From positions 829,507-893,506 of the forward strand of contig CP166960.1 in the NCBI GenBank assembly GCA_041447175.1: a stretch of 64,000 nucleotides of DNA, read 5' to 3'. Positions 1-64,000 of the stretch are shown here, one piece after another. Each line of letters opens with the position of its first letter. The first letter of the stretch is position 1. Source of the stretch: Candidatus Bathyarchaeia archaeon (lineage in GTDB: Archaea > Thermoproteota > Bathyarchaeia > Bathyarchaeales > Bathycorpusculaceae). Made by a program: the position numbers and the translations under genes. Below the pieces are notes generated by a model, which made no database searches, was not told the origin of the DNA, and saw only the letters and a program-made list of their open reading frames with translations.

Positions 1-830
1 TTGGTTTCTTGATGCGTTGAACGCCTCAACGCGCGCAGGGCGTCGGTGAAGGGTGGGTTCCAGAAGACAAAGTATTTTTTGCCGCGTGCGGAGCCGTCGT
101 TGGAGATGACTTCGAATTCTTTGCTGGTGAGTTTCTGCGCGTGTTCCTGTGGGTTGGCTATTGTGGCGGAGCTGAGCACGATTTGTGGGTGGGAACCGTA
201 ATTTTCGCAGATGCGCAGTAGCCGCCGCATAAGCATGGCTACGTTTGAGCCGAAGACGCCTCGGTAGAAGTGACCTTCGTCAACTACGATAAATTTTAGG
301 TTCTGAAAGAACTTGCGCCATAAGTAATGCCACGGTAGATACCTGTGCAGTCCGTAAGGGTTGCTGAGGATAATGCGGGAACCTTCGCGGATACTTGCCC
401 TCTGATGCTTGGGAGTGTCACCATCATAAACGTTAGCACAAACCCTGACGCCTGTTTCCTCTTCCAGTTTTCTCAAAACCTTAAGCTGGTCGTTGGTCAA
501 CGCCTTGCTGGGATACAGGTAGAGCGCAGTTGCCTTCTCATCCGTATGCAACGCTTCAAACACGGGTAGGTTAAACGCCAACGTTTTACCCGAAGCAGTA
601 GGTGTGGTTATGACCACGTTTTTGCCTTGCCGAATTTGGTTAATGGCGCAGGCTTGATGAGAGTACAGCCTAATGCCTGCCTGCTGCAAGTAATCTTGGA
701 GGCATTTTGGCAACGGCTTATCCAAATCGCCATAGGCTGCTTCTCGGGCGGGAATTTCTTCAATATGCACAATTTGCTGCTTGTACCCCTTCAGGCTTTC
801 CAGATGCCGAATGTACTTGCCAATATCCAT
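1..830 (-). CDS. mrfA: DEAD/DEAH-box helicase of the MrfA/YprA/Hrq1 family (3' end outside window)
   Basis: Reading leftward from ATG at 830, the frame is open to the window edge (276 codons), so only the N-terminal helicase part is present. Motif I is TPTASGKT near residue 75, the DEAH-type box reads DEGH, and motif III reads SSAT, all typical of superfamily-2 helicases; the spacing and the string before motif I resemble YprA/MrfA and Hrq1. MrfA is the translocating helicase of a bacterial nucleotide excision pathway for mitomycin-type lesions. The start ATG shares its A with the TAA of the upstream mrfB-like gene (TAATG), so the two are translationally coupled. The C-terminal domain that would carry the MrfA zinc-binding cysteines is not visible. 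Confidence 0.85.
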   Translation of the reverse strand, partial: MDIGKYIRHLESLKGYKQQIVHIEEIPAREAAYGDLDKPLPKCLQDYLQQAGIRLYSHQACAINQIRQGKNVVITTPTASGKTLAFNLPVFEALHTDEKATALYLYPSKALTNDQLKVLRKLEEETGVRVCANVYDGDTPKHQRASIREGSRIILSNPYGLHRYLPWHYLWRKFFQNLKFIVVDEGHFYRGVFGSNVAMLMRRLLRICENYGSHPQIVLSSATIANPQEHAQKLTSKEFEVISNDGSARGKKYFVFWNPPFTDALRALRRSTHQET

Positions 831-2101
831 TAAAGCTGCCACTCCCTGTAAAGGCTACAAAACAGCAGTGCCAGCGTCACCAAATCCTGCTTATTATGCT
901 CCACGATGGCAACCAACGGACCCACATTCCCACTCTTCTGATAAGCGTCATAAAACTCAGGCACCAATGCACCTGGAATGTTGACATCGCGGTGGACTCC
1001 CAGAAACGGCTCCAACGTCTCCAAACGGCAGTCTCTAAACCTACCCCGCAACGCACGCCGCGCAAAATGCAAAACATCAAAATGCACCACACCAAAATCA
1101 CTTTCTAATCCCGATGATTGCAAGCCGTAATATGCTAGCCTTTCCCGAATAAAGGGGGCATCAAAACATCGCCCATTATACGAAACCAAAACCGAATCCC
1201 CGTTCAAAGTGGAGACAAACTCCCAAAGGGCACTTGCTTCTTCGGAAATGTCTCGCACCAAAAACTGTCGCGTGCAAATTTTTGATTTCACGATGTTGGC
1301 GGCACCTACCAGAATGATGGGTCTTCCAAACAAACCTAACGTTTCCACATCAATGATGGCGAATTTTTTGTTTTGGCAAAACCCAGCCAAATAGTGCACT
1401 AAAGGGTGGGACTTAGGCAAACGTTGTCGTAGTTGCTCTTGTAAGCCTGAAACGTCTTTGTCTTCAACCAGCTTCAAGAAATCCTTTGCTTGCCTTTGCC
1501 ACCGCGGATGCCCCCTTAAGGACTCAATAGTTGGGTAGCCTTGCTGTTTTAGCGTTTGTTCTCTTGCGGGACCAATACCTGACAACAGTTTTAACTCGGA
1601 AAGCAAACGTTGTTTGGTTTCAGTTGCGGTTGGTTTTTGAAACCTGATTTTGTGGTTTTCAGTGATGCAGTAGCATTGACCGTGCGGGTTTGAAACAACT
1701 TCTCCCGCAATTACCTTCTCCAACTGTTTGCCTGCATATTTGCGGGTAAGTTCCGTTTTGAGCTTTAGAGCTTGGTCATATTCAGAGTTGAAGAGGTACC
1801 CTTCGGACGCAAAACCCTCGGGCACTTGGTTTTCTGGTTCGGGGATGATTTGGTATTCTTTTTCTTTTTCAACCTTCAGCCGTAAGTTTTGGGCGACCCG
1901 CTGCAACTCCCCATTTTGCTCATGCTGTTTGGGCGGCTCTGGTGTTGATTGAGGTAGGTGAGGCTCTACGTTTGCCCTCGCGGTGGGTACAGTGAATTTT
2001 TTTGCAAGAAGCGAGCCACACTTTGGGCATCGGAAGACTTGTTTTGCCTCTTCTTCAGAATAGCCCACATTGCATTTTTGGCAAACATAGTTTATAGTCA
2101 A
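830..2101 (-). CDS. mrfB: MrfB/YprB-like DEDDh exonuclease with zinc ribbon and HhH
   Basis: 423 residues starting at TTG; no ATG precedes the first conserved motif. Domains in order: an N-terminal zinc ribbon (CQKC near residue 8, CPKC near 25), a helix-hairpin-helix-like stretch (LLSGIGPAREQTL near 175), and a C-terminal RNase H-fold exonuclease. The exonuclease shows IDVETLGL (first Asp/Glu pair), SYNGRCFDAPF (second Asp) and EHNKQDL (His and final Asp), the DEDDh set of YprB/MrfB (RNase_H_2 family). It is the first gene of a two-gene operon with the MrfA-like helicase. MrfB is the nuclease partner in bacterial MrfAB repair; the same role here is inferred from fusion-like coupling. The zinc ribbon at the N-terminus is an addition relative to the bacterial protein as I know it. 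Confidence 0.85.
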   Translation of the reverse strand: MTINYVCQKCNVGYSEEEAKQVFRCPKCGSLLAKKFTVPTARANVEPHLPQSTPEPPKQHEQNGELQRVAQNLRLKVEKEKEYQIIPEPENQVPEGFASEGYLFNSEYDQALKLKTELTRKYAGKQLEKVIAGEVVSNPHGQCYCITENHKIRFQKPTATETKQRLLSELKLLSGIGPAREQTLKQQGYPTIESLRGHPRWQRQAKDFLKLVEDKDVSGLQEQLRQRLPKSHPLVHYLAGFCQNKKFAIIDVETLGLFGRPIILVGAANIVKSKICTRQFLVRDISEEASALWEFVSTLNGDSVLVSYNGRCFDAPFIRERLAYYGLQSSGLESDFGVVHFDVLHFARRALRGRFRDCRLETLEPFLGVHRDVNIPGALVPEFYDAYQKSGNVGPLVAIVEHNKQDLVTLALLFCSLYREWQL

Positions 2102-2113
2102 TTTTATCTAACC

Positions 2114-2137
2114 CCACTTCACAAAGTGGATATAAAA
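2114..2137 (-). promoter_or_regulatory. TATA box with adjacent perfect palindrome before mrfB
   Basis: On the minus strand a TTTTATAT box covers about 2130-2137, roughly 30 nt before the TTG start at 2101, which fits a near-leaderless transcript. Directly downstream of the box, at 2114-2129, lies CCACTT-CACA-AAGTGG, a perfect 6+6 inverted repeat with 4-nt spacer. Its place between TATA box and start point would suit a repressor operator. Confidence 0.45.
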
Positions 2138-2200
2138 GCCCTCTGTCACCTAAAATAAAAAACAAACAAGACAGGCAGAACCGTTTTCAATATTTTCTTG

Positions 2201-3484
2201 TCAAACAACCCTTTGACGAAACAGTTTAACGGCGTTTAATGCGGAAAACGCGGACGTTTCCATGGTTGCAACTGCATGCTCAACTGCACTAACATACAGA
2301 AGTCCATCGTCAATGCGTGTGGGTGGCAGTTTGTTGACGGGTTTGAACTGGGGGTAAGCGGTTTTCCACTGATGCTCCAAAACTGTAACCCACCGTGCCT
2401 TAAACATGCCTTCAAACATGGCGTCCTTGATGGGTTGCGGCGAAGAAGCAGTCACCAAGACTTCCCCGTTTTCGATGCGTTGAATACTCAACTGGGTCAG
2501 GGGGTCAGCTGCTTTAGTGGTTAACACCACCGAGGGCACATCCGCTTCCTTTTCTAAACGTAAAAAGCACGGCTCAAAAACTCCCCGCACCACCCGCCGA
2601 TACACCATTTGGTATGTCTGCTCCGAAAAACTTGGCAGGGCTACGCCTTCAAACTTGATGCCCGCAACTTCCAGTGGCGCCGTAACAAACACGCCGTCAA
2701 ACGCCTTGCTGTCTTTTTTTGTGTGGATGAAGTAGGTGCCGTTGGCGGTTTTCTCGACTGCTTCAATTTTGGTTCCCCGCTGAATTGACGCTTCAGACGC
2801 ATCCAAAAGGTGGGCAGGCAAACTGCTGTTGCCGCAGACTAAACTGTACATTGCCCCCGAATACACACCTATTAGGCTAGATATTCCTGCCAGTCCCCCA
2901 AGGTCGGCGTTTTGGGAGTAGATGGTTCGGGTGATGGGCGAAACCGCCTCCTCAATAAAGTCCTGCTCCACGTCCGCCTCTGAAAGCAACTGGTCAAACG
3001 GTTTTTTGTACCACTTGTCCAGTTCTGCCGCCTCAAACAGTTCGCCAACTTCCGCGGGCGCTTTCTGGGCTGTTTGATGTAATTTGACAAATTGACGTTT
3101 GGCTTCGGCTATTAAGCGGGCTGTCCGCGTTAGACTTAGCTTGTATTTTGCCAAAAGCTCCATTTCGGTCATGAGGGAATGCTTGTTGGACCTGAAAATG
3201 ATTTCTGAACCGTTCCAAACCGCAAAATTCGCGTGCTCGTTTAGTTGCCTAAATTTAAGTTGCTCTGCTTCAACTATGCTTTTGATTGTGGGGTTGAGGT
3301 CGTTAAAGAAGGCGGCTCCCAACTCAATATTTGTTTCTTCAACTGTTTGGGTGAGGATTCTGCCGCCTACGTGGGGTTGTTTTTCGTAGATGGTTATGGT
3401 TGCGTTTGGGAATGTTTTGTGTGTGATGTACGCTGCGGAGCAACCGCTTATGCCTGCGCCGATTACTGCTAAACGTTGCGTCAT
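2201..3484 (-). CDS. FAD-dependent oxidoreductase, prenylcysteine oxidase-like
   Basis: 427 residues from ATG. The N-terminus is a dinucleotide-binding Rossmann motif (VIGAGISGCSAAY, residues 7-19) followed by an acidic strand end (YEK) and GGRI, the layout of flavin monoamine oxidase and prenylcysteine lyase families. The middle part (about residues 200-330) resembles the prenylcysteine oxidase C-terminal domain and the protein ends close to a WHTAYP-type tail seen in this family (here WKTAYPQF). The substrate cannot be read from sequence; an isoprenoid-linked thioether is only a family-based guess. Its start faces the Cys-rich ORF at 3638. Confidence 0.7.
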   Translation of the reverse strand: MTQRLAVIGAGISGCSAAYITHKTFPNATITIYEKQPHVGGRILTQTVEETNIELGAAFFNDLNPTIKSIVEAEQLKFRQLNEHANFAVWNGSEIIFRSNKHSLMTEMELLAKYKLSLTRTARLIAEAKRQFVKLHQTAQKAPAEVGELFEAAELDKWYKKPFDQLLSEADVEQDFIEEAVSPITRTIYSQNADLGGLAGISSLIGVYSGAMYSLVCGNSSLPAHLLDASEASIQRGTKIEAVEKTANGTYFIHTKKDSKAFDGVFVTAPLEVAGIKFEGVALPSFSEQTYQMVYRRVVRGVFEPCFLRLEKEADVPSVVLTTKAADPLTQLSIQRIENGEVLVTASSPQPIKDAMFEGMFKARWVTVLEHQWKTAYPQFKPVNKLPPTRIDDGLLYVSAVEHAVATMETSAFSALNAVKLFRQRVV

Positions 3485-3637
3485 TTGGGTTCACAACTCT
3501 TTTGTCGTGCGAGTAGATAAACCTGCGGCGCTTGTACTTGACCATGCAGCGGTGCTGTTTTGCTTTTTTTGGTGTTGGGCTTTTGTTTTTCAAAAGGTTT
3601 AAGTTCTCAGACAGTCGGGTTAGAGTGGGTTTTACCT

Positions 3638-3727
3638 ATGTTGAAGCACTTGTTTGGGTTTGAAGAAGAAGACTGTGACTGCGACGATTGCGATTGCGAC
3701 TGTGAATGCGAAGACTGCGAAGAATAA
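3638..3727 (+). CDS. Cys/Asp/Glu-rich 29-residue micro-protein, possible metal binder
   Basis: ATG followed by LKHLFGF, then only Glu, Asp and Cys: seven Cys (residues 13, 15, 18, 20, 22, 24, 27) interleaved with Asp/Glu up to the TAA. No other residue type occurs after residue 8, which random sequence would hardly give. A TTTAAG box at 3598-3603 sits about 28 nt before the expected start point. The opposite strand is also open here (hydrophobic Ala/Val/Ile run, because complements of GAC/TGC/GAT are GTC/GCA/ATC), but that frame begins inside the SRP RNA, which makes it the less likely gene. No family recognised; the composition resembles metallothionein-like metal-binding peptides. Confidence 0.5.
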   Translation: MLKHLFGFEEEDCDCDDCDCDCECEDCEE

Positions 3728-3811
3728 GCCCCTCAATCGTTGACAAAGATCCACCTTTTCTTTTTTTAACCACGCAAAAATGCTGGAACATTGACGTTTT
3801 TTGGAGAAGTA

Positions 3812-4128
3812 GCAGTGGATCACAGGGGTTTGACGCCTAGACTCCGCCTGTCATCTCAAATCCTACGCTCTTACCCGTAACCCCTTGTGCGCTGAACGTC
3901 CAAACTTAGGTTGCTCTCTCCCGAGCCTAGCCGGATTCGCCTGTTAAACCCCGAAGACGGTTGCCCTACGGAAACCGCTCGGAGACCGCCAGCCTCAAAG
4001 GACGGATAGTCACTGTTTCGGAAGTGAGGGCCCAGACGGCCTTTTGCGCCTCAGCCTCTGCTGTCGGCCCGTCGTGTAGAGGGTTTACGGTTCAAGGGAC
4101 CCCTACCCCCCCGCCTAAGACCCACTGC
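3812..4128 (-). ncRNA. ffs: Signal recognition particle RNA (7S), archaeal type
   Basis: On the minus strand the 5' part has the archaeal Alu-domain pattern (GGGGTCCCTTGAACCG then AAACC), and the 3' part has the helix 8 core GGCTAGGCTCGGGAGAGAGC-AACC with a GGAG apical tetraloop and the asymmetric AGCAACC side. The ends pair as helix 1: GCAGTGG at 4122-4128 with CCACTGC at 3812-3818. Length of about 317 nt matches archaeal SRP RNAs. An AT-rich box (CTATTAAAG on the minus strand) lies at 4150-4160, about 27 nt upstream. The RNA binds SRP19 and SRP54 and targets membrane and exported proteins to the translocon. Confidence 0.9.
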
Positions 4129-4390
4129 CAAACGTATGGAACTGAAGTTTGCTCTTTAATAGTTTACTTTTTGTTTAGCCCTGCCTTCTTGTTTAGGAGT
4201 TCAGCAATCAAGAAAAACCGCTGCAGAAGATGTTTTGAGTCTTTGTTGACTGTGAGATTTGTTTCTGTTTGACCCGAAAAGAGGGGAAGGTGGTTGAAGG
4301 TTTAAGCCCAGACGACCAACAAAGAGAGAGAAAGGAGAAAAAACCGTTGCTAACCTAAAAGCTAGCATGATTACGTCCAGGCTTGCTCCT

Positions 4391-4540
4391 TCAACCTTCG
4401 TGGCTGCACTCTTCCATTGACACACTGAACCGCTTGGCGGGTTCTTGCTTGTCGGCACAGTTTGCAATATCAGAACAGTGCTGTAGCGTATTAATCGGTT
4501 TTCCAAAATCATTGCCAAAACTGTTCAGATTCTCACCCAA
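4391..4540 (-). CDS. Small Cys-containing protein of 49 residues downstream of prsW-like gene
   Basis: A TTG start lies 8 nt after the stop of the PrsW-like gene, with AGGGG just before it. The frame gives GENLNSFGNDFGKPINTLQH, a CSDIANC pair, and ends MEECSHEG. The charged, soluble composition without long biased runs looks like a real coding frame, more so than the other open minus-strand frame across the same region. No family recognised. Co-transcription with the membrane protease is inferred from spacing. The rest of 4141-4548 shows no further gene. Confidence 0.4.
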   Translation of the reverse strand: MGENLNSFGNDFGKPINTLQHCSDIANCADKQEPAKRFSVSMEECSHEG

Positions 4541-4548
4541 ATTAACCC

Positions 4549-5178
4549 CTAATCTAAAGGGGGCCTCTGATTGGGGTCCTGCAGTACCTTGACGGTTGCA
4601 TAGTCGGTTTCGATGAATTTTTCAGTTGTTTTCCCCCGAAGATACCAAGACGTGTAAAGGGTTATTCCCAAAACGATGGCGGTGGAGGGCACGATGGTTG
4701 ACCCCGCTATTGCAAAAATGTTGTTTGCAAAATGCAGAGAAACCGCCATCAAATAGTAGGGGAGGGGGCGTTTGGTGGCGATGCCGTAAGCGGTTATGGC
4801 GGCACTGGCAGGGTGGAAAAGAAGCCCTGGGATTCGGGCGGGCAGCACCTCCGTTCCGTAAGTGCCCACGTAGGTAAGGAACTCAACGATGCCAAACCCT
4901 AAACCTACACATATGGCTAAGTTAAAGATTGAACGTTGGGTTTCGCCGTGACGGTAGAAAAGCGGAAAAACTTTGGCGAACTCTTCCACCAAGGGCGCAA
5001 ACAGGATAACTGTGATTACCGTGATATCAAAAGCTGAGAACCCAACTAGAAGGGGGTCAGCAAAACTTTCCACAAACAAAGTTAAGGGTACACTTACGAT
5101 GGCTCCCGAAAGAACAAAAAAAAGCAGCTCATTTAGGCTGGGTCTATGAAGTCTTATGGTCACGCAGTTATCTGCCAT
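4549..5178 (-). CDS. PrsW/CPBP-like intramembrane protease family protein
   Basis: 209 residues with about six hydrophobic segments. The second and third segments carry LFAPLVEEFAKVFPLF, the EE-x2-K signature of the PrsW glutamic-type intramembrane protease family, and a later histidine-bearing helix (AVSLHFANNIF) matches the family's conserved His position. PrsW enzymes cleave membrane-anchored substrates such as anti-sigma factors; archaeal substrates are unknown. The ATG at 5178 gives MADNCVTIRLHR before the first membrane helix. Confidence 0.7.
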   Translation of the reverse strand: MADNCVTIRLHRPSLNELLFFVLSGAIVSVPLTLFVESFADPLLVGFSAFDITVITVILFAPLVEEFAKVFPLFYRHGETQRSIFNLAICVGLGFGIVEFLTYVGTYGTEVLPARIPGLLFHPASAAITAYGIATKRPLPYYLMAVSLHFANNIFAIAGSTIVPSTAIVLGITLYTSWYLRGKTTEKFIETDYATVKVLQDPNQRPPLD

Positions 5179-5359
5179 TTCCTAAGCTACCTCAAACATG
5201 CCTCAAAAGAGAAACCTGAACTTCAGTTAACTGGTTTATGCGGACTTATTTTAATGATTCTCCCACCAAAAACCACGTTTTTGCGCCAAAGCCATTTCCG
5301 CGCGAAGAGTTATTTAACCCAAGCCGCCGCTATATGAACCCAGAACTGATGTGACTGCC

Positions 5360-7408
5360 ATGCCCAAAAAAGACTTCACCAGCTTTGACCTCTACGCCGT
5401 AGTGCAAGAGCTTAAACCTCAAATACTGGATGCCCGCGTCAACAACGTTTACCAACTTGACGCAAAAACCCTGCTTTTCAAGCTGCATAAAGTCAGCCAG
5501 CCACCCATTCAGCTTATCCTTGAAGCAGGCAGGCGCCTTCACCTCACCAACTACGCTCAAGAAAAACCCCAAGCACCCCCCGCCTTCTGCATGGCTCTTC
5601 GAAAATACCTGCCAGGCGCGTGGATAAGTAATGTGGAGCAGTACGGGTTTGAACGGGTAGTTACCTTCGAGTTCAAAGCCCGCGAAGGCACCCTTAAACT
5701 GGTTTTGGAGTTGTTTGGCGAAGGCAACCTCATTTTAGCTACAGAGCAAGGCGAAATTCTTCAAGCTCTCATCTTTAAACGGATGCGTGACCGCAGCATC
5801 GTCCGCAAAGAAACCTACCAGCTCCCGCCCTCCAACGCCCAGAACCCCTTTCAAGTTACCAAAGAAGAACTTGCCCGTGGACTTCAAGCTGCGGGGGACG
5901 CTGCCGTCGTGCGGGTGCTTGTTCGTTATCTAGGGGTTGGAGGCTTATACGCCGAGGAGCTTCTGCTTCGGGCGGGTGTGGAAAAAACTACGCCTTGTAC
6001 TGCGCTGACTGATGTGGATGTGGACGCGGTGTTTGGTGCACTTCAAGGGTTGCTTTCGCCGTTTTTGGCGCAGACCTTGGAGCCCAACATTGTGTTGGAT
6101 TCGGCTGAAGGGTTTGTTGATGTTGCGCCCGTGAAGCTTAAGCGGTATGAGGATTTTACGCAGCAAAGCTTTAGCAGCTTTGGCGAGGCTTTGGATGAGT
6201 TTTATGTTCGGGTGACCGCCGCTGAGAAAGCTGTTGCAGGTATTGATGTGGGGCAGTTTCGGCGGGAAGCTGAACGGCTCAAACGGATGATTGCAGAGCA
6301 GGAACGAACCCTGCAGGAAGAAGACCGCAAAACTGCCAAGGATAAGCAAATCGGCAACACAATTTACGAGCACCTAAACGAGATGCAACCGCTTCTGGAA
6401 CGGTTTGCGTCCACCTGGAGGCGCGGTGCAGATTTGCCTGCTCTGGTTGCACAAGTTAAAGCCGCCAAAAAAACCGGCAGCCTCCCCGAAGCCTTCTTTG
6501 ACTCCTTTGACGGCAAAAACCTTGCCATCACCGTCTCGGTCGGCGAATTGACCTTTAGCATGAGCCTGCGCAAAACCATCTACGAGAACGCTAATGAATT
6601 CTACGACCGCGGTAAACGTGCCAAACAAAAAACCTCCAACGTTGTCGCGGCAATGGAGGATTCACGCAAAAAACTCGCGGAAATTGAAAAAGAACTCGGC
6701 AAAGTAGAAGCCCTAAAAGCCGCTGCCCCCGCAGAAGCCATTGAAGAAGTGGAAACCCGCAGGGTCCAAACTAAGGAGTGGTTTGAAAAGTTCCGTTGGT
6801 TCAAATCCAGCGAAGGCTTTCTTGTTGTCGCGGGTAAAGATGTGGTCAGCAACGAGGTTTTAGTCAAAAAATACACTGACGCTTACGACCTGGTTTTTCA
6901 CGTTGACATTGTTGGCTCTCCGTTTGTGGTTATAAAGACGGAGGGCAAAGAGCCTGGAGAGGCAACCTTGGCGGAGACGGCAGAGTTTGCAGCCGACTAC
7001 TCTCGGGCTTGGCGGGAAAGCATGGGTGCAGTGGATGTTTACTGGGTTAAACCTGAGCAACTCAGCAAAAGCGGGCCTTCAGGCGAATTTGTCCCCAGAG
7101 GCGCCTTCATGGTTAACGGCAAACGAAGCTGGATGCGCGGCACCCCATTAAGGTTTGGGTTGGGCATCGTTGAGACTGAGGAACCCTACTTCATTGGCGG
7201 ACCGGTTGAAGCAGTGAAGGCTCAAACAAAAGTCTACTTGGTTTTAGTTCCCGGCGATTCATCGGGCAAGGATTTCCTCAAGCAGGTGCTGCGGTCGCTG
7301 CTGCTAAAGTTGCCAAAGGAACAACGGATAAAACTGGGTAAAGCTTCGATTGAAGACATACGCGAGTTTGTCCCCTACACTAAGGGGCGCATTTCACCCA
7401 ACCCGTAA
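5360..7408 (+). CDS. rqcH: RqcH/NEMF (Rqc2) homologue, ribosome-associated quality control
   Basis: 682 residues from ATG 5360; a GTG three codons earlier is possible but the ATG gives the family-typical start before FTSFDLYAVVQEL. N-terminal NFACT-N domain includes PPAFCMALRKYLPG and QYGFERVVTFEF (Glu-Arg where many homologues have Asp-Arg). A helix-hairpin-helix region, a long coiled coil (about 300-350 and 430-480) and a C-terminal NFACT-R domain (KFRWFKSSEGFLVVAGKD) follow. RqcH binds 50S subunits with stalled peptidyl-tRNA and directs C-terminal tailing. An AT-rich box at 5309-5317 precedes a short leader. Length and domain order are those of the archaeal family. Confidence 0.93.
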   Translation: MPKKDFTSFDLYAVVQELKPQILDARVNNVYQLDAKTLLFKLHKVSQPPIQLILEAGRRLHLTNYAQEKPQAPPAFCMALRKYLPGAWISNVEQYGFERVVTFEFKAREGTLKLVLELFGEGNLILATEQGEILQALIFKRMRDRSIVRKETYQLPPSNAQNPFQVTKEELARGLQAAGDAAVVRVLVRYLGVGGLYAEELLLRAGVEKTTPCTALTDVDVDAVFGALQGLLSPFLAQTLEPNIVLDSAEGFVDVAPVKLKRYEDFTQQSFSSFGEALDEFYVRVTAAEKAVAGIDVGQFRREAERLKRMIAEQERTLQEEDRKTAKDKQIGNTIYEHLNEMQPLLERFASTWRRGADLPALVAQVKAAKKTGSLPEAFFDSFDGKNLAITVSVGELTFSMSLRKTIYENANEFYDRGKRAKQKTSNVVAAMEDSRKKLAEIEKELGKVEALKAAAPAEAIEEVETRRVQTKEWFEKFRWFKSSEGFLVVAGKDVVSNEVLVKKYTDAYDLVFHVDIVGSPFVVIKTEGKEPGEATLAETAEFAADYSRAWRESMGAVDVYWVKPEQLSKSGPSGEFVPRGAFMVNGKRSWMRGTPLRFGLGIVETEEPYFIGGPVEAVKAQTKVYLVLVPGDSSGKDFLKQVLRSLLLKLPKEQRIKLGKASIEDIREFVPYTKGRISPNP

Positions 7409-7512
7409 GCCTTGCTCGTTTTTCTGGGTAAAACTGTTTTGCGTGTTCGGGGTTGTGGAGATAAGCAAGGTATAAAAACATAAACTGCGCGTCTTGTAAG
7501 GAGGCACTGAGC

Positions 7513-8526
7513 ATGAAGAAGTCTATTTTGGCTTTTTTCACTATCCTAATCATTGCGTCTCTTGTGTCGGTGACGTTTCTTAGTTTGAACAATTCGGGCA
7601 CGCAAAACACGGAGTCAGTTGACGAATTGGATATGCTTCAAGAAGCCTACGATGAATTAGAAGCCAAATACTACAATTTGCTGGGTAATTACAGTGCCTT
7701 GGAATACAACTATCAAAGTGTCCTTTTGCAGAATCCGGTTTCAGTGCCTAACCCTGCAAGTTCAGGCGGAACTGAAACCCAGCAGATGCTCACCCGATAC
7801 CAAGCCCTACAACAACTTTACATTAGCCTGCAAAACGAATACAACCAGTATTTAGCCGATTACCAGTACTTGAAAAGCAACATGGACCAGCGGCTAATGC
7901 GAGGCGACCTTCGCTCGTTGATTACGCCTAACGACCCCGAAGTTATGAATCTAACCTACAGCGTCACTGGGAAAACTGGAAACACCACCGACCCCAACTC
8001 GTACTGGAAAGACATCAAAGCCATGTATGACTGGGTGAACACTAACATCGAGTACCGCGACGACGGCTTGTACCCGAACCTGCCTGCCTCCCCCGCCGAC
8101 GTGGTTGCAGACGGTTTGTTGCAGACCGACCAGATGGCGCAACTCTCCAACGAAACCTTGCGGGTGAGGATGGGGGACTGCGAAGACATCGCAGTTTTGT
8201 TGACTTCGATGATTCGGGCATACTTTGACAACCAGTTCCTTGTTGAATGCATCTGGATAACAGGCCAAAACGCCGGACACGTAGCCGTTGTTATTCCCTT
8301 CAGCGGAGACCAAATCGTCATTTTAGACCCCATCAGGGACTACTTTAGCCACGACACCTTGGGTAACATTGCGTTGAACACAATTTCCTCAGAGATTTAT
8401 AACTGGATGCAAATCTGGCGTCCCTCACTGGGCAACGACGTGCACGTTTACCGCGTGTTCAGCGACTATATGGATCAATACTTTGAGAGCACAGAAGAGT
8501 ACATCAACTGGATGTACAACCGATAA
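7513..8526 (+). CDS. Membrane-anchored or exported transglutaminase-like cysteine protease
   Basis: 337 residues with one N-terminal hydrophobic segment (residues 3-24) acting as signal anchor, a coiled-coil or Tyr/Asn-rich spacer (40-130), then a transglutaminase core. Catalytic triad candidates: Cys in MGDCEDIAVLL (about 220), His in GHVAVV (about 255) and Asp in ILDPIRD (about 273). The fold is used by archaeal extracellular proteases and peptide cross-linkers; the substrate is unknown. AGGAGG-like sequence (AAGGAGGCACTGAGC) lies before the ATG and a GTATAAAAA box at 7471-7479. Confidence 0.75.
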   Translation: MKKSILAFFTILIIASLVSVTFLSLNNSGTQNTESVDELDMLQEAYDELEAKYYNLLGNYSALEYNYQSVLLQNPVSVPNPASSGGTETQQMLTRYQALQQLYISLQNEYNQYLADYQYLKSNMDQRLMRGDLRSLITPNDPEVMNLTYSVTGKTGNTTDPNSYWKDIKAMYDWVNTNIEYRDDGLYPNLPASPADVVADGLLQTDQMAQLSNETLRVRMGDCEDIAVLLTSMIRAYFDNQFLVECIWITGQNAGHVAVVIPFSGDQIVILDPIRDYFSHDTLGNIALNTISSEIYNWMQIWRPSLGNDVHVYRVFSDYMDQYFESTEEYINWMYNR

Positions 8527-8581
8527 CCCAAAAAGCCTTATTTAAACGCAGAGTGCCCAGAAAGTAAACCGTTGTTTGAGG

Positions 8582-8695
8582 CTACTTTGTGTTAATCCGC
8601 TTTCTTTTTGACCGCCTCTCAACAAACACCAAACCAACGTAAACCCCAACCACCGCAACCGCAAGAAGCGTAATATGAGTCCTTGCATGAAGCAA
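8582..8695 (-). CDS. Possible 37-residue single-pass membrane peptide or gene remnant
   Basis: A TTG-initiated frame reads one hydrophobic helix (ITLLAVAVVGVYVGLVFV) followed by a basic tail (ERRSKRKRINTK). Upstream in the same frame, just before a TAG, the sequence still looks protein-like (DVNLVVEVVVHAW), so this may be the membrane-anchor end of a decayed exported protein. Nothing else is evident in 8527-8870. Confidence 0.25.
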   Translation of the reverse strand: MLHARTHITLLAVAVVGVYVGLVFVERRSKRKRINTK

Positions 8696-8870
8696 CTACG
8701 TCCAAGCATGGACTACAACTTCAACTACCAAGTTGACATCTGCGACTTAACCACCGCAGTAGCACACATTAACATGTAACAAACTGAAATCCCTATTTTC
8801 TTTTTCACTTCGGTGGCGTTAGTTAAAAAGTATAAATTCTTAAATGCCCCTTCAAATTTGGGAACCCGAA

Positions 8871-9050
8871 ATGAGCAAGCCGTCCAAGGAACCCAACCAA
8901 CCCGCCAACAAAACAGTCACCTTGCCCTGTGGCTGTGCCTATCAAGATAAGGGCTGGTTGTTAACCCGCGTCAAAGAGTGCGAATATCATAAACGAAAAC
9001 GCACCTCAAAGCGACCCTACAGGCCAAAAGCCGAATGCGTTCGACCCTAA
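8871..9050 (+). CDS. Small hypothetical protein with CGC/C-H metal-ligand pattern
   Basis: 59 residues from ATG 8871; an in-frame ATG at 8844 exists, but the TATA box (GTATAAATT, 8829-8837) places transcription start near 8859, favouring the inner ATG. The core reads LPCGCAYQDKGWLLTRVKEC followed by EYHKRKR and a very basic tail. Cys-Gly-Cys plus Cys-x2-His could form one metal site. No family recognised. Confidence 0.5.
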   Translation: MSKPSKEPNQPANKTVTLPCGCAYQDKGWLLTRVKECEYHKRKRTSKRPYRPKAECVRP

Positions 9051-9098
9051 CTCAACCGTAACGAGAAGTTGTAGTGGGTAACCGCTTTGAGTCTGCGT

Positions 9099-9488
9099 TT
9101 AGTGAGTTTTTCGAGATTCGCGGTTGAACGGAACGCCGATTGGTGCTGCTTCAATTTTCACTTTGTTGTCGTTGGCAATGGTTTTGCAGATGAGATTTAG
9201 TGAGCCTTCGGTGAAGTTTAGCACTGTTTCGCCTTCTTTGGTTAACTCATAAACCTTGCGTGGGCGTTCAGTGTTCATGTTCCAAGTAGATTTGACGTAC
9301 TCCTTCTTTTCCAAACTGTTCAAAAGCGGATAAACCGTGCTTGGACCAAAATAGACGCCAAAGCTTTTCCGAATTTTCACGATAAGCTGGTAGCCATGCA
9401 TAGGTTCCTGGTCAAGAAATTGCAGGATAATCATGTCTAAGAGCCCTTTGGTGAGTTTGGTTTGAATTTCTTTTTGATAGTTTGCCAT
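9099..9488 (-). CDS. PadR-family transcriptional regulator
   Basis: 129 residues. The winged helix is typical PadR: LLDMIILQFLDQEPMHGYQL, then PSTVYPLLNSLEKKEYV as recognition helix and wing start, RPRKVYELTKEG as wing. The C-terminal dimerisation helix is short. PadR proteins repress small operons, often transport or stress genes, and are commonly autoregulated. No obvious target gene is adjacent in the same operon; the divergent region 9489-9663 contains AT-rich boxes. Confidence 0.88.
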   Translation of the reverse strand: MANYQKEIQTKLTKGLLDMIILQFLDQEPMHGYQLIVKIRKSFGVYFGPSTVYPLLNSLEKKEYVKSTWNMNTERPRKVYELTKEGETVLNFTEGSLNLICKTIANDNKVKIEAAPIGVPFNRESRKTH

Positions 9489-9663
9489 TTTTCATTTCTC
9501 CAGAGGATTGTTTTATGATTATCATCATGTCTTTCTTGGGAATATCTTACGTCTTTATACACTTGAAAAACTGAATATAAATTTATAGACATAATCCAAG
9601 CATACTAAAGCATAAGCTAAAACCCAAAGCGCGTCCAAATAAACATACCTAAACATCGAAAAC

Positions 9664-9807
9664 ATGCAAAAACAACAAGCAAAAACCCGTTTCGTCATCA
9701 AACAGCAACTTGTAGAACAGATCAACAAAAAACCCAAAAACGCCCATACTTGTCAACGACCCAGATACAGTTCCGTACACCAGAAATTGAGGTTGGGTTT
9801 TAAATAA
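9664..9807 (+). CDS. Possible 47-residue basic ORF
   Basis: ATG about 28 nt after an AAATAAAC box, frame open for 47 codons with Gln/Lys-rich N-terminal half (MQKQQAKTRFVIKQQLVEQ). It ends 36 nt before the ParB-like gene. Codon composition is not decisive and no family is recognised; it may be noncoding leader. Confidence 0.22.
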   Translation: MQKQQAKTRFVIKQQLVEQINKKPKNAHTCQRPRYSSVHQKLRLGFK

Positions 9808-9843
9808 GGGTTAAAACAAAAAGAAACAAGGCTTGATTCACTA

Positions 9844-10626
9844 ATGAGTTTGCGGATAAACCCCCTTTACGAGAAACTTCTTCCTCAAATGTCAGAAGAA
9901 GAATTTGCGCAGCTCAAAACCTCCATACAAGAAGAGGGACAACACTACCCTATCATCGCCAACCAAGACCTCGAAGTTCTGGACGGACACCACCGTTTTC
10001 GCGCATGCCTAGAGCTGGGTATCGAACCTGATTTTGAAGTCCGCCATTTTGAAGACAAGCTTATAGAAAAAAAATTTGTTATAGAAGCCAACCTGCGACG
10101 GCGGCACCTAAATAACTTTCAACTCGTCGAATTAGCGGTTCCCCTTATGGAAATCGAAAAGCAATTAGCAAAAAAACGGAAAGCTGAGGGCGGAAAACTT
10201 GGGCGAGACATGCAGTTGGGGATAGCGCCAAATGACGCTAAGCCCTCACCGCCCGTGTTTGTGGGTAAAGCCGCTGAAGTTGTCGCAAAAAAAGTTGGCC
10301 TATCAACCCGAACTTTTGAGCGAGGAAAAAAAATTCTAGAAAAGGCCAGCGAAGAGGATAAGCAACAGCTTAGGGACGGAAAAGTGAGTATATCAAGGAT
10401 TTATCAAGAAATTGTTGCTCCTGAAAAAGAAGCGGGCAATCTGCAAGATGCCCCCACCATTTCAATAAACGTAGAAGAAGACCCACAATTAAGTGCTAGC
10501 AGGGCAGCACTTTTGGATTTTCAAAAGCAACTGGAAGACAAACAGCTTTTTTGTCCCTTCTGCAAAAACGCCATGTTTGAATGTAGCCAGTGTCACAAAA
10601 CCATCAAAGACCTAACAAAACAATAA
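9844..10626 (+). CDS. ParB-like nuclease-domain protein with C-terminal zinc finger
   Basis: 260 residues. The N-terminal ParB/Srx-like domain has NPLYEKLLPQMSEEEFAQLK, LDGHHRFRACLELGI (the ParB box) and NLRRRHLNNFQLVELA. A helix-turn-helix-like middle part (VAKKVGLSTRTFERGKKIL, about 155-175) is followed by a C-terminal CPFCKNAMFECSQCHK zinc site. Such stand-alone archaeal ParB-like proteins are often encoded by plasmid-derived loci; no ParA partner is adjacent, so a segregation role is doubtful. A regulatory DNA-binding role is equally possible. Confidence 0.7.
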   Translation: MSLRINPLYEKLLPQMSEEEFAQLKTSIQEEGQHYPIIANQDLEVLDGHHRFRACLELGIEPDFEVRHFEDKLIEKKFVIEANLRRRHLNNFQLVELAVPLMEIEKQLAKKRKAEGGKLGRDMQLGIAPNDAKPSPPVFVGKAAEVVAKKVGLSTRTFERGKKILEKASEEDKQQLRDGKVSISRIYQEIVAPEKEAGNLQDAPTISINVEEDPQLSASRAALLDFQKQLEDKQLFCPFCKNAMFECSQCHKTIKDLTKQ

Positions 10627-10670
10627 CAACTTATCATGTTTGGTTAAAAGAAGAAGGCAGCGTGTCGCTG

Positions 10671-12131
10671 CTAGTTTTCAGCCTGTGCCTTGGCCGGTTG
10701 CTGTTTAAGGTTGGTTACCTCAGAGGAGATTTTCTCGGCTAACTGGTTTGCTTTACTGCTTTCAGCCTCAACTTTTTTAAAGACTGCAAAAACCTGCTCT
10801 GTACTTGCAGTTTGTTCTTCTACGGTTGAAGTGGATTCTTCTGCGGCGGATGCGGACTGCTCAGAAACTGACGCGACCTGTTGGATGGCTTCGTTAACTT
10901 CCTCAATGGATCTGACGCTTTTGGCAACATTTTCTCTAAGGTTGTTTGTAATTTTTAGAATGTCGTTCATGGAGCAAGCCACAAGACGTGAATCTTCAAC
11001 TGATTCATTAACGAAAGTGCTGCCTTCTGTAGCGGCTTTAGCGGCTGACTGAGTCATCACTACGGCTTTGCTTCCAGATTTGGTTATGTCATCAATGGTT
11101 CTGACTGCCGTCTCCGCACTTGTTCTGGTGCGTCCAGCTAACTGGGTTAACTGCATCTGCAACCACTGCAAATCCTCTCCCAGCTTCACCTGCACGTGCA
11201 GCTTCGATGGCAGCGTTTAATGCCAACATGTTCACTTGTCCCGCAATTTCGGATATGTCGCTGGCAAATGCGGCAACGTTTTTAACCGAAGCATTTACGT
11301 CACTGATGGTTTGGTCCGCTTTACACACTGAATCTCCAATGTTGCCCAAGGATTTTAGGTTACTTTGCCGTTTTCTTGAACTTTTAATGCAAGCTTGTTG
11401 GATTCGTTAACTTGGGAGTTAACTTCGTCGGTGTTTTTGTTAACCGCCGTCATTAACGCCATGAGGTCTTCAACTGTTTTAGCGGTAGTCTGAGCTAAAC
11501 CCGCCAAATTTTGGGTTCCACTGGAAACGTTTTGGCTTGCCGATTGAAGCTGCCGCATATTGCTTAGCAGTTTCTCCATTTCCTTAGCTGCTTCAATCCC
11601 CATTTCGCCTACACTTTTTGATGATTCCAACACTTGCCCCGATAAGGCTTCAACATGTTCTGATGCCAAAGTTGCGGATTTGATTACAGCTTCTATTTGG
11701 TTTCATCATTTCTTTAAGCTGCGTAACATCGGTGATGGCTTCTATTGCGCCGACAATTTGGGTTCGTTCATTGTTGTATAACGGCGATGAGGTGTACTGA
11801 ATGGGTAAGGCGCCCTCTCGCCAAAATGGGCGGTTGTTTGTGAGGTTTCGGGCGTCTGCGTTTTCTGCATGCAAATACAAGAAGCGCAGCGTTCAGTTTT
11901 GCACTCCTCAGTCTTGAAAAGGTCGTAGCATTTTTTCCTGTAAACCGTGGCTTTTTTCATTCCAAGCAGTTTTCTTCCAAACTGGTTCATGTAGACGACG
12001 TTGAAATCTGTATCGATAACCATAACTGGAGTCTGGATTCCTTTGAGATATATTTCGAATTGGTTTGCCTCCAGCGTGGAGGAGGAATTTTTACCATCGA
12101 CGTTTTGATTAGTGGTAAATGATTCTATCAT
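10671..12131 (-). pseudogene. Methyl-accepting chemotaxis protein (PAS-MCP) broken by four frameshifts
   Basis: Homology runs through five frame segments in order. 12131 to about 11870: PAS domain (TPVMVIDTDFNVVYMNQFGR) with a Cys cluster. About 11880 to 11705: rest of the PAS core (LPIQYTSSPL) and a TQLKEMM linker. About 11705 to 11360: helical signalling region. About 11360 to 11130: the hairpin core with [26 protein letters not shown]. About 11130 to 10671: the C-terminal helical region and stop. Frames alternate between two registers, each change being 1 nt, for example in the stretch encoding [16 protein letters not shown] near 11355. No transmembrane segment is seen, so the intact protein would be cytosolic. 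Four shifts in 1.46 kb, with neighbouring genes intact, suggest gene decay, though local sequencing error is possible. Confidence 0.8.
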
Positions 12132-12229
12132 GTAGTCTCCCAGCTAAACCTTGTTTTTTTATTTAAGTCACTTGTGTCCGTAAAATACGTATTAAAAATA
12201 AGAAATAGAGCCGCTTATTGTAACCTACC

Positions 12230-13198
12230 CTACAAACCCTGTACAGCAACATCAAGCAACATCTGGAACGCCTCACCATTAAATTTCAACGTTTTCAAAC
12301 CAGTTTCCTCCCGCTTGGCAAGCATCCTCATTTCCAGTTTTATCGCTTCAACCTCTTTCGTAGGCAAAACAAGATCCATTATCTTTTCCGTTTTCTTAAC
12401 GGTTATTTTGCCTTTCAGCAACGCCAACAACTCTGGCTTTACGGCTTTGTTTTGCATGGCACATAAGAGAGGTAGCGGCAAGACTTCGTTTTTTGCCCTA
12501 TTCTGCAACTCTTGAACGTTAGCCAAGTCCACAAATTCTGACCGTAACGACATCAACACGCTTAAGGTCCTGCCAAAATGTCCCAAAGCAGCTATTTCCC
12601 GGGCATTTCCGCCTCCAATGATGCCGCCGACACGAGCAAACGCATCTGACACGGAACCTTTAGCAAAAATTATTTCGCGGTATTTTTCGGGTTCAAGGCT
12701 GAGGTTGCCTTTGTAGAGGCGTTCTTGGGCTGTTGCGCACGCAATTTCTACGAAGGCTTGTTCAATGGTGTTTCTGATAGCGGGTCTCGTGTTGGGGGCG
12801 AGTTTTTCGGTGGCATTGTTTAGCAAGGTTAGAGCTTTCAGAAGCAAGATATCGCCAGCAAGCAACACTTGGTCAGGGTTAAATTTTCCAAATGCGGTTG
12901 GTTTACCAAATTTTACTGTCGATTTATCGATGATGTCATCATGGATGTCCGCTGCGCCCGTAAGAAGAACCAGCGCCGCACCCACCTCATCGGGCAATTC
13001 GCCGTCCCCACCCACCGATTCACAAGCCAAAGAAACCAAAGCAGGATGTTGCACATTTGCCCACGAATCATCAATAAAAAAACAAACCACCCCCGCAACA
13101 GGACCAACAAGCAAAGCATCCTCACGGATGCTTTTTTTCGCTAACTGGTAACCCTTCTGACCGTAAGCAGCAACAAGACGTTGCGCTTCAACTATCAA
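12230..13198 (-). CDS. Polyprenyl synthetase family protein with altered second aspartate motif
   Basis: 322 residues from TTG, about 22 nt after a TTTAAAC box. The first aspartate-rich motif is present (AADIHDDIIDKS, about 98-109). At the position of the second DDxxD motif the protein reads RSEFVDLANVQELQNRAKNE followed by LPLPLL. The RSEFVD variant is not the classical DDxxD, so magnesium binding on that side may differ. Trans-prenyl transferases build C15-C40 isoprenoid chains for archaeal lipids and quinones. Chain length cannot be inferred. Confidence 0.7.
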   Translation of the reverse strand: MIVEAQRLVAAYGQKGYQLAKKSIREDALLVGPVAGVVCFFIDDSWANVQHPALVSLACESVGGDGELPDEVGAALVLLTGAADIHDDIIDKSTVKFGKPTAFGKFNPDQVLLAGDILLLKALTLLNNATEKLAPNTRPAIRNTIEQAFVEIACATAQERLYKGNLSLEPEKYREIIFAKGSVSDAFARVGGIIGGGNAREIAALGHFGRTLSVLMSLRSEFVDLANVQELQNRAKNEVLPLPLLCAMQNKAVKPELLALLKGKITVKKTEKIMDLVLPTKEVEAIKLEMRMLAKREETGLKTLKFNGEAFQMLLDVAVQGL

Positions 13199-13303
13199 AT
13201 TTGTCAGCTAATCACCCGTTTAAACAGTTGATGTGTTGTACTCAAACAGCGACCTCCACCTATAGTCTGCAATTCTTATATATTACTACAGGGTATTTGG
13301 GTT

Positions 13304-14182
13304 TTGGGGGCAATTCATATTCAAAAAAGAGTTGTAGCCTTATCTGCAGTATTGTCGTTTGTAATCTTGGGGGCTTGTGTTAGTTCTGCGTTTGCAATTA
13401 CTGGCAATTTTCAACCCAGCGCCTCGCGTAGTTGTGTCGGTGTAGTTGTTTTTTACAGTACTGATGCTTTCGGAAACATGATTCCTTTAGCGTATTGTAG
13501 TGGTGTTTTGATTTCGCCAACTGTGCTTTTGACTGCTGCACATGCTTGTGTAACCCAATCGGTGCTTGTGTGCTTTGATGTTGGACCGCTTACATTGCTG
13601 TTGGATAATGGTCAACTTCAGTTTCAAGGTGTAACTTCAGTTTTCACGGGAACCGCTTATCCTAATCCTGCTTTCACAATGAACGTGGATGGCAAGAGTG
13701 GCTTACCCTACACGTTAAGCAACGATGTCGCAGTTGTAATTCTTGACCAACCCGTACCCTCAACAGTCGTCGACCAGTTTGGTGCACTTCCAGAAATCGG
13801 AGTCGTAGACACCTTACCCGTAAACACTGCAGTTGAACTAGTCGGCTACGGCGTGCAGCAGCAGACGGCACCTAAAAAAGCAGGCATCGAAAACTCATGG
13901 ATAGGGCTTGTGATGCGCAACAGCGCCCAAGCCAAAACATTATCAACAAACTTTGCTTGGAGCGACGAGTTTTTGCGGTGTTCCGCTAATCCTGGTCACG
14001 GAAGAGGCGGCATAGCCTTCGGCGACAGCGGCGGCCCAGTGTTCCTGGGGCAAACAAACCAAATCCTCGCCTTGAATTCTTACGTAACCAACCCCAACTG
14101 TGTCGGAGTAAGCTACCACACCCGACTCGACACAACCGCAGTCCAAACTTGGATCAACCAGGAGGTGAGCATCCATGGCTAA
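13304..14182 (+). CDS. Secreted trypsin-like serine protease
   Basis: 292 residues; start is TTG at 13304, about 25 nt after a CTTATATATT box (13275-13284), so the transcript is probably leaderless. A signal peptide occupies residues 1-30 (hydrophobic stretch ending SSAFA). Catalytic residues of the S1 family are all visible: His in TAAHAC (about 84), Asp in SNDVAVVIL (about 143) and Ser in FGDSGGPVF (about 245). Eight or so cysteines could form disulphides. Trypsin-like secreted proteases are uncommon in archaea, which suggests transfer from bacteria at some time. Its last codons overlap the ORF at 14175. Confidence 0.85.
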   Translation: MGAIHIQKRVVALSAVLSFVILGACVSSAFAITGNFQPSASRSCVGVVVFYSTDAFGNMIPLAYCSGVLISPTVLLTAAHACVTQSVLVCFDVGPLTLLLDNGQLQFQGVTSVFTGTAYPNPAFTMNVDGKSGLPYTLSNDVAVVILDQPVPSTVVDQFGALPEIGVVDTLPVNTAVELVGYGVQQQTAPKKAGIENSWIGLVMRNSAQAKTLSTNFAWSDEFLRCSANPGHGRGGIAFGDSGGPVFLGQTNQILALNSYVTNPNCVGVSYHTRLDTTAVQTWINQEVSIHG

Positions 14183-14234
14183 GAAACGTGCAGTCCGCGC
14201 AAAAGCCCAACCAGCATTCTACATGTGGTGGTAA
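14175..14234 (+). CDS. 19-residue peptide ORF (MAKKRAVRAKAQPAFYMWW) behind strong ribosome site
   Basis: ATG lies inside the final codons of the protease gene, in another frame, 6 nt after GGAGGTGA (14161-14168), one of the strongest ribosome sites in this window. The peptide has a basic first half and an aromatic end, FYMWW, then TAA. The strong Shine-Dalgarno sequence has no other start to serve. No family recognised; function unknown. Confidence 0.5.
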   Translation: MAKKRAVRAKAQPAFYMWW

Positions 14235-14372
14235 AATCCGTAACTACCCTTTTTTCCTCTTTCCCCACTTAAAATGCATCCGTTAGGCGGTTCATTTGCT
14301 GATGCAAAATGCATCTTTGAAATTCTTAATCCTTAACTATCTTTTTCCAAAACTCACCGGTATGCGATAACA

Positions 14373-15608
14373 ATGCGTAAGAACTTCTTGGACACAGTTG
14401 GCACTGCTCCAAAAAAGGCGTTTGCAAGTACCCTTTTAGTCGCTAACGCGTTCGTGTGGGGCTTTTACAGTTTTCGATTTCTCAATTTAGTAACTGCCGC
14501 ATCTAACCTGTCAAATGCACTTGAGTTTACAGTCCGGGGACTAAACTTTTTTGGAATTGTTGTCGCAGCAATATTTGGCGTTTACCTTGTTTATCACATC
14601 AAAAAAAGAGTAGTTTTCCTCAAGTCTTGGATGCTTACTGGAATTGTCCTCTCTTTAGTGCCCACTGTTCTGGATGTCAGCGGGTTTGTTACCTCAGCGG
14701 TTTTCTTCACTTTAGTAGGACTCTACTTTGGGTTTGGTATGCCCGTTGCTTTTGCCTACTTTGCCGCCTCAACCCAAACCAATAACCGTTCACGACTGGG
14801 GGGAATAATCTTTTTCGCTTCCTTTTTTTGCGTGTTTCTTCTGGGCGCTTTAGGAATTACTGATATCACCCTGAATGCGTTTTTGCTGGCAGCTTGGCAA
14901 AGCATCGGCTTTATCATCACAACATTTGTTAAACCTGAAGAACAAGAAATCAACCCAAACGACCAAGTGCCCTACAGCAAAATCTTGCATAACCGACCCT
15001 TCCTGCTTTACCTCATTCCCTGGATTATGTTTATAATCATAAACTTCTTGGCGCTACCTCTGGTTGAACAAGTTTTCCCTGAACTCTTCCAATATATTGA
15101 ATTAATAGGCACTGTTTTGGCGTGTTTTCTGGCTCTATTTTTCGGGTTTTTTGCAGACCGCGTCGGGCGCAAACGTCTTGCAGTTCTCGGTTTTGCCATG
15201 TTGGGTTTTGGGTATGCGAGTCTGGGTTTGTTTTCAGGCAACATTTGGGGTTGGTGGTTTTTTGCTGTAGCCGATGGAATTGCTTGGGGCGTTTTCAGTA
15301 TCGTTTTTGTTATGAGTGTCTGGGGTGACTTAGCCCAAGAAAAAAGCAGCGAAAAATACTACGCCATCGGCTTCTTGCCTTTCCTGTTTTCTTTTTTCAT
15401 GCAGCTCCTCGCACCCTACGTCTCTCTGAATGTACCCAATTTGGCGGTGTTTTCTTTTGCAAGTGTGTTTCTTTTCATCGCGGTTTTGCCTTTAGCGTAC
15501 GCACCTGAAACCCTCAACCTCAAAGACCGCGAATTTAGAAGCTACGTCGAAAAAGCAATGCAGGCAAAACTGCAGCATGAACCCGATGTTGCTACCGCAA
15601 AGCAGTAA
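14373..15608 (+). CDS. Major facilitator superfamily transporter
   Basis: 411 residues with about 12 hydrophobic helices. The loop after helix 8 reads GFFADRVGRKRLAVLGFAML, the repeated MFS signature (DRxGRK). A cytosolic tail of about 30 polar residues closes the protein. Substrate unknown. ATG 14373 is the first in frame and follows an AT-poor leader; no operon partner. Confidence 0.85.
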   Translation: MRKNFLDTVGTAPKKAFASTLLVANAFVWGFYSFRFLNLVTAASNLSNALEFTVRGLNFFGIVVAAIFGVYLVYHIKKRVVFLKSWMLTGIVLSLVPTVLDVSGFVTSAVFFTLVGLYFGFGMPVAFAYFAASTQTNNRSRLGGIIFFASFFCVFLLGALGITDITLNAFLLAAWQSIGFIITTFVKPEEQEINPNDQVPYSKILHNRPFLLYLIPWIMFIIINFLALPLVEQVFPELFQYIELIGTVLACFLALFFGFFADRVGRKRLAVLGFAMLGFGYASLGLFSGNIWGWWFFAVADGIAWGVFSIVFVMSVWGDLAQEKSSEKYYAIGFLPFLFSFFMQLLAPYVSLNVPNLAVFSFASVFLFIAVLPLAYAPETLNLKDREFRSYVEKAMQAKLQHEPDVATAKQ

Positions 15609-15656
15609 ACTCGGCTCGGCAGCTACAGCAACTATTATCTATAACGTCGAGGAAAA

Positions 15657-16151
15657 ATGAACAGCACAGGTGTGAAGGGTTTGGCTGCTGTAAACAAGGA
15701 AGTTCGTGTCTCAAAAATTAAGGACGGAACCGTCATTGACCACATCAGAAGCGGTTATGCTTTGGATGTGGTGCGGCTTTTAGGAATCACGGGTCACGAG
15801 CATCAAGTTGTCACCATAGCCATAAATGTTCCCAGCAAACAGTTGCACACAAAAGACCTTATAAAAATTGAAGGTCGCGCATTAAACAGACAAGAAGTTA
15901 ACCGTATTGCGCTTATTGCGCCTCGAGCAACCATAAACATCATACGCAACTACTCTGTGGTGGAAAAACAAGAAGTCAAGTTGCCCACCGTAATTGAAGA
16001 CATCGTGAAATGCATAAACCCAACATGCATAAGCAACAGTAACGAACCTATCTCGCCACGATTCAGAGTGGAAACAGAAGACCCCCTGCTGCTCAAATGC
16101 CACTACTGCGGCTACTCACTTGAGAAGCAAGACGTGCTCAAACAGTTTTAG
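15657..16151 (+). CDS. pyrI: Aspartate carbamoyltransferase regulatory subunit
   Basis: 164 residues. The N-terminal nucleotide-binding domain shows VIDHIRSGYALDVVRLLGI and the C-terminal zinc domain has CINPTCISN and CHYCGYSL, the four Cys ligands that hold the regulatory to the catalytic chain. PyrI binds CTP/ATP and tunes the first committed step of pyrimidine synthesis. The catalytic pyrB, usually adjacent in archaea, is not in this window. The 3' end overlaps the convergent gene at 16138-16151 by 14 bp. Confidence 0.95.
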   Translation: MNSTGVKGLAAVNKEVRVSKIKDGTVIDHIRSGYALDVVRLLGITGHEHQVVTIAINVPSKQLHTKDLIKIEGRALNRQEVNRIALIAPRATINIIRNYSVVEKQEVKLPTVIEDIVKCINPTCISNSNEPISPRFRVETEDPLLLKCHYCGYSLEKQDVLKQF

Positions 16152-16611
16152 TTTCAGAATTTTCCTCCTCAATCTCTGAACGCGCAAGCTTTAGCAGGTC
16201 TTCGAAAAACAGCTCGCCCAAGGGCTCTGTTTTTTCAGCGGCATCTGGGCTTGAAATAGCTGGGCATTCTTGGGTTTCCCTGAAAACATAAATGCCCTCG
16301 GAGTTTGTGGTTAACTCGAAGGGGTAAAACCGACAAATCAACGGTCTAACAGAGTATATGCTGCATTGATTGTTCTGTAGGAAGATGCATTGCCCTGTTT
16401 TGGGTTTTTTCCGCATTTGAAAAACATACGGTGTCCGCCCACCCATGTTTTTGGTCGCGAATGTTTCGGTTGGCCTTTGAATGTATGTGGCTATGCGTTC
16501 TGTGTCTTTCTTTAAAAGAAGAATATGTCGTGTTTTTTTGTTTGTGTCGCCACAGCATAAGCCACATTTAGAGCACACAAACTGAATGCCCAAAGGGTAG
16601 CTAAAGCTCAA
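16138..16611 (-). CDS. YkgJ-family Cys-cluster protein
   Basis: 157 residues from TTG. The N-terminal VCSKCGLCCGD, followed by CIFLQNNQCSIYSVRPLICRFYPF, is the CxxCxxCC...C...C...RPxxCRxYP pattern of the YkgJ/Fe-S or zinc oxidoreductase-like family. Members are proposed metal-cluster proteins without settled function. Stands alone, convergent with pyrI. Confidence 0.85.
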   Translation of the reverse strand: MSFSYPLGIQFVCSKCGLCCGDTNKKTRHILLLKKDTERIATYIQRPTETFATKNMGGRTPYVFQMRKKPKTGQCIFLQNNQCSIYSVRPLICRFYPFELTTNSEGIYVFRETQECPAISSPDAAEKTEPLGELFFEDLLKLARSEIEEENSETKTV

Positions 16612-16678
16612 ACGTTAATCCTCTGATAAGACGTGTGTGAACACAGATAAAAACGCTCACGCCAACACGTTGAATTGG

Positions 16679-16987
16679 TCATTTATTGCGGTGTCCTTCA
16701 CCATACTGATAGGGTCTGCCCAAGTTCTTTTCCAGCTTCCACCGAAACATCTCATCCATGTCCACGCTGGGGCACGCCAGGCGGCTTGCATCTAAAATGT
16801 AAAACATCACATCAACAAGCTCCTCAGCGATTTTCTTTTCATCAGCGCCTTTTTTCCATGCGTCACTTGCTTCCCCCAATTCAATGAAGGCAAACAGGAG
16901 TTTTTTTGGGATGTCTTCCGGTTTGTTGTAGAAGCCCTTGGTGAGTACGAGGTTTTCGATTTCTTTTTTCATTTCTTCCAAATGCAT
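16679..16987 (-). CDS. MazG-like nucleotide pyrophosphohydrolase
   Basis: 102 residues from ATG 16987 (MHLEEMKKE); a TTG at 17029 overlapping the upstream gene is an alternative start. The acidic metal-binding helices read FAFIELGEASDAWKK and EELVDVMFYILDA, the MazG/all-alpha NTP-PPase pattern. Such enzymes cleave (d)NTPs to monophosphates, often for pool cleaning. It follows the phosphodiesterase gene directly and is probably in the same transcript. Confidence 0.78.
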   Translation of the reverse strand: MHLEEMKKEIENLVLTKGFYNKPEDIPKKLLFAFIELGEASDAWKKGADEKKIAEELVDVMFYILDASRLACPSVDMDEMFRWKLEKNLGRPYQYGEGHRNK

Positions 16988-17018
16988 AGAATGTTCGTCC
17001 TGCTTCGCCCTTTTATCG

Positions 17019-17516
17019 TTACAGTTCAAGTATTTCTGCTTCTCGTTTTTCGGTGTCCATCAAAGCAAAAGTCGATTTACCAGTTAAGTATCCACATAGC
17101 TCGCCTGGGTTTATGATGAGTGTTTTTCCGTTTGTTTTACAGACGGTTGAGTGTATATGTCCGTAAACTACTGCGTCAAAACATTCACGGCTGGTTAGTG
17201 CGTGAAGCAATTCATTTTCGTCACCATGTAACAGCGCTATTTTGAAGCCTTCTGCGTTGACTTCTGTGAAGCGTCCATGGATTTCACAGTTGGTTGTTTC
17301 ATTGAAGCGTTTTTTGAGTAGTTCGTGGTCGCCGTCGTTGTTGCCAAACACGCCGATGAGTTTGCAGTTTAGGGCTTTGAATTTGGGGATGACAAATGGT
17401 GATGTGAAGTCGCCTGCATGTAGAACAAGAGCCACTTTTTCGTCGTTTAAGCGTTTCACTGCTTTCTCGACAAGAGGTAAATTGTCATGGGTATCGCTTA
17501 TTATTCCGATGAGCAT
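17019..17516 (-). CDS. MJ0936/YfcE-type metallophosphoesterase
   Basis: 165 residues. Five metal-binding motifs of the calcineurin-like family are in order: SDTHDN (8), GDFTSPF (36), GNNDGD (58), LLHGDE (95) and GHIHS (119). The family hydrolyses cyclic or bis-phosphodiesters in vitro; physiological substrate unknown. First gene of a likely two-gene unit with the MazG-like protein, whose possible TTG start overlaps it by 11 bp. Confidence 0.92.
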   Translation of the reverse strand: MLIGIISDTHDNLPLVEKAVKRLNDEKVALVLHAGDFTSPFVIPKFKALNCKLIGVFGNNDGDHELLKKRFNETTNCEIHGRFTEVNAEGFKIALLHGDENELLHALTSRECFDAVVYGHIHSTVCKTNGKTLIINPGELCGYLTGKSTFALMDTEKREAEILEL

Positions 17517-17691
17517 TTTTTCACTCTCTGCATTTTGTTTCGTGTCAAGGCAGTAAAATGTTTTCGTGCTTTAATTTCCAGTTGCTTGTAATATTTCGAT
17601 TTCTGACATATCCAACCCCGCGAAACACGCCTTAATATGCATAATCACGTAGTCCGCTACAGAAGTCTCATCTAGAAGAAGGACCCATAAT

Positions 17692-18057
17692 ATGAATTCA
17701 AATACAACCACGACCGATACCCGTAAACGAAGAGACAAATTGGTGATAATGGCTGAAATACTGGAAATCACCAAAACAGGCGCTCTGAAAACCCAAATCA
17801 TGTACAAAGCAAATCTTAGCTTTGCTCAACTCACTGATTACCTTAGTCTGTTGATGCAGTTAGGTTTTCTTGAAAAAACCACGCTAAACGACAACGGCAA
17901 AAAGGGGTACATTGCAACTAAAAAAGGAAAGGACTTCTTGAGGCAGCAGCAAACAATCATGGGTCTAGTTAACGATGCATCCGTATTTGGAGATGGAGTA
18001 AAGCTTACTTTCACTCCAAAGAAAAACGTGGATAGGAGATGTGAAAATGAAAAGTGA
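17692..18057 (+). CDS. Archaeal winged-helix protein
   Basis: 121 residues. Residues 15-90 form a winged helix of the archaeal type: LVIMAEILEITKTGALKTQI, MYKANLSFAQLTDYLSLLMQ as recognition part, then YIATKKGKDFL as wing end. The start lies about 13 nt after CTAGAAGAAGGACCC. It overlaps the next small gene by 11 bp. Probably a transcription regulator; target unknown. Confidence 0.75.
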   Translation: MNSNTTTTDTRKRRDKLVIMAEILEITKTGALKTQIMYKANLSFAQLTDYLSLLMQLGFLEKTTLNDNGKKGYIATKKGKDFLRQQQTIMGLVNDASVFGDGVKLTFTPKKNVDRRCENEK

Positions 18058-18157
18058 TGTTGAAATTGAAGAATTCCGTTGGCAAATAATGAAAGCAATA
18101 TTAGATGAAACACCTTCGCTTGTGGAGAAAGTTAAGAGTTACGTAGAAGGAATCTGA
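18047..18157 (+). CDS. 36-residue acidic helical protein
   Basis: ATG 8 nt after AGGAG inside the end of the winged-helix gene, in a different frame. The product is amphipathic (IEEFRWQIMKAILDETPSLV, KVKSYVEGI) and likely one or two helices. Overlap and ribosome site argue for translation with the regulator, perhaps as a partner. No family recognised. Confidence 0.5.
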   Translation: MKSDVEIEEFRWQIMKAILDETPSLVEKVKSYVEGI

Positions 18158-18351
18158 ACGCTGAATTAACAGCAGCTGTCTTTACGGGCTCTCTTTTCCT
18201 CTGGTTATGCATATCCATATACGACCCCGCTTGCTTCCGAGCCCTAAATCCAGTTTTACTCTTTTAATTCGGTTCTAAAAGAAGCCAAACGCATTTCTCG
18301 TGCAAAAACATTTTAACCTTCACTGCAGACTGCACTTAAGAAGGAAATCGC

Positions 18352-19071
18352 ATGCCCATTAAAGCTGTCCTCTTTGATATGTTCGACACGCTTATGCTGA
18401 TTAAAAAAGACCATGCTTTCTACAGTCCCGCCGTAAAAGGAATGCACCAGTTTCTTTATGAAAACGGAATTCAAGTTCCATTTGCTACGTTTCGAGATGC
18501 CTACATCAAAGCGCGTGACCAACTTTATGACGAAGCTGACCTAAAAATGACTGAGCCACATTTTGATATGCGCGTAAAAAACGCTCTTCAAGCACTTGGC
18601 TATATCAAAGAATCTGAAAGTGTTCTTGTACAGGGAGCAACGTCGGTTTTCTGCGGGGAATTCATGAAGTATGTAACCCTTGATGAAGAGGCTCCTCAAA
18701 CTCTAAAAACTTTACATGACCTATATCGTTTGGCTTTAGTTTCGAATTTTGCCATTCCGGAATGCGTACATAGGCTTCTTGAGCAAGAAGGGCTCAACAG
18801 CTTATTTGATGTGGTCGTCGTTTCCGCTGCGGTTAACTGCCGCAAGCCTAACCCCGACATCTTCAACCTTGCTTTAAGGCAGCTGCAGGCTAGTCCTAGT
18901 GAGGCAGTTTTTGTGGGTGACACGGTGGACGCGGACGTGATGGGTCCAAAACAGGTGGGCATGAAAACAGTTTACATTGAGCGTCGACCCCAAAAAGACC
19001 TTGAACTCCACAAGCCCGATCAGACTGTAAAAACCCTCAAAGAGTTGCCTGATGTAATTGGGCGCCTCTAA
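18352..19071 (+). CDS. HAD-superfamily hydrolase
   Basis: 239 residues. Motif I LFDMFDTLM (Asp8, Asp12), motif II VSNFA, motif III Lys in RKPNPDIF and motif IV GDTVDADVMG mark the haloacid dehalogenase fold with a helical cap (about 15-95). Typical of phosphoglycolate-phosphatase-like or haloacid enzymes; substrate unknown. Single gene with AAGGAAA before ATG. Confidence 0.87.
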   Translation: MPIKAVLFDMFDTLMLIKKDHAFYSPAVKGMHQFLYENGIQVPFATFRDAYIKARDQLYDEADLKMTEPHFDMRVKNALQALGYIKESESVLVQGATSVFCGEFMKYVTLDEEAPQTLKTLHDLYRLALVSNFAIPECVHRLLEQEGLNSLFDVVVVSAAVNCRKPNPDIFNLALRQLQASPSEAVFVGDTVDADVMGPKQVGMKTVYIERRPQKDLELHKPDQTVKTLKELPDVIGRL

Positions 19072-19179
19072 AGGGATTATTACTGTATTCGGCGTCTTTT
19101 TGGCTGCACCTATATTCTGTGCAGCGCCTAAAGGCTAAGCCGAAGAAACTAGTTGTACGCCAGCAAAAAATAAGAAAAA

Positions 19180-20466
19180 TTATGAGGCGCCGTTTTTAAG
19201 CAGCCCCATTAGCATCGGCATGAGCTGATAGCCAAAATCTAATGTTCCTAAGCTGCCTTGAAGGCACTGTTTCTCGCAGAACTTGTCCAGTTTCTCGTCT
19301 GCAACAGGACCACCCGAGATTAGCACTGGCACGGGGGTGTCGCTGTGCACTTTCAAGATGCAGGGGGTTGCGTGGTCAGCGGTGATGCAGAACAAAGTCT
19401 CCTTCAGGTTTAGATGGGGTAACAGTTTGCCAAAGAAGTGCTCATCGATAGCGGAGATAATGCTGGTTTTAAGGTGGCAGTTGCCGTCGTGTCCCGGCTC
19501 GTCAGGACCTTTAAGGTGGATGTAGAAGCAGTCATGCTTGGGTAAAATCTCCAAAAGCCGCTGAACGCGGATTGTGCAGTCTTTTTCCAAGTCGCCTGAC
19601 GGAGGAGGAAGCAATGATGCCTCCATGCCTGCAAGTTTAGCGATACCGCTTTCCGCATGCATATCCGCCAGCGCCGCAAAATCTACGCCGTAGCGTTCGT
19701 TTATGCTGAAAAAGTTAGGCAGCTGGTTACCGGCGTCACGGGACAGAACCACGTTGCCTTTTAGTTTGCCTTCAGCGGCGCGTTTCTGGTTAACAGGGTG
19801 ATTTTCCCAGAGTTCCCGTGCTTTCAAAGTGAACTCATTGACTAAGTCAGCGGAGATTTGAGCCTCCTCAGAGTCATCAAGAGGTTTGCAGGTTTTTAGA
19901 TGCATGTCCACGTTGGTTTCGGCGACGCCTACACCGTTCACGTTGCTGTATGCGGGGTCAGTGTTGGTGATTTTGCTGCTGAGCGGTTTAGTTTTGTGTT
20001 TAATTACTAAAACTGCTCGGTGACCCAGAGTGTTAACAAATTCAAATGTGGCAGGGTGAGATGTAAGCTGGATTTCGTTGTTGGCGGCTTTGCTTAGTTC
20101 AATGGCTTCTTGAGTTGTAAGGGTGCGGGCAACGCGGCGGTCGACGATTTCGGTTCCATTGCCCATGGTTGCAAAGTTGCATCTTAGAGCTAAGTCGCCG
20201 TTTTTGAGTTGGACGCCTGCGCCTACAGCTTCGATGATTCCGCGTCCAGTGCTGTACTTAAAGGGGTCATACCCCAGCAGTGAAATAACTGCCACATCGC
20301 TTTCGGGGGCGACACCTTTTCGGACGCTGTACATGAGTCCCGTTTTGCCGTTTTTTGCCAAGGCATCCAAGTTAGGAGTGTTGGCGGCTTCAAGGGGAGT
20401 TTGGTTGTTTATGTCTTTGTTGGGCAAATCGCCCATGCCATCTATCACTATGTAGAGTAGTTTCAA
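19180..20466 (-). CDS. apgM: 2,3-bisphosphoglycerate-independent phosphoglycerate mutase, archaeal ApgM type
   Basis: 428 residues from TTG. The alkaline-phosphatase-type metal sites are visible: IDGMGDLPNK at the N-terminus, SDVAVISLLGYDP with the phosphorylatable region, LKGPDEPGHDGN and TADHATPC near the end. ApgM interconverts 3- and 2-phosphoglycerate in glycolysis and gluconeogenesis. Length and motif order match archaeal members. Confidence 0.93.
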   Translation of the reverse strand: MKLLYIVIDGMGDLPNKDINNQTPLEAANTPNLDALAKNGKTGLMYSVRKGVAPESDVAVISLLGYDPFKYSTGRGIIEAVGAGVQLKNGDLALRCNFATMGNGTEIVDRRVARTLTTQEAIELSKAANNEIQLTSHPATFEFVNTLGHRAVLVIKHKTKPLSSKITNTDPAYSNVNGVGVAETNVDMHLKTCKPLDDSEEAQISADLVNEFTLKARELWENHPVNQKRAAEGKLKGNVVLSRDAGNQLPNFFSINERYGVDFAALADMHAESGIAKLAGMEASLLPPPSGDLEKDCTIRVQRLLEILPKHDCFYIHLKGPDEPGHDGNCHLKTSIISAIDEHFFGKLLPHLNLKETLFCITADHATPCILKVHSDTPVPVLISGGPVADEKLDKFCEKQCLQGSLGTLDFGYQLMPMLMGLLKNGAS

Positions 20467-20568
20467 GGGTGGAGTTTTCCTCCGTGTGTCCTGAGCATCC
20501 CTTAATCTGTTTTAAGGTTTATTTCTTTTTTGTATGGTTATGCACGTTTATGCACTTCAGCTTTAGGT

Positions 20569-22032
20569 TCACAGAGTTTCAGCGAATCCTTTGAAGACTT
20601 CTTTTATGCTTCGAATCAAGGGATACCTTACTTTGACCGGTTCCTCAAGGTTTTCCATGCGGGCAACGCGCCAATAAATGGGTGGGTGCGAATCCAGCCC
20701 TATCCATTCTTGGAGACGAAAGCTTGGGGTGCGTTCGAAGAGAAGGCGTTGGAAGCCGATTTTTTCCAGTGCCCGCGCCATAACTTTGGGTTGCCCCATC
20801 ATGATGGCGGAGGTTAAGTCTGCTCTTGCTTCAAAGAATTTGGCGATGAAAAATATCCCGGTCATGATTGCCCAGAAGTAAACAAAGAACAAAAAGGACA
20901 CAAAGATGTAGGGAACAAAGACGAAGAGTACGTAAAAGCGGAACAAAAATTCTGCGCTTGTTAACCCATAAAGAATCAAGGGGTCTCTGCCTTTTAAGTG
21001 CCCAAACTCGTGTCCAAGCACGCTTATGAGTTCCGGCTCATCAAGCTGTACCAAAGCGCCGGTTGTGATGAGGACAATTCCCCGGCTTGGGCTGGGTCCT
21101 GATGCCGCCGCGTTTGGGGTCATAGTGTTTGAGACAACGATTTTGGGGACTTTGTAGCCGAATTTGTCCGCGACCTTTTTGACCAATTCGTACACGTTAA
21201 CCTTTTTTGCTGACAGAGTGCCTTCACTGCATGAGACGTTATGTTTGTTGAAGACTTTCTCGGCTTGGGCGCAGTCAATTTCTCCGTGTTTAGAGAGAAT
21301 TTCCTCGTAAACTTCTCGTTTTATGGCGGCTAACTGTTGAGGAGAAGTTGCTTTTAAGTCATCAAGTGTTCCCAGTGTGCCTACTGGAAGGTGGTATTCG
21401 AGGAAGTGTATGATAGGGTTTTTTTCGGTTATGGTCCAATCGCCCGTGCGTGCGATAATGCGGTTGCTGTAGAAGACCAAAATAAACTGGGATCCAATTA
21501 ACGCCAAGGGGGCAATCCAGAACCAGTCAGGGTAATAAGTGAAAACAACAATGAAAAGCCCCATACCCAAAACAATGAACACAACAAAGAACAGTATCTG
21601 GGTTTCAAGAAAAAGCCGCCTAAAGCTCTTTTCTTTTTCCTTAACTTTTTCGGGCACAATTTGTTCGCCTTCGCGCCACGCAAAATACCATGTGGCTTTG
21701 CGGGCTTTTTCCTCAAACATTTTTGTTACTATGGTTAAGTCTTGTTTTGCTTCGTCAATGGCTTGGCTTGGAAGTTCAGGGTCAAGGGGGGTTATTGTGG
21801 CGTTTATGTTTTGAGTGTTTGCAAAAATAACCACATCAATTAGGTATCTACCTTGAAGGTCGACTACGGTGTAGGACAGTTTTTGAGTTGTCGGCGAGGT
21901 TTGTCTAACGAGGTTAATGTATCGTTGTTTCTGCGGGTTTAGGTACTGGGTGTAAATGAAGTCAAACAGTTTTCCAAAATAGCTTGGTGGGACATCCGTT
22001 TCAACCTTAAAAGCGAAAGCTCCTGTTGCCAT
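20569..22032 (-). CDS. HtpX-like M48 membrane metalloprotease with extra N-terminal domain
   Basis: 487 residues from ATG 22032 (a TTG three codons upstream is less likely). About 150 residues of soluble N-terminal domain precede two membrane helices (about 155-200), then the M48 catalytic region: VLGHEFGHLKGRDP (HExxH) near 340, more membrane helices and a downstream Glu in FFEARADLTSA as third zinc ligand. A GPSPSRGIVLITTGAL motif is typical of HtpX. The N-terminal domain is not part of classical HtpX. Role: membrane protein quality control, by family. Confidence 0.85.
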   Translation of the reverse strand: MATGAFAFKVETDVPPSYFGKLFDFIYTQYLNPQKQRYINLVRQTSPTTQKLSYTVVDLQGRYLIDVVIFANTQNINATITPLDPELPSQAIDEAKQDLTIVTKMFEEKARKATWYFAWREGEQIVPEKVKEKEKSFRRLFLETQILFFVVFIVLGMGLFIVVFTYYPDWFWIAPLALIGSQFILVFYSNRIIARTGDWTITEKNPIIHFLEYHLPVGTLGTLDDLKATSPQQLAAIKREVYEEILSKHGEIDCAQAEKVFNKHNVSCSEGTLSAKKVNVYELVKKVADKFGYKVPKIVVSNTMTPNAAASGPSPSRGIVLITTGALVQLDEPELISVLGHEFGHLKGRDPLILYGLTSAEFLFRFYVLFVFVPYIFVSFLFFVYFWAIMTGIFFIAKFFEARADLTSAIMMGQPKVMARALEKIGFQRLLFERTPSFRLQEWIGLDSHPPIYWRVARMENLEEPVKVRYPLIRSIKEVFKGFAETL

Positions 22033-22041
22033 GACTTCCAA

Positions 22042-22384
22042 TCCTAGAAAACTCTTTAGGTTAACCTAGTTTTTTCTATGTAATAACTGTATGGGTTTAT
22101 GACAGAATAACCAACTAAAACTGCAACTGCGATGTATGATGTCTCTTATCGTGTTATCAAACGCCTTTTGCTGAATCAGACATGATGCTTTTGGAGGCGG
22201 GTTTATATGCGCCCTTGTGGCGTGGCGTGTGTTGGTTGGCGCCTAAACATGTTGTGTATGCTCCCTTTTCCAGGCTCTGCCAGTGTAGTTAACCTATTCA
22301 AACAGACCCCTATCCCTCTACGTTTTTTTGAAAAAAGAAAGAATGGTGAAAATTGCAGTTAGATGGTTGTGCATGAAAGAAAGG
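22042..22384. other. Intergenic region, nothing convincing
   Basis: Only short open frames without ribosome sites are seen. It contains the promoter of the M48 gene (AT-rich part 22070-22090, minus strand). Confidence 0.5.
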
Positions 22385-23197
22385 TCAGTTTGGTTTTGTG
22401 GCTGAAAGTTTAATGCTGACGGCAGCTCCAAAAAACTCTGAGGCTTCACTTAGCGACATTTGAAGTTCCTTAAGAATTTGGGCTGTTGTTTCTTTAGTGA
22501 TTAACGCTTCTATAGGCATGGCTTTTTCTTCAACAATTTGTACCTCTTTGAAACCGGCCCGCTTAGCTTGGTCAATGTAGCTCTCTTTCTTTTCTGCCCC
22601 CGCAATACACCCCACGTATGCTGCGACATTTCTCAGAATCGCTTCAGGGATTTCTTTTAGCAAAACCATGTCCGAAATCATCAAGCGCCCCTTGGGTTTT
22701 AACACACGGTACGCCTCGTCAAAAACGCGTTGTTTGTTAGGTGACAAGTTTATGACGCAATTGCTGATTATTACGTCTGCAGTTTCATCAGCGATGGGCA
22801 AGTTTTCAATTTCGCCTAATCGAAACTCGACATTGGTGTATTCACCTGTCTTTTGGTTTCTGCGTGCACGTTCAATCATCTCTGGGGTCATGTCTACACC
22901 GATTACTTTGCCCGTTTTCCCGACTTTTCCTGCGGCTATGAAGCAGTCTAAACCTCCACCTGAACCTAAATCCACAACCGTTTCCCCCAGTTTTAGTGAG
23001 GCCAAAGCTACGGGGTTTCCACAGCCCAAATTGAGGTCGGCACCTTTAGGGACAGACTGCAACTCTTCTTTGCTGTAGCCAACTTGCTCGCTGACGTTGG
23101 TTGAACTGCCACATCCACAGCAGCATGCTGTTTCTGATTGTTTGGCTATTTTTCCGTAGCCGTTACGTACAATTTTATGAATGTCTTCTTGTTTCAT
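22385..23197 (-). CDS. arsM: Arsenite S-adenosylmethionine methyltransferase
   Basis: 270 residues. N-terminal CCCGCGSS cysteine cluster (residues 25-32), SAM-binding VVDLGSGGGLDCF, DMTPEMIERARRN, and a later Cys in SNCVINLS, matching the three functional cysteines of ArsM. The enzyme converts As(III) to methylated forms. It overlaps the preceding AbrB-like gene by ATGA, so both form one operon on the minus strand. Confidence 0.92.
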   Translation of the reverse strand: MKQEDIHKIVRNGYGKIAKQSETACCCGCGSSTNVSEQVGYSKEELQSVPKGADLNLGCGNPVALASLKLGETVVDLGSGGGLDCFIAAGKVGKTGKVIGVDMTPEMIERARRNQKTGEYTNVEFRLGEIENLPIADETADVIISNCVINLSPNKQRVFDEAYRVLKPKGRLMISDMVLLKEIPEAILRNVAAYVGCIAGAEKKESYIDQAKRAGFKEVQIVEEKAMPIEALITKETTAQILKELQMSLSEASEFFGAAVSIKLSATKPN

Positions 23198-23457
23198 GTT
23201 TTTTCATCTCCATTTCCGAAAGCCCCATTAAGGATTGGTGCCAGCTTACATTTCACTGTGTCTTCTAAAGACTCAGTTTTCATCAGGACGATGCAGCAAA
23301 CTTGGTTTTCTTGTTCTACGCCTATTATTGCAAGTTTGTCGCTGGGTTGTATGTTTGCTTTTTCGCGCAGGTTTTTTGGTAACACTATTTGCCCTTTAGG
23401 GTCGACGGTTACTACTGCATCGATTTTGCAGCATTCTTTGCTGGCTGTTTGCTTCAT
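23194..23457 (-). CDS. AbrB/MazE-fold protein of the HgcAB-associated type
   Basis: 87 residues. AbrB swapped-hairpin domain: VVTVDPKGQIVLPKNLREKA, then DKLAIIGVE. A leading Cys pair (KECCKID, residues 9-10) and a second pair (NQVCCIVLM) make it like the small AbrB-fold protein often found with hgcAB or arsM. No hgcA or hgcB gene is in the window. The Cys pairs could sense arsenic or mercury, and the protein could autoregulate this operon; that is inference. Confidence 0.82.
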   Translation of the reverse strand: MKQTASKECCKIDAVVTVDPKGQIVLPKNLREKANIQPSDKLAIIGVEQENQVCCIVLMKTESLEDTVKCKLAPILNGAFGNGDEKT

Positions 23458-23604
23458 TTTTTTCTCCTTAACCTAAGGAGTAAACTCGGTTATTTATGCT
23501 TTTTCGGATTTTTCTTACTATTCAGAAATGCGTTTTTCCTCAAGTCTACTTTGGAAAAACTTATAACACAAACAAAACAAACAAGCACCCACCCTGTGAT
23601 TACC

Positions 23605-24108
23605 ATGGAGTACTTTTTTGATGAGGACAACGGTATAATTTTAGACAAAGTAACCCGCGACCGATGTCTCATATTGACAAGAGCCCGACTTTCCCAGATT
23701 CTCGGAACCTTGAATCAAATTTTCGGCTCTAGTTCAGCATCCCTCATTAAAGCGGGGTTCCTGTTGGCTGGAAAAAACTTTGTTAACGAGGTTGCCGAAT
23801 GTAACAAGAAAAGCACCACTGAGTTCATGTCCTGCGCAGTACAAAGGTTCATGAATGCGGGTTTAGGAAGAATCGAACTCACAGAATTCAACCCTGAATT
23901 ATCCACTATGACACTAAGAATATGGAGTAACTTCTTCGCCGACATCCGCAGCAACAACGGCACGTACTGCGACTGTGTTGGCGCATTCGTTGAGGGCATG
24001 TACAGCGAGTTCTTCAAAACAAAAGTGCGAATCAAAGAAACTAAATGTATCAGTAAAGGCGACAGCTACTGCGAATGGTACCTTACTTCACAAAAGGGCA
24101 TGCAGTGA
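23605..24108 (+). CDS. V4R (4-vinyl reductase) domain protein
   Basis: 167 residues from ATG 23605; the frame is open further upstream but that part lies over the oppositely oriented AbrB gene. A TTATAAC box at about 23560-23567 fits this start. The V4R fold is indicated by the C-terminal GAFVEGMYSEFF and the Cys pattern ETKCISKGDSYCEWYL, which resembles a zinc or small-ligand site. V4R proteins bind hydrophobic small molecules and often act in regulation or transport. Divergent from the ArsM operon; sharing its regulation is possible. Confidence 0.78.
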   Translation: MEYFFDEDNGIILDKVTRDRCLILTRARLSQILGTLNQIFGSSSASLIKAGFLLAGKNFVNEVAECNKKSTTEFMSCAVQRFMNAGLGRIELTEFNPELSTMTLRIWSNFFADIRSNNGTYCDCVGAFVEGMYSEFFKTKVRIKETKCISKGDSYCEWYLTSQKGMQ

Positions 24109-24171
24109 ATTATCCGTCAATAACATTTAACTATAAATTCCTGCTACCCTTTTTTTGGGCGTGTTGTTTCT

Positions 24172-24753
24172 TTGAGTGGGACATCTCAATTCACGGTTTT
24201 CACAGTGGGGCACTCTACCCGCTCAATAGACGAATTCCTTAACCTCCTAAAAACGTATGATGTAACTCTGGTGGTTGATGTACGTGCGGTTCCCCGCAGC
24301 CGCCACAACATCCAATTCACCAAAGAAACCCTGCCTGAAAGCCTCAAACCCGCGGCCATCCACTACATCCACATACCTGAACTGGGAGGACTGCGCCGAG
24401 CTAAACCGGACTCTGAGAACCTTGCCGTCGAAAAGTCACTGCGTGGATACGCAGACTACATGCAGACCAAAGAGTTCACCGAGCACCTGCTAGAGCTGGT
24501 TGCGCTGATTCAGCAAAACCGCGTTGCCCTCATGTGCGCAGAAGCGGCGCCTTGGCGTTGCCACCGAAGTCTGCTCTCTGATGCGCTTGTGGCAAGAGGC
24601 ATTAAAGTGCAGCATATCCTCACGGAAACCAGCAGCACCACTCATGAACTGACCCCCCTTGCAAACGTCGAAGGGACAAAAGTAACCTACTCCCTCTTTG
24701 TCAAAGAGAAAACGCAGAAAACACTGTTTGATTTTAACGATGGGGCTACTTAG
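24172..24753 (+). CDS. DUF488 family protein
   Basis: 193 residues from TTG, about 37 nt after a CTATAAATT box. Starts FTVFTVGHSTRSIDEFLNLL, then VVDVRAVPRSRHN, PELGGLR and LMCAEAAPWRCHRSLL: the conserved DUF488 blocks including a CAE and CHR motif. Function unsettled; members are small enzymes or binding proteins with a conserved Cys. Overlaps the convergent zinc-ribbon gene by 8 bp. Confidence 0.88.
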   Translation: MSGTSQFTVFTVGHSTRSIDEFLNLLKTYDVTLVVDVRAVPRSRHNIQFTKETLPESLKPAAIHYIHIPELGGLRRAKPDSENLAVEKSLRGYADYMQTKEFTEHLLELVALIQQNRVALMCAEAAPWRCHRSLLSDALVARGIKVQHILTETSSTTHELTPLANVEGTKVTYSLFVKEKTQKTLFDFNDGAT

Positions 24754-25114
24754 TTTCGTCGTCCGCTTCCATGGCTTCACGAATCAACTCGACATGCCTA
24801 ACATTAAGCGGCTTGTTGGTTGCTTTTATGGCGAAGCGTTCTTTCCATCCGCAGTCAGGGCACTCATAACTGGGCGGAACAATACCCATATGTCCCAACA
24901 AGTCTCCCCCAGTACTTTTTACCCTTCGCAATCGGGGGCTTTTACATTTGGGGCAAACCAAAATATCCACATGTTGGCCCTGTTGTTCCAACTCCTCCAA
25001 AACCTGCGAGACTTCAACCGCGTTCTGAACTGCAACCTCTTCTTCCTGAACCTGCAAAAGGGCAGAGAGCTGTTTTCTTTTTCTCTTTTTCTTTTGTGCT
25101 TGAGTTTCAGCCAT
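24746..25114 (-). CDS. Archaeal zinc-ribbon protein
   Basis: 122 residues from ATG 25114 (MAETQAQKKK). A Lys-rich start, a predicted coiled coil (about 15-50) and a zinc ribbon CPKCKSPRLRR...YECPDCGWKERF. Likely nucleic-acid binding; conserved hypothetical in archaea. Convergent with DUF488 gene. Confidence 0.72.
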   Translation of the reverse strand: MAETQAQKKKRKRKQLSALLQVQEEEVAVQNAVEVSQVLEELEQQGQHVDILVCPKCKSPRLRRVKSTGGDLLGHMGIVPPSYECPDCGWKERFAIKATNKPLNVRHVELIREAMEADDETK

Positions 25115-25204
25115 TTTTTTCGCCCTTAACACATTGAATAAGCTGCAACTATAAGAAAGGCTTTCTGGTACAGGATTTTACCTTAGTACAGTGGTTTACA
25201 GAAT

Positions 25205-25915
25205 ATGATAAATAGCTCCGCAGCAAACCGTTTCGGGGGAATATGTTTGAACAAAAAAACCACCGCTGCCTTTACGGTTCTTTTAGTTATGCTTGCGTTA
25301 TCGGTTTCCTTTGCTGCTGCTTACTCACCCAACAGCGTTCCTCAAGCCGCCACGTTTCAAAACATGGACAATACACAACAACAACTATCCGTAACTGTGC
25401 CTCTTGTTGTCGGCGCAGGGCTACAGGGTAACTCAACATCGCCGCTTAATCAGCCAACGCGAATAGAAATTTACAACTACATCAAGGACAACCCCGGAGT
25501 GCATTTCAGAGGCATATGCGACAAACTGCATCTCTCAGTCGGGGTAGTCCAATACCACCTTGACGTTCTCCAACACGCGGGTTTAATTGACGTTTTTGCG
25601 GACGGACAAAACCGACGGTACTTTGACCCCAGAACTTGCACTGAAACAAACGTTGCCCTGTTTTCGCTTTTGCGGCATCAAACAGCCAACAAAATCCTGA
25701 CCGTTCTTGCCCAGAATGGCTCAGTTCTTCATAAGGACATTGCGTGCAGTCTGGGGATAACCTCGCAGGCACTCAGTTGGCAGATGAAGCAACTTAAAGA
25801 GACAGGGTTAATCACCTCTGAAAAATCCGGCGTAAATGTCAGGTACAGCTTAAGCGGGACAAATGTCGTTGCATTAAAATGTGCGCTTGTCCTCACAAGC
25901 AGTTCACGAACCTAA
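25205..25915 (+). CDS. Membrane-anchored protein with two winged-helix domains
   Basis: 236 residues. One N-terminal hydrophobic segment (TAAFTVLLVMLALSVSFAAA, about 18-38) precedes two tandem winged helices: residues 85-140 (GICDKLHLSVGVVQYHLDVL) and 155-220 (IACSLGITSQALSWQMKQL). Such signal-anchored twin-HTH proteins are frequent in uncultured archaea. If the hydrophobic segment spans the membrane with cytosolic C-terminus, it could be a one-component membrane regulator. A TTG at 25246 is an alternative start. Confidence 0.7.
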   Translation: MINSSAANRFGGICLNKKTTAAFTVLLVMLALSVSFAAAYSPNSVPQAATFQNMDNTQQQLSVTVPLVVGAGLQGNSTSPLNQPTRIEIYNYIKDNPGVHFRGICDKLHLSVGVVQYHLDVLQHAGLIDVFADGQNRRYFDPRTCTETNVALFSLLRHQTANKILTVLAQNGSVLHKDIACSLGITSQALSWQMKQLKETGLITSEKSGVNVRYSLSGTNVVALKCALVLTSSSRT

Positions 25916-26044
25916 CTGGACTGTTAGTCAACTGGCATTTGGCTGGAAACCTCTTTTTATGCTTTTAGCTTGGATGCAGGGTGGGCAGATTGTGGAAAAA
26001 CTATAAGTCTAAACAAAACCGACTAGACCTTGAGCGCTTCAAAT

Positions 26045-27268
26045 ATGTCCCGAAAACTAAGCCCCCGCCTCCAAACCGCTCTGCTTTGCCTGCTGCTGTT
26101 TGCCGTTGCATTTACAGTTTACTACTTCACGGGTGAAGGGCACCCTACATACTACAACTATTACGTGCGGCTCTCTGACGCGTTTCTCCACGGTAGACTC
26201 TACCTGCTGGATAATCCGTCTTGGCTTAACGAGTTAGTTCCCAACCCTTCAGGACCAGGATTTTACGTGGTTTACCCGCCGTTGCCCGCCGTACTCATGA
26301 CCCCGCTGGTTGCGGTTTTTGGGTTAGAGTTGAATCAAACTTTGGTTTCGCTGGTTGTGGGCTCGACTACGGTAGTCGCCGCGTTTTTCGTAACTAAGGA
26401 TGTACTGCGTAAAGCTGAGGCGGGGCCGAGCAGTAACCGCCAGACTTACGTATGGGGCGCAGTGCTGTTTGGGTTTGGAACACTCTTTTGGTGGCTTGTC
26501 AGCGTGGGCAGCGTGTGGCTCATCGCCCAAGTTTTCTCCGCCTTTTTCCTGCTTTTAGCTATCCATGAAGCATTCAACAAGTCGCGACCATTCGTGATAG
26601 GGCTGCTGGTGGGCGCATCGTTTTGGTGCCGCCTACCCACCATTCTATGCATACTCTTCTTCGCAGGCTTACTTATCGCACGAGCCCCAAGCCAAAACTG
26701 GACCCAAAAACTTCGCCAATCCCTCAAACCCCTCCTGCTGCTGGCTGCAGGCGCAGCCGTGTTTGTGGCTTTAGACATGGCATACAATTTTGTGCGGTTT
26801 GGAAGCCTCTTTGACGTAGCGTACTGGATGATTCCAGGCATACTGGAGGAACCATGGTTTCACTTGGGTCTCTTTAACTTAGCTTACATCCCCGAAAACT
26901 TGGTGCCTTTCCTGACGGGGCTGCCCACCTTTGACTGGACAGCGCCGTTTATGCATGCTCCCATTCAAGGCGTCGCCATTTGGTTCACCACCCCTGCGTT
27001 CGTGTTTGCTTTGCGCTCCAAGCTCCGCGACGCCGTCACATGGTCCGCTTGGGCAGCTATCTTCGCGGTTGCTTTTGTCATCTTCACCAAAGGCTTGTCT
27101 GGGTGGGGCTGGGGGTACCGATATGCAATGGATTTCTACCCGTTTTTGTTCGTTTTAGCCATACGCGGTATGGGTGTTAAGCTACGTTGGTACCATAAAC
27201 TGCTCATTGGTTTAGGCGTTGCCATAAACTTGTGGGGTGTTATCGCCTTTAATATGTTCCAAGGTTAA
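26045..27268 (+). CDS. Polytopic membrane protein, glycosyltransferase-39-like
   Basis: 407 residues from ATG 26045; a leaderless TTG at 26030 (26 nt after CTATAAGT) is equally possible. About ten hydrophobic helices. The first loop carries TGEGHPTYYNYYVRLSDAFL, and later PPLPAVLMTPL; a long first outer loop with acidic and aromatic residues is like dolichyl-phosphate-mannose mannosyltransferase families. Probable role in surface glycan assembly by inference only. Confidence 0.55.
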   Translation: MSRKLSPRLQTALLCLLLFAVAFTVYYFTGEGHPTYYNYYVRLSDAFLHGRLYLLDNPSWLNELVPNPSGPGFYVVYPPLPAVLMTPLVAVFGLELNQTLVSLVVGSTTVVAAFFVTKDVLRKAEAGPSSNRQTYVWGAVLFGFGTLFWWLVSVGSVWLIAQVFSAFFLLLAIHEAFNKSRPFVIGLLVGASFWCRLPTILCILFFAGLLIARAPSQNWTQKLRQSLKPLLLLAAGAAVFVALDMAYNFVRFGSLFDVAYWMIPGILEEPWFHLGLFNLAYIPENLVPFLTGLPTFDWTAPFMHAPIQGVAIWFTTPAFVFALRSKLRDAVTWSAWAAIFAVAFVIFTKGLSGWGWGYRYAMDFYPFLFVLAIRGMGVKLRWYHKLLIGLGVAINLWGVIAFNMFQG

Positions 27269-28050
27269 CCGCTATGTTGAGTGGTTGGTGAAGCCTTTTT
27301 TCTTTGGTGACGCCAAATCAGGAACGCCCCAATTGACCCCGCCAAAACCGCCGCAACCGCAACAATGCCGTATTGTGATAAATTGGTGATTTCTTGCCAC
27401 TGAGCGCCCAACCAATACCCTGCGTAAATTAGCAGCGCATTCCACAGAAGACTGCCCACCGTGGTGTAAACCGTGAATTTAAGCAAGGGCATTTTGACCG
27501 CGCCTGCGGGGAACGAAACGATTGTGCGCAACCCCGGAATTAACCGACCAAAGAAAACCACGATGGCACCGTATTTGTTAAACCAGTTGCTGGCGGTGTT
27601 TAACTGGTTTTGTGTAACAAAGACTTTGCCTAAAATGCCGTGGTTTGAGAGAACATGGACTGCTTTGAGTCCGATGTAGTAGGCTATAAGCGACCCCACC
27701 AAGCCGCCCAATGTTGCAGTAGCAATTGATAACAAAAAGTGTAGTTCGCCACGCAAAACCAAGTACCCCACAAACGGCAAAATCGCCTCACTGGGTATGG
27801 GTAAGCTGGTGGCTTCTAAAAGCATCAAAATAAACACGCCCGTATAGCTCCAAGCGGAGATAGTCGCCGTTACATTCTGAGAGAGAAACAGGATCCCTTC
27901 AAAGAGGAATTTCAGGGTTCCTGAAGTGAGGGGTACACCAGCTAAATATAGAATAACCAGAACAAATATGACAGCCACTACTACAGCAAGGCTGATTTGG
28001 ATTGGTTTTTTACGTATCCACTTTGGCTTAGGCTGGGTTGGCAAACACAT
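27265..28050 (-). CDS. DedA family membrane protein
   Basis: 261 residues from ATG 28050. Family marks: LLEATSLPIPSEAILPFVGYL, GGLVGSLIAYYIG, FFGRLIPGLRTIVSFPAGA and a G-x-x-x-W segment near the end. DedA proteins are proposed lipid scramblases or carriers (undecaprenyl- or archaeal polyprenyl-phosphate recycling). Overlaps the convergent gene by 4 bp. Confidence 0.92.
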   Translation of the reverse strand: MCLPTQPKPKWIRKKPIQISLAVVVAVIFVLVILYLAGVPLTSGTLKFLFEGILFLSQNVTATISAWSYTGVFILMLLEATSLPIPSEAILPFVGYLVLRGELHFLLSIATATLGGLVGSLIAYYIGLKAVHVLSNHGILGKVFVTQNQLNTASNWFNKYGAIVVFFGRLIPGLRTIVSFPAGAVKMPLLKFTVYTTVGSLLWNALLIYAGYWLGAQWQEITNLSQYGIVAVAAVLAGSIGAFLIWRHQRKKASPTTQHSG

Positions 28051-28135
28051 CACTTTTCTTAATGCTGTGCTTCCATTTAACTTTCAGCCCAAAAAACTAT
28101 CCTGCAGCTACAAACACTACATAGCTCCTGTACCA

Positions 28136-28795
28136 GTGGAACCTGAATTAGACACGTACAAGTTAGGCAAACAATTTATTTCCAAAAACAGAAAGAAACA
28201 TGTGGCGTTTGTGATGAAATACAAGATGCTCATACCCATCGAGAAAAACATCGAGCATTATGCCGGAAAAGAAGCCGCCGCAACGGTCATGGAAGGAAGC
28301 ACGAACATCAACGAAAAAACCGACAAAAAGAAAACCGCCCTCTGGACAAAAGCAGCCATGGACCGCCTCGACAGCACAGTTAATGAACCCATACGAATTC
28401 AAATTATGAATAGCTGCGGCGCCAACTGCGCAGAAATCAACAAACGCGTCATCCAAAAAGCCCTTGCCAGAAGAAAAAAATTTGACTCAACAGCGGATTT
28501 TTTGAAAGCGGAAATGGAAAACCCGCAGAAAGGTACAAGGCTTCTCTGGGAGGGCAAGCAGCTTTTTCAGTTTTATACGCCGCAGGCGTTTACTCATCCG
28601 ATGCGTTGTTACTGCGGTTTGATAAGAGCCCTGCCCTCAGGCACTGTCATGTCAAAAACTTATTGCCACTCCCTCTGCGCAGAGGGGTTTGTCAAGAAAT
28701 ACTGGGAAACCGTCGTGGGAAAACCCGTGGGCGTTCAGTTCGTTGAAAGTGCCGTTTCAGGGGCTTCAGAATGCAAGTTTGCAATCCACCTCTGA
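28136..28795 (+). CDS. Cys-rich conserved protein, DUF6144-like
   Basis: About 219 residues if GTG 28136 is the start (ATG 28214 is the next option); longer frames would run into the opposite DedA gene. Motifs: NSCGANCAEIN (about 96-106), MRCYCGLI, YCHSLCAEGFVKKYW and a C-terminal GASECKFAIHL. The paired Cys suggest a metal or redox site. The pattern recalls DUF6144/L-2-amino-thiazoline-carboxylate hydrolase-like proteins; I am not certain of this. Confidence 0.55.
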   Translation: MEPELDTYKLGKQFISKNRKKHVAFVMKYKMLIPIEKNIEHYAGKEAAATVMEGSTNINEKTDKKKTALWTKAAMDRLDSTVNEPIRIQIMNSCGANCAEINKRVIQKALARRKKFDSTADFLKAEMENPQKGTRLLWEGKQLFQFYTPQAFTHPMRCYCGLIRALPSGTVMSKTYCHSLCAEGFVKKYWETVVGKPVGVQFVESAVSGASECKFAIHL

Positions 28796-28821
28796 CGCGC
28801 TTTTAGTTTCTTAGTCAGAGC

Positions 28822-28929
28822 TTAGGGTTCGGGTTTTCTGCAGGGCCAATAAACGCTGTGGTTAGCTTGCTTGTGTTTATACCCGCCGTCAGAAACCGAG
28901 AGCATATGTCCACAGTTTTTGCACTTCAT
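28822..28929 (-). CDS. 35-residue zinc-ribbon-like micro-protein
   Basis: Begins MKCKNCGHMLSVSDGG and ends VYWPCRKPEP. CxxC plus downstream His and Cys could hold one metal. Lies in the otherwise empty 28796-29118 gap. The MKCKNCGH start is common to archaeal mini zinc ribbons. Confidence 0.5.
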   Translation of the reverse strand: MKCKNCGHMLSVSDGGYKHKQANHSVYWPCRKPEP

Positions 28930-29118
28930 GGTTTCATCAACAGGTTGCTATCTGAAAAACCTAAAGAAACGGAGTCAATAAAAAGTAACCTATCAAAACC
29001 TGAATTTTGATGTATCCAGAACTCGCTGTTACATGTGGCGTTGATTGTTTGTTGCCGCGGTTTTTGTGGGTGTTTCCTCTGCCTTTAAATAGGAGTTTTT
29101 AAAAATAGTTTGGGTTGT

Positions 29119-29255
29119 GGGGCCGTAGTATAGACAGGTATTACGACGGGCTCCAGAAGCTACTTGAACGGGTATGCTGACCCTTCGGGGAATGACGAAG
29201 TTCTGGAGCTGTAGATACCCGTAGGTCGTCGGTTCAAATCCGGCCGACCCCACCA
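29119..29255 (+). tRNA. tRNA-Trp (CCA) with intron
   Basis: Exon 1 29119-29156 and exon 2 29217-29255. Acceptor GGGGCCG pairs with CGACCCC (one C-A mismatch), anticodon stem ACGGG/CCCGT, loop CTCCAGA gives anticodon CCA, T-arm GTCGG-TTCAAAT-CCGGC, CCA encoded. The TTTAAATA box at 29083-29090 lies about 30 nt upstream. Confidence 0.93.
29157..29216 (+). other. tRNA-Trp intron, 60 nt, with kink-turn-like hairpin
   Basis: Inserted after anticodon position 37, the usual archaeal site. Its TTCTGGAG (29201-29208) is complementary to the exon CTCCAG plus the first two intron bases AA, so the anticodon would be paired in the precursor. The middle contains CTGA-CCC-TTCG-GGG-A-ATGACGA, in which CTGA and ATGACGA resemble box D and box C around a tight stem. 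Confidence 0.65.
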
Positions 29256-29365
29256 ACATTTTTATCACGCTTAATGAGAAAAAACCAACCTACAGGCACC
29301 AAATATTTGCCACGATGCCACCCTGAAAGCGAAAGGTTAAAGAGGGAACTCCTCTGCTTTAAGCT

Positions 29366-29489
29366 GGGTTTGCCGGCCATTGGGCGCGGGTTCCACCTGA
29401 TCCCGTTCCGAACTCAGAAGTTAAGCCGTGTTCCGTTCCCTGCTGTATTGCGGTCTTCGGCCGCGAGAACCCGGGAAAGCTGGCAACCC
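29366..29489 (+). rRNA. rrf: 5S ribosomal RNA
   Basis: Conserved 5S stretches TTCCACCTGATCCCGTTCCG, AACTCAGAAGTTAAGC and the 3' arm with GGTCTTCGGCC loop. The ends pair: GGGTT with AACCC, and GCCGGC with GCTGGC, giving about 124 nt. Unlinked to 16S/23S within this window, following tRNA-Trp by 110 nt. Confidence 0.93.
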
Positions 29490-29573
29490 ATTTCGGCATC
29501 TTTAATTGTTTACTTAGATTTGGCTAAACTTTATTACCAACCGCAAATAGTTTTGAAGAGATGTGATAAAGAA

Positions 29574-30716
29574 ATGATTAACCCGCTGGCTCAGTCACCA
29601 ATCTTTACTAACCAATTCGGCATCGGTTCAGGCGATCCTGTCCTAACAATATTGAGTTTACTCTCTTACCTTTTCATCTTCGTCTTCATCTTCTACGGCC
29701 AACGAATCCAAATGTACGTCATGATTCGGGAAGTAGAAAACTCCCTCTTCAAGCTGAAGCTGATGAAGGAAGAAGGACGCAAAACCGCTGTGGAAACCAT
29801 CAAAGAAATCGGAAAACCCACCACTGACCCATCCAGCAAGGTTGACCGATACTTAGACTACTTCACCATATCCCCACAAAACATGGACCCCGCAGGCATA
29901 GTCAACAAACTGGACCACATCCTTGACGTCCGAGACCAACGTATGAAAGACGAAGTAAAACTGATGGCTCCCGCCAGCGACGAAGTTCAAGTTTACAACT
30001 TAGAAAACACCTTGGAAGCAGCAATGGCGCTTAACTTTATCTACAAAGTCGTACGCCACTACTATCTACAAGGCAAGAAAACGCTCAGCCTATACACCAT
30101 CATGCAGCTACAGATGATTCTGCCCATGGTAATGAAAGAAGCAGAAGCCTACGCAAGCGCGCTAAAGGCCTTCGCTTACGGTCAACCCATCGGAGACGGA
30201 GCAGGTCCCCTCATCGCCGCCCGAATTATGCACGGTCAAGAAGTCCACAAAATCCCCAAAGACTGCGTATACGCCGAGGTGCCCTTTGAAAACCGCACTG
30301 CCTTAGTGATGAAGGCTGAAGGCCCAGGCGGAAACGTGGGTAAACCTGGCGAGGCAGTACAGTACCTATTGGAGGAATACAAGGGCAAAGTCACGGCGGT
30401 CGTAATGATTGACGCAGGCTTGAAACTAGAAGGCGAGGCTCTTGGTGAAATTGCGGAAGGAATCGGCGCAGCAATCGGCGGACCCGGTGTAGACCAGTTC
30501 AAGATTGAAGAAGCTGTCGTCGAACAAAAGATTCCGCTGTACGCTGTCATCATAAAAGAGGACATCGGCGACGCGGTTTCGATGATGCGTAAAGAAATCT
30601 CCGATGCAGCCGACAAAGCCATTGAACGAATCCGAGAGGTCATTAAAGAAAGAACGCAAGAAGGCGACCATGTGGTAATAGTCGGTGTAGGCAACACAAT
30701 TGGAGTAGGACAATAG
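29574..30716 (+). CDS. DUF1512 family archaeal protein
   Basis: 380 residues from ATG 29574; longer frames would cross the 5S gene. One membrane helix near the N-terminus (ILSLLSYLFIFVFIFYG), then a soluble domain with GQPIGDGAGPLIAARIMHG, GGNVGKPGEAVQYLLEE and GPGVDQFKIEEA. Archaea-specific conserved protein of unknown function. Its stop is part of TAGGAGACATG, which serves the next gene. Confidence 0.85.
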   Translation: MINPLAQSPIFTNQFGIGSGDPVLTILSLLSYLFIFVFIFYGQRIQMYVMIREVENSLFKLKLMKEEGRKTAVETIKEIGKPTTDPSSKVDRYLDYFTISPQNMDPAGIVNKLDHILDVRDQRMKDEVKLMAPASDEVQVYNLENTLEAAMALNFIYKVVRHYYLQGKKTLSLYTIMQLQMILPMVMKEAEAYASALKAFAYGQPIGDGAGPLIAARIMHGQEVHKIPKDCVYAEVPFENRTALVMKAEGPGGNVGKPGEAVQYLLEEYKGKVTAVVMIDAGLKLEGEALGEIAEGIGAAIGGPGVDQFKIEEAVVEQKIPLYAVIIKEDIGDAVSMMRKEISDAADKAIERIREVIKERTQEGDHVVIVGVGNTIGVGQ

Positions 30717-30721
30717 GAGAC

Positions 30722-31156
30722 ATGAAAATGACAAACCAAGCTAACTCTACAGGCGCAAACAAAATTTCAACTTTGGTTATGGCCGCTATCTACATAACCC
30801 TCATCCTGTCCATCGTTGCAATCGGCGTTGGCATAGCCGCTTTCTACGAGACCGGCACCTACGAAGTCACGCTATACCTACTTGCCATAGGCTTCATCGC
30901 AATGGCTCTCTCCGGATACTACCTGCTGCAATCCCGCAAACACACTGCAAACCTAAAGATTGAAGCTCCAAAAATCCTCACCACCATCGAATGTGTCAAA
31001 TGCAGCATCAAAACCACCCGAGACTTCCAACGCGGCGACTACGTCTACAAAGAAATCGAGAAATGCAGCAAATGCGAGGATATGCAGGTTATCACGGCAA
31101 TTTACCGTGAACCCACCGCCAAAGAAAAAGAGAAAGAAAAACCCGCAGCCGTCTAA
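30722..31156 (+). CDS. Two-helix membrane protein with cytosolic zinc site
   Basis: 144 residues. Two membrane helices (about 18-45, 52-72), then CVKCSIKTTRDFQRGDYV and KCSKCEDMQVI as a zinc ribbon, and a Lys/Glu tail. Ribosome site TAGGAG at the DUF1512 stop implies one transcript with it. Likely DUF1512 partner by neighbourhood. Confidence 0.75.
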   Translation: MKMTNQANSTGANKISTLVMAAIYITLILSIVAIGVGIAAFYETGTYEVTLYLLAIGFIAMALSGYYLLQSRKHTANLKIEAPKILTTIECVKCSIKTTRDFQRGDYVYKEIEKCSKCEDMQVITAIYREPTAKEKEKEKPAAV

Positions 31157-31253
31157 GTTAAGTGGCAGTATTTAATAAGAAAACAATGTGGATTTAGACG
31201 GTTAATAACCACATTTCCTTCTTTTCTAAAAATTTTTAAACAAGAAGTGTAAG

Positions 31254-31451
31254 CTACGGTGTCTCGCCGGCTTTCTTCAACAATTCATCAAGCAAAAGAA
31301 GGTCTTCTGTTACTTTCTGACGGTTAACTGTTTTTGCTCTTGCTCGATGTAAAATGACTTTGAAGCCTTCCAGTCGTTCTCCTGTTTCTAAGTATCGTTT
31401 GATGAGTTCTCTTTCATGTTCCGATAGTAGGCCGCTGTGCATAGCCATCAT
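31254..31451 (-). CDS. Short helical element protein, copy 1
   Basis: About 65 residues; ATG codons at three places near the N-terminus, likely MHSGLLSEHERELIKRYLET. Leucine-rich helices (TEDLLLLDELLKKAG). Near-duplicate of the gene at 34014-34202. Probably a small regulatory protein; family not recognised by name. Confidence 0.6.
   Translation of the reverse strand: MMAMHSGLLSEHERELIKRYLETGERLEGFKVILHRARAKTVNRQKVTEDLLLLDELLKKAGETP
31262..31446. repeat. 185-bp direct repeat, copy 1
   Basis: Aligns without gaps to 34022-34206 with 12 differences by hand count (about 93.5%). It comprises almost the whole short gene and ends at CATAGCC. Confidence 0.85.
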
Positions 31452-31578
31452 GAACTAAGTGTGATGGTTTCTTATATAAGGTTAATGTTTGTGGTTTCTG
31501 CGTTTGGTTGCTTATTTAGTAACCTTTATTAGATTGGTCTTGGTTACAAATTATGTAACCAGTAAGGAGTAACCCAAT

Positions 31579-31785
31579 ATGGAAACCGTGACGATTCAAA
31601 CCAACAAGAAAATGAGCTACCAAGAATTCTGCGCAGCAAACAAGCTGCCAACGTGCCCTAACAGAACCCGAGTCTTCCCAGAGTACGGCACCGTGTTCTG
31701 TGAACGCACAAACGACCAACTTGACATCTCCTACTGCAAAAAATGCAGCGCGGCACGCCGCGAAAGAATGAGCTTGGACTGGTGA
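31579..31785 (+). CDS. Small Cys-containing element protein
   Basis: 68 residues; AAGGAGTAACCC before ATG. Cys pattern FCAANKLPTC, VFCERTND, YCKKCSAARRERM could bind zinc. First of a three-gene rightward set ending at 32199. Confidence 0.55.
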   Translation: METVTIQTNKKMSYQEFCAANKLPTCPNRTRVFPEYGTVFCERTNDQLDISYCKKCSAARRERMSLDW

Positions 31786-31801
31786 ACGGAGACAAGAGCA
31801 T

Positions 31802-31984
31802 ATGAGAAAAATGTCCAAAGCAGAATTAATATACAACAATCCCACAAACAGAGACGCAGAACGGGTAGCAGTAAGTCTTCCAAAGGTTGAGCTTCACCTA
31901 TTGAAAAGCCAGCATCCTGATGAGTCAATCGAACAGGGTCTGGTCGCTTTAATTCACGAGTATGCCGATAAGGAGGTGACGTGA
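31802..31984 (+). CDS. Small element protein, possibly DNA-binding
   Basis: 60 residues. A VAVSLPKVELHLLKSQHPDE stretch is like the strand and first helix of ribbon-helix-helix proteins, and EQGLVALIHEYADK could be the second helix. Weak match. Confidence 0.5.
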   Translation: MRKMSKAELIYNNPTNRDAERVAVSLPKVELHLLKSQHPDESIEQGLVALIHEYADKEVT

Positions 31985-32199
31985 TGGTGAAAGTGGAGGT
32001 TGAGGTCGATTTAGGTATGCTTCAGTTTTGCCTGCGGTCTTTGCCATACCTGAGTTATGATTCGCCTGAAGACCTGGTTAAGGACGCGGTCGCTTCGCGG
32101 ATGGAGAAGATGCTTCATCTCGCCGCACTTGCTCATGAAAACCCAAGCATCCAGACGTATCCCCAACAACCGACAATAGGAGATTACCCTAAAAAGTGA
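31984..32199 (+). CDS. Small element protein following the RHH-like gene
   Basis: 71 residues from ATG 31984, overlapping the previous stop (TGATG) with AAGGAGGTG 5 nt upstream. Strand-rich start (VKVEVEVDLGM) and helix SPEDLVKDAVASRMEKML; could pair with the upstream product. Unknown function. Confidence 0.55.
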   Translation: MVKVEVEVDLGMLQFCLRSLPYLSYDSPEDLVKDAVASRMEKMLHLAALAHENPSIQTYPQQPTIGDYPKK

Positions 32200-32604
32200 G
32201 GCCTCACGAATAAGAGAAACTGCTAAAGCTACAGGTTTATGAGGAATTGCTCCAACTTCTCAAATTTAGCAGGGTCTTCCCCTATTTTTGCTAATTTTCC
32301 ATTATCCCTTCCCTTTTGTTCTCTTTTTCTTTTTCCCCTTCACTTTCTGGAAACTTCAAAGTTAAATATGGCGAATTCTTGTCCAGCCTTTATCGGTCAC
32401 GGGAGCTGTCCGAGCCATTTACATCCCCCTTCATTTTCCTAACCTATACAGCTAGTTTATGCAGTTAAACGCTACTTAAGCTTTCAATAATAACTCCTGA
32501 GCTGTTGTTTCTGATTTTGCTATGTTCTGCTAAGTCATTTTGTGGGTGTAGAGGGGGGGGGGGGGTGATTGGGGCTTGTTTTGGGGTTATTTTCTTTCGC
32601 TGTC
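32200..32604. other. Gene-free region with 13-nt poly-G tract
   Basis: Pyrimidine-rich sequence without a convincing frame. G run at 32553-32565. May contain convergent terminators for the flanking operons. Confidence 0.5.
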
Positions 32605-32745
32605 TTAAATTTTAAGTTCAGTATCCCACATGTTGTCCTCTACCGCATCTACAACTTCCTTAATCACGTACCATTCCCCTTTTAGGTAAACACGGTAAGT
32701 GGGCAAATACGCCGCGTCCCCATCCACAATAACAGGGTCAAGCAT
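32605..32745 (-). CDS. 46-residue element protein
   Basis: ATG lies within the last codons of the preceding gene (8-bp overlap). Sequence starts MLDPVIVDGDAAYLPTYRVY and ends WDTELKI; acidic, strand-rich. No family. Confidence 0.5.
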   Translation of the reverse strand: MLDPVIVDGDAAYLPTYRVYLKGEWYVIKEVVDAVEDNMWDTELKI

Positions 32746-33031
32746 ACGCGGACTCCTCCAGTAATGCAAGCGCTCGCAAGGTGCATTCTGCGTCGCTGTT
32801 TAGGCTGGTGTCAACTTCAGGGGCAGCCTCCACGATACCCCAAGCCTCCGCTTGACTGTATGTGTTGTTTTCAGTTGCACGAAAAGCACCCTCCCCAAAG
32901 TTTACACCGTCCAAATAGAAACCAAGACTATACTTTGAGAACTCGAAGTACCATTCGATAACGGTTATGTTTGTCCAGTCCGGGCTACCCGACTTCTTCC
33001 AAACCCCCGCCAACCCCTGTGACGGACCCAC
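32738..33031 (-). CDS. Element protein of about 97 residues with uncertain start
   Basis: GTG 33031 is the first canonical start, but the frame is open and protein-like upstream (GTLKIFASFAEPQSVEESKR) to a TAA near 33105, and a CTATAAAG box on the minus strand lies at about 33108-33116. The true start may be further up, overlapping the divergent gene's leader. Core: VIEWYFEFSKYSLGFYLDG. No family. Confidence 0.5.
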   Translation of the reverse strand: MGPSQGLAGVWKKSGSPDWTNITVIEWYFEFSKYSLGFYLDGVNFGEGAFRATENNTYSQAEAWGIVEAAPEVDTSLNSDAECTLRALALLEESAYA

Positions 33032-33117
33032 TTCTAAACGCTTGCTCTCTTCAACGCTTTGGGGTTCGGCAAATGACGCAAAAATCTTAAGTGTCCCATC
33101 AGGTTATCTTTATAGCT

Positions 33118-33447
33118 ATGCCGAGACGCAGAACGCCAGCTCGTGAGGTTTATGTCGTAGAAGACCTTAACCAGGCACTCCAAGGGTTGCCTACCGATCA
33201 TAAGTTTAAGAAATGGATTAACGGCATGAAACTTGTTCTCAAAGAGCACATGTTTTCAGGCGATCTTATTGGAAAAAGCTTGGTTCCAGCGGTTTATGTC
33301 GAAAAATATGGTGTTAACAACTTGTACCGCTACGAGCATCCAGAAGGGCACCGCTCCTGCTACACCATAGCAGAAGGCTGCGTGTACATCCTTGATATAA
33401 TGACTCATGCAGAATACGATTTGAAGTTTGGTTACAAGACAACTTAG
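33118..33447 (+). CDS. RelE/ParE-like toxin-fold protein
   Basis: 109 residues from ATG 33118; a GTG nine codons upstream is less likely. The end is characteristic of the fold: YRYEHPEGHRSCYTIAEGCV followed by ILDIMTHAEYDLKFGY, as in archaeal RelE-like nucleases. Beginning MPRRRTPAREVYVVEDL. Convergent, overlapping by 4 bp, with the HTH gene at 33444. Confidence 0.6.
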   Translation: MPRRRTPAREVYVVEDLNQALQGLPTDHKFKKWINGMKLVLKEHMFSGDLIGKSLVPAVYVEKYGVNNLYRYEHPEGHRSCYTIAEGCVYILDIMTHAEYDLKFGYKTT

Positions 33448-33704
33448 ATTTTGACGCTTGTTTTTATCATAGCTGCTAACTTAGGATTGTTGACGCCTGT
33501 GTATATTATGTGGTCTGAGTTGGAAGCGATTTTTCCAGAAGCCTCCAGATAATCTAAGGCGCGTTTGAAGGTTTGGTACTGCATTTTTTTGGGTAGGCTC
33601 TTCCAGAGTTGTGTTCTTGTCGGGTGTTCTTTAGCGTCTAAGATGGCTTTCTCAATCATTAGGAGTGTGCTTAATGTTGGTTCGTGAAGAACTTTTTCCA
33701 CCAT
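33444..33704 (-). CDS. Helix-turn-helix protein facing the RelE-like gene
   Basis: 86 residues. TRTQLWKSLPKKMQYQTFKR and ALDYLEASGKIASNSDHIIY form a winged helix; ends TGVNNPKLAAMIK. The same protein type occurs next to RelE-like genes in other archaea, as far as I recall. Could be antitoxin or regulator. Confidence 0.6.
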   Translation of the reverse strand: MVEKVLHEPTLSTLLMIEKAILDAKEHPTRTQLWKSLPKKMQYQTFKRALDYLEASGKIASNSDHIIYTGVNNPKLAAMIKTSVKI

Positions 33705-34013
33705 ATTTTTCAGCTCACGTTTCAGGTACGTTATTCAAACGCTAATACTATAACACAGATACAGTTATATAAACTTATACAATAAAGAAATGTGTTTGCG
33801 CCACCCACTGCATTGAACTATGGCCTCTCGAAAGCAACCCAAAATGTTTGAAACCTTGGATTTCTTATATTTAGGGAAATTTTCCCTAATTTCTTTCCCT
33901 TTTTCAGGGCGTCCAATGGGGTGATTCCTTTTTTCTTTTGCTTCCAGAGCCTCACCCTGACAGTTCAGTATATTTTAGGGACATTTAAGGACATTTTTAA
34001 ACAAAAGTACACG
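33705..34013. other. Intergenic region with minus-strand promoter
   Basis: AT-rich part 33740-33790 includes TTATATAAACTTATAC, likely promoter of the HTH gene. A tract of TTTCCC repeats (33877-33904) and TTTAGGGACATTTAAGGACATTTTT (33973-33998, direct repeat of GGACATTT) follow. No gene seen. Confidence 0.45.
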
Positions 34014-34202
34014 TCAGGGCTTCTCGCCGGCTTTCTTTAACAATTCATCAAGCAAAAGAAGGTCTTCTGTTACTTTCTGGAGGTTAACTGTTTTTGCTCT
34101 TGCTCGATGAAAAATGACTGTGAAACCTTCCAGCTGTTCTCCTGTTTCTAAGTATCGTTTGATACGTTCTCTTTCATGTTCCGATAGTATGCCGTTGTGC
34201 AT
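34014..34202 (-). CDS. Short helical element protein, copy 2
   Basis: 62 residues, MHNGILSEHERERIKRYLET and TEDLLLLDELLKKAGEKP. Differs from copy 1 at about eight residues, so both keep an open frame despite 12 base changes, suggesting selection. Confidence 0.6.
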   Translation of the reverse strand: MHNGILSEHERERIKRYLETGEQLEGFTVIFHRARAKTVNLQKVTEDLLLLDELLKKAGEKP

Positions 34203-34206
34203 AGCC
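34022..34206. repeat. 185-bp direct repeat, copy 2
   Basis: Same orientation as 31262-31446; the repeats bracket the RelE/HTH segment (2.6 kb). Confidence 0.85.
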
Positions 34207-34292
34207 GCCTGCAGTCCCCGCTGCAGAAATGGTCAAAGAACAGTGTGGAAGATTGTAGATTTCTATGCGGGTTTTCGCAGGCAAAACAGAAC

Positions 34293-34544
34293 TCAACAGG
34301 ATGTCTCCCTGCAAAACTTAGCTTTCACTGCCGCGTCAAAGGGGTCAAGGTTTTCAGTTGTTTGTTTTGGCTTTGCTTTGGTGAACGTGCCCGCTTTGTT
34401 GAATGCTTTTTCGTAGGCAACGTCAAAGGGATCTCTTTTTTCTGCTGCGTTTTCCAGTGATTGTTTTTGTTCTGAGGGTTGCTGGTGTTTAGCCTTCAGT
34501 ATGTTGATTAAGAGGCGGTCTGCAAATTCTTCTGGAGTTTCCAT
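34293..34544 (-). CDS. Element protein with repeated DPFD motif
   Basis: 83 residues from ATG 34544, overlapping the upstream stop by ATGA. RDPFDVAYEKAFNKAGTFTK and LDPFDAAVKAKF form an internal repeat. N-terminal METPEEFADRLLINIL helix. Unknown function; last gene of the leftward arm. Confidence 0.6.
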   Translation of the reverse strand: METPEEFADRLLINILKAKHQQPSEQKQSLENAAEKRDPFDVAYEKAFNKAGTFTKAKPKQTTENLDPFDAAVKAKFCRETSC

Positions 34545-34948
34545 CAAACTACACCTCCCTGAATGTTTGATGATGAGAGGTGTTTCTGAATGGCTTTATC
34601 CAGGTCGCTTTTTCGAATGATGGATTTTGTTTTCAGGTCGTTTAATATGGCCTTTTGTTTTGCCTCACAGAGGAGGGTTAGTCTATAGTCGATGTTTTTC
34701 AATTGTTGATTTGCATAGACTTCAGCCTTGGAGAGCAAAGCGTCGATAGTGTCGAGTGCGCGGGATGTTATGATGTTCATTGTTTTCTCTATTTCGGCGC
34801 GTCGGTTTTCGGGTAGTTTATCCTTGATTTGATGTTCGTCCAAGTGCGCTTTGGACCTGCTGAGTTCAAGCCCCATTTTTTGGCGCATTGCAACTTCAAA
34901 ATAGAATTCTGCCGCCTCTTGTTCGTCCGGAGTTAAGTTGTCTAACAT
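34544..34948 (-). CDS. Helical element protein
   Basis: 134 residues from ATG 34948, which overlaps the preceding gene by 7 bp; the frame extends to 35029 but that would overlap heavily. Mostly helix (NLTPDEQEAAEFYFEVAMRQ). Possible small terminase-like or structural role cannot be shown. Confidence 0.6.
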   Translation of the reverse strand: MLDNLTPDEQEAAEFYFEVAMRQKMGLELSRSKAHLDEHQIKDKLPENRRAEIEKTMNIITSRALDTIDALLSKAEVYANQQLKNIDYRLTLLCEAKQKAILNDLKTKSIIRKSDLDKAIQKHLSSSNIQGGVV

Positions 34949-35280
34949 TGTTTTTCCTCTTTTTGCTTCTGATTTTGGGTCCTTAATTTTGAGATATTTT
35001 CTACAACCGCCAATAGTTCTTTTTGCCACTGGTCAGCCCGCAACTTGACGTATTTTTCAAGTTCAACCTGTTTTTCTTCAATCTTTTCATCTATTAGACA
35101 TATATTTTTGACGAATTGGTTTCTAAGGGCTTCTTGCTCAGGCACAGGTAGTTTTTTGAAGTCAGACAGAACCCCGATTTCTAAATTGAAAATTTCAGTA
35201 TATTTCTTGCAGGTTTTAGCCCTCTCTCTGCGTTTCCGCAAGTATTCCCGCATATATTCGTTTGAACTATGGGCAGGCAT
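34942..35280 (-). CDS. Basic coiled-coil element protein, first gene of leftward arm
   Basis: 112 residues. N-terminal NEYMREYLRKRRERAKTCKK is the kind of basic helix seen in phage-like DNA-binding proteins; residues 45-105 predict a coiled coil. Its start is 12 nt from the inverted repeat at 35292. Confidence 0.6.
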   Translation of the reverse strand: MPAHSSNEYMREYLRKRRERAKTCKKYTEIFNLEIGVLSDFKKLPVPEQEALRNQFVKNICLIDEKIEEKQVELEKYVKLRADQWQKELLAVVENISKLRTQNQKQKEEKQC

Positions 35281-35291
35281 ATTTCTTAATC

Positions 35292-35350
35292 CCTATCAAA
35301 TATCGGATAGGAAAGGTTAATATAAACGTTCCTATACTATTTTTGATAGG
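35292..35350. promoter_or_regulatory. Divergent promoter with two similar inverted repeats
   Basis: Site 1 35292-35311: CCTATC-8 nt-GATAGG (perfect). Site 2 35331-35350: CCTAT-10 nt-ATAGG with the same overall 20-bp length and right half GATAGG. Centres are 39 bp apart. A TAATATAAAC box for the rightward operon lies between them at 35318-35327. Fits operators of an element switch; the binding protein is not known. Confidence 0.65.
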
Positions 35351-35477
35351 AAAGCGCGTTTGTATCATCTTCGGTACGGCTCAAACACTGACAAAAAAAC
35401 CGCACTACATCGGCTCTGTATACCAGCGTCAACAGCTGGTCGCCACCCACAAACCGCGCTGCCAAAAAGGAAGATAG
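35343..35477 (+). CDS. Possible 44-residue first protein of rightward operon
   Basis: TTG-initiated frame: IGKRVCIIFGTAQTLTKKPH, then YIGSVYQRQQLVATHKPRCQ. It is protein-like and fills the gap before 35481, but the TTG is only about 20 nt after the TATA box centre and no ribosome site is seen. Confidence 0.3.
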   Translation: MIGKRVCIIFGTAQTLTKKPHYIGSVYQRQQLVATHKPRCQKGR

Positions 35478-35480
35478 AAG

Positions 35481-35681
35481 ATGATGACCGAAACAAATGC
35501 CATAATCCTAAAAGTAATGGGAAAAAAATCGTCAATTTTAGACCTTTTGAACGCTATAGAAAAAATGTATCCCCTACATATCCGCAGTGAACTATTGCAG
35601 AATGACCGAGATGGTGGATACCACGTTTTTGAACACCTTATAATTCAAGAGGGAACCGCCAATGAATCAAAGCGCTGTTGA
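35481..35681 (+). CDS. Small element protein
   Basis: 66 residues; ATGATG at the start behind AAGGAAG. SSILDLLNAIEKMYPLHIRS helix pair then GGYHVFEHLI. Overlaps the next gene by 20 bp. Unknown. Confidence 0.55.
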   Translation: MMTETNAIILKVMGKKSSILDLLNAIEKMYPLHIRSELLQNDRDGGYHVFEHLIIQEGTANESKRC

Positions 35682-35784
35682 CGTCAAAGAGGTCTTAGCG
35701 GAAGTTCGCCTCATCCTACAAGAGACACTGAAAATCTTAGACAACGAAAACGATGCATCCAAAAGGAACAAGCGATTCCAATGA
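35662..35784 (+). CDS. 40-residue helical element protein
   Basis: ATG about 9 nt after GAGGGA inside the preceding gene. VDVKEVLAEVRLILQETLKI is one long amphipathic helix, ends NKRFQ. Its TGA overlaps the next ATG (ATGA). Confidence 0.55.
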   Translation: MNQSAVDVKEVLAEVRLILQETLKILDNENDASKRNKRFQ

Positions 35785-35888
35785 CAATGCAACTAAACGT
35801 CGACTTTATCTGGTGTAGATACTGCCAAACCGTGAATTCAAAGTGGAGAGACCGCTGCCGAAAATGCGGCGAATTTCTGGGGGAATAA
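35781..35888 (+). CDS. 35-residue zinc-ribbon element protein
   Basis: IWCRYCQTVNSKWRDRCRKC is a complete CxxC...CxxC zinc ribbon. ATGA overlap upstream. The GGGGGA within its last codons can serve as ribosome site for the ATPase frame. Confidence 0.65.
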   Translation: MTMQLNVDFIWCRYCQTVNSKWRDRCRKCGEFLGE

Positions 35889-35892
35889 AAAC

Positions 35893-37824
35893 ATAATTCC
35901 AATCGGGGACCCCTTCAAACTAGACATTGACGTAACGCCTGACACTCCAATAGATGAGATCCCCGACAGCTACACAAAAGGCATAAAGCAAAAGCTAATC
36001 GATAAAGAGGCAGAACGAAAAACCCTAGAAATAGCCCTAGAAGAGCTAAGCGTAAACCCCGATGTTGAATCCGTTTTAATGAGTGAAATACACAAAACCG
36101 TCAGCCACTACGACAATCACATTATCCGCGTATCTTTGGCTGCAGGATTAAGCACATACAACAAGCCCCTAAACTTGGCTTTAAAAGCAGAGTCAGGCAG
36201 CGGCAAAACATACTGCACAATCGAGACAACCAGCTTTTTACCCGACGAAGACATAGAGACACTAAACTATGTTTCGCCCAAAGTTTTCATCCATGAGAAC
36301 GGCCAAGCCATGGTCACAATAGACGGCGAAGATGTACCGTTTGACAGCATACCTGAACCCGTAAAGCCAGACCCCGCCGATGAACCAGACAAAAGCATCT
36401 ACGCACAGCTCTGTAGAAACTACAATGAAGAAATGAAACGCTACCGGGAACTCAAACGCCAAGTATTCTATCAAATCGATCTGCGCAACAAAATACTGGT
36501 TTTCATGGAAGGAATAGACCAAAAACTCTTCACCATGCTCAAAACTACAATGAGCCGCGACAACGAAAACCATGGATACAATGACAGCAAATACGTGGAT
36601 GAAAAAGGAAGCGTGCACAAAACTCGACTTCTTGGTTCGCCAGTGATGATTTTCAACAGCGTAGACAGCGGAGAGTACAATAACGAGTTTGCGACCCGAT
36701 GCTTAACAGCAACTCCTAACACCAGCCAAAACAAGATCAAGGCAGCCATGGAAATCTCAGCTAAAAAAGCAGCCTACCCTTGCCTATTCAACAACAATCG
36801 ATTCCAGAAGCGACTACTAAAAGAGTATTTCCGCAAAATCCGAGAAACCATGAAAAAAGGAAACATAAGCGTAATCAGCCCATACGACGGGCTAAACACA
36901 ATCTTCAATGGCGACTCAACACGGTACATGAGAGACTTTAACAAATTCATAGAATTAATTGCCCCCTTCGCAATCCTTCACCTATACCAGCGCCCAGTCG
37001 TAATTTTAAACGATCAAAGATACCTGGTCCCGACAATTCGAGACGTTTTAGACGCCAAAGACACATTCGACAAAATCATAGAGACCACCCAAACAAACGC
37101 GGATAACCGATTAATCCAGTTCTATTGGGAAACAGTCTCAAAACATCAAGGAGACGGCACAACTTTAGAAGTAATAACCGACGAATATAACCAAGGTAAA
37201 AAACGGAAACTTACCAGCCGAACAATCTATGGATGGTTGGAGCAGCTAACAAAACTAGAGTGGGTAGACGCACGTAAAGGCGAACAACTTACAAGCAAGG
37301 GGTATGTTGACCAGCAAAGAATCACGTATCACCCGTTAAAAAACCGCGAAACTTCTTTGAATATGCTAATCAAAGAAGATTTAAAGCCCGTTTTACAAGA
37401 ACAGTTCAAAAAATGGCTGAAAACTTCTTTGGAAAAAGGCTGGCTCCGCACCCCTTTCATCATTCCTAGAATCGACGGTTCAGCTTTCGAAATAACATTA
37501 GAAGAACTTGAAAGAGTAATTTTAGACACCGAGGAAAAAAACGCAGTAATTTCCAAAGAAGATTTTACGCCCAAATCAAGCACCAATCAAGAAAATAAGG
37601 CTGAAAACCTTTTGATTCCTGAAAACAAAAAAATAGAAGAGTTTATGCTACCGCCAAATGAGCCACACCCATGCGAATTTTACAACTGCGGATTGGAAGC
37701 GACACACTACATCAAAACCAAAGACGCAGACGAAAGCTACTTCTGCAAAACACATTTCCGCGAAATGCGCAAAGAATGCGAATCCGTAAACATGAAACTG
37801 GAATCCCGACAGGAGAGTCAATAA
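35893..37824 (+). CDS. Element P-loop ATPase with winged helix and C-terminal zinc finger; non-AUG start proposed
   Basis: From ATG 36079 the protein has 581 residues. The same frame is open and protein-like back to 35893 (PIGDPFKLDIDV, then KEAERKTLEIALEELSVN), adding 62 residues with no ATG, GTG or TTG. ATA 35893 or ATT 35896 follow GGGGGA by 8 or 11 nt, whereas ATG 36079 has no ribosome site. Numbered from 36079: Walker A ESGSGKTY (38-45), possible Walker B ILVFMEG (about 133), a winged helix (about 375-420) with LTSRTIYGWLEQL, and C-terminal CEFYNCGLEATH...CKTHF. The layout suits a replication or packaging ATPase of the element; family name uncertain. Confidence 0.72.
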   Translation: MIPIGDPFKLDIDVTPDTPIDEIPDSYTKGIKQKLIDKEAERKTLEIALEELSVNPDVESVLMSEIHKTVSHYDNHIIRVSLAAGLSTYNKPLNLALKAESGSGKTYCTIETTSFLPDEDIETLNYVSPKVFIHENGQAMVTIDGEDVPFDSIPEPVKPDPADEPDKSIYAQLCRNYNEEMKRYRELKRQVFYQIDLRNKILVFMEGIDQKLFTMLKTTMSRDNENHGYNDSKYVDEKGSVHKTRLLGSPVMIFNSVDSGEYNNEFATRCLTATPNTSQNKIKAAMEISAKKAAYPCLFNNNRFQKRLLKEYFRKIRETMKKGNISVISPYDGLNTIFNGDSTRYMRDFNKFIELIAPFAILHLYQRPVVILNDQRYLVPTIRDVLDAKDTFDKIIETTQTNADNRLIQFYWETVSKHQGDGTTLEVITDEYNQGKKRKLTSRTIYGWLEQLTKLEWVDARKGEQLTSKGYVDQQRITYHPLKNRETSLNMLIKEDLKPVLQEQFKKWLKTSLEKGWLRTPFIIPRIDGSAFEITLEELERVILDTEEKNAVISKEDFTPKSSTNQENKAENLLIPENKKIEEFMLPPNEPHPCEFYNCGLEATHYIKTKDADESYFCKTHFREMRKECESVNMKLESRQESQ

Positions 37825-38099
37825 TGACCGAACAAAAAACCACCGAAGAACCAACATTAAACCAACAGAAAAAGAAGCACAGAACAAAGCTGTTCGCCCA
37901 TTTAGACCACGTAATACGCCTATCTGACGAAAAACTTAGCAGTAAAGGCAACAGCGACAAAGCAAAGCAAGGTTGGGCCCGAGTTATGACTACTGCAATA
38001 GCCACGTATGGAACCCTGCTCAAAGATACAGAGTTAGAAACAATAGAAGAGCGCTTAACCAAAATAGAGGCTGAACGCACATTGGAAAAATGGAAGTAA
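37824..38099 (+). CDS. Helical element protein after the ATPase
   Basis: 91 residues from ATG 37824, sharing its A with the ATPase stop (TAATG), with AGGAGAG upstream. Contains LFAHLDHVIRLSDEKL, TTAIATYGTLLKDTELETIE. Unknown. Confidence 0.65.
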   Translation: MTEQKTTEEPTLNQQKKKHRTKLFAHLDHVIRLSDEKLSSKGNSDKAKQGWARVMTTAIATYGTLLKDTELETIEERLTKIEAERTLEKWK

Positions 38100-38119
38100 C
38101 CAGAAAGGAGGTGTGAAAC

Positions 38120-38500
38120 ATCAAAAGTATAATCAGAAGAATTGAAAAAATTGAGCGCCAAACCACGGCCCCACGCTGGAAAGTAGCAATCCAAGATTGT
38201 ACAACCGACGGTCTCTTCCGTGGTGACTGCGGCGACGGCTTAACCCAAGAACAGTTTAGCAAATGGACAGAAAGCCAAGACAAAAACACTCAGATAATCA
38301 TCATTAAACTGTCTTGCACTTTGGATGCCTTAAATGTGGTTGTTGAGAACCATGCCGACAAAAACACTGAAGACCTGCTGAGAGAATACGATGAAATAAT
38401 CGCTCAGCAGGTGAACGAAGAGGTCAATAGACGGGCGGACACAATAATTAAGTTTAGCTGTGAAGAAAACAAAGAAACGGAGCAAACGCAGGAACCTTAA
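38120..38500 (+). CDS. Element protein with proposed ATC start
   Basis: The frame KSIIRRIEKIERQTTAPRWK onward runs 126 codons with normal composition, ends TQEP, and has no ATG, GTG or TTG before about residue 66. A perfect GGAGG (38107-38111) lies 8 nt before the ATC at 38120, and an in-frame TGA at 38114-38116 closes the frame immediately upstream. So the gene seems to start at ATC (or the nearby ATA/ATC). The product is mixed alpha/beta with a helix DLLREYDEIIAQQVNEE. No family. Confidence 0.6.
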   Translation: MKSIIRRIEKIERQTTAPRWKVAIQDCTTDGLFRGDCGDGLTQEQFSKWTESQDKNTQIIIIKLSCTLDALNVVVENHADKNTEDLLREYDEIIAQQVNEEVNRRADTIIKFSCEENKETEQTQEP

Positions 38501-38513
38501 TGCGTATCCATGC

Positions 38514-39704
38514 CTATTTCTTCTCTTCAAGTTTCTTCTCAAGTTCAATAACTCGTTTAAGCAAAACTTCAATGCCTTCTTTGGAGCTCTCTATTTTCTG
38601 CATTTTCTCTTTAAGCTCCACACCAGTTCTAACAAGCGATTCAATGACCTGGTCTTTCTCCGCTACCTTAGCCGATAATTCCTCAAGTTCTTCCTTTACT
38701 TTTTCGTCATATTCGGTTTGAGCAACGTCAGTTAACCGTAAGAACGCATAGACTTTTTTGGCGGCGTCAACAAAACTGTCCATCATCTGCTTGTAGCCGC
38801 CATACTCCATCTCTATACTGCTGGCGTGCCCCATCATTGCCTCTTTGGTTTTAGGATAAATACCAGCGGCCTTCAAAGAATCTTCAAAAGCGTCACGAAG
38901 ATTAGTTGGCTTAAACCCCTTTACTTCATGTAGTTTGGGGACGTTCTGAATGATGCAGCTTACAACTTGCGTAACTGCCTTGTTATTTAAGGGTCCCTCT
39001 CTGCCAAGAAGCAACGGACCCGCTTCTTCTCCCCTAATCTTCATGTATGCGTTTAATGCGCTGCAAACATCCGGCATAGACACGCCTCTGATGACTTCGC
39101 CTGTTTTTGAACGGCTGCGCTCAAAATACTGCCACGGCTCAGAAGGGTAATCGCCAACGTTTAGAGCTGCTATGTCAACGGGGACAAAGCCATTCTGGTA
39201 CATGATGGCGATGATGAATTTGTCTCTTGCACAATCCGCATGATCAAGTAACTCGCGGACTTCACTGTTTTCAGGGGAATATTTTCTGTGTCTTCTAGCC
39301 TTTGGGAGCTTAATTTCGTTCTTCAAGTCTAAGGCTAAACGTTTAGAGTTGTTGGCAAAGAACCCCTGTATTCTACCTATTACCCCTTGGGTGCTTCTAC
39401 CCGTGTAGCCTTTGGCTAAAAGGTGCTTGGCGTACAGTTTGACTTGGCGTTCATAGCGTTCCTCGTTTTCTGGGATGCCGCTGAACAAGTCAGATTTGCG
39501 GTTGCTGAAGACGGTGTCGGGGTCTTCGCCTAGAAATAGGAAGAACGCGGATAGTTGCCAGTAATAGTTTTCTTTGGTTTCTTCGCTTAACGCGGTTACT
39601 GCGCGTTTGATTGATTCATATTCTTGTATAGGTTTGCCGAAGGTTTGCTGGAATTGTTCTTTGTTGGTGGTGCGGCCGTTTTTCTGTTTTCGTTGCTTCA
39701 GCAT
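38514..39704 (-). CDS. Tyrosine recombinase (integrase) with C-terminal coiled coil
   Basis: 396 residues. An N-terminal SAM-like core-binding domain (about 30-135) precedes the catalytic domain. Visible catalytic residues: Arg in TNLRDAFEDSL (about 268), His in MMGHASS (about 288) and Tyr in EYGGYKQM (about 300). The usual first Arg after a GLR-like turn is missing: the site reads YQNGFVPVDIAAL. The last 70 residues form a coiled coil (EELSAKVAEKDQVIESLV). It faces the rightward operon and has TATTTATAG 35-45 nt upstream of its ATG. Confidence 0.85.
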   Translation of the reverse strand: MLKQRKQKNGRTTNKEQFQQTFGKPIQEYESIKRAVTALSEETKENYYWQLSAFFLFLGEDPDTVFSNRKSDLFSGIPENEERYERQVKLYAKHLLAKGYTGRSTQGVIGRIQGFFANNSKRLALDLKNEIKLPKARRHRKYSPENSEVRELLDHADCARDKFIIAIMYQNGFVPVDIAALNVGDYPSEPWQYFERSRSKTGEVIRGVSMPDVCSALNAYMKIRGEEAGPLLLGREGPLNNKAVTQVVSCIIQNVPKLHEVKGFKPTNLRDAFEDSLKAAGIYPKTKEAMMGHASSIEMEYGGYKQMMDSFVDAAKKVYAFLRLTDVAQTEYDEKVKEELEELSAKVAEKDQVIESLVRTGVELKEKMQKIESSKEGIEVLLKRVIELEKKLEEKK

Positions 39705-39768
39705 TTTTCATCAATACAAAGTATAGCTACCGTCTATAAATACGTTACTTTCCTACTGGGTGAGCTAA

Positions 39769-40677
39769 CTAAGTTAGGACGGCGCACCCATCTTCTTTTA
39801 CCAACAACGTATGTTCTGCTTGGGCAACCTTTTTGCGGGATGCTTCCACAAAAACTGGGTAGCCCATAACTGCTTTTGTTGTCAGTAGCTCCTTGAATGC
39901 TTCGTGATAACGATTTTTGGGTAACACGCCTTGGAGCCATCTTTCGGTGAAGGGTAAGGTGTGGCAGTTTTCTTCGATGTATTTGACTAACGTTTTTGCG
40001 TCAGGATTTTTAGTCTTAGTTTTAGTTTTTACTAAGCGAAAAATTGTTTTTTGAGGTGAATCTTCAACGGTGCCAACAGCGTCCCGCACGGTAACGAAAG
40101 GTTCAATGGCGTAGAGTTCGCCTGCCTTGAGTTTGCCCAGTGACATTTGGTGAACGTTGGGTATGCTGGTTCCTGCATGAATCAGGTACCTGCCTACGCT
40201 GTGACCCGTCAGGTTCTGGATGGGTCGGAAGCCTCGGTTGGTTATGGCGGTTTCGATGGCTCCACCGATTTTGCCTGGAGACACGTCAGCGCGGACAGTA
40301 TCAATTGCTGTCTGCAGGGCGGTTTGCGCGACGCCAACCATAACGTCATATTGGGGGTCAAAGCTGACCGTAAACGCTGTATCCGTGACGTAGCCGTCTA
40401 CATGGGCGCCCATGTCCACTTTGACCACGGCGCGTTCGGGTATAGTGTTTTTGTCGCCTGGCGGAGAAGTGTAGTGGGCGGCAACCTCATTAATGGAGAC
40501 ATTGCAGGGAAATGCTGGTTGAGCGCCCTTTTGCCGAATAAGTCCTTCGGCTTTCTCGCACACCTCAATTATTGGCATGTTTTCTTGAACAAAACCACGG
40601 GTTTCTTCGCGTGCTTCCCGCAAAATTTTTCCGGATAAACGGAACTTTTCTAACGCTTCTTCATCATAGAGGGGCAT
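39769..40677 (-). CDS. map: Methionine aminopeptidase, archaeal type 2
   Basis: 302 residues. Metal ligands: Asp in VDMGAHVDGYVTDTAF (two), His in GHSVGRYLIHAG, Glu in YAIEPFVTV and Glu/Gln region near the end (AQAEHTLLV). Removes initiator Met from nascent chains. The 3' end overlaps the possible right attachment site of the element. Confidence 0.94.
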   Translation of the reverse strand: MPLYDEEALEKFRLSGKILREAREETRGFVQENMPIIEVCEKAEGLIRQKGAQPAFPCNVSINEVAAHYTSPPGDKNTIPERAVVKVDMGAHVDGYVTDTAFTVSFDPQYDVMVGVAQTALQTAIDTVRADVSPGKIGGAIETAITNRGFRPIQNLTGHSVGRYLIHAGTSIPNVHQMSLGKLKAGELYAIEPFVTVRDAVGTVEDSPQKTIFRLVKTKTKTKNPDAKTLVKYIEENCHTLPFTERWLQGVLPKNRYHEAFKELLTTKAVMGYPVFVEASRKKVAQAEHTLLVKEDGCAVLT

Positions 40678-40777
40678 CAGTTTTTCACTTCGACTGCTTA
40701 GGGTTCAGTATGCACCACAGGCTTAAATGCCTAACCCATGAAATACATCAGAAAAGAAAAGAGGCAGTGTGCCCGTT

Positions 40778-41332
40778 TTAGGGCTTGTACATTTTGGGGT
40801 CTAAGACCGCGAAGTTGTTTCCGCCTGCGTGATAGAGCATTTTGGCATTTTCCAAGCTGTAGCGTTCAGTGAAGACACCTGGATTAGCGTAAGCTGCCTC
40901 CACCAAGCCGACAAACACGGTGTGGTCGCCTGTGGTGACTTGGCTATCGACGGTGCATTCAAGGTGGGCGATGCACTCTTTTATGGCAGGAGCTTTGACT
41001 TTGCGGGCGGGAATCGGGGTTAAATCTGCTTTTTTGAATTTGTCAAAGCTTCGTCCACTAAAGGAGCCGCATGCGTAAACGGACTGCAGCAGTTCAAGCG
41101 TGGGAATGTTGATAACAAATTCCTTTGATTCGCTGATTAGCGTGTGGCTGTGTCGTTGAGGTGAGAGGCTTATGGCGACCAGTGGGGGCTTGTTGCTGGT
41201 TGGCATCGCCCAAGCAACTGTGGTGATGTTGGGTTTGCCAGCTTTACCTACGCATGAGACGAGAACGGTATGCATAGGGTGAAGAAGCCGATAGGCGTAC
41301 TGAGAGTTAACTTCCAGTTTACCTGCTGACAT
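40778..41332 (-). CDS. Flavin reductase (FMN-binding split barrel) family protein
   Basis: 184 residues. TTVAWAMPTSNKPPLVAISL then SPQRHSHTLISESKEFVINI and CGSFSGRSFDKF mark the flavoredoxin/flavin reductase-like barrel. Probably binds FMN as an electron carrier. Single gene. Confidence 0.9.
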   Translation of the reverse strand: MSAGKLEVNSQYAYRLLHPMHTVLVSCVGKAGKPNITTVAWAMPTSNKPPLVAISLSPQRHSHTLISESKEFVINIPTLELLQSVYACGSFSGRSFDKFKKADLTPIPARKVKAPAIKECIAHLECTVDSQVTTGDHTVFVGLVEAAYANPGVFTERYSLENAKMLYHAGGNNFAVLDPKMYKP

Positions 41333-41432
41333 GACAATTACCGTTTGGTTTCACGTGCCCGACGTTTATTTCTTTTTCTTTAACCCTAAAACCGAAAAAC
41401 AAACCGCTTCAGCAAAAAGGAAAAGGGACGAA

Positions 41433-42686
41433 TTATTCCCTTATGTGACCCCTACCTAAAACGAAGTATTTAATGGTCGTCAAATGCTGCACGCTCATGG
41501 GCCCCCGTGCATGCAGCTTCTGGGTGCTGATGCCGATTTCTGCGCCCAAACCGAACTGGTTGCCGTCGGTGAAGCGTGTGCTAGAATTCCAGTAAACCGC
41601 TGCTGAATCCACTTCCTTGATGAATTTCAGTGCCTTGTCAAAGCTGGCGGTGAGGATGGATTCACTGTGTTTGCTGCTGTACTTGTTGATGTGAGCGATT
41701 GCTTCATCTAAGCCTGAAACGACTTTTACGCCGATGATGAGGTCTAAAAATTCGGTGCTCCAGTCCTGTTCAGTTGCGGCTTTCACCGTGGGCACAATGC
41801 GCTGAGTTTCTTGGTCGCCTCGAACCTCTACGCCTCTCTCGTGCAGTGCTGAAATGGCTTTTGGCAGAAACGTCTCCGCGATGCTAGCATCAACCAGCAG
41901 CTTTTCAGCCGCGTTGCACACACCTGGACGCTGGCACTTCGCATTAATAACTATGAGGACTGCGCGTTCAAGGTCAGCGTCTTCGCATACGTAAATGTGG
42001 CAGTTGCCCGTGCCTGTCTCGATGACGGGAATCCGTGATTTCTCAACCACTGTCCGAATTAGACTTGCCCCGCCCCGAGGCACCAGCACATCGATGAATT
42101 CTCGCATGCTCATGAGTTCCTCTGCTGCGGCGCGGTCAGGATTATCCACCACCTGAATCGCGTCAGCGGGAACCCCCGTGCCCTTTAAGGCGTCGCGAAG
42201 GACTTGGCCGATGGCGATGTTGCTGTTAATGGCGTCTGAGCCTCCGCGTAAAATTACGGCGTTGCCTGACTTGATGCATATGCCTGCAGCGTCGGAGGTC
42301 ACGTTGGGTCTGGATTCGTAAATGACGCCCACCACGCCTAACGGGACTCGGAGTTGCCCGATGATTAAGCCGTTGGGGCGGGTCCACGTTTTTTCGATGC
42401 TGCCCACAGGGTCAGCTTGTGCAGAGACTTCATGAAGCTCTTTTGCCATGTTGCTGATCTTCTTTTGGTCAAGGGCTAAGCGGTCTAGCAGGGCGGCTTT
42501 CATGCCTTTGGCTTTTGCCGCATCAACATCCAGCTGGTTTGCCGCCAAAATCTTTTCCACATTTGTCTCCAACGCGTTAGCCATTTGGCATAGAGCCGCG
42601 TTTTTTTGGGTGTCAGAGAGTTTTGCAACCTCGTAGGATGCTGCGCGGGCTCTCTGGCAGGTTTCCAGTATGGTTGTTTTGCTCAT
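41433..42686 (-). CDS. proA: Glutamate-5-semialdehyde dehydrogenase
   Basis: 417 residues. Aldehyde dehydrogenase fold with catalytic Cys in AKCQRPGVCNAAEKLL, and EIGISTQKLHARGPM near the end, as in ProA. Reduces gamma-glutamyl phosphate to the semialdehyde for proline. ATG overlaps the proB stop by 4 bp. Confidence 0.95.
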   Translation of the reverse strand: MSKTTILETCQRARAASYEVAKLSDTQKNAALCQMANALETNVEKILAANQLDVDAAKAKGMKAALLDRLALDQKKISNMAKELHEVSAQADPVGSIEKTWTRPNGLIIGQLRVPLGVVGVIYESRPNVTSDAAGICIKSGNAVILRGGSDAINSNIAIGQVLRDALKGTGVPADAIQVVDNPDRAAAEELMSMREFIDVLVPRGGASLIRTVVEKSRIPVIETGTGNCHIYVCEDADLERAVLIVINAKCQRPGVCNAAEKLLVDASIAETFLPKAISALHERGVEVRGDQETQRIVPTVKAATEQDWSTEFLDLIIGVKVVSGLDEAIAHINKYSSKHSESILTASFDKALKFIKEVDSAAVYWNSSTRFTDGNQFGLGAEIGISTQKLHARGPMSVQHLTTIKYFVLGRGHIRE

Positions 42687-43813
42687 TTTTCTGCCTCAAT
42701 AAGGTGGATGTTTCGATGCTCAATGACCTCGTTGGGGCAATCAGCACCGAGTTTCTGGTGTACTTCAGTAACGCGTAACCCTCTAATTAGGTTTAACTCT
42801 CCACTGGTGTAGTTGGGGTTGCCTTTGGCAAACTCTTTGCCCTCCTCGTCAATGAGGCTCACAACATCACAGGCTTTAAAGTGCCCCACAACTTTTGTAA
42901 TCCCCACGGGGAGCAGGCTGGAGCCCTCCAAAATGGCGTCTTTAGCGCCCTTGTTCACGTGAATTTGCCCCTTAACCGCGGCGCCATACGCAATCCAACG
43001 CTTAATGGCAGGCATCGGCTCATGAGGCTTAAAATAGGTACCCACCTCTTTGCCAGCCAATATGTCCCCAAGGACGTTTTCTCGTCGGCTGTTGGCAATT
43101 ACAACAGGGATGCCGCATGTGGTGGCAATTTCTGCTGCTCTCACTTTGCTTTGGATGCCTCCCCGCCCAGTTTTACTTTTGCCCTCAAGCGAATTCTTCA
43201 TGGTCAAAGTAATGTTTTCCACAGAACGGATAACCACGGCGTTGGGGTTTTTGGGGTCACAGGTGTACAAGCCTTCAACATCTGAGAGAATAATCAGCAG
43301 GTCGGCTCCTACTGCGTTGGCAACTAACGCTGAGAGGATATCATTGTCGCTGAAGTTGACTTTGTAGCCTTCGTTAACAGGCGTGAGTTCCTCCACGCTG
43401 GTCACGTCATTTTCGTTAATTACGGGAACAACCCCCATCTTAAGCAACATCCCCAGCACGTCACATATGTGCACGTATGAAGCTCTGTTGGACAAGTCCT
43501 CAGCGGTGAGCAGAACCTGCGCAACTTTCAAGGCTTGTTCGCCGAAAATTTTACGGTACTTCGCCATCAAAACGCCTTGCCCTGTCGCTGCCGCGGCTTG
43601 CTGAAACACGATATCCTTGGGTTTCCCCGAGGTGCCCAGTTCCTCTTTTCCCGCAGCCACTGCACCTGAGGTGACAAAAATGATTTTGTCTCCGCCTAAA
43701 ACGGCAGCTTTAACTTGGCGGGCTAACTGCTGCATTTCCTGCTCGTCAAGTGCTCCATCGGCGGTTGTTAGACCACTTGTTCCGACTTTAACCACAACTA
43801 ATCTTGAAGACAT
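42683..43813 (-). CDS. proB: Glutamate 5-kinase with PUA domain
   Basis: 376 residues. Amino-acid kinase domain (VVKVGTSGL, FVTSGAVAAG, NENDVTSVEEL, SDNDILSALVA) then a C-terminal PUA domain (about 275-370). First step of proline synthesis; ProB-ProA operon. No proC in the window. This route is typical of bacteria and patchy in archaea. Confidence 0.95.
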   Translation of the reverse strand: MSSRLVVVKVGTSGLTTADGALDEQEMQQLARQVKAAVLGGDKIIFVTSGAVAAGKEELGTSGKPKDIVFQQAAAATGQGVLMAKYRKIFGEQALKVAQVLLTAEDLSNRASYVHICDVLGMLLKMGVVPVINENDVTSVEELTPVNEGYKVNFSDNDILSALVANAVGADLLIILSDVEGLYTCDPKNPNAVVIRSVENITLTMKNSLEGKSKTGRGGIQSKVRAAEIATTCGIPVVIANSRRENVLGDILAGKEVGTYFKPHEPMPAIKRWIAYGAAVKGQIHVNKGAKDAILEGSSLLPVGITKVVGHFKACDVVSLIDEEGKEFAKGNPNYTSGELNLIRGLRVTEVHQKLGADCPNEVIEHRNIHLIEAEK

Positions 43814-43954
43814 GTAAATTCCCTTTTTTGTTGCAAATTACACGTGGCACTTGCAGATATATCCATATGCCTTAAAAATCCAGCCCCTCAAACTGTTCGT
43901 TCCAGTTAACTTTAAAGTTTTCTTGGACATTCAAGCTTACAAACAAACAAAAGC

Positions 43955-43962
43955 TATATAAA
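43955..43962 (+). promoter_or_regulatory. TATA box of hppA
   Basis: TATATAAA in AAGCTATATAAAC, about 40 nt before the ATG at 44000, giving a leader of about 14 nt. Confidence 0.6.
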
Positions 43963-43999
43963 CACACTAGCATTCCGTATCGGAAAAGGTCGTTCAATA

Positions 44000-46153
44000 A
44001 TGGTCTTACCTCTCCAAAATGTCTTTGGAATAACCGTTCTTGATTCGTCAGCTGTCTTCTGGATTGCGCCCATCGCGGGTTTCTTGGCTGTTTTTGTTTC
44101 CCTTTATCTCATGCGCCGCATTGGCAAGATGAGTTCAGGTGGACCCAAAGCAGTCGAAGTCGGCGAAGCAATCCGCGAAGGTGCCTACGCATTTCTAAAA
44201 CGGCAATACAAAACCATCGCTATCATAACCGCTGTTCTTTTCGTTTTGCTGACAGTTGCGCTGGGCTTTAACACTGCAATCGCGTTCTTGGTGGGTGCAG
44301 TTGCTTCTTTAGCCGCAGGGTACATCGCAATGGACAACGCCACCAAGGCAAACGTCCGAACTGTTGCAGCAGCAAAAAACGGCGCTGAAGCTGCTCTAAA
44401 AACCGCCTTCTATGGTGGAGCCACCATGGGCATGGCTGTTGTGGGCTTGTCCCTTTTAGGTGTAAGCTTTTTGTTTTTGATTTACGGCGGATATCACGCT
44501 TTGTTTGGACCTCTACCCGTTTCTGAAGCTGCAGAATTAGGCAGAAACGCAGCCAGCGGAATCGTTGGCATGGGTTTTGGTGCCTCCCTGATTGCACTGT
44601 TTGCGCAGCTAGGAGGCGGCATCTACACCAAAGCTGCAGACATCGGCGCTGATCTCGTGGGCAAAGTCGAAGCAGGCATACCTGAAGATGACCCCCGCAA
44701 TCCCGCATGCATTGCCGACAACGTCGGAGACAACGTAGGCGACTCCGCGGGTCGAGGAGCTGACTTGTTTGAGTCTGCAACAGGCGAAAACATTGGAGGC
44801 ATGGTTATTGGTGGGTTAATTAGCATGGTTACGGGAAACTTGATTTTCCTGATATTCCCACTTATCGCTCGTGCGTTGGGCATTTTTGCTACACTGGTTG
44901 GTATGCCGTTTGTTAAGCTTAATGAAGCTGAAGCAAAGCACCCTATGAAGGCACTTCGAAAGGGGCTTATGGTGACAACCATTGTTTCGGCAGTGCTCTT
45001 TGGGATTGTTTCCGTCTTTCTGTTAGGCAGTCTGTATCTTTACTACTGTTTGCTTGCTGGGTTAGCTGCAAGCGTAGCCATTGATTACATAACTGACTAC
45101 TACACAGGAAGAGACCGAACCCCAGTCAAAAAAATCGCCAAAGCCAGCGAAACCGGAAGCGCCACGAACATAATCACAGGTTTAGCCGTCGGCTTAGAAA
45201 CAACCGCCTTGCCCATAATCGCGTTGGTTATTGCGCTTCTTGTCTCATACTTCTTTGGAACCCAATTTGCCGCCCAAATCGGCATTGACCCCTTCATCGG
45301 CGGTGTCTACGGCACCACCCTTGCAACAATGGGTATGCTGGCAGTCATGGGTATGGTTCTCGCCTTAGACGGTTTTGGTCCAATCGCAGACAACGCAGCT
45401 GGCATCGCCGAAATGTCCGGCGAAAAAGGCGCCGAAGAAACAATGGACGCCCTTGACGCAGTGGGCAACACCACCAAGGCATTAACCAAAGGCTTCGCGT
45501 TGGGTTCTGCGTTGCTGGCGGCTCAGCTGCTGTTCCAAACGTACGCGCAGGAAGTTGACGCCCAACTAGGCATAACCTTAGCCGTGGACATCTCCCAGCC
45601 AGTAGTGCTCATCGCTGCCTTCATCGGAGCCATGCTGCCCTTCCTGTTCTCATCCCAAGCCATCAGCGCTGTAGGCAAAGCAGCCTCAGAAATGGTCGCC
45701 GAAGTTCGCCGCCAATTCAAAGAAAAACCAGGCATCCTGCAAGGCACCGATAAACCCGACTACGGAAGCGCAGTGGACATCAGCACAAAATCCGCCCTCA
45801 AAGGCATGATTCTTCCGGGCGTTGTGGTTCTGGTGGTTCCCCTGGTTGTGGGTATCCTCCTGGGGCCCTCAGCCGTAGGAGCACTAGTGATTGGCGCCAC
45901 ACTAACCGCGGTTCCCTTAGCCTTGCTGATGAACACAGGCGGAGGCGCTTGGGACAACGCCAAGAAACACATCGAAGCAGGCAACTTAGGCGGCAAAAAC
46001 AGCCCAGCGCACCAAGCGGCAGTTGTCGGCGACACCGTGGGTGACCCCCTCAAGGACACCGCTGGACCCAGCTTGCACGTGCTAATCAAGCTGCTGAGCA
46101 CGCTCTCCATCGTGTTCATCCCGCTGTTCATCAACCTGCTCCACCTGATATAG
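44000..46153 (+). CDS. hppA: Membrane-bound H+-translocating pyrophosphatase, K+-independent type
   Basis: 717 residues, about 16 membrane helices. Signature [20 protein letters not shown] and [15 protein letters not shown] for Mg-PPi binding, and [16 protein letters not shown] at the end. At the site that separates K+-dependent from K+-independent enzymes it reads [16 protein letters not shown]: Lys rather than Ala, the K+-independent form. The pump uses PPi from biosynthesis to build an ion gradient. Confidence 0.96.
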
Positions 46154-46165
46154 GCGGAACCCAAA

Positions 46166-46182
46166 GGGAAGTTTTTCTTCCC
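46166..46182 (+). terminator. Hairpin after hppA
   Basis: GGGAAG-TTTTT-CTTCCC followed by a T-rich tract (46187-46194), 12 nt after the stop. Confidence 0.55.
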
Positions 46183-46419
46183 ACCCTTTTTCTTTCAAAC
46201 AAGTTTCTTTGTTCTGTTGGGTCTTGTCTTTTAGCGGAAAGTAGACCCCTCTATAGGTTCTGCATACAATTGTTAATGGCATCCAAATAGGCTCCAAATA
46301 GGTTGCGCCGAGTCCGGTTTGCTTCTTTTTGAGGGCGCCACATACAATATAACAGACCATCGGCTATACTATAACAGGTGAATCCAGCAGTTTGCATGAG
46401 TATTCGCCAAGGTGAGGTT

Positions 46420-47079
46420 ATGGCTTTTTTTACTAACCGAACGGAAGCGGGACAAAAACTTGCCTCCGCCCTCCAAGGTGTAGCGGACAAAGATGCGCTG
46501 GTGTTAGCCGTTCCCCGCGGAGGCGTCGTTGTTGGTTACGAAGTGGCTCGCGCCCTGAACCTTGAGTTGGATGTTATTATCACCAAAAAAATTGGGGCAC
46601 CTGGGAATCCTGAACTTGCCATAGGCGCCGTCGCCGAAGACGGATTCGCTCTGGTTGATGCTGCGTTAGTCTCCATGGTGAGGGCACCTAAAGACTACGT
46701 TGAAGCGGAAACCGAACGGCAAACCGCCGAAATTCAACGTCGCCTCAAAAGCTACCGCCAAAACCAGCCTACTCCAAAAATTGCGGGCAGACAGGTGATT
46801 TTGGTTGATGACGGCATCGCCACGGGCTCAACTCTTACGGCTGCCATACGCTCGCTCAAAAAAAGGGGCGCCAAAACCGTAACCGTAGCCGTCCCAGTGG
46901 GTCCACCCGAAGTCATCCGCAACCTTAAACAAAAAGCTGACCAGGTAGTTTGCCTTTTTACGCCTGAACCATTCTACGCAATTGGAGAATTCTACGACGA
47001 TTTTGACCAAACTACTGACCAAGAAGTCATCGAGCTGCTGAGTTTGTGCAGAAAACAAAAAGCGAAGGTGACAAATTGA
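46420..47079 (+). CDS. Phosphoribosyltransferase
   Basis: 219 residues from ATG 46420, right after AAGGTGAGG; ATG 46396 and GTG 46378 are upstream options. NRTEAGQKLASAL and PRGGVVVGYEVARAL start the family, VILVDDGIATGSTLTAAIRS is the PRPP loop. Such stand-alone PRTase proteins occur next to or fused with dienelactone-type hydrolases, as here. Substrate unknown. Confidence 0.88.
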   Translation: MAFFTNRTEAGQKLASALQGVADKDALVLAVPRGGVVVGYEVARALNLELDVIITKKIGAPGNPELAIGAVAEDGFALVDAALVSMVRAPKDYVEAETERQTAEIQRRLKSYRQNQPTPKIAGRQVILVDDGIATGSTLTAAIRSLKKRGAKTVTVAVPVGPPEVIRNLKQKADQVVCLFTPEPFYAIGEFYDDFDQTTDQEVIELLSLCRKQKAKVTN

Positions 47080-47732
47080 GGTCGGTTCATGCTGGCAAAA
47101 CCGATGTTGAGATTCCTGTAGGGAACGAATTCATAAGGGGAACCCTCACAATTCCTCAAAATGCAAAAGCCATTGTAGTTTTTGCACATGGAAGTGGTAG
47201 CGGCAGGTTTAGCCCGCGGAACACGTATGTCGCGCAGTTGATTAACACAGCTGATGTAGCGACGCTGTTGATTGATTTGTTAACAGCAAACGAAGCTGAA
47301 CAAGACGAATACACAGGCGAGTACCGTTTTGATGTGCAAAAACTTGCAGGGCGCCTTCTGGACGCGACACAATGGCTAAAATGCAACTCTCAAACCCAAA
47401 CCCTGAGAATGGGTTATTTTGGAGCCAGCACCGGAGCCGCCGCAGCCTTAATTGCATCTGCACAAGTTCCTGTGGAAGTTAAAGCGGTAGTTTCCCGAGG
47501 CGGAAGACCCGACTTAGCCAAAGAAAGCCTCACCAAAGTTAGGGTGCCAACCTTGCTTATTGTTGGGGGAAAAGACACCGAAGTTCTCAGGTTGAATCAA
47601 GAAGCCCTCAGGCTCATTTCTGCAGAAAAGAAACTGGAGGTGATTTCTGGGGCAACACACCTGTTTGAGGAACCTGGAAAACTCGAGGAAGCCGCCGCGT
47701 TAGCTCTGGACTGGTTTAAAAAATACCTCTAA
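47076..47732 (+). CDS. Alpha/beta hydrolase, dienelactone-hydrolase-like
   Basis: 218 residues from TTG 47076, whose TTGA overlaps the PRTase stop, with AAGGTGA before it (a GTG at 47046 is also in frame). FAHGSGSGRFSPRN oxyanion region, GYFGASTGAAAAL nucleophile elbow (Ser), Asp in GGKDTEV, His in GATHLF. Linked with the phosphoribosyltransferase in many genomes; the shared pathway is unknown. Confidence 0.85.
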   Translation: MRSVHAGKTDVEIPVGNEFIRGTLTIPQNAKAIVVFAHGSGSGRFSPRNTYVAQLINTADVATLLIDLLTANEAEQDEYTGEYRFDVQKLAGRLLDATQWLKCNSQTQTLRMGYFGASTGAAAALIASAQVPVEVKAVVSRGGRPDLAKESLTKVRVPTLLIVGGKDTEVLRLNQEALRLISAEKKLEVISGATHLFEEPGKLEEAAALALDWFKKYL

Positions 47733-47746
47733 CAAAGCCTGATTAC

Positions 47747-48883
47747 TCACAGTTTCCATTGAAGGCTAAAGCTGCCCTCCTCAGTTAAGTTAACCCGTGT
47801 ACCCATTTTTTCGCCTTCACGATTCAAAACTGATTCGAGCCAAGCTACATCATTTGTCTGAGGACACCTTTTCTGAAAACTCTTAGTTAACATCGGCACC
47901 ATCCTCAAGGAAACAAGGTTTCCAGTTCCTGCATCCGCATCAGAAAAGTACATCAAGCTAATGTCTCCGCGAAACTTTTCGTAGCCGCCAATGCCTGCGT
48001 AGTCATTGAGGAAGTCGCCGCAACCGTAGAGTATAAGTTTACCCCCATAAACCTCAATGCCCTTGACATGATGCGAAGAGTGCCCATACACTAAGTCGAC
48101 GCCTGCGTCGTCAATTAATTCGTGAAAAAAAGTGGTCGGGTCCGCTTCAATACTATACCCCCAATTCTGCCCGTAATGAACGGAAAAAACAACGAGGTCC
48201 CCACGTTTTTTGAAGCGTTTCACTTGATTGTGTATGCGTTTGACTGTTTGCTTAGAGTAGTCTTGCAACAAGTTTACGCCGGGTCTGTTTTCGGTGGCTG
48301 CCCAATCCTTAGGAACACCACCGTCTAAGGTGCAGTACGCAAAAAAAAGCACGCGCCCCTTTTCTGGAACGGACAAAACCGCGGGTCTCCTTGCTTCCTC
48401 AACATTTTTTCCAGCTCCAGCATACTGCACTTCAATTTTTTGGAGAGATTGAAGAGTTTCAGAGAGCCCCGAATAACCATAATCAAGCACATGGTTATTT
48501 GCTAAAGCGACGCAGTCGATGTGCGCCCGCAAAAGACAGAGAGCATTTTTTGGGTTCATTCGGTAGGTTACGCTTTTACCTACCCATGGATGACTGCGTT
48601 GGGTTATGCTGGTTTCCAAATTCGCCACCCGCACGTCAGGGGCAGCGCGTTCAAGCTCCTCCAATGCGTCACCCCAAACGTAGTCAAAATCGACAGGGCA
48701 TAGGATAGCCCCGCTGGTTTTTTCGGCAAACCGGACGTATTCACGGGCATCTTTCACGTAGGGTTCATGAAGTGACGGATTTGAGGGGTACGGCAGCACC
48801 TGATCTATGCCTCTGCCCGTCATGACATCTCCGCATAGGAAAAGCCGAATTTTTTGGTCATCTGGTTTTTTAGGTGAAATCAT
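47747..48883 (-). CDS. CapA family protein (metallophosphatase-like)
   Basis: 378 residues. LFLCGDVMTGRGIDQVLP, VANLETSIT, VALANNHVLDYGYSGL and VYGHSSHHVKGIEVYGGKLI are the CapA/PgsA blocks. CapA proteins work in poly-gamma-glutamate synthesis in bacteria; no capBC partner here, so the role is open. No signal peptide is seen. Confidence 0.9.
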   Translation of the reverse strand: MISPKKPDDQKIRLFLCGDVMTGRGIDQVLPYPSNPSLHEPYVKDAREYVRFAEKTSGAILCPVDFDYVWGDALEELERAAPDVRVANLETSITQRSHPWVGKSVTYRMNPKNALCLLRAHIDCVALANNHVLDYGYSGLSETLQSLQKIEVQYAGAGKNVEEARRPAVLSVPEKGRVLFFAYCTLDGGVPKDWAATENRPGVNLLQDYSKQTVKRIHNQVKRFKKRGDLVVFSVHYGQNWGYSIEADPTTFFHELIDDAGVDLVYGHSSHHVKGIEVYGGKLILYGCGDFLNDYAGIGGYEKFRGDISLMYFSDADAGTGNLVSLRMVPMLTKSFQKRCPQTNDVAWLESVLNREGEKMGTRVNLTEEGSFSLQWKL

Positions 48884-48997
48884 GCCGCCTAATGCCAGAT
48901 TCGCAGCTAGCAGATTCTCCGTATATCTCTCTCCTAAATCGGTCTCTGGAACTGTGAAGGAGAGCCGCCGCGGTAAATGAAAAGGGCGAATTAGGCT

Positions 48998-49345
48998 CTA
49001 TTGTGATAGGTAGGTTGCAGGGCATAGGAGTTTTTCTTGTTCCTCGCTGATTAGGCTCTCCGCTTTTAACTCTTCAGCTATTTTTTTGCCTAACTCGGTT
49101 AAGTAGTAAATTTTGTATGTGTTACGTCCGTTCCTTGAGACTTTCATGTCTTCATTGAAAAGACCTGCATCACGCAGCAACTCGCAGTTTTTAAGGTCTG
49201 CTGAGGGAATCATCATTCCTGCGCTGGCCTCTAAGTACCATAAACCTTGCTCTTTGTTTTCTAAGGCGGCTAAGAGGTATTTTTTGAAGACGCCTGTTCT
49301 GCACCTAATATAGTCGGATAGGAAGTCGCCAAGTCTTTGTGACAT
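48998..49345 (-). CDS. Winged-helix DNA-binding protein
   Basis: 115 residues from ATG 49345. Cys-free N-terminal helix pair, then SADLKNCELLRDAGLFNEDM and a wing NTYKIYYLTELGKKIAEEL. Likely transcription regulator. Confidence 0.6.
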   Translation of the reverse strand: MSQRLGDFLSDYIRCRTGVFKKYLLAALENKEQGLWYLEASAGMMIPSADLKNCELLRDAGLFNEDMKVSRNGRNTYKIYYLTELGKKIAEELKAESLISEEQEKLLCPATYLSQ

Positions 49346-49551
49346 ATTAATCAAGAATATTGAAGGTTAAAGCAAATTTAAGGTTTATCTAACCCCACCC
49401 AAGACGCGAAACAGTAGAAAACGCACAACTTCCAGACCTGCGCTTCTTTCACTTTAATTGACCCCTCCCCCCTGCATCAAAGAGTTGCTTTTACGATAGC
49501 TTAAAAGCAGAAAAACAACCAACACAGTCCAAAACAAAACGGCGAAAAAAC

Positions 49552-50277
49552 ATGTCCCAAGGCCTCCTAATCCAACAACCAACAGCAACCCAAACCAACC
49601 AAACACTATTCTCACTAAACATGCCCAACGTAACAGACCTATTTCCCGGCTTTAAACCCGGAGACTTCGCGGTTGTCTACGGTTCACCAACCATAAACTC
49701 AGTCATGTCCCTACTTTGCGTACGCGCCCAACTGCCTACCCAACTAGGAGGCTTAAACAGCAACGTCGTCTTCATCGAAGGCGGAAACACCTTTCGCCAA
49801 GCAAAAATCGCGCGGTTCGCTCAAATTCATCACCTCAACCCAAAAAAAGCATTAAACCGTATCTGCCTTACACAAGCATTCACAGCATACCAGATAACCA
49901 ACATCATCTTAGAACGCCTTCACAGCATCATGGAAAAAAATGGTGCAAAGCTTGTAATAATCTCTGACATCGCAGGGCTATTTCTTAACGAAGACATCCC
50001 TGAGGAAGAAGCCAAACGAGCTTACAGTCAACTAACTGCCTACCTTCAAGACTTTGCCCGACAAAACCAAGTGATTGTAATCGCAACATACCTTTCCCGT
50101 CAAAACTGCAGCCGCCACCGATACCTTCGTGAGGTTTCCTTCGATAACGCTACTGTCGTGACTGCTTTTCGGCAGACACCTTACGACCGTGAATTTACGT
50201 TGGAAAAACACCCCCAGTTCATGTTGGGAACAGCGGATTTTTCCTTGGAACACCTGCCCTTAACTGATTTCATGTGA
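49552..50277 (+). CDS. RecA/RadA-fold paralogue without canonical Walker A
   Basis: 241 residues. MPNVTDLFPGFKPGDFAVVY followed by GSPTINSVMSLLC occupies the P-loop position of the RadA fold, but there is no GK[ST]. NVVFIEGGNTFRQAKIARFA, KLVIISDIAGLF (Walker B place) and VIVIATYLSRQN complete the core. Comparable to RadA paralogues (aRadC/RadB type) that modulate recombination; the lost Lys suggests weak or no ATP hydrolysis. Confidence 0.65.
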   Translation: MSQGLLIQQPTATQTNQTLFSLNMPNVTDLFPGFKPGDFAVVYGSPTINSVMSLLCVRAQLPTQLGGLNSNVVFIEGGNTFRQAKIARFAQIHHLNPKKALNRICLTQAFTAYQITNIILERLHSIMEKNGAKLVIISDIAGLFLNEDIPEEEAKRAYSQLTAYLQDFARQNQVIVIATYLSRQNCSRHRYLREVSFDNATVVTAFRQTPYDREFTLEKHPQFMLGTADFSLEHLPLTDFM

Positions 50278-50294
50278 TGCAAGGCGTTGGCACC

Positions 50295-50402
50295 TTAACT
50301 TGCCTGAGCCTTAGTCGCTTCAAGGTTAAACGTCACCCGTTCACATTTCTTGTAAATTGGCGTTATTGTGGATGTTTGCAGCGTATTTTCCTGATTTTGC
50401 AT
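50295..50402 (-). CDS. 35-residue small ORF
   Basis: ATG about 33 nt from a TTTATACA box on the minus strand. MQNQENTLQTSTITPIYKKC start, ends NLEATKAQAS. Polar; no family. Plausible near-leaderless gene. Confidence 0.35.
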   Translation of the reverse strand: MQNQENTLQTSTITPIYKKCERVTFNLEATKAQAS

Positions 50403-50498
50403 CGATGTGTTTAAGTTTTCATAATTTTTATGTATAAATCTCAACTAGCCTTTTATTCAATTACTGCTTAATTAATAAACAAGAAAAGGCGAAGAAAA

Positions 50499-50573
50499 AT
50501 GAAAAACAAAACGGCGGTAAAAAAGACCCTTGTTGCAGAAAAGTATAACGTTGTTTACTTCAGCCATATCTGA
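50499..50573 (+). CDS. 24-residue leader-like ORF
   Basis: MKNKTAVKKTLVAEKYNVVY then FSHI and TGA; AAAAGGCGAAG just upstream. Its stop abuts the GGAGG of the next ORF, so it may be a coupling leader. A TGTATAAATC box is at 50431-50440. Confidence 0.4.
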   Translation: MKNKTAVKKTLVAEKYNVVYFSHI

Positions 50574-50587
50574 AAGGAGGCGGAAAG

Positions 50588-50701
50588 ATGATTGAACTTT
50601 CAAGTCTTGTTTGGATTGGGCTGGGGGCAGGCGTTCTGCTGTTAACCTTCACAAGGTACGCTGTTTCCTACAGGAGGCGAATGCGAACCGAACTGTACTA
50701 A
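50588..50701 (+). CDS. 37-residue single-pass membrane peptide
   Basis: AAAGGAGGCGGAAAG gives a strong ribosome site 6 nt before ATG. One hydrophobic helix (SLVWIGLGAGVLLLTF) then a basic, Tyr-rich tail (YRRRMRTELY). No family recognised. Confidence 0.6.
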   Translation: MIELSSLVWIGLGAGVLLLTFTRYAVSYRRRMRTELY

Positions 50702-50977
50702 ACAAAAAATCTGAAAAAAGCGCCTTTACGATAGAAGGGCGTGAAATATCAGAGCCAGTGAAGTGTAAGGATTGCATATGGTGGTATGCAATTAAATAAC
50801 AACTAAAATAAGCGCAGCCAAGAAGAAGAGGTTCTAGTGTAAATCACTGGGGCCCTTCTTTCCTCGTAGATGCTTGAGGCGTCTGAGAGCTATCTTTTTC
50901 AAGTTCGCATTGTTGTTGACGGAATTGGTTAGAAAAATATTTTAATGCAGATGAGACAAATGTAGGTGAGGATAAAA
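50702..50977. other. Intergenic, weak Cys-containing frame
   Basis: A frame without clear start ends VKCKDCIWWYAIK (50758-50799). A possible hairpin AGTG-TAAAT-CACT (50837-50849) follows. The AGGTGAGG before 50978 belongs to the next gene. Confidence 0.35.
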
Positions 50978-51217
50978 ATGCCTACAGCGTTTGTGTTGAT
51001 TAACACTGAAATTGGCTCTGAAGCCGATGTTCTTAAAGAGCTAAGAAAAGTTGAAGGCGTCGAGGAATCATCAGCTGTCTACGGCGTCTATGACATCGTC
51101 GCCCGCGTTCGTGCAGATACAATGGACCGACTAAAAGAAATCGTAACTTGGCGAATTCGCAGACTTGACAAAGTGCGTTCAACGCTAACTATGATTGTTG
51201 TAGAAGAAAAACAGTAA
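50978..51217 (+). CDS. Stand-alone Lrp/AsnC ligand-binding (RAM) domain protein
   Basis: 79 residues from ATG 50978. TAFVLINTEIGSEADVLKEL, AVYGVYDIVARVRADTMDRL is the RAM domain; no DNA-binding helix. Similar to 60138-60365. Stand-alone RAM proteins bind amino acids and may modulate full-length Lrp regulators. Confidence 0.9.
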   Translation: MPTAFVLINTEIGSEADVLKELRKVEGVEESSAVYGVYDIVARVRADTMDRLKEIVTWRIRRLDKVRSTLTMIVVEEKQ

Positions 51218-51327
51218 CTTTCTTTTCTTTCTTAACATAACCATCGGTCAGAATGAAGTTTTAGTGTAACTGTTATAGGCTCTATCCACCAACAAATTTT
51301 TAAAAACAAACCCGAACAAAAACACGA

Positions 51328-51453
51328 ATGGTGATTTTTTTGCCGAAAGACAAAATTGAATTTCAATGCCCTTGGTGTGGGGTCCTTTTTGAAGATGCAC
51401 GACAACTAGAGATACATGCCCGAAACCACTACGCAAAACAAAGCCGTCTATAA
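51328..51453 (+). CDS. 41-residue C2H2 zinc-finger protein
   Basis: CPWCGVLFEDARQLEIHARN followed by HY: Cys-x2-Cys-x12-His-x3/4-His, a complete single C2H2 finger. A TTTTTAAAA box is at 51297-51305. Single-finger micro-proteins of this kind are regulators in some archaea. Confidence 0.65.
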   Translation: MVIFLPKDKIEFQCPWCGVLFEDARQLEIHARNHYAKQSRL

Positions 51454-51688
51454 GGTCGCCCTCTAAATATTACATTTTTTGTTTTTTCTTCACAAAGTAT
51501 ATTTTTCAGAGAAACCACTAACTGTTAAGCCCATTTGGATTTATTTGAGTAAATTGAAAATGCCTTCTTCATTAAAGTTCACCTTTCACATGTAGTGCAG
51601 GCGATAAATTTACTCTTTGTATTCTGAAGGGGCTTGCCACATAGCAGTTTGCCACTGCTTAAAAGGCCATAATTTGAGGCGAAGGAAC

Positions 51689-52354
51689 ATGGAAAAACCC
51701 AAACTTCCCAAGGCGTTACCCTATGCAATGGCAGTCATTGTAATTGGACTTATCGTCATAGTGTTAGTTGCAGGTTTACCCAGTTCCATTCCCACAGAAT
51801 ATAGTGGCGAAATCCGCAGTTATCAGGGCGAGGGTCTTTCGGCAATTGCTGAGGTTCAAGCAAACGAAATTTCAGGGCTTCAAGACATCAACCACGATAC
51901 ATACCGTCTTGTTGTGAATGGTACAGTGAAGGAACCGCTCGAGTTAACGTACAGTGAGGTCATCAACAATTATCCAAGTTACCTTCGGGTTGCCACCATA
52001 TACTGCGTTGAGGGGTGGGAAGCAAAAATTCTCTGGGAAGGCGTCCAAGTAAAAGACCTGCTGTTGGCTGCCGATGCCAACATGAGTGCACCGGTGGTCA
52101 TCTTTTACGCTTCTGATGGCTACTCTACTGCTTTGCCGATGAGTTACATCGTAGACAACAACATTTTGCTTGCCTACAAAATGAACAACGTCACGATGCC
52201 TCCTGAGCGGGGATTCCCCTTTGAGTTAGTGGCAGAAAACCAGTACGGCTACAAATGGATAAAGTGGATAACTCAAATTGAGGTTTCCCAAAACGAAAAC
52301 TACTTGGGTTACTGGGAACGCAGAGGCTACCCCAACAACGCAACCCTCCGATAG
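51689..52354 (+). CDS. Membrane-anchored molybdopterin-dependent oxidoreductase domain protein
   Basis: 221 residues from ATG 51689 (ribosome site GAAGGA). N-terminal membrane helix (AMAVIVIGLIVIVLVAGL), then a sulfite-oxidase-like fold: LVVNGTVKEPLELTYSEVIN, ATIYCVEGWEAKILWEGVQV (the Cys that binds molybdenum), GYKWIKWITQIEV. Faces outward. YedY-like small relatives act in redox repair or respiration; electron partner unknown. Confidence 0.85.
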   Translation: MEKPKLPKALPYAMAVIVIGLIVIVLVAGLPSSIPTEYSGEIRSYQGEGLSAIAEVQANEISGLQDINHDTYRLVVNGTVKEPLELTYSEVINNYPSYLRVATIYCVEGWEAKILWEGVQVKDLLLAADANMSAPVVIFYASDGYSTALPMSYIVDNNILLAYKMNNVTMPPERGFPFELVAENQYGYKWIKWITQIEVSQNENYLGYWERRGYPNNATLR

Positions 52355-52454
52355 AACCAAAACGAACCGTATCCTTCTTTTTTGTTGTATAAAAAGCAAA
52401 GCCTGACATAAGCCGCTCTACGTTCGCATTTAATTTAAAAAATTCATTTCAGTT

Positions 52455-52468
52455 GCTTAAATTTAAGC
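52455..52468. promoter_or_regulatory. Perfect 14-bp palindrome upstream of 52542 gene
   Basis: GCTTAAATTTAAGC, about 27 bp before a CTTTTAAATC box (52495-52504). May be a regulator site or a second core-promoter-like element. Confidence 0.4.
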
Positions 52469-52541
52469 CTTGACTTAAATATTATCAACTAAGACTTTTA
52501 AATCAAGACAGCAGTACTGCAATACAAAACAGGTGAATGAA

Positions 52542-52847
52542 ATGGTAAACGTAACAAGCTACCATGTATTGATCTACGGAAGTCAACAAGGCTACCAAAC
52601 AAACAGAGCCCAAATCGCCCTCTACAACAACGGAAAAGTAGTTGCGTACGTCCGATTCAACGACCCCGGCATGGCTTTTGAAGCCGACAGTGAGGTTAAC
52701 GGAATCATAAAGATGCATTTGCCCTCCACAATGTTCCAAAGCGTTTTAGACATACTCCGCAATGAAAAACCAATAAACATCTACTTCGCTCAAGGTCGAG
52801 GCTTCTTCGGAACGGGCAGTTTGGAATCAGTCGGCGAAGCAGAGTAA
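52542..52847 (+). CDS. Conserved hypothetical protein, about 101 residues
   Basis: ATG 52542 behind AGGTGA; a GTG three codons upstream is possible. VNVTSYHVLIYGSQQGYQTN, IALYNNGKVVAYVRFND, and INIYFAQGRGFFGTGSLE. Beta-rich, no Cys. Unknown function. Confidence 0.6.
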   Translation: MVNVTSYHVLIYGSQQGYQTNRAQIALYNNGKVVAYVRFNDPGMAFEADSEVNGIIKMHLPSTMFQSVLDILRNEKPINIYFAQGRGFFGTGSLESVGEAE

Positions 52848-53116
52848 ACGCCGCCTAAACCAAAATAAACTTCATCCACCCGACACCCTTTTTTAATTAT
52901 CCGTGTCTTAACAGCACAAGTTTCTACAATCTTCGGATTTTTCGCTTGGCTATTACGCTGAGAGTAACCTTTGAATACATTTGGACATACAACTCAAATA
53001 CGCCAAATGCCCAATGATGGGCTTCAAAGAGCTTGCTGAAAAGACAACTTAATATGCCTCAGGAAAACAATAGTAAAAGAGCCTCTGCAATGAGGCGGAA
53101 AACCTCTCATTGGCGT
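52848..53116. other. Intergenic leader of tRNA-His
   Basis: No convincing gene; a short frame (KYAKCPMMGFKELAEKTT, ending 53051) may be a remnant. AACTTAATATG at 53046-53056 is AT-rich, too far for the tRNA promoter; AATGAGGCGGAAAACCTCTCATT (53089-53111) forms a hairpin just before the tRNA. Confidence 0.35.
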
Positions 53117-53194
53117 GGCCGGGGTAATGTAGCTTGGTTAGCATAGAGGCCTGTGGAGCCTTTCGCCAGGGTTCAAATCCCTGCCCCGGCCCCA
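53117..53194 (+). tRNA. tRNA-His (GTG)
   Basis: Encoded G-1 (53117) pairs with C73; acceptor GCCGGGG/CCCCGGC; anticodon stem GAGGC/GCCTT with loop CTGTGGA; T-arm CAGGG-TTCAAAT-CCCTG; CCA encoded. No intron. Confidence 0.95.
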
Positions 53195-53207
53195 TCAGTA
53201 ATCTCTT

Positions 53208-53759
53208 CTATAAAGGCGCCGTCAAGATGTATTCAGCGCGGTTTCTGCGGATTGGTTTGCCTTGATGCCTCGCCGTTGCAACATCAATTTTTCTGTCGCT
53301 GTAACCTAAGAAAAGCATGCAGGTAAGGACGTACCGTTCTGGAATACCTAAGACGTGGCGAATCCGCTTCTCTTGGTCACCGTACTCTGGGGGTGTAATT
53401 GAGACGTAGCAGCTTTTTATGTTCTGTGCTTCTGCCATCGTTATCATGTTCATGGTTGCGGCGGAGGTGTCCTGCCAGAGGAAACGCATCCATGGGTGAC
53501 GCTTATTTTTGAAGTCTAAGCTTATTATGTGCTTTTTGGCGGTGTCAAACAGAACCAATACGATTTTGTTAGGGTGTGAGTTCTTAAACCATGGCGAAGC
53601 ATACTTGCAGACTTCTCCTATTCGCTTCTTGTCGGAAACAACCATAAACCGTATGGCTTGATGATTAGCCGCTGAAGGTGCATACATGCCAGCCGTTAAG
53701 ATTTTCTGCATCTTGTTCTCCTCAACCGCTACATCGAGCCATTTTCGGTTGCAAACCAT
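53208..53759 (-). CDS. Nitroreductase family protein
   Basis: 183 residues. ILTAGMYAPSAANHQAIRFM is the FMN-binding start; MNMITMAEAQNIKSCYVSI and LMFLGYSDRKID-like end are typical. An FMN-dependent NAD(P)H oxidoreductase; substrate unknown. Confidence 0.87.
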   Translation of the reverse strand: MVCNRKWLDVAVEENKMQKILTAGMYAPSAANHQAIRFMVVSDKKRIGEVCKYASPWFKNSHPNKIVLVLFDTAKKHIISLDFKNKRHPWMRFLWQDTSAATMNMITMAEAQNIKSCYVSITPPEYGDQEKRIRHVLGIPERYVLTCMLFLGYSDRKIDVATARHQGKPIRRNRAEYILTAPL

Positions 53760-53959
53760 TTACCTCAAAATTTACTATAATCATGTATGACCAACAAATA
53801 TGAACTAAAAATTCATTTATCGGCAGTAGAAAAGTCTTGTTTACCTTTCTACTCTGACTCCATAAAACCTTCGGGATAAGCGGTCTGTTGGACCAACTCG
53901 TACGCAGTAAGCCTTAACTGTTCTGTTACACATTATATAGTATCCCACTGGCTAAATCC

Positions 53960-54085
53960 ATGACGACGGACCCAACGGAAGAAGCAAGCACCACAAATCT
54001 TGCCCTTGTGAAGTATGGGTTTTACCCAATCATGGGACACGGTGGGCGCGGGCACAATTCCCACGCCAGAGAGAGCTTAGCATAG
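53960..54085 (+). CDS. 41-residue leaderless ORF with Gly/His-rich core
   Basis: ATG lies 24 nt after the centre of a strong TTATATA box (53933-53939), exactly the leaderless spacing. Sequence: MTTDPTEEASTTNLALVKYG, then FYPIMGHGGRGHNSHARESL and A. Four His and five Gly lie within the second half, a possible metal site. No family. Confidence 0.5.
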   Translation: MTTDPTEEASTTNLALVKYGFYPIMGHGGRGHNSHARESLA

Positions 54086-54086
54086 A

Positions 54087-54101
54087 GGAGCGCACCGCTC
54101 C
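54087..54101 (+). terminator. Hairpin after 53960 ORF
   Basis: GGAGCG-CAC-CGCTCC directly after the TAG; no T-run follows, so termination is a guess. Confidence 0.35.
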
Positions 54102-54185
54102 ACAATGAAGTTGAGTGTTAGGTTACGTGGGACACAATTGCCCGCGAAGAAAAGCGGCTTCCAAAAAGTCAACAACCCCTTTCCG

Positions 54186-55352
54186 CTAATTGGGTATGGT
54201 GGCATTCCAATAGTAAACGCTTTCATACATGTCGACAAACGAAAAAGTTGGTTCCTCATAAACAATGTCCAAAGCGTACTGGTACTCCGATAAGAGGTGC
54301 CGGCTAAGAGCCCAAATTTGAGGGGACATTTCATCAGGTCCCCAAAACCCCCAAATGGTATCCTGCGAATTACGCATACCCCATCCATAGTTTTTAGGCA
54401 AAATCAACGCCGCCTTTGCCGTGACAGAGTTGAAGGCAAGTTTGTGGGTGACTTGGGTGTTGGTCCAGAATTGTTCCAGCGCCTCAAAATGCTCGTCAAG
54501 CAACACGCCATAAGGATTCCCATCAAGGGAAGGATAGTCAAAGATGGCGATGTATTTGGCGCCAGCCTCATATGCAGCAGCCATCTGGGCGTATATTTCT
54601 TGTCCGCTGTCTAAGTAGGGCGGAGACTGATACTTCCAAGTAATAATAGCGCCCCACTCTTTGCCTTGAAGATTTGCTGCGCCTCTTGCTAAGGCGATGT
54701 CTTGGGCTAAGCTGTTGTTCCACCCAATTTGTGCCAGAACTACATCGTAGCCTGCTTGGAAGTCAAACCAATGCAGGGCGTAGTCAGAAACAAAAATGGG
54801 CACCCCATTATTTTTGAGGTCTTTGATGCCTTGGTCACTACTGAGGCTGTTAATGAACTGATTCGCGACTTCATCATAGCTTAGGTCTTCATTAGACTGG
54901 AAGCCGTAGGAACGCCAGTCGGTGTCAATCCACATCCCACCCGGTTCTTCATAGTAATATACCCCCAAAAATTTGTCACCCCAACGGCTTTTTGCCGAGC
55001 CTATCCAGGTGGTTCTCCATGACGTTTCAGCTGTTAAAACCCTTGGGTCAAGGTCGCCAAAATAAACCACAATGCTCAACCCCGCATCAACTGCGTAGTT
55101 GCAGATTTCGTTGGTTGCCGTTTCATTTTTGCTCACCGGACCCGACTGCAATATCAACAAATTCGTGCAATCCTTTACTCTATCAATGAGCAACTCGGCT
55201 TCTTTTGTCGTGTTACCGCAAAAAGACACCCCAACGTAGCAGGAGTCGGTTTTGGGGGTTTCGTCAGCTAAAGGCGGCATGACAAACCACGCGGCGAAAA
55301 CAGACCCAATTATCACTAGAACCAGTGCTGCCGCAAGAAGCTTTTTCTGCAT
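54186..55352 (-). CDS. Exported protein with probable TIM-barrel, glycoside-hydrolase-like
   Basis: 388 residues from ATG 55352. Signal anchor KLLAAALVLVIIGSVFAAWF. Motifs YVGVSFCGNTTKEAELLIDR, GVYYYEEPGGMW, SDYALHWFDFQAGYDVVLAQ, AKYIAIFDYPSL show regular strand-helix alternation as in extracellular (beta/alpha)8 enzymes; acidic EE after YYY may be catalytic. Ends with a barrel-distal Trp-rich region (GYGWGMR-like). Family not certain. Confidence 0.55.
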   Translation of the reverse strand: MQKKLLAAALVLVIIGSVFAAWFVMPPLADETPKTDSCYVGVSFCGNTTKEAELLIDRVKDCTNLLILQSGPVSKNETATNEICNYAVDAGLSIVVYFGDLDPRVLTAETSWRTTWIGSAKSRWGDKFLGVYYYEEPGGMWIDTDWRSYGFQSNEDLSYDEVANQFINSLSSDQGIKDLKNNGVPIFVSDYALHWFDFQAGYDVVLAQIGWNNSLAQDIALARGAANLQGKEWGAIITWKYQSPPYLDSGQEIYAQMAAAYEAGAKYIAIFDYPSLDGNPYGVLLDEHFEALEQFWTNTQVTHKLAFNSVTAKAALILPKNYGWGMRNSQDTIWGFWGPDEMSPQIWALSRHLLSEYQYALDIVYEEPTFSFVDMYESVYYWNATIPN

Positions 55353-55410
55353 GTCCAACGCGCCCTGAACGTTTAGGCGTGCTTGAAGATATTTCTTCTT
55401 GTATTGCGCT

Positions 55411-56604
55411 CTATCGGATTATTTTCATGATTTCTGACGCGTCATATCCTCTACGAAGTAAACCCGCCATGATGTTCATAGAATGTTTTGAGTGCGAAAA
55501 GAAGTCTGTTAGTCCGCTGCATAGCCAGTTTAATCCGGGTTCTCCGTCGGGCGTTTGAAGCACACGGTTTTTTGGGCATTCCCCCCAGCAGGTAAACAAG
55601 AACTCGCATTCACGACAATATTGAGGCAGCTGTGTATATTTTGCGTTTCCGAATCCCCGCTGTTTTCGGCTGTAAACAAGCTCACCGATTGGGTTTTTCA
55701 GGATGTTTCCTAAAAAATAGTTGGGTTCCACGTAGTGGTCACAGGAATACACATCGCCATTATGCTCCAAAGCAACGCCATCGCCGCATCGTGGGCTGAG
55801 AATACAAAGCGAAGAATACCCCCGAACATAAGAGGCTAAGACGCCGTCAAAAAACTGGACAAACATGCCGCCTACATCGTTATGAATCCACTCGTCGAAA
55901 ATCTCGATTAGGAATTTTCCGTACTGCCTTGGCTGCACTGAACGTTCAGTGATGGAGGTGCCTTCTTGGTTTCCAGTGTCGTTTTCGCGCTCCACGATGG
56001 GTATGAACTGCAGGTAGGGGGTTTTGAGTTCGTCACGGAAAAAACGGTAAACCTCAAGGGGATGTTGACTGTTTTCTGCGTTGATGGTGCAAAGGATGTT
56101 GAAGTCCACTTGATACTTCTGCATAAGGCGAGCGGCATTAACCACTTGGTCAAACACCGAGTTTCCTTGTTTGTCTCTTCGATACGCGTCATGCAGCCTC
56201 TTTGGGCCATCCACGCTTAACCCAACCAGAAAATTGTTGTCGCGCAGAAAGCGGCACCACTCCTCGTTAAGCAAAACCCCGTTTGTTTGCAGAGTCTGTT
56301 CCACTTGGATGCCTGAGCAGGCGGTTTTTTTGATGAGTTCAGTGGCGCGACGGAAAAAGTCAATGCCCATCAAAGTGGGTTCGCCGCCCTGCCACGCAAT
56401 CGTCACTGTAGGTGCCTCATGAGCCTCAATTGTCTGCTGAATGTACGCTTTCATAACCTCGTTAGACATGTGAAAGTTGCTGTTTGGGTAGAGGTACTTC
56501 TTTTTTAAGAAAAAACAATACGCGCAATCAAGGTTGCATTTGGAGCCGGTGGGTTTTGCCATAACATGAAAGGCGCGAAGCTCATGTTTTCTTGTTTCAG
56601 CCAT
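55411..56604 (-). CDS. Anaerobic sulfatase-maturating radical SAM enzyme (anSME)
   Basis: 397 residues. CNLDCAYC (radical SAM cluster, about 23-30), WQGGEPTLMG, SVDGPKRLHDAYRR, and C-terminal SPASM cysteines (CGDGVALEHNGDVYSCDHYV, CRECEFLFTCWGECPK). It oxidises a Cys or Ser of sulfatases to formylglycine. Directly downstream of the sulfatase gene, same strand. Confidence 0.93.
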   Translation of the reverse strand: MAETRKHELRAFHVMAKPTGSKCNLDCAYCFFLKKKYLYPNSNFHMSNEVMKAYIQQTIEAHEAPTVTIAWQGGEPTLMGIDFFRRATELIKKTACSGIQVEQTLQTNGVLLNEEWCRFLRDNNFLVGLSVDGPKRLHDAYRRDKQGNSVFDQVVNAARLMQKYQVDFNILCTINAENSQHPLEVYRFFRDELKTPYLQFIPIVERENDTGNQEGTSITERSVQPRQYGKFLIEIFDEWIHNDVGGMFVQFFDGVLASYVRGYSSLCILSPRCGDGVALEHNGDVYSCDHYVEPNYFLGNILKNPIGELVYSRKQRGFGNAKYTQLPQYCRECEFLFTCWGECPKNRVLQTPDGEPGLNWLCSGLTDFFSHSKHSMNIMAGLLRRGYDASEIMKIIR

Positions 56605-56651
56605 TTCTCACTGAGCCTCTAACAAAAAGAAAAAAGGGTGCATTGGGGGTA

Positions 56652-58136
56652 TCAGTGTTGACCCGCGCCAGATGCGTTTTTTAGATTTTCCAAGACTCTG
56701 TCTAAGTTAAAGGACGCAGGTTTCTGTCGTGGTGGAAACTCTTTAAACGATTGAATCTGTTGAGCTACAAAAGCTTGTGCGGGAACAAGTATGAATGCAT
56801 GGCTAAGGAGCCAGTCCCAGTAGGTGTTTGAGTTTTGGTCGGCGCGTTCGAATGGGTCACGACGTAAGTTGAATATTTTTGGGATACGTAATTCTACAAA
56901 TGGTTCCCCCCAAAGAGCCAGCTTCTTTGCTCGCTGCTCCATGAAGACAAGCTTCCAATCATTGTAACGTAAAGCTAAAAGTTGTCCATCATCACTAATG
57001 TAGAAAAACGAATTTCGCGGGCTTTCTTTGGTTTCTCCCATCAGGTACGGCAGCATGTTGCAGCCGTCAAGGCACACTTTGAAGGTTTTCACACCTGCAG
57101 CATGTCCAGCTAAAAGTTTTTCTTTGATGTCGGGTTCTCCTGCGGCAGCCAAAATTGTGGTTAGCCAGTCTTGATGAGAAACGATGTCATTGATTACAGT
57201 GCCAGCGTGGAACTTCTTGGGCCAGCGGACAAATGCGGGAACACGCCAGGCGCCTTCCCAATTGGTGTTTTTCTCGCTACGAAACGGTGTAATCGCACCG
57301 TCAGGCCAAGTGTTATAGTGCGGACCATTATCCGTGGAATACAGGGCAAGAGTATTGTCCGCGATGTTTAACTCGTCAATCTTTTTGAGAAGTCTGCCGA
57401 TGTTTTCGTCGTGAGCAACCATGACATCATTATAGAACCCGCCATTACCGCTTTTACCCAAATGCTTTGCGGCAGGGTGTGTTCGAACATGCATCGCAGT
57501 GGTATTGTACCAGATAAAGAACGGCTTTCCATTCTTATTTGCATCCTCAATAAACCGAATTGCGCGGTCGGTTACTTCTTCGTCAATGGTTTCCATTCTT
57601 TTACGCGTTAGCGGACCGGTATCCTCAATTTCTCCTCCAGCAAAACTATGAAGTACGCCTCGGGGACCAAATTTTTTGCGAAATTCAGGGTCTTTAGGGT
57701 AATCTGGAAGTTCAGGTTCCTCTTCTGCGTTTAAGTGGTAAAGATTGCCAAAAAACTCGTCAAAGCCGTGGTTTGTAGGCAGAAATTCATCCTTATCTCC
57801 CAAGTGGTTTTTACCAAACTGACCCGTAACGTAGCCTAAGGGTTTGAGCAATTCAGCAATTGTTGGGTCTTCAGGACGTATTCCTATGTCAGCGCCTGGC
57901 ATTCCTACCTTTGTCAACCCTGTCCTGATTGGATTTTGGCCTGTAATGAAGGCAGCGCGGCCAGCAGTGCAGCTTTGTTGACCATAATAGTCCGTGAAAG
58001 CGACCCCTTCATGCGCCAACCGGTCGATGTTTGGTGTCTGGTAACCCATTTGACCTCGATTGTTGTAGCTGATGTTCCACCACCCGATGTCGTCACCCCA
58101 CATTATCAGAAAATTAGGCTGTTCAGTTGCAGCCAT
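56652..58136 (-). CDS. Sulfatase, Cys-type
   Basis: 494 residues. IMWGDDIGWWN metal site, and CTAGRAAFITGQ with the CxAxR formylglycine motif (Cys to be matured), then MGAxNH-type FGKNHLGD, LYSTDNGPHYN. No signal peptide is visible, so it may be cytosolic. Hydrolyses sulfate esters; exact substrate unknown. The maturase follows 47 nt downstream. Confidence 0.94.
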   Translation of the reverse strand: MAATEQPNFLIMWGDDIGWWNISYNNRGQMGYQTPNIDRLAHEGVAFTDYYGQQSCTAGRAAFITGQNPIRTGLTKVGMPGADIGIRPEDPTIAELLKPLGYVTGQFGKNHLGDKDEFLPTNHGFDEFFGNLYHLNAEEEPELPDYPKDPEFRKKFGPRGVLHSFAGGEIEDTGPLTRKRMETIDEEVTDRAIRFIEDANKNGKPFFIWYNTTAMHVRTHPAAKHLGKSGNGGFYNDVMVAHDENIGRLLKKIDELNIADNTLALYSTDNGPHYNTWPDGAITPFRSEKNTNWEGAWRVPAFVRWPKKFHAGTVINDIVSHQDWLTTILAAAGEPDIKEKLLAGHAAGVKTFKVCLDGCNMLPYLMGETKESPRNSFFYISDDGQLLALRYNDWKLVFMEQRAKKLALWGEPFVELRIPKIFNLRRDPFERADQNSNTYWDWLLSHAFILVPAQAFVAQQIQSFKEFPPRQKPASFNLDRVLENLKNASGAGQH

Positions 58137-58361
58137 TTAGCATCACTCCAAAAAAGCAGGTTGAAAAAAGATTTAACTCAACAAAAGTTGTTTTCAAAAA
58201 GAACACCCAGCAATATCAGCAGGGCAGTGGACTTAAGGTTTTGTGGTTGTGTCCTACCCTTTACATGCTCTTCTCTGTTGAGAACCCTATTTTCTGGTGA
58301 GGTACTAAATTCTTAAGTTTAACGTACGCAATAAGCTATCAGCAAGACAGGTTGATACCCG

Positions 58362-59450
58362 TTGGATATCGAAAAACGAATCGAACTAATATGCAGACCA
58401 CCCGCAGAGGAAGTCTTGACTCCTGACGACCTTAGGCAAATACTTGAAACCGAAGAACACCCTATCGCCTACAACGGTTGGGAACCCTCCGGACTTGCCC
58501 ACTTGGGAACTGGGGTTATCTGCGCTTACAAAATGAAGGACTTCGCCGAAGCCGGCGTCCACTTCAAAGCCTTTCTAGCCACATGGCACGCATACCTTAA
58601 CAATAAACTGGGCGGCGACCTAACTCTCATACGCAAAGCCGCCGACCTTTTCCGCCACAGCTGGATCGCCTTAGGCGTGCCTGCAGACAAAGTGGAATTC
58701 ATCTACTCCGATGAACTCTACAATGACTTGTCGTACTGGGCAAAAACCATGGCTGTCGCCAAGAGCCTTACCATCGCCCGAACTACCCGCACGCTGGAAA
58801 TTGCCGGGCGCAAAGAAGGCGAGGCGCACTACGTCAGCGACTACCTTTACACGCCAATGCAGGTAGCAGACATATACCACCTTAAAGTCAGAATCTGTCA
58901 ACTAGGCATGGACCAACGCAAGGCGAATGTGGTTGCCCGTGAAATCGGAGAAAAAATCGGCTACTGGAAACCCATCTGTGTCCACCACCACCTGCTGCAA
59001 GGGCTGGCAAAACCCAAGGTCTGGCCGATTCCTGAAGGACAAGAAAAAGAAGCAATTGCTAGCGCAAAAATGAGCAAAAGCAAACCTGACACATGCATAT
59101 TCATCTATGACACCCCCAAAGAAATCAAACAAAAAATGAGCAAAGCCTTCTGCCCCGAAAAAACCATCAAATACAACCCCATCTTAGACATCTGCAAATA
59201 CATCATATTCCGCGAGGAAACCGCGTTCACCATTGAACGCCCCGACAAATTCGGCGGCAACATCCAGTTCGGCAGCTTTGACGAGCTCGCATCAGTCTAC
59301 GCCGAAGGAAAACTGCATCCTATGGACCTTAAAAACGGCGTCGCCGAAGAGTTGGGCAGAATTTTGGAGCCAGTCAGGCGGTACTTTAGCAACAACAAAG
59401 AAGCCAACGAGTGCTTAGAAACCATACGCGAAGCCAAAATCACCAGGTAA
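58362..59450 (+). CDS. tyrS: Tyrosyl-tRNA synthetase, archaeal type
   Basis: 362 residues from TTG. YNGWEPSGLAHLGTG with the HIGH-like HLGTG, MDQRKANVVARE and KMSKSKPDT (KMSKS). Archaeal/eukaryal architecture. First of a unit with the Toprim gene 7 nt later. Confidence 0.95.
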   Translation: MDIEKRIELICRPPAEEVLTPDDLRQILETEEHPIAYNGWEPSGLAHLGTGVICAYKMKDFAEAGVHFKAFLATWHAYLNNKLGGDLTLIRKAADLFRHSWIALGVPADKVEFIYSDELYNDLSYWAKTMAVAKSLTIARTTRTLEIAGRKEGEAHYVSDYLYTPMQVADIYHLKVRICQLGMDQRKANVVAREIGEKIGYWKPICVHHHLLQGLAKPKVWPIPEGQEKEAIASAKMSKSKPDTCIFIYDTPKEIKQKMSKAFCPEKTIKYNPILDICKYIIFREETAFTIERPDKFGGNIQFGSFDELASVYAEGKLHPMDLKNGVAEELGRILEPVRRYFSNNKEANECLETIREAKITR

Positions 59451-59457
59451 CCCCTTT

Positions 59458-59874
59458 TTGTCGGCGCATCTTAGGGAGAAACATGAAAAAATTCAGCAAA
59501 CCTTAACCCAACTTGCCGAAGAATCAGCCAAAGGCACCCTCATTGTTGTGGAGGGAAAAAAAGACCTGCAAGCCCTCCGCGAACTAAACATAGGGGGCTC
59601 CATTTTTACCTTAAAAACGGGAGGCAAATCTTTCACGGATGCGGTAACGGAAATCGAACGCACAGGGGCTTTGGAGGTTATTTTGCTTTTGGATTTTGAT
59701 AGACGCGGAAAACTGGGAACAAAACGATTGAAAACCTGTCTAGAGCATGTCAAGATCACGCCTAATCTCAAGTTTTGGCGCACCATTTTTGGGGTGGTAG
59801 GCAGAGAGCTGCAATGCGTCGAAGGTTTACCCTCGTATATCCATACTTTGGCTCAGAAAGCAAACTGCCTGTGA
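59458..59874 (+). CDS. Toprim-domain protein
   Basis: 138 residues from TTG 59458, only 7 nt after tyrS. Toprim motifs: LIVVEGKKDLQALREL (Glu) and VILLLDFDRRGK (DxD, here DFD). Similar to archaeal small Toprim proteins related to RNase M5/primase DnaG. RNA-processing role is a guess. Confidence 0.83.
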   Translation: MSAHLREKHEKIQQTLTQLAEESAKGTLIVVEGKKDLQALRELNIGGSIFTLKTGGKSFTDAVTEIERTGALEVILLLDFDRRGKLGTKRLKTCLEHVKITPNLKFWRTIFGVVGRELQCVEGLPSYIHTLAQKANCL

Positions 59875-59945
59875 CTACACCAAGCACCAACATACTCTTA
59901 AAATTTTAAAAAACGTAATTTATGATGCATCCGAACGGTGAGAAA

Positions 59946-60089
59946 ATGAACAAACAGAGAAAAAATCGCTTTAATCAATGGGGGTCTACGGCGCTTCTCG
60001 CTGCATCGGGTGTGTTGAAAACCTTTTTGGGTTGGACGAAGAGGTTTGGAAACAAAGAAGCCTTTTTGTTTCCTAGCCGCCACTGCTAA
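59946..60089 (+). CDS. Possible 47-residue basic protein
   Basis: Basic sequence MNKQRKNRFNQWGSTALLAA then GVLKTFLGWTKRFGNKEAFL. AATTTTAAAAAACG box at 59899. Not assigned; could be spurious. Confidence 0.3.
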   Translation: MNKQRKNRFNQWGSTALLAASGVLKTFLGWTKRFGNKEAFLFPSRHC

Positions 60090-60137
60090 ACTCAAACCTC
60101 CAAGTCCAACTGGCTTTATTGAACGGAGAAACTTTGG

Positions 60138-60365
60138 ATGCCCGCGGCTTATGTTCTTTTAAACACGGAAATCGGTGCAGAACGGGACGTGCTAAATTTT
60201 GTGCGCAAAATGGAAGGCGTGCAGGACGCGTTTAAGGTTCTGGGGATTTATGACATAATCGCCCATGTTACGGCGGACACCATGGATACTCTGTTAATCA
60301 TAATTAAAAGTCTACAAATTAACAAAGTCATCACCAAGCTCACTGTTGTCCTCGCCGAAAAATAG
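60138..60365 (+). CDS. Stand-alone Lrp/AsnC RAM-domain protein, second copy
   Basis: 75 residues; AAYVLLNTEIGAERDVLNFV, LGIYDIIAHVTADTMDTLLI. Paralogous to 50978-51217. GGAGA upstream. Confidence 0.88.
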   Translation: MPAAYVLLNTEIGAERDVLNFVRKMEGVQDAFKVLGIYDIIAHVTADTMDTLLIIIKSLQINKVITKLTVVLAEK

Positions 60366-60487
60366 CGAAAACTGCGGAAACGTATTTTTTTAGCTGTGTT
60401 TTTGGGGTCTTAAGTTCAGAAAAGTTATTATCATCAGCCTATCTTACTGCAACCAAGGAAGGAATCGTTATAGCTGCTAATGAAAAC

Positions 60488-61339
60488 ATGGTTACCCTCG
60501 GACTAATCCAGACGGCAGTCTCCAAAGACCCCCAAGAGAACCTTAAAAAAACCAGCCGAAAAGTCGAGGAAGCTGCCCAGCAGGGAGCCCAAATTATCTG
60601 CCTTCAGGAACTGTACCGTTCGCGGTATTTTCCCCAAAAAGAAAAGCTAAATGTTAGCAGTTTGGCTGAGACGATTCCCGGCGAATCCACCCAAGCCTTA
60701 TCTGAACTGGCAAAAAAACATGAAGTCGTTGTGATTGCCCCAGTATTCGAGAAGGCTGCTGACCAAAAATGCTACAACTCCGCCGTCACAATTGATGCAA
60801 ACGGCGAAATCCTTGGTGTATACCGCAAAATTCACGTTCCTAACGATGATTTTTTCTACGAAAAAGGCTACTTTGCACCTGGAAGTTCGGGTTATGGCGT
60901 TTATCAAACGCGGTTCGCAAAAATCGGCGTCCTCATTTGCTACGACCAATGGTTCCCTGAAGCCGCTCGAATTAATGTGCTTAAAGGGGCGGATATACTC
61001 TTTTACCCCACTGCCATCGGAACCATCAAAGACTACACCTCACCCGATGGGGACTGGCATGAAGCATGGAAAACAGTGCAGCGGGGGCATGCCATAGCTA
61101 ATGGTGTTCATGTTGCTGCCGTTAACCGAGTTGGCGAGGAAGGGCAGCTTCAGTTTTGGGGTGGCTCATTTGTCTGTGACTCGTTTGGGCAAGTGGTCAA
61201 AGAGGCAAGCGGCACTGATGAGATGGTTCTCGTCGCAGAAGTTGACCTTTCCAAGAACCTGAGCATTCGGGAAGGGTGGGGTTTTCTGCAAAATCGGCGC
61301 CCCGACACTTACCACGCCATAGTTGAAGATAACCCTTGA
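60488..61339 (+). CDS. aguB: N-carbamoylputrescine amidase
   Basis: 283 residues. Nitrilase triad: Glu in CLQELYRSRYF, Lys in YRKIHVPND, Cys in LICYDQWFPE; FFYEKGYFAPG and NGVHVAAVNRVG match AguB. Converts N-carbamoylputrescine to putrescine, CO2 and ammonia. Followed 9 nt later by the agmatine deiminase, so the operon makes putrescine from agmatine. Confidence 0.93.
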   Translation: MVTLGLIQTAVSKDPQENLKKTSRKVEEAAQQGAQIICLQELYRSRYFPQKEKLNVSSLAETIPGESTQALSELAKKHEVVVIAPVFEKAADQKCYNSAVTIDANGEILGVYRKIHVPNDDFFYEKGYFAPGSSGYGVYQTRFAKIGVLICYDQWFPEAARINVLKGADILFYPTAIGTIKDYTSPDGDWHEAWKTVQRGHAIANGVHVAAVNRVGEEGQLQFWGGSFVCDSFGQVVKEASGTDEMVLVAEVDLSKNLSIREGWGFLQNRRPDTYHAIVEDNP

Positions 61340-61348
61340 GGCAAAACC

Positions 61349-62413
61349 ATGAACAGCGAACCCGCTTTTGGCAAGACTCCATGCGAATTAGGTTACCGCA
61401 TGCCCGCTGAATGGGAAAAACATGACGCTATCTGGATAGCTTGGCCCCATGACCCCTCCACTTTTCCGTTCCGAGTTGACAAGGCTGAACAAACATACGT
61501 GCAAATCGTTAAGCACATTCATCAAAGCGAGCACGTGAACCTTTTCGTCAAAGACCAAGCTACACAAGAAAGGGCAAGGGAAATGTTTCTGAAGGAAAAA
61601 GTGGACCTTAACTGTGTTTCTTTCTTTGTGTTTGATTATGCGGATGTGTGGTTCCGCGACTACGGACCAACCTTTGTGGTTAACCCGGAAAATCAACGAC
61701 TGGGTATGGTGCGCTGGGTGTTTAACTGCTGGGGCGAAAAATACGACGAGCTCCTTAAAGACCGTCACGTCGCCGGCTACATCAACCAGCAAATGCAGCT
61801 GCCGTCTTTTGAGCCGGGCATCGTGTTGGAGGGGGGCTCCATCGACGTTAACGGCAAAGGAACGCTCCTGACAACCGAGCAGTGTCTGCTTAACAAGAAC
61901 CGCAATAGCCACCTATGCAGAAACGAAATTGAAGGCTACCTTAAAGAATACCTATGCGTCAGCACGATTATTTGGCTTAAGAGGGGTATCGAAGGCGACG
62001 ACACGGATGGACACGTAGATGACTTGGCACGCTTCGTGAATCCTTCCACGGTGGTGTGCGCCTATGAGGAAGACGAAACCGACGAGAACTACGCTGTTTT
62101 GAAAGAAAACTATGAACTTCTCTTAAACTCCGTTGACCAATGCGGTAAAAAACTGAAGGTAGTTAAGTTGCCGATGCCGATTGTCTTGGGTGATGAAGGC
62201 GAACGGCTGCCCGCCAGCTACGTTAACTTTTACATAGGCAACATGGTGGTTTTGGTTCCTGTTTTTGGGCACAAAAACGATCATCAAGCCTTGTCCACGC
62301 TTCAAGAGTTGTTTCCTGACCGGAAAGTTGTGGGCATAAACTGTGTGGATTTGGTTTACGGGTTAGGCAGTATCCATTGCGTTACGCAGCAGCAGCCCAG
62401 TGTAGCCCCTTAG
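61349..62413 (+). CDS. aguA: Agmatine deiminase
   Basis: 354 residues. MPAEWEKHDAIWIAWPHDP, DVWFRDYGPTFVVN, DGHVDDLARFVNP and C-terminal GSIHCVTQQQP with the catalytic Cys near residue 347. Agmatine to N-carbamoylputrescine. TGAGG ribosome site overlaps the aguB stop. Confidence 0.95.
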   Translation: MNSEPAFGKTPCELGYRMPAEWEKHDAIWIAWPHDPSTFPFRVDKAEQTYVQIVKHIHQSEHVNLFVKDQATQERAREMFLKEKVDLNCVSFFVFDYADVWFRDYGPTFVVNPENQRLGMVRWVFNCWGEKYDELLKDRHVAGYINQQMQLPSFEPGIVLEGGSIDVNGKGTLLTTEQCLLNKNRNSHLCRNEIEGYLKEYLCVSTIIWLKRGIEGDDTDGHVDDLARFVNPSTVVCAYEEDETDENYAVLKENYELLLNSVDQCGKKLKVVKLPMPIVLGDEGERLPASYVNFYIGNMVVLVPVFGHKNDHQALSTLQELFPDRKVVGINCVDLVYGLGSIHCVTQQQPSVAP

Positions 62414-62510
62414 CCTCCTTTTCCGCAACCATTAAATTTAAAGAATAACTTATTATTTAACTGAGCAAGCTGGATGGCGGCTTGCTTGGGCAGCGCAGGA
62501 GTCACAGGAC

Positions 62511-63215
62511 ATGACAAGGCTCAAGGACGTTGCATTATACGTAATTGTTACTGCACTTGTTGCCGTTTTCATGTACTACTTCACTTTCACCTCCTTTGGC
62601 TACGGCAACTGGCTCTTTGTAGTTCTCAACATAATCTTTTTCAGCCTCTTCTTTTTGCTCACCCAATACCGCAAAAAAATGACCCGCCTACCCAACAGCG
62701 TCTACGTCGCCTTCATTGTTGCACTATTCGCTGAAATGTACGGGTTACCCTTAACCATGTACTTTTTCATGGGTGTCTTTGGGCTAGGCGATATTTACTC
62801 TTTAGAGTTTCTTCTCACAGGCATCATGGGGCAAGAAATGTTCTACACCGTTTTCCACTACTACATTTTTCCCCTCTCAAAAATCGTCATGGGCATCGGC
62901 ATACTGCTAGTCATTTTCGGGTGGAAACAAATCTACGAAGCCAAAGGCAACCACTTGGTAACAACAGGGCTTTACGCTTACACCCGCAACCCCCAATACA
63001 TAGGGTTTCTGCTCATCACGCTCGGCTTAAACATTCAATGGCTTACCATAATCACGTTCTTGCTCTGGCCCGCGCTGGTTCTGTTGTATTATCGACTGGC
63101 AAAGACTGAGGAAAAAGAAATTGAAGCAAAATTCGGCGACGAATTCCGAAAATACAAACAAGAAGTCCCCCGCTTCCTACCCCGCATACCCAAAAAGAAA
63201 ACTCCTACGCAGTAA
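62511..63215 (+). CDS. Isoprenylcysteine carboxyl methyltransferase-like membrane protein
   Basis: 234 residues, about five membrane helices. TGLYAYTRNPQYIGFLLITL and EEKEIEAKFGDEFRKYKQEV are the ICMT/PEMT signatures. Substrate unknown: prenyl thiol, phospholipid or other. CAGGAG upstream. Confidence 0.85.
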   Translation: MTRLKDVALYVIVTALVAVFMYYFTFTSFGYGNWLFVVLNIIFFSLFFLLTQYRKKMTRLPNSVYVAFIVALFAEMYGLPLTMYFFMGVFGLGDIYSLEFLLTGIMGQEMFYTVFHYYIFPLSKIVMGIGILLVIFGWKQIYEAKGNHLVTTGLYAYTRNPQYIGFLLITLGLNIQWLTIITFLLWPALVLLYYRLAKTEEKEIEAKFGDEFRKYKQEVPRFLPRIPKKKTPTQ

Positions 63216-63704
63216 GTATGGGGAGTACGCTTGGCGGATCACAGCACGTTTCCTGAAAGACACCCAAAAGGGCTTCTTGTTTTGGGCTAAGTAGCCTTGT
63301 GTCCTGCAGAAGGTGACCCTGCCAAAGCGCGGGCTGCGTTGCATGGGATTGTTCCCTGTTTTCATGTTTTGATTGAGGAGATAAATGGTTTTTCAACTGC
63401 GATTTTGTACTTCGAAGTCAAGAAAAATCTACGGAATCAACCAAAAATGACTCCGCGAGCCGAAAAAACCATGGATACCCAAAGCGTTTCTGTTTTAATC
63501 ACTGGCGTTTCTTCAGGTTATGCTTTTTTTGGTTGTTTTGGTTGAGCTTTACTCTGCTTGAGCAGTTTCTTTTTGTTTTATGCAGGCGTTGTTTCTTCTT
63601 GGAAGGGCAGAGCTCGAAAGAAAAAAACGTTGACCACTATTTCACAAAAAAAGAAAAGTCTGATTTGAAGCGGAAAGGAAGAGTGGGAAGCCAGAGAAAG
63701 CGGG
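63216..63704. other. Intergenic region
   Basis: An open frame 63297-63545 from TTG (FHVLIEEINGFSTAILYF) lacks ribosome site and family and is probably spurious. T-rich tracts (63517-63600) may end transcription from both sides. Confidence 0.4.
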
Positions 63705-64000
63705 TTATGTGTATTCGCGGAAGGTATGGTTACATTTAGTGCATCGGAAAAACTGTGTAGACGCTTCATCTCCACCGCGAGTCTGCACCTGCCAGACGTA
63801 CACTTGCATGTTTCCGCATTTGGGGCACTCCATACGCATGGTTGGCAGGGTATTAACTTGGTCTTCTTTTCCGATTATGGTTAATTGCTGTTGCAGGTCA
63901 TGCTTAATGACTTTGCTTCCTACTTTAGCTTCTGTTGGCGTCTCTTTTGCGGGTTTAACATAGCTGCATTTTGGGCAGACGATTGAAACGCCATTTTCGG
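63705..64000 (-). CDS. tfs: Transcription elongation factor TFS (5' part outside window)
   Basis: 98 residues visible. The second half of the N-terminal ribbon (VSIVCPKCSYVKPA), a linker (QQQLTIIGKE), then the C-terminal ribbon MECPKCGNMQVYVWQVQTRG followed by GDEASTQFFRCTKCNHTFRE. The DE pair sits in the ribbon tip that reactivates stalled RNA polymerase. Archaeal TFIIS homologue. Confidence 0.93.
   Translation of the reverse strand, partial: ENGVSIVCPKCSYVKPAKETPTEAKVGSKVIKHDLQQQLTIIGKEDQVNTLPTMRMECPKCGNMQVYVWQVQTRGGDEASTQFFRCTKCNHTFREYT

Follow-up and report, generated by a model that had tools for sequence, protein, structure and literature searches.

A reading frame without a canonical start codon

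The window analysed here is a stretch of 64,000 nucleotides from the genome of Candidatus Bathyarchaeia archaeon (contig CP166960.1, positions 829,507 to 893,506 of the forward strand), and it contains an integrated mobile element. Within this element, the gene referred to here as gene 2 is preceded by gene 1, which encodes 91 amino acids (37824-38099, + strand), and followed by a gene for a XerA-like tyrosine integrase on the opposite strand (38514-39704, - strand; NCBIfam NF040815 at 6e-18, below the cut-off of that model, and PHROG 1 integrase at 2.6e-11), with a gene for a P-loop protein located further upstream. The stop-to-stop frame of gene 2 covers positions 38117-38500 of the + strand (127 codons), and reading from an ATC at 38120-38122 gives a coding sequence of 126 amino acids plus stop (38120-38500), the same 126-codon frame that a sequence-only reading of this DNA had described. 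That reading had also noted the lack of any ATG, GTG or TTG before about codon 66; the absence was confirmed, although the earliest in-frame canonical codon is a TTG at 38321-38323, which is codon 68 counted from the ATC and is not preceded by a Shine-Dalgarno sequence. An in-frame TGA is present upstream at 38114-38116, but it is separated from the ATC by a single codon (AAC, 3 nt) and not by the 4 nt first reported. As this TGA closes the frame, initiation of gene 2 has to occur at or after position 38117.

The perfect GGAGG (38107-38111, + strand) claimed for this site is indeed spaced exactly 8 nt from the ATC, and the anti-Shine-Dalgarno match is longer than this core, extending to GGAGGTG (38107-38113). 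The 3' end of the 16S rRNA in the host genome is GGATCACCTCCT, with which GGAGGTG pairs fully, making seven pairs possible. Canonical starts led by GGAGG in the host genome have a spacing peak of 7-9 nt, and the 8 nt of the gene 2 ATC falls within it, while a chance estimate places GGAGG 6-10 nt upstream of only 0.38% of codons inside coding sequence. Gene 1 ends with a TAA 20 nt ahead of the ATC and, with its stop at 38099, cannot reach the frame of gene 2. In two relatives the stop of gene 1 overlaps the start of gene 2 by 4 nt (TTGA or GTGA), and in the window the strong Shine-Dalgarno sequence stands in place of this overlap. One gene 1 homologue, in genome G171 (L006, near position 1950, - strand), is broken in two where the frame changes within a run of GGGGGG, which may represent decay or a further slip site on a run of G.

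Searches of the gene 2 protein against Pfam, PHROG and NCBIfam gave no match of note. Its AlphaFold model is weak (pLDDT 65), and Foldseek with this weak model returned no PDB match below an E-value of 0.1.

Conservation of the ATC and selection on the frame

A copy of gene 2 whose protein is 80% identical along its full length was found in a second genome (G006, contig JAOZHZ010000020.1), a Bathyarchaeota MAG that belongs to the same genus and to another species. Its frame opens at the equivalent place, behind the same in-frame TGA and with ATC as the second codon, and the DNA at the start (GGAGGTGTGAAGCATCAAAAGT) shares the Shine-Dalgarno sequence, the spacing and the ATC with the window, differing by one substitution in the spacer. 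This conservation supports the ATC as the start of gene 2, as the sequence-only reading had proposed, and AUC at 38120 is probably the real start. The same comparison bears on the concern that an ATG had been misread as ATC through a sequencing or assembly error. Such an error would take just a single-base change, but the ATC recurs in G006, an independent MAG from a different species with a contig name of the short-read MEGAHIT type, and with the Shine-Dalgarno sequence and spacing shared as well, the error explanation is refuted for practical purposes, with only a negligible chance left to it.

The frame of gene 2 is open in both the window and G006 and is under purifying selection, with differences at the three codon positions of 20/9/28, dN of 0.109 and dS of 0.465. 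Divergence between the two copies is mosaic: codons 1-24 are identical and the remainder after codon 72 is about 92% identical, while in codons 25-72 (window 38192-38335 against locus L003 of G006) 44 of 144 bases differ, with dN/dS of about 0.12. Between flanks that are 92-100% identical, this segment stands out as an island that is mosaic or evolves fast, under strong codon constraint. The mosaic, together with the missing canonical start, could be taken to mean that the N-terminal half is decaying or untranslated, so that translation yields just the C-terminal part from TTG 38321, or no product at all from a dead gene. The purifying selection on the frame, which extends through codons 25-72, contradicts the decay that had been offered as an alternative, and no part of the protein is better conserved in the gene 2 family than the N-terminal half, which would be lost if TTG 38321 were used; this explanation is thus very improbable. 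Nor were the marks of a pseudogene or sequencing artefact found, as the frame is neither broken nor unconstrained and no start is restored in the close relative.

Among 257 genomes of the class, five further copies of gene 2 were identified, spread over four genomes from a different genus in the same family, which brings the homologues to five other genomes when G006 is included. These five distant copies start with TTG, GTG, ATG, GTG and TTG, at most 1-3 codons from the site of the ATC. The sequence-only reading had called for homologues to be checked for an ATG at this place, and the answer is divided: the distant ones carry ATG, GTG or TTG nearby, but the two closest members, the window and G006, both have ATC, which occurs at the gene 2 start in these two sequences of one genus only. 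The ATC is offset by one codon from where the nearest distant homologues (L005 and L006) start in the alignment, and its exact equivalence with their start is therefore not proven. Four scans of IMG/VR for relatives of the element found none, and none were found among phage records.

This one-codon offset is relevant to the idea that initiation occurs at another non-canonical codon near the ATC, such as AAC 38117, AAA 38123, the following AGT, ATA 38129 or ATC 38132. AAC 38117 aligns exactly with the TTG and GTG starts of L005 and L006, and an ATA and a second ATC lie within 12 nt after ATC 38120. AAC, however, is spaced 5 nt from GGAGG, and ATA and ATC 38132 are spaced 17-20 nt from it, against the 7-9 nt peak of the genome, and AAC 38117 is AGC in G006. 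Initiation at one of these neighbouring codons is accordingly improbable.

Possible frameshifting at gene 2 and the P-loop gene

A further possibility is a programmed +1 frameshift, in which ribosomes would initiate at GTG 38113, in a different frame from gene 2, and shift into the gene 2 frame before the TGA at 38143. The GTG opens an ORF of 10 codons (38113-38145, + strand; MKHQKYNQKN and stop), G006 retains both the GTG and this ORF, and the sole substitution in the spacer, A38118G, is synonymous in the GTG frame (AAA to AAG). The GTG is nevertheless just 1 nt after GGAGG, which is too close for use, and there is no slippery run at the junction with gene 2; a well-initiated overlapping ORF with a slippery site, as expected of a programmed +1 frameshift gene, was thus not found. 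In addition, a chromosomal gene of the TIGR00375 family (see below) has, in genomes G001 and G005, a Shine-Dalgarno sequence leading to an ATC and no ATG, GTG or TTG in any frame between the two, and a +1 shift cannot explain these cases. Frameshifting into gene 2 is therefore unlikely, even though the neighbouring P-loop gene of the element does resemble a +1 shift case.

The P-loop protein has 581 amino acids when read from its first ATG (36079-37824, + strand), but its coding frame runs upstream to 35836, giving 81 codons of open frame ahead of ATG 36079, at least 59 of which are conserved. One homologue (L046) aligns with the 59 residues before the P-loop ATG and has a zinc ribbon fused in frame; in another (L069) the zinc ribbon is likewise joined to the P-loop protein in one frame, as an N-terminal domain with cysteine pairs. 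The window encodes the zinc ribbon in an ORF of its own, 35 amino acids long and in a different frame (35781-35888, + strand), which ends GGG GAA TAA. Behind it, the P-loop gene has an N-terminal coding extension that lacks a canonical start (35893-36078, + strand); the junction site is identical in G006. The P-loop gene (35836-37824) is a second gene of this element that lacks a canonical start codon. A +1 slip on GGGG 35880-35883 would join the zinc-ribbon ORF to the P-loop frame; alternatively, translation could begin at AUA 35893 or AUU 35896, after GGGGG 35879-35883. The only archaeal programmed frameshift reported, according to a review, is the -1 frameshift of fucA1 in Saccharolobus (PMC8211752), which is similar in having a coding frame without a start beside another ORF. 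The shift in fucA1 is -1, whereas the P-loop gene would need +1, and gene 2 differs from the fucA1 type in having a proper Shine-Dalgarno sequence. Elsewhere in the element, a direct repeat of 213 bp with 89% identity (31234-31446 and 33994-34206) reflects a small gene on the - strand, of 65 and 62 amino acids, that is duplicated.

Near-cognate starts in chromosomal genes of the host genus

The window and 40 stretches of 20 kb, together about 32% of the genome, were surveyed for frames whose coding sequence continues upstream beyond the first canonical start. Among the roughly 750 coding frames in this sample, a long coding-looking stretch before the first canonical start was rare, and the two largest such stretches in the first 391 frames were both located in this element. 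The statement that chromosomal starts within the window are ATG, GTG or TTG was not contradicted there, but it fails for the chromosome as a whole, in which genes with ACG and with ATT or ATC at the start were detected. The earlier implication of gene 2 being an isolated case was consequently wrong, since near-cognate starts occur in conserved chromosomal genes of the host genus.

The first of these encodes a FAD/NAD-binding subunit (NCBIfam NF004862; L088:18074-18934, G000:C1:2118074-2118934, - strand) and has an ACG start, always behind GGAGGCG, in each of the seven genus genomes as well as in G007 from a neighbouring genus. The NF004862 model has a methionine at the ACG codon, with its second position matching the residue after this codon, and five more distant genomes carry ATG, GTG or TTG at the same position. 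After the ACG, the seven genomes of the genus have no in-frame canonical codon until 18-84 codons downstream, and in G006 (L097) a TAA directly precedes the ACG. As the upstream gene ends before the ACG in G006 and G001, the conservation of this codon cannot be put down to an overlap constraint or a -1 shift, and a -1 frameshift from the upstream overlap at A AAA C was rejected on this ground. RNA editing of ACG to AUG was also considered; it would fit ACG but not AUC.

The second is the TIGR00375-family gene (L146:8558-9946, G000:C1:2458558-2459946, - strand), which has ATT at the start site in G000, G002 and G006 and ATC in G001, G003, G004, G005 and G007. In 20 of 22 other genomes the start is TTG or ATG; G069 (L171) has CTG at the start site, and in G072 (L178), which belongs to a different family, an ATT immediately follows a TAA. 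There is no canonical codon from the upstream stop to the N-terminal domain in G000, G001, G002 and G005, and in G003, G004, G006 and G007 an in-frame ATG lies 2-4 codons upstream of the ATT or ATC, abutting the Shine-Dalgarno sequence. AUU, AUC and ACG starts in chromosomal genes across the genus suggest a tolerance of start codons that annotation software ignores.

At sites in the genome sample that are led by a Shine-Dalgarno sequence and lack a canonical codon, near-cognates were found in 8 of 30, compared with about 11% expected (P 0.017), a modest excess in which one of the eight counted sites, the Alba gene in L148, proved to have a normal in-frame ATG and was rejected as an ACG start. 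An ATC candidate in L090 was not supported by its homologue. Four weaker candidates were observed: an uncharacterised gene (L087:14786-15205, + strand) in which an ACG aligns with the ATG of the G006 and G002 homologues (L116, L117), a VOC-glyoxalase gene with a CTG start (GGAGGTGAAAAA CTG; L137, frame 7566, - strand), a TIR-domain gene with a CTG directly preceded by a stop (L135, frame 6443, - strand) and an acylphosphatase gene with an ACC or GTT start (L140:17792, + strand).

A possible mechanism of AUC initiation

If gene 2 is translated from the AUC, GGAGGUG would pair with CACCUCC at the 3' end of the 16S rRNA and position the AUC in the P site, with the usual spacing of 8 nt. Its first two bases could then pair with the ordinary initiator Met-tRNA (anticodon CAU), with a C-C mismatch tolerated at the third, in which case the gene 2 protein would begin with methionine and would probably be made at a low level; such a start might serve to keep gene 2 expression low, or to tune it, in relation to that of gene 1. 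The initiator tRNA of the host is normal, with a CAT anticodon and a standard anticodon stem. The pattern GGGCTNNNAACCC, searched for an initiator-like tRNA reading AUC, gave only one true initiator, again with CAT, and a match to GGGCTGATAACCC was rejected as it falls inside a protein gene, so that no tRNA reading AUC as a start was found by pattern search. Near-cognate initiation at AUC, AUU and ACG that is common to the element and to chromosomal genes of the host genus points to relaxed start selection in the host initiation machinery. Relaxed control of the aIF1 type is the natural suspect, because archaeal aIF1, that of Saccharolobus included, discriminates against non-canonical starts (PMC6237735, PMC8211752). 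A motif scan for the aIF1 gene in the sampled stretches, which together with the window cover about 32% of the genome, did not find it.

Discussion

Gene 2 shows four features of an infC-type near-cognate start: it has no canonical start from the upstream stop to the conserved N-terminus, a Shine-Dalgarno sequence at normal spacing, conservation of this sequence and of the start codon in a related species (G006), and purifying selection on the frame. We infer the use of AUC itself from these sequence comparisons, and we put a probability of about 0.74 on the reading in which gene 2 of the integrated mobile element is expressed, under selection and translated from AUC, as one example of near-cognate initiation across the lineage.

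For a few bacterial genes, conservation of a near-cognate start between species is well documented. The infC gene, encoding IF3, starts with AUU in E. coli and with AUC in Streptomyces, and this is conserved between species (PMC5472188), which is the likeness to gene 2. The difference is that infC is a bacterial chromosomal gene autoregulated by IF3, whereas gene 2 is an archaeal element gene with no known feedback, and archaea use aIF1 in place of IF3. The sigR gene of Streptomyces has a GUC start that is repressed by IF3, and its near-cognate codon holds expression low within an operon (PMC5472188). Gene 2 would resemble it in combining a near-cognate start with low expression in an operon, but sigR is bacterial and experimentally shown, with another codon and another fidelity factor. 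For initiation led by a Shine-Dalgarno sequence in archaea, the aEF1A mRNA of P. abyssi has GGAGG, 8 nt and AUG (PMC6237735); the core and the spacing are alike in gene 2, with ATC here in place of AUG. The start codons named for archaea in a review are AUG, GUG and UUG only (PMC7531240), and no archaeal AUC, AUU or ACG start was found in searches of open-access papers.

The broader interpretation, which we consider reasonably likely, is that a genus of Bathyarchaeia has relaxed start selection, with AUC, AUU, ACG and perhaps CUG and AUA conserved behind strong Shine-Dalgarno sequences in both chromosomal and element genes. The archaeal rule of AUG, GUG and UUG would then be broken at about 1% of genes in this lineage, which automatic annotation would truncate or miss, and gene callers limited to ATG, GTG and TTG would truncate conserved proteins in these genomes. 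The start codons follow a clade boundary: one genus and its neighbour have ACG or AUU/AUC, and most other Bathyarchaeia have AUG, GUG or UUG. This boundary makes relaxed archaeal start selection testable with ordinary reporters, and it sets up a comparison in which changes in aIF1, aIF1A, aIF2 or the 30S P site can be sought.
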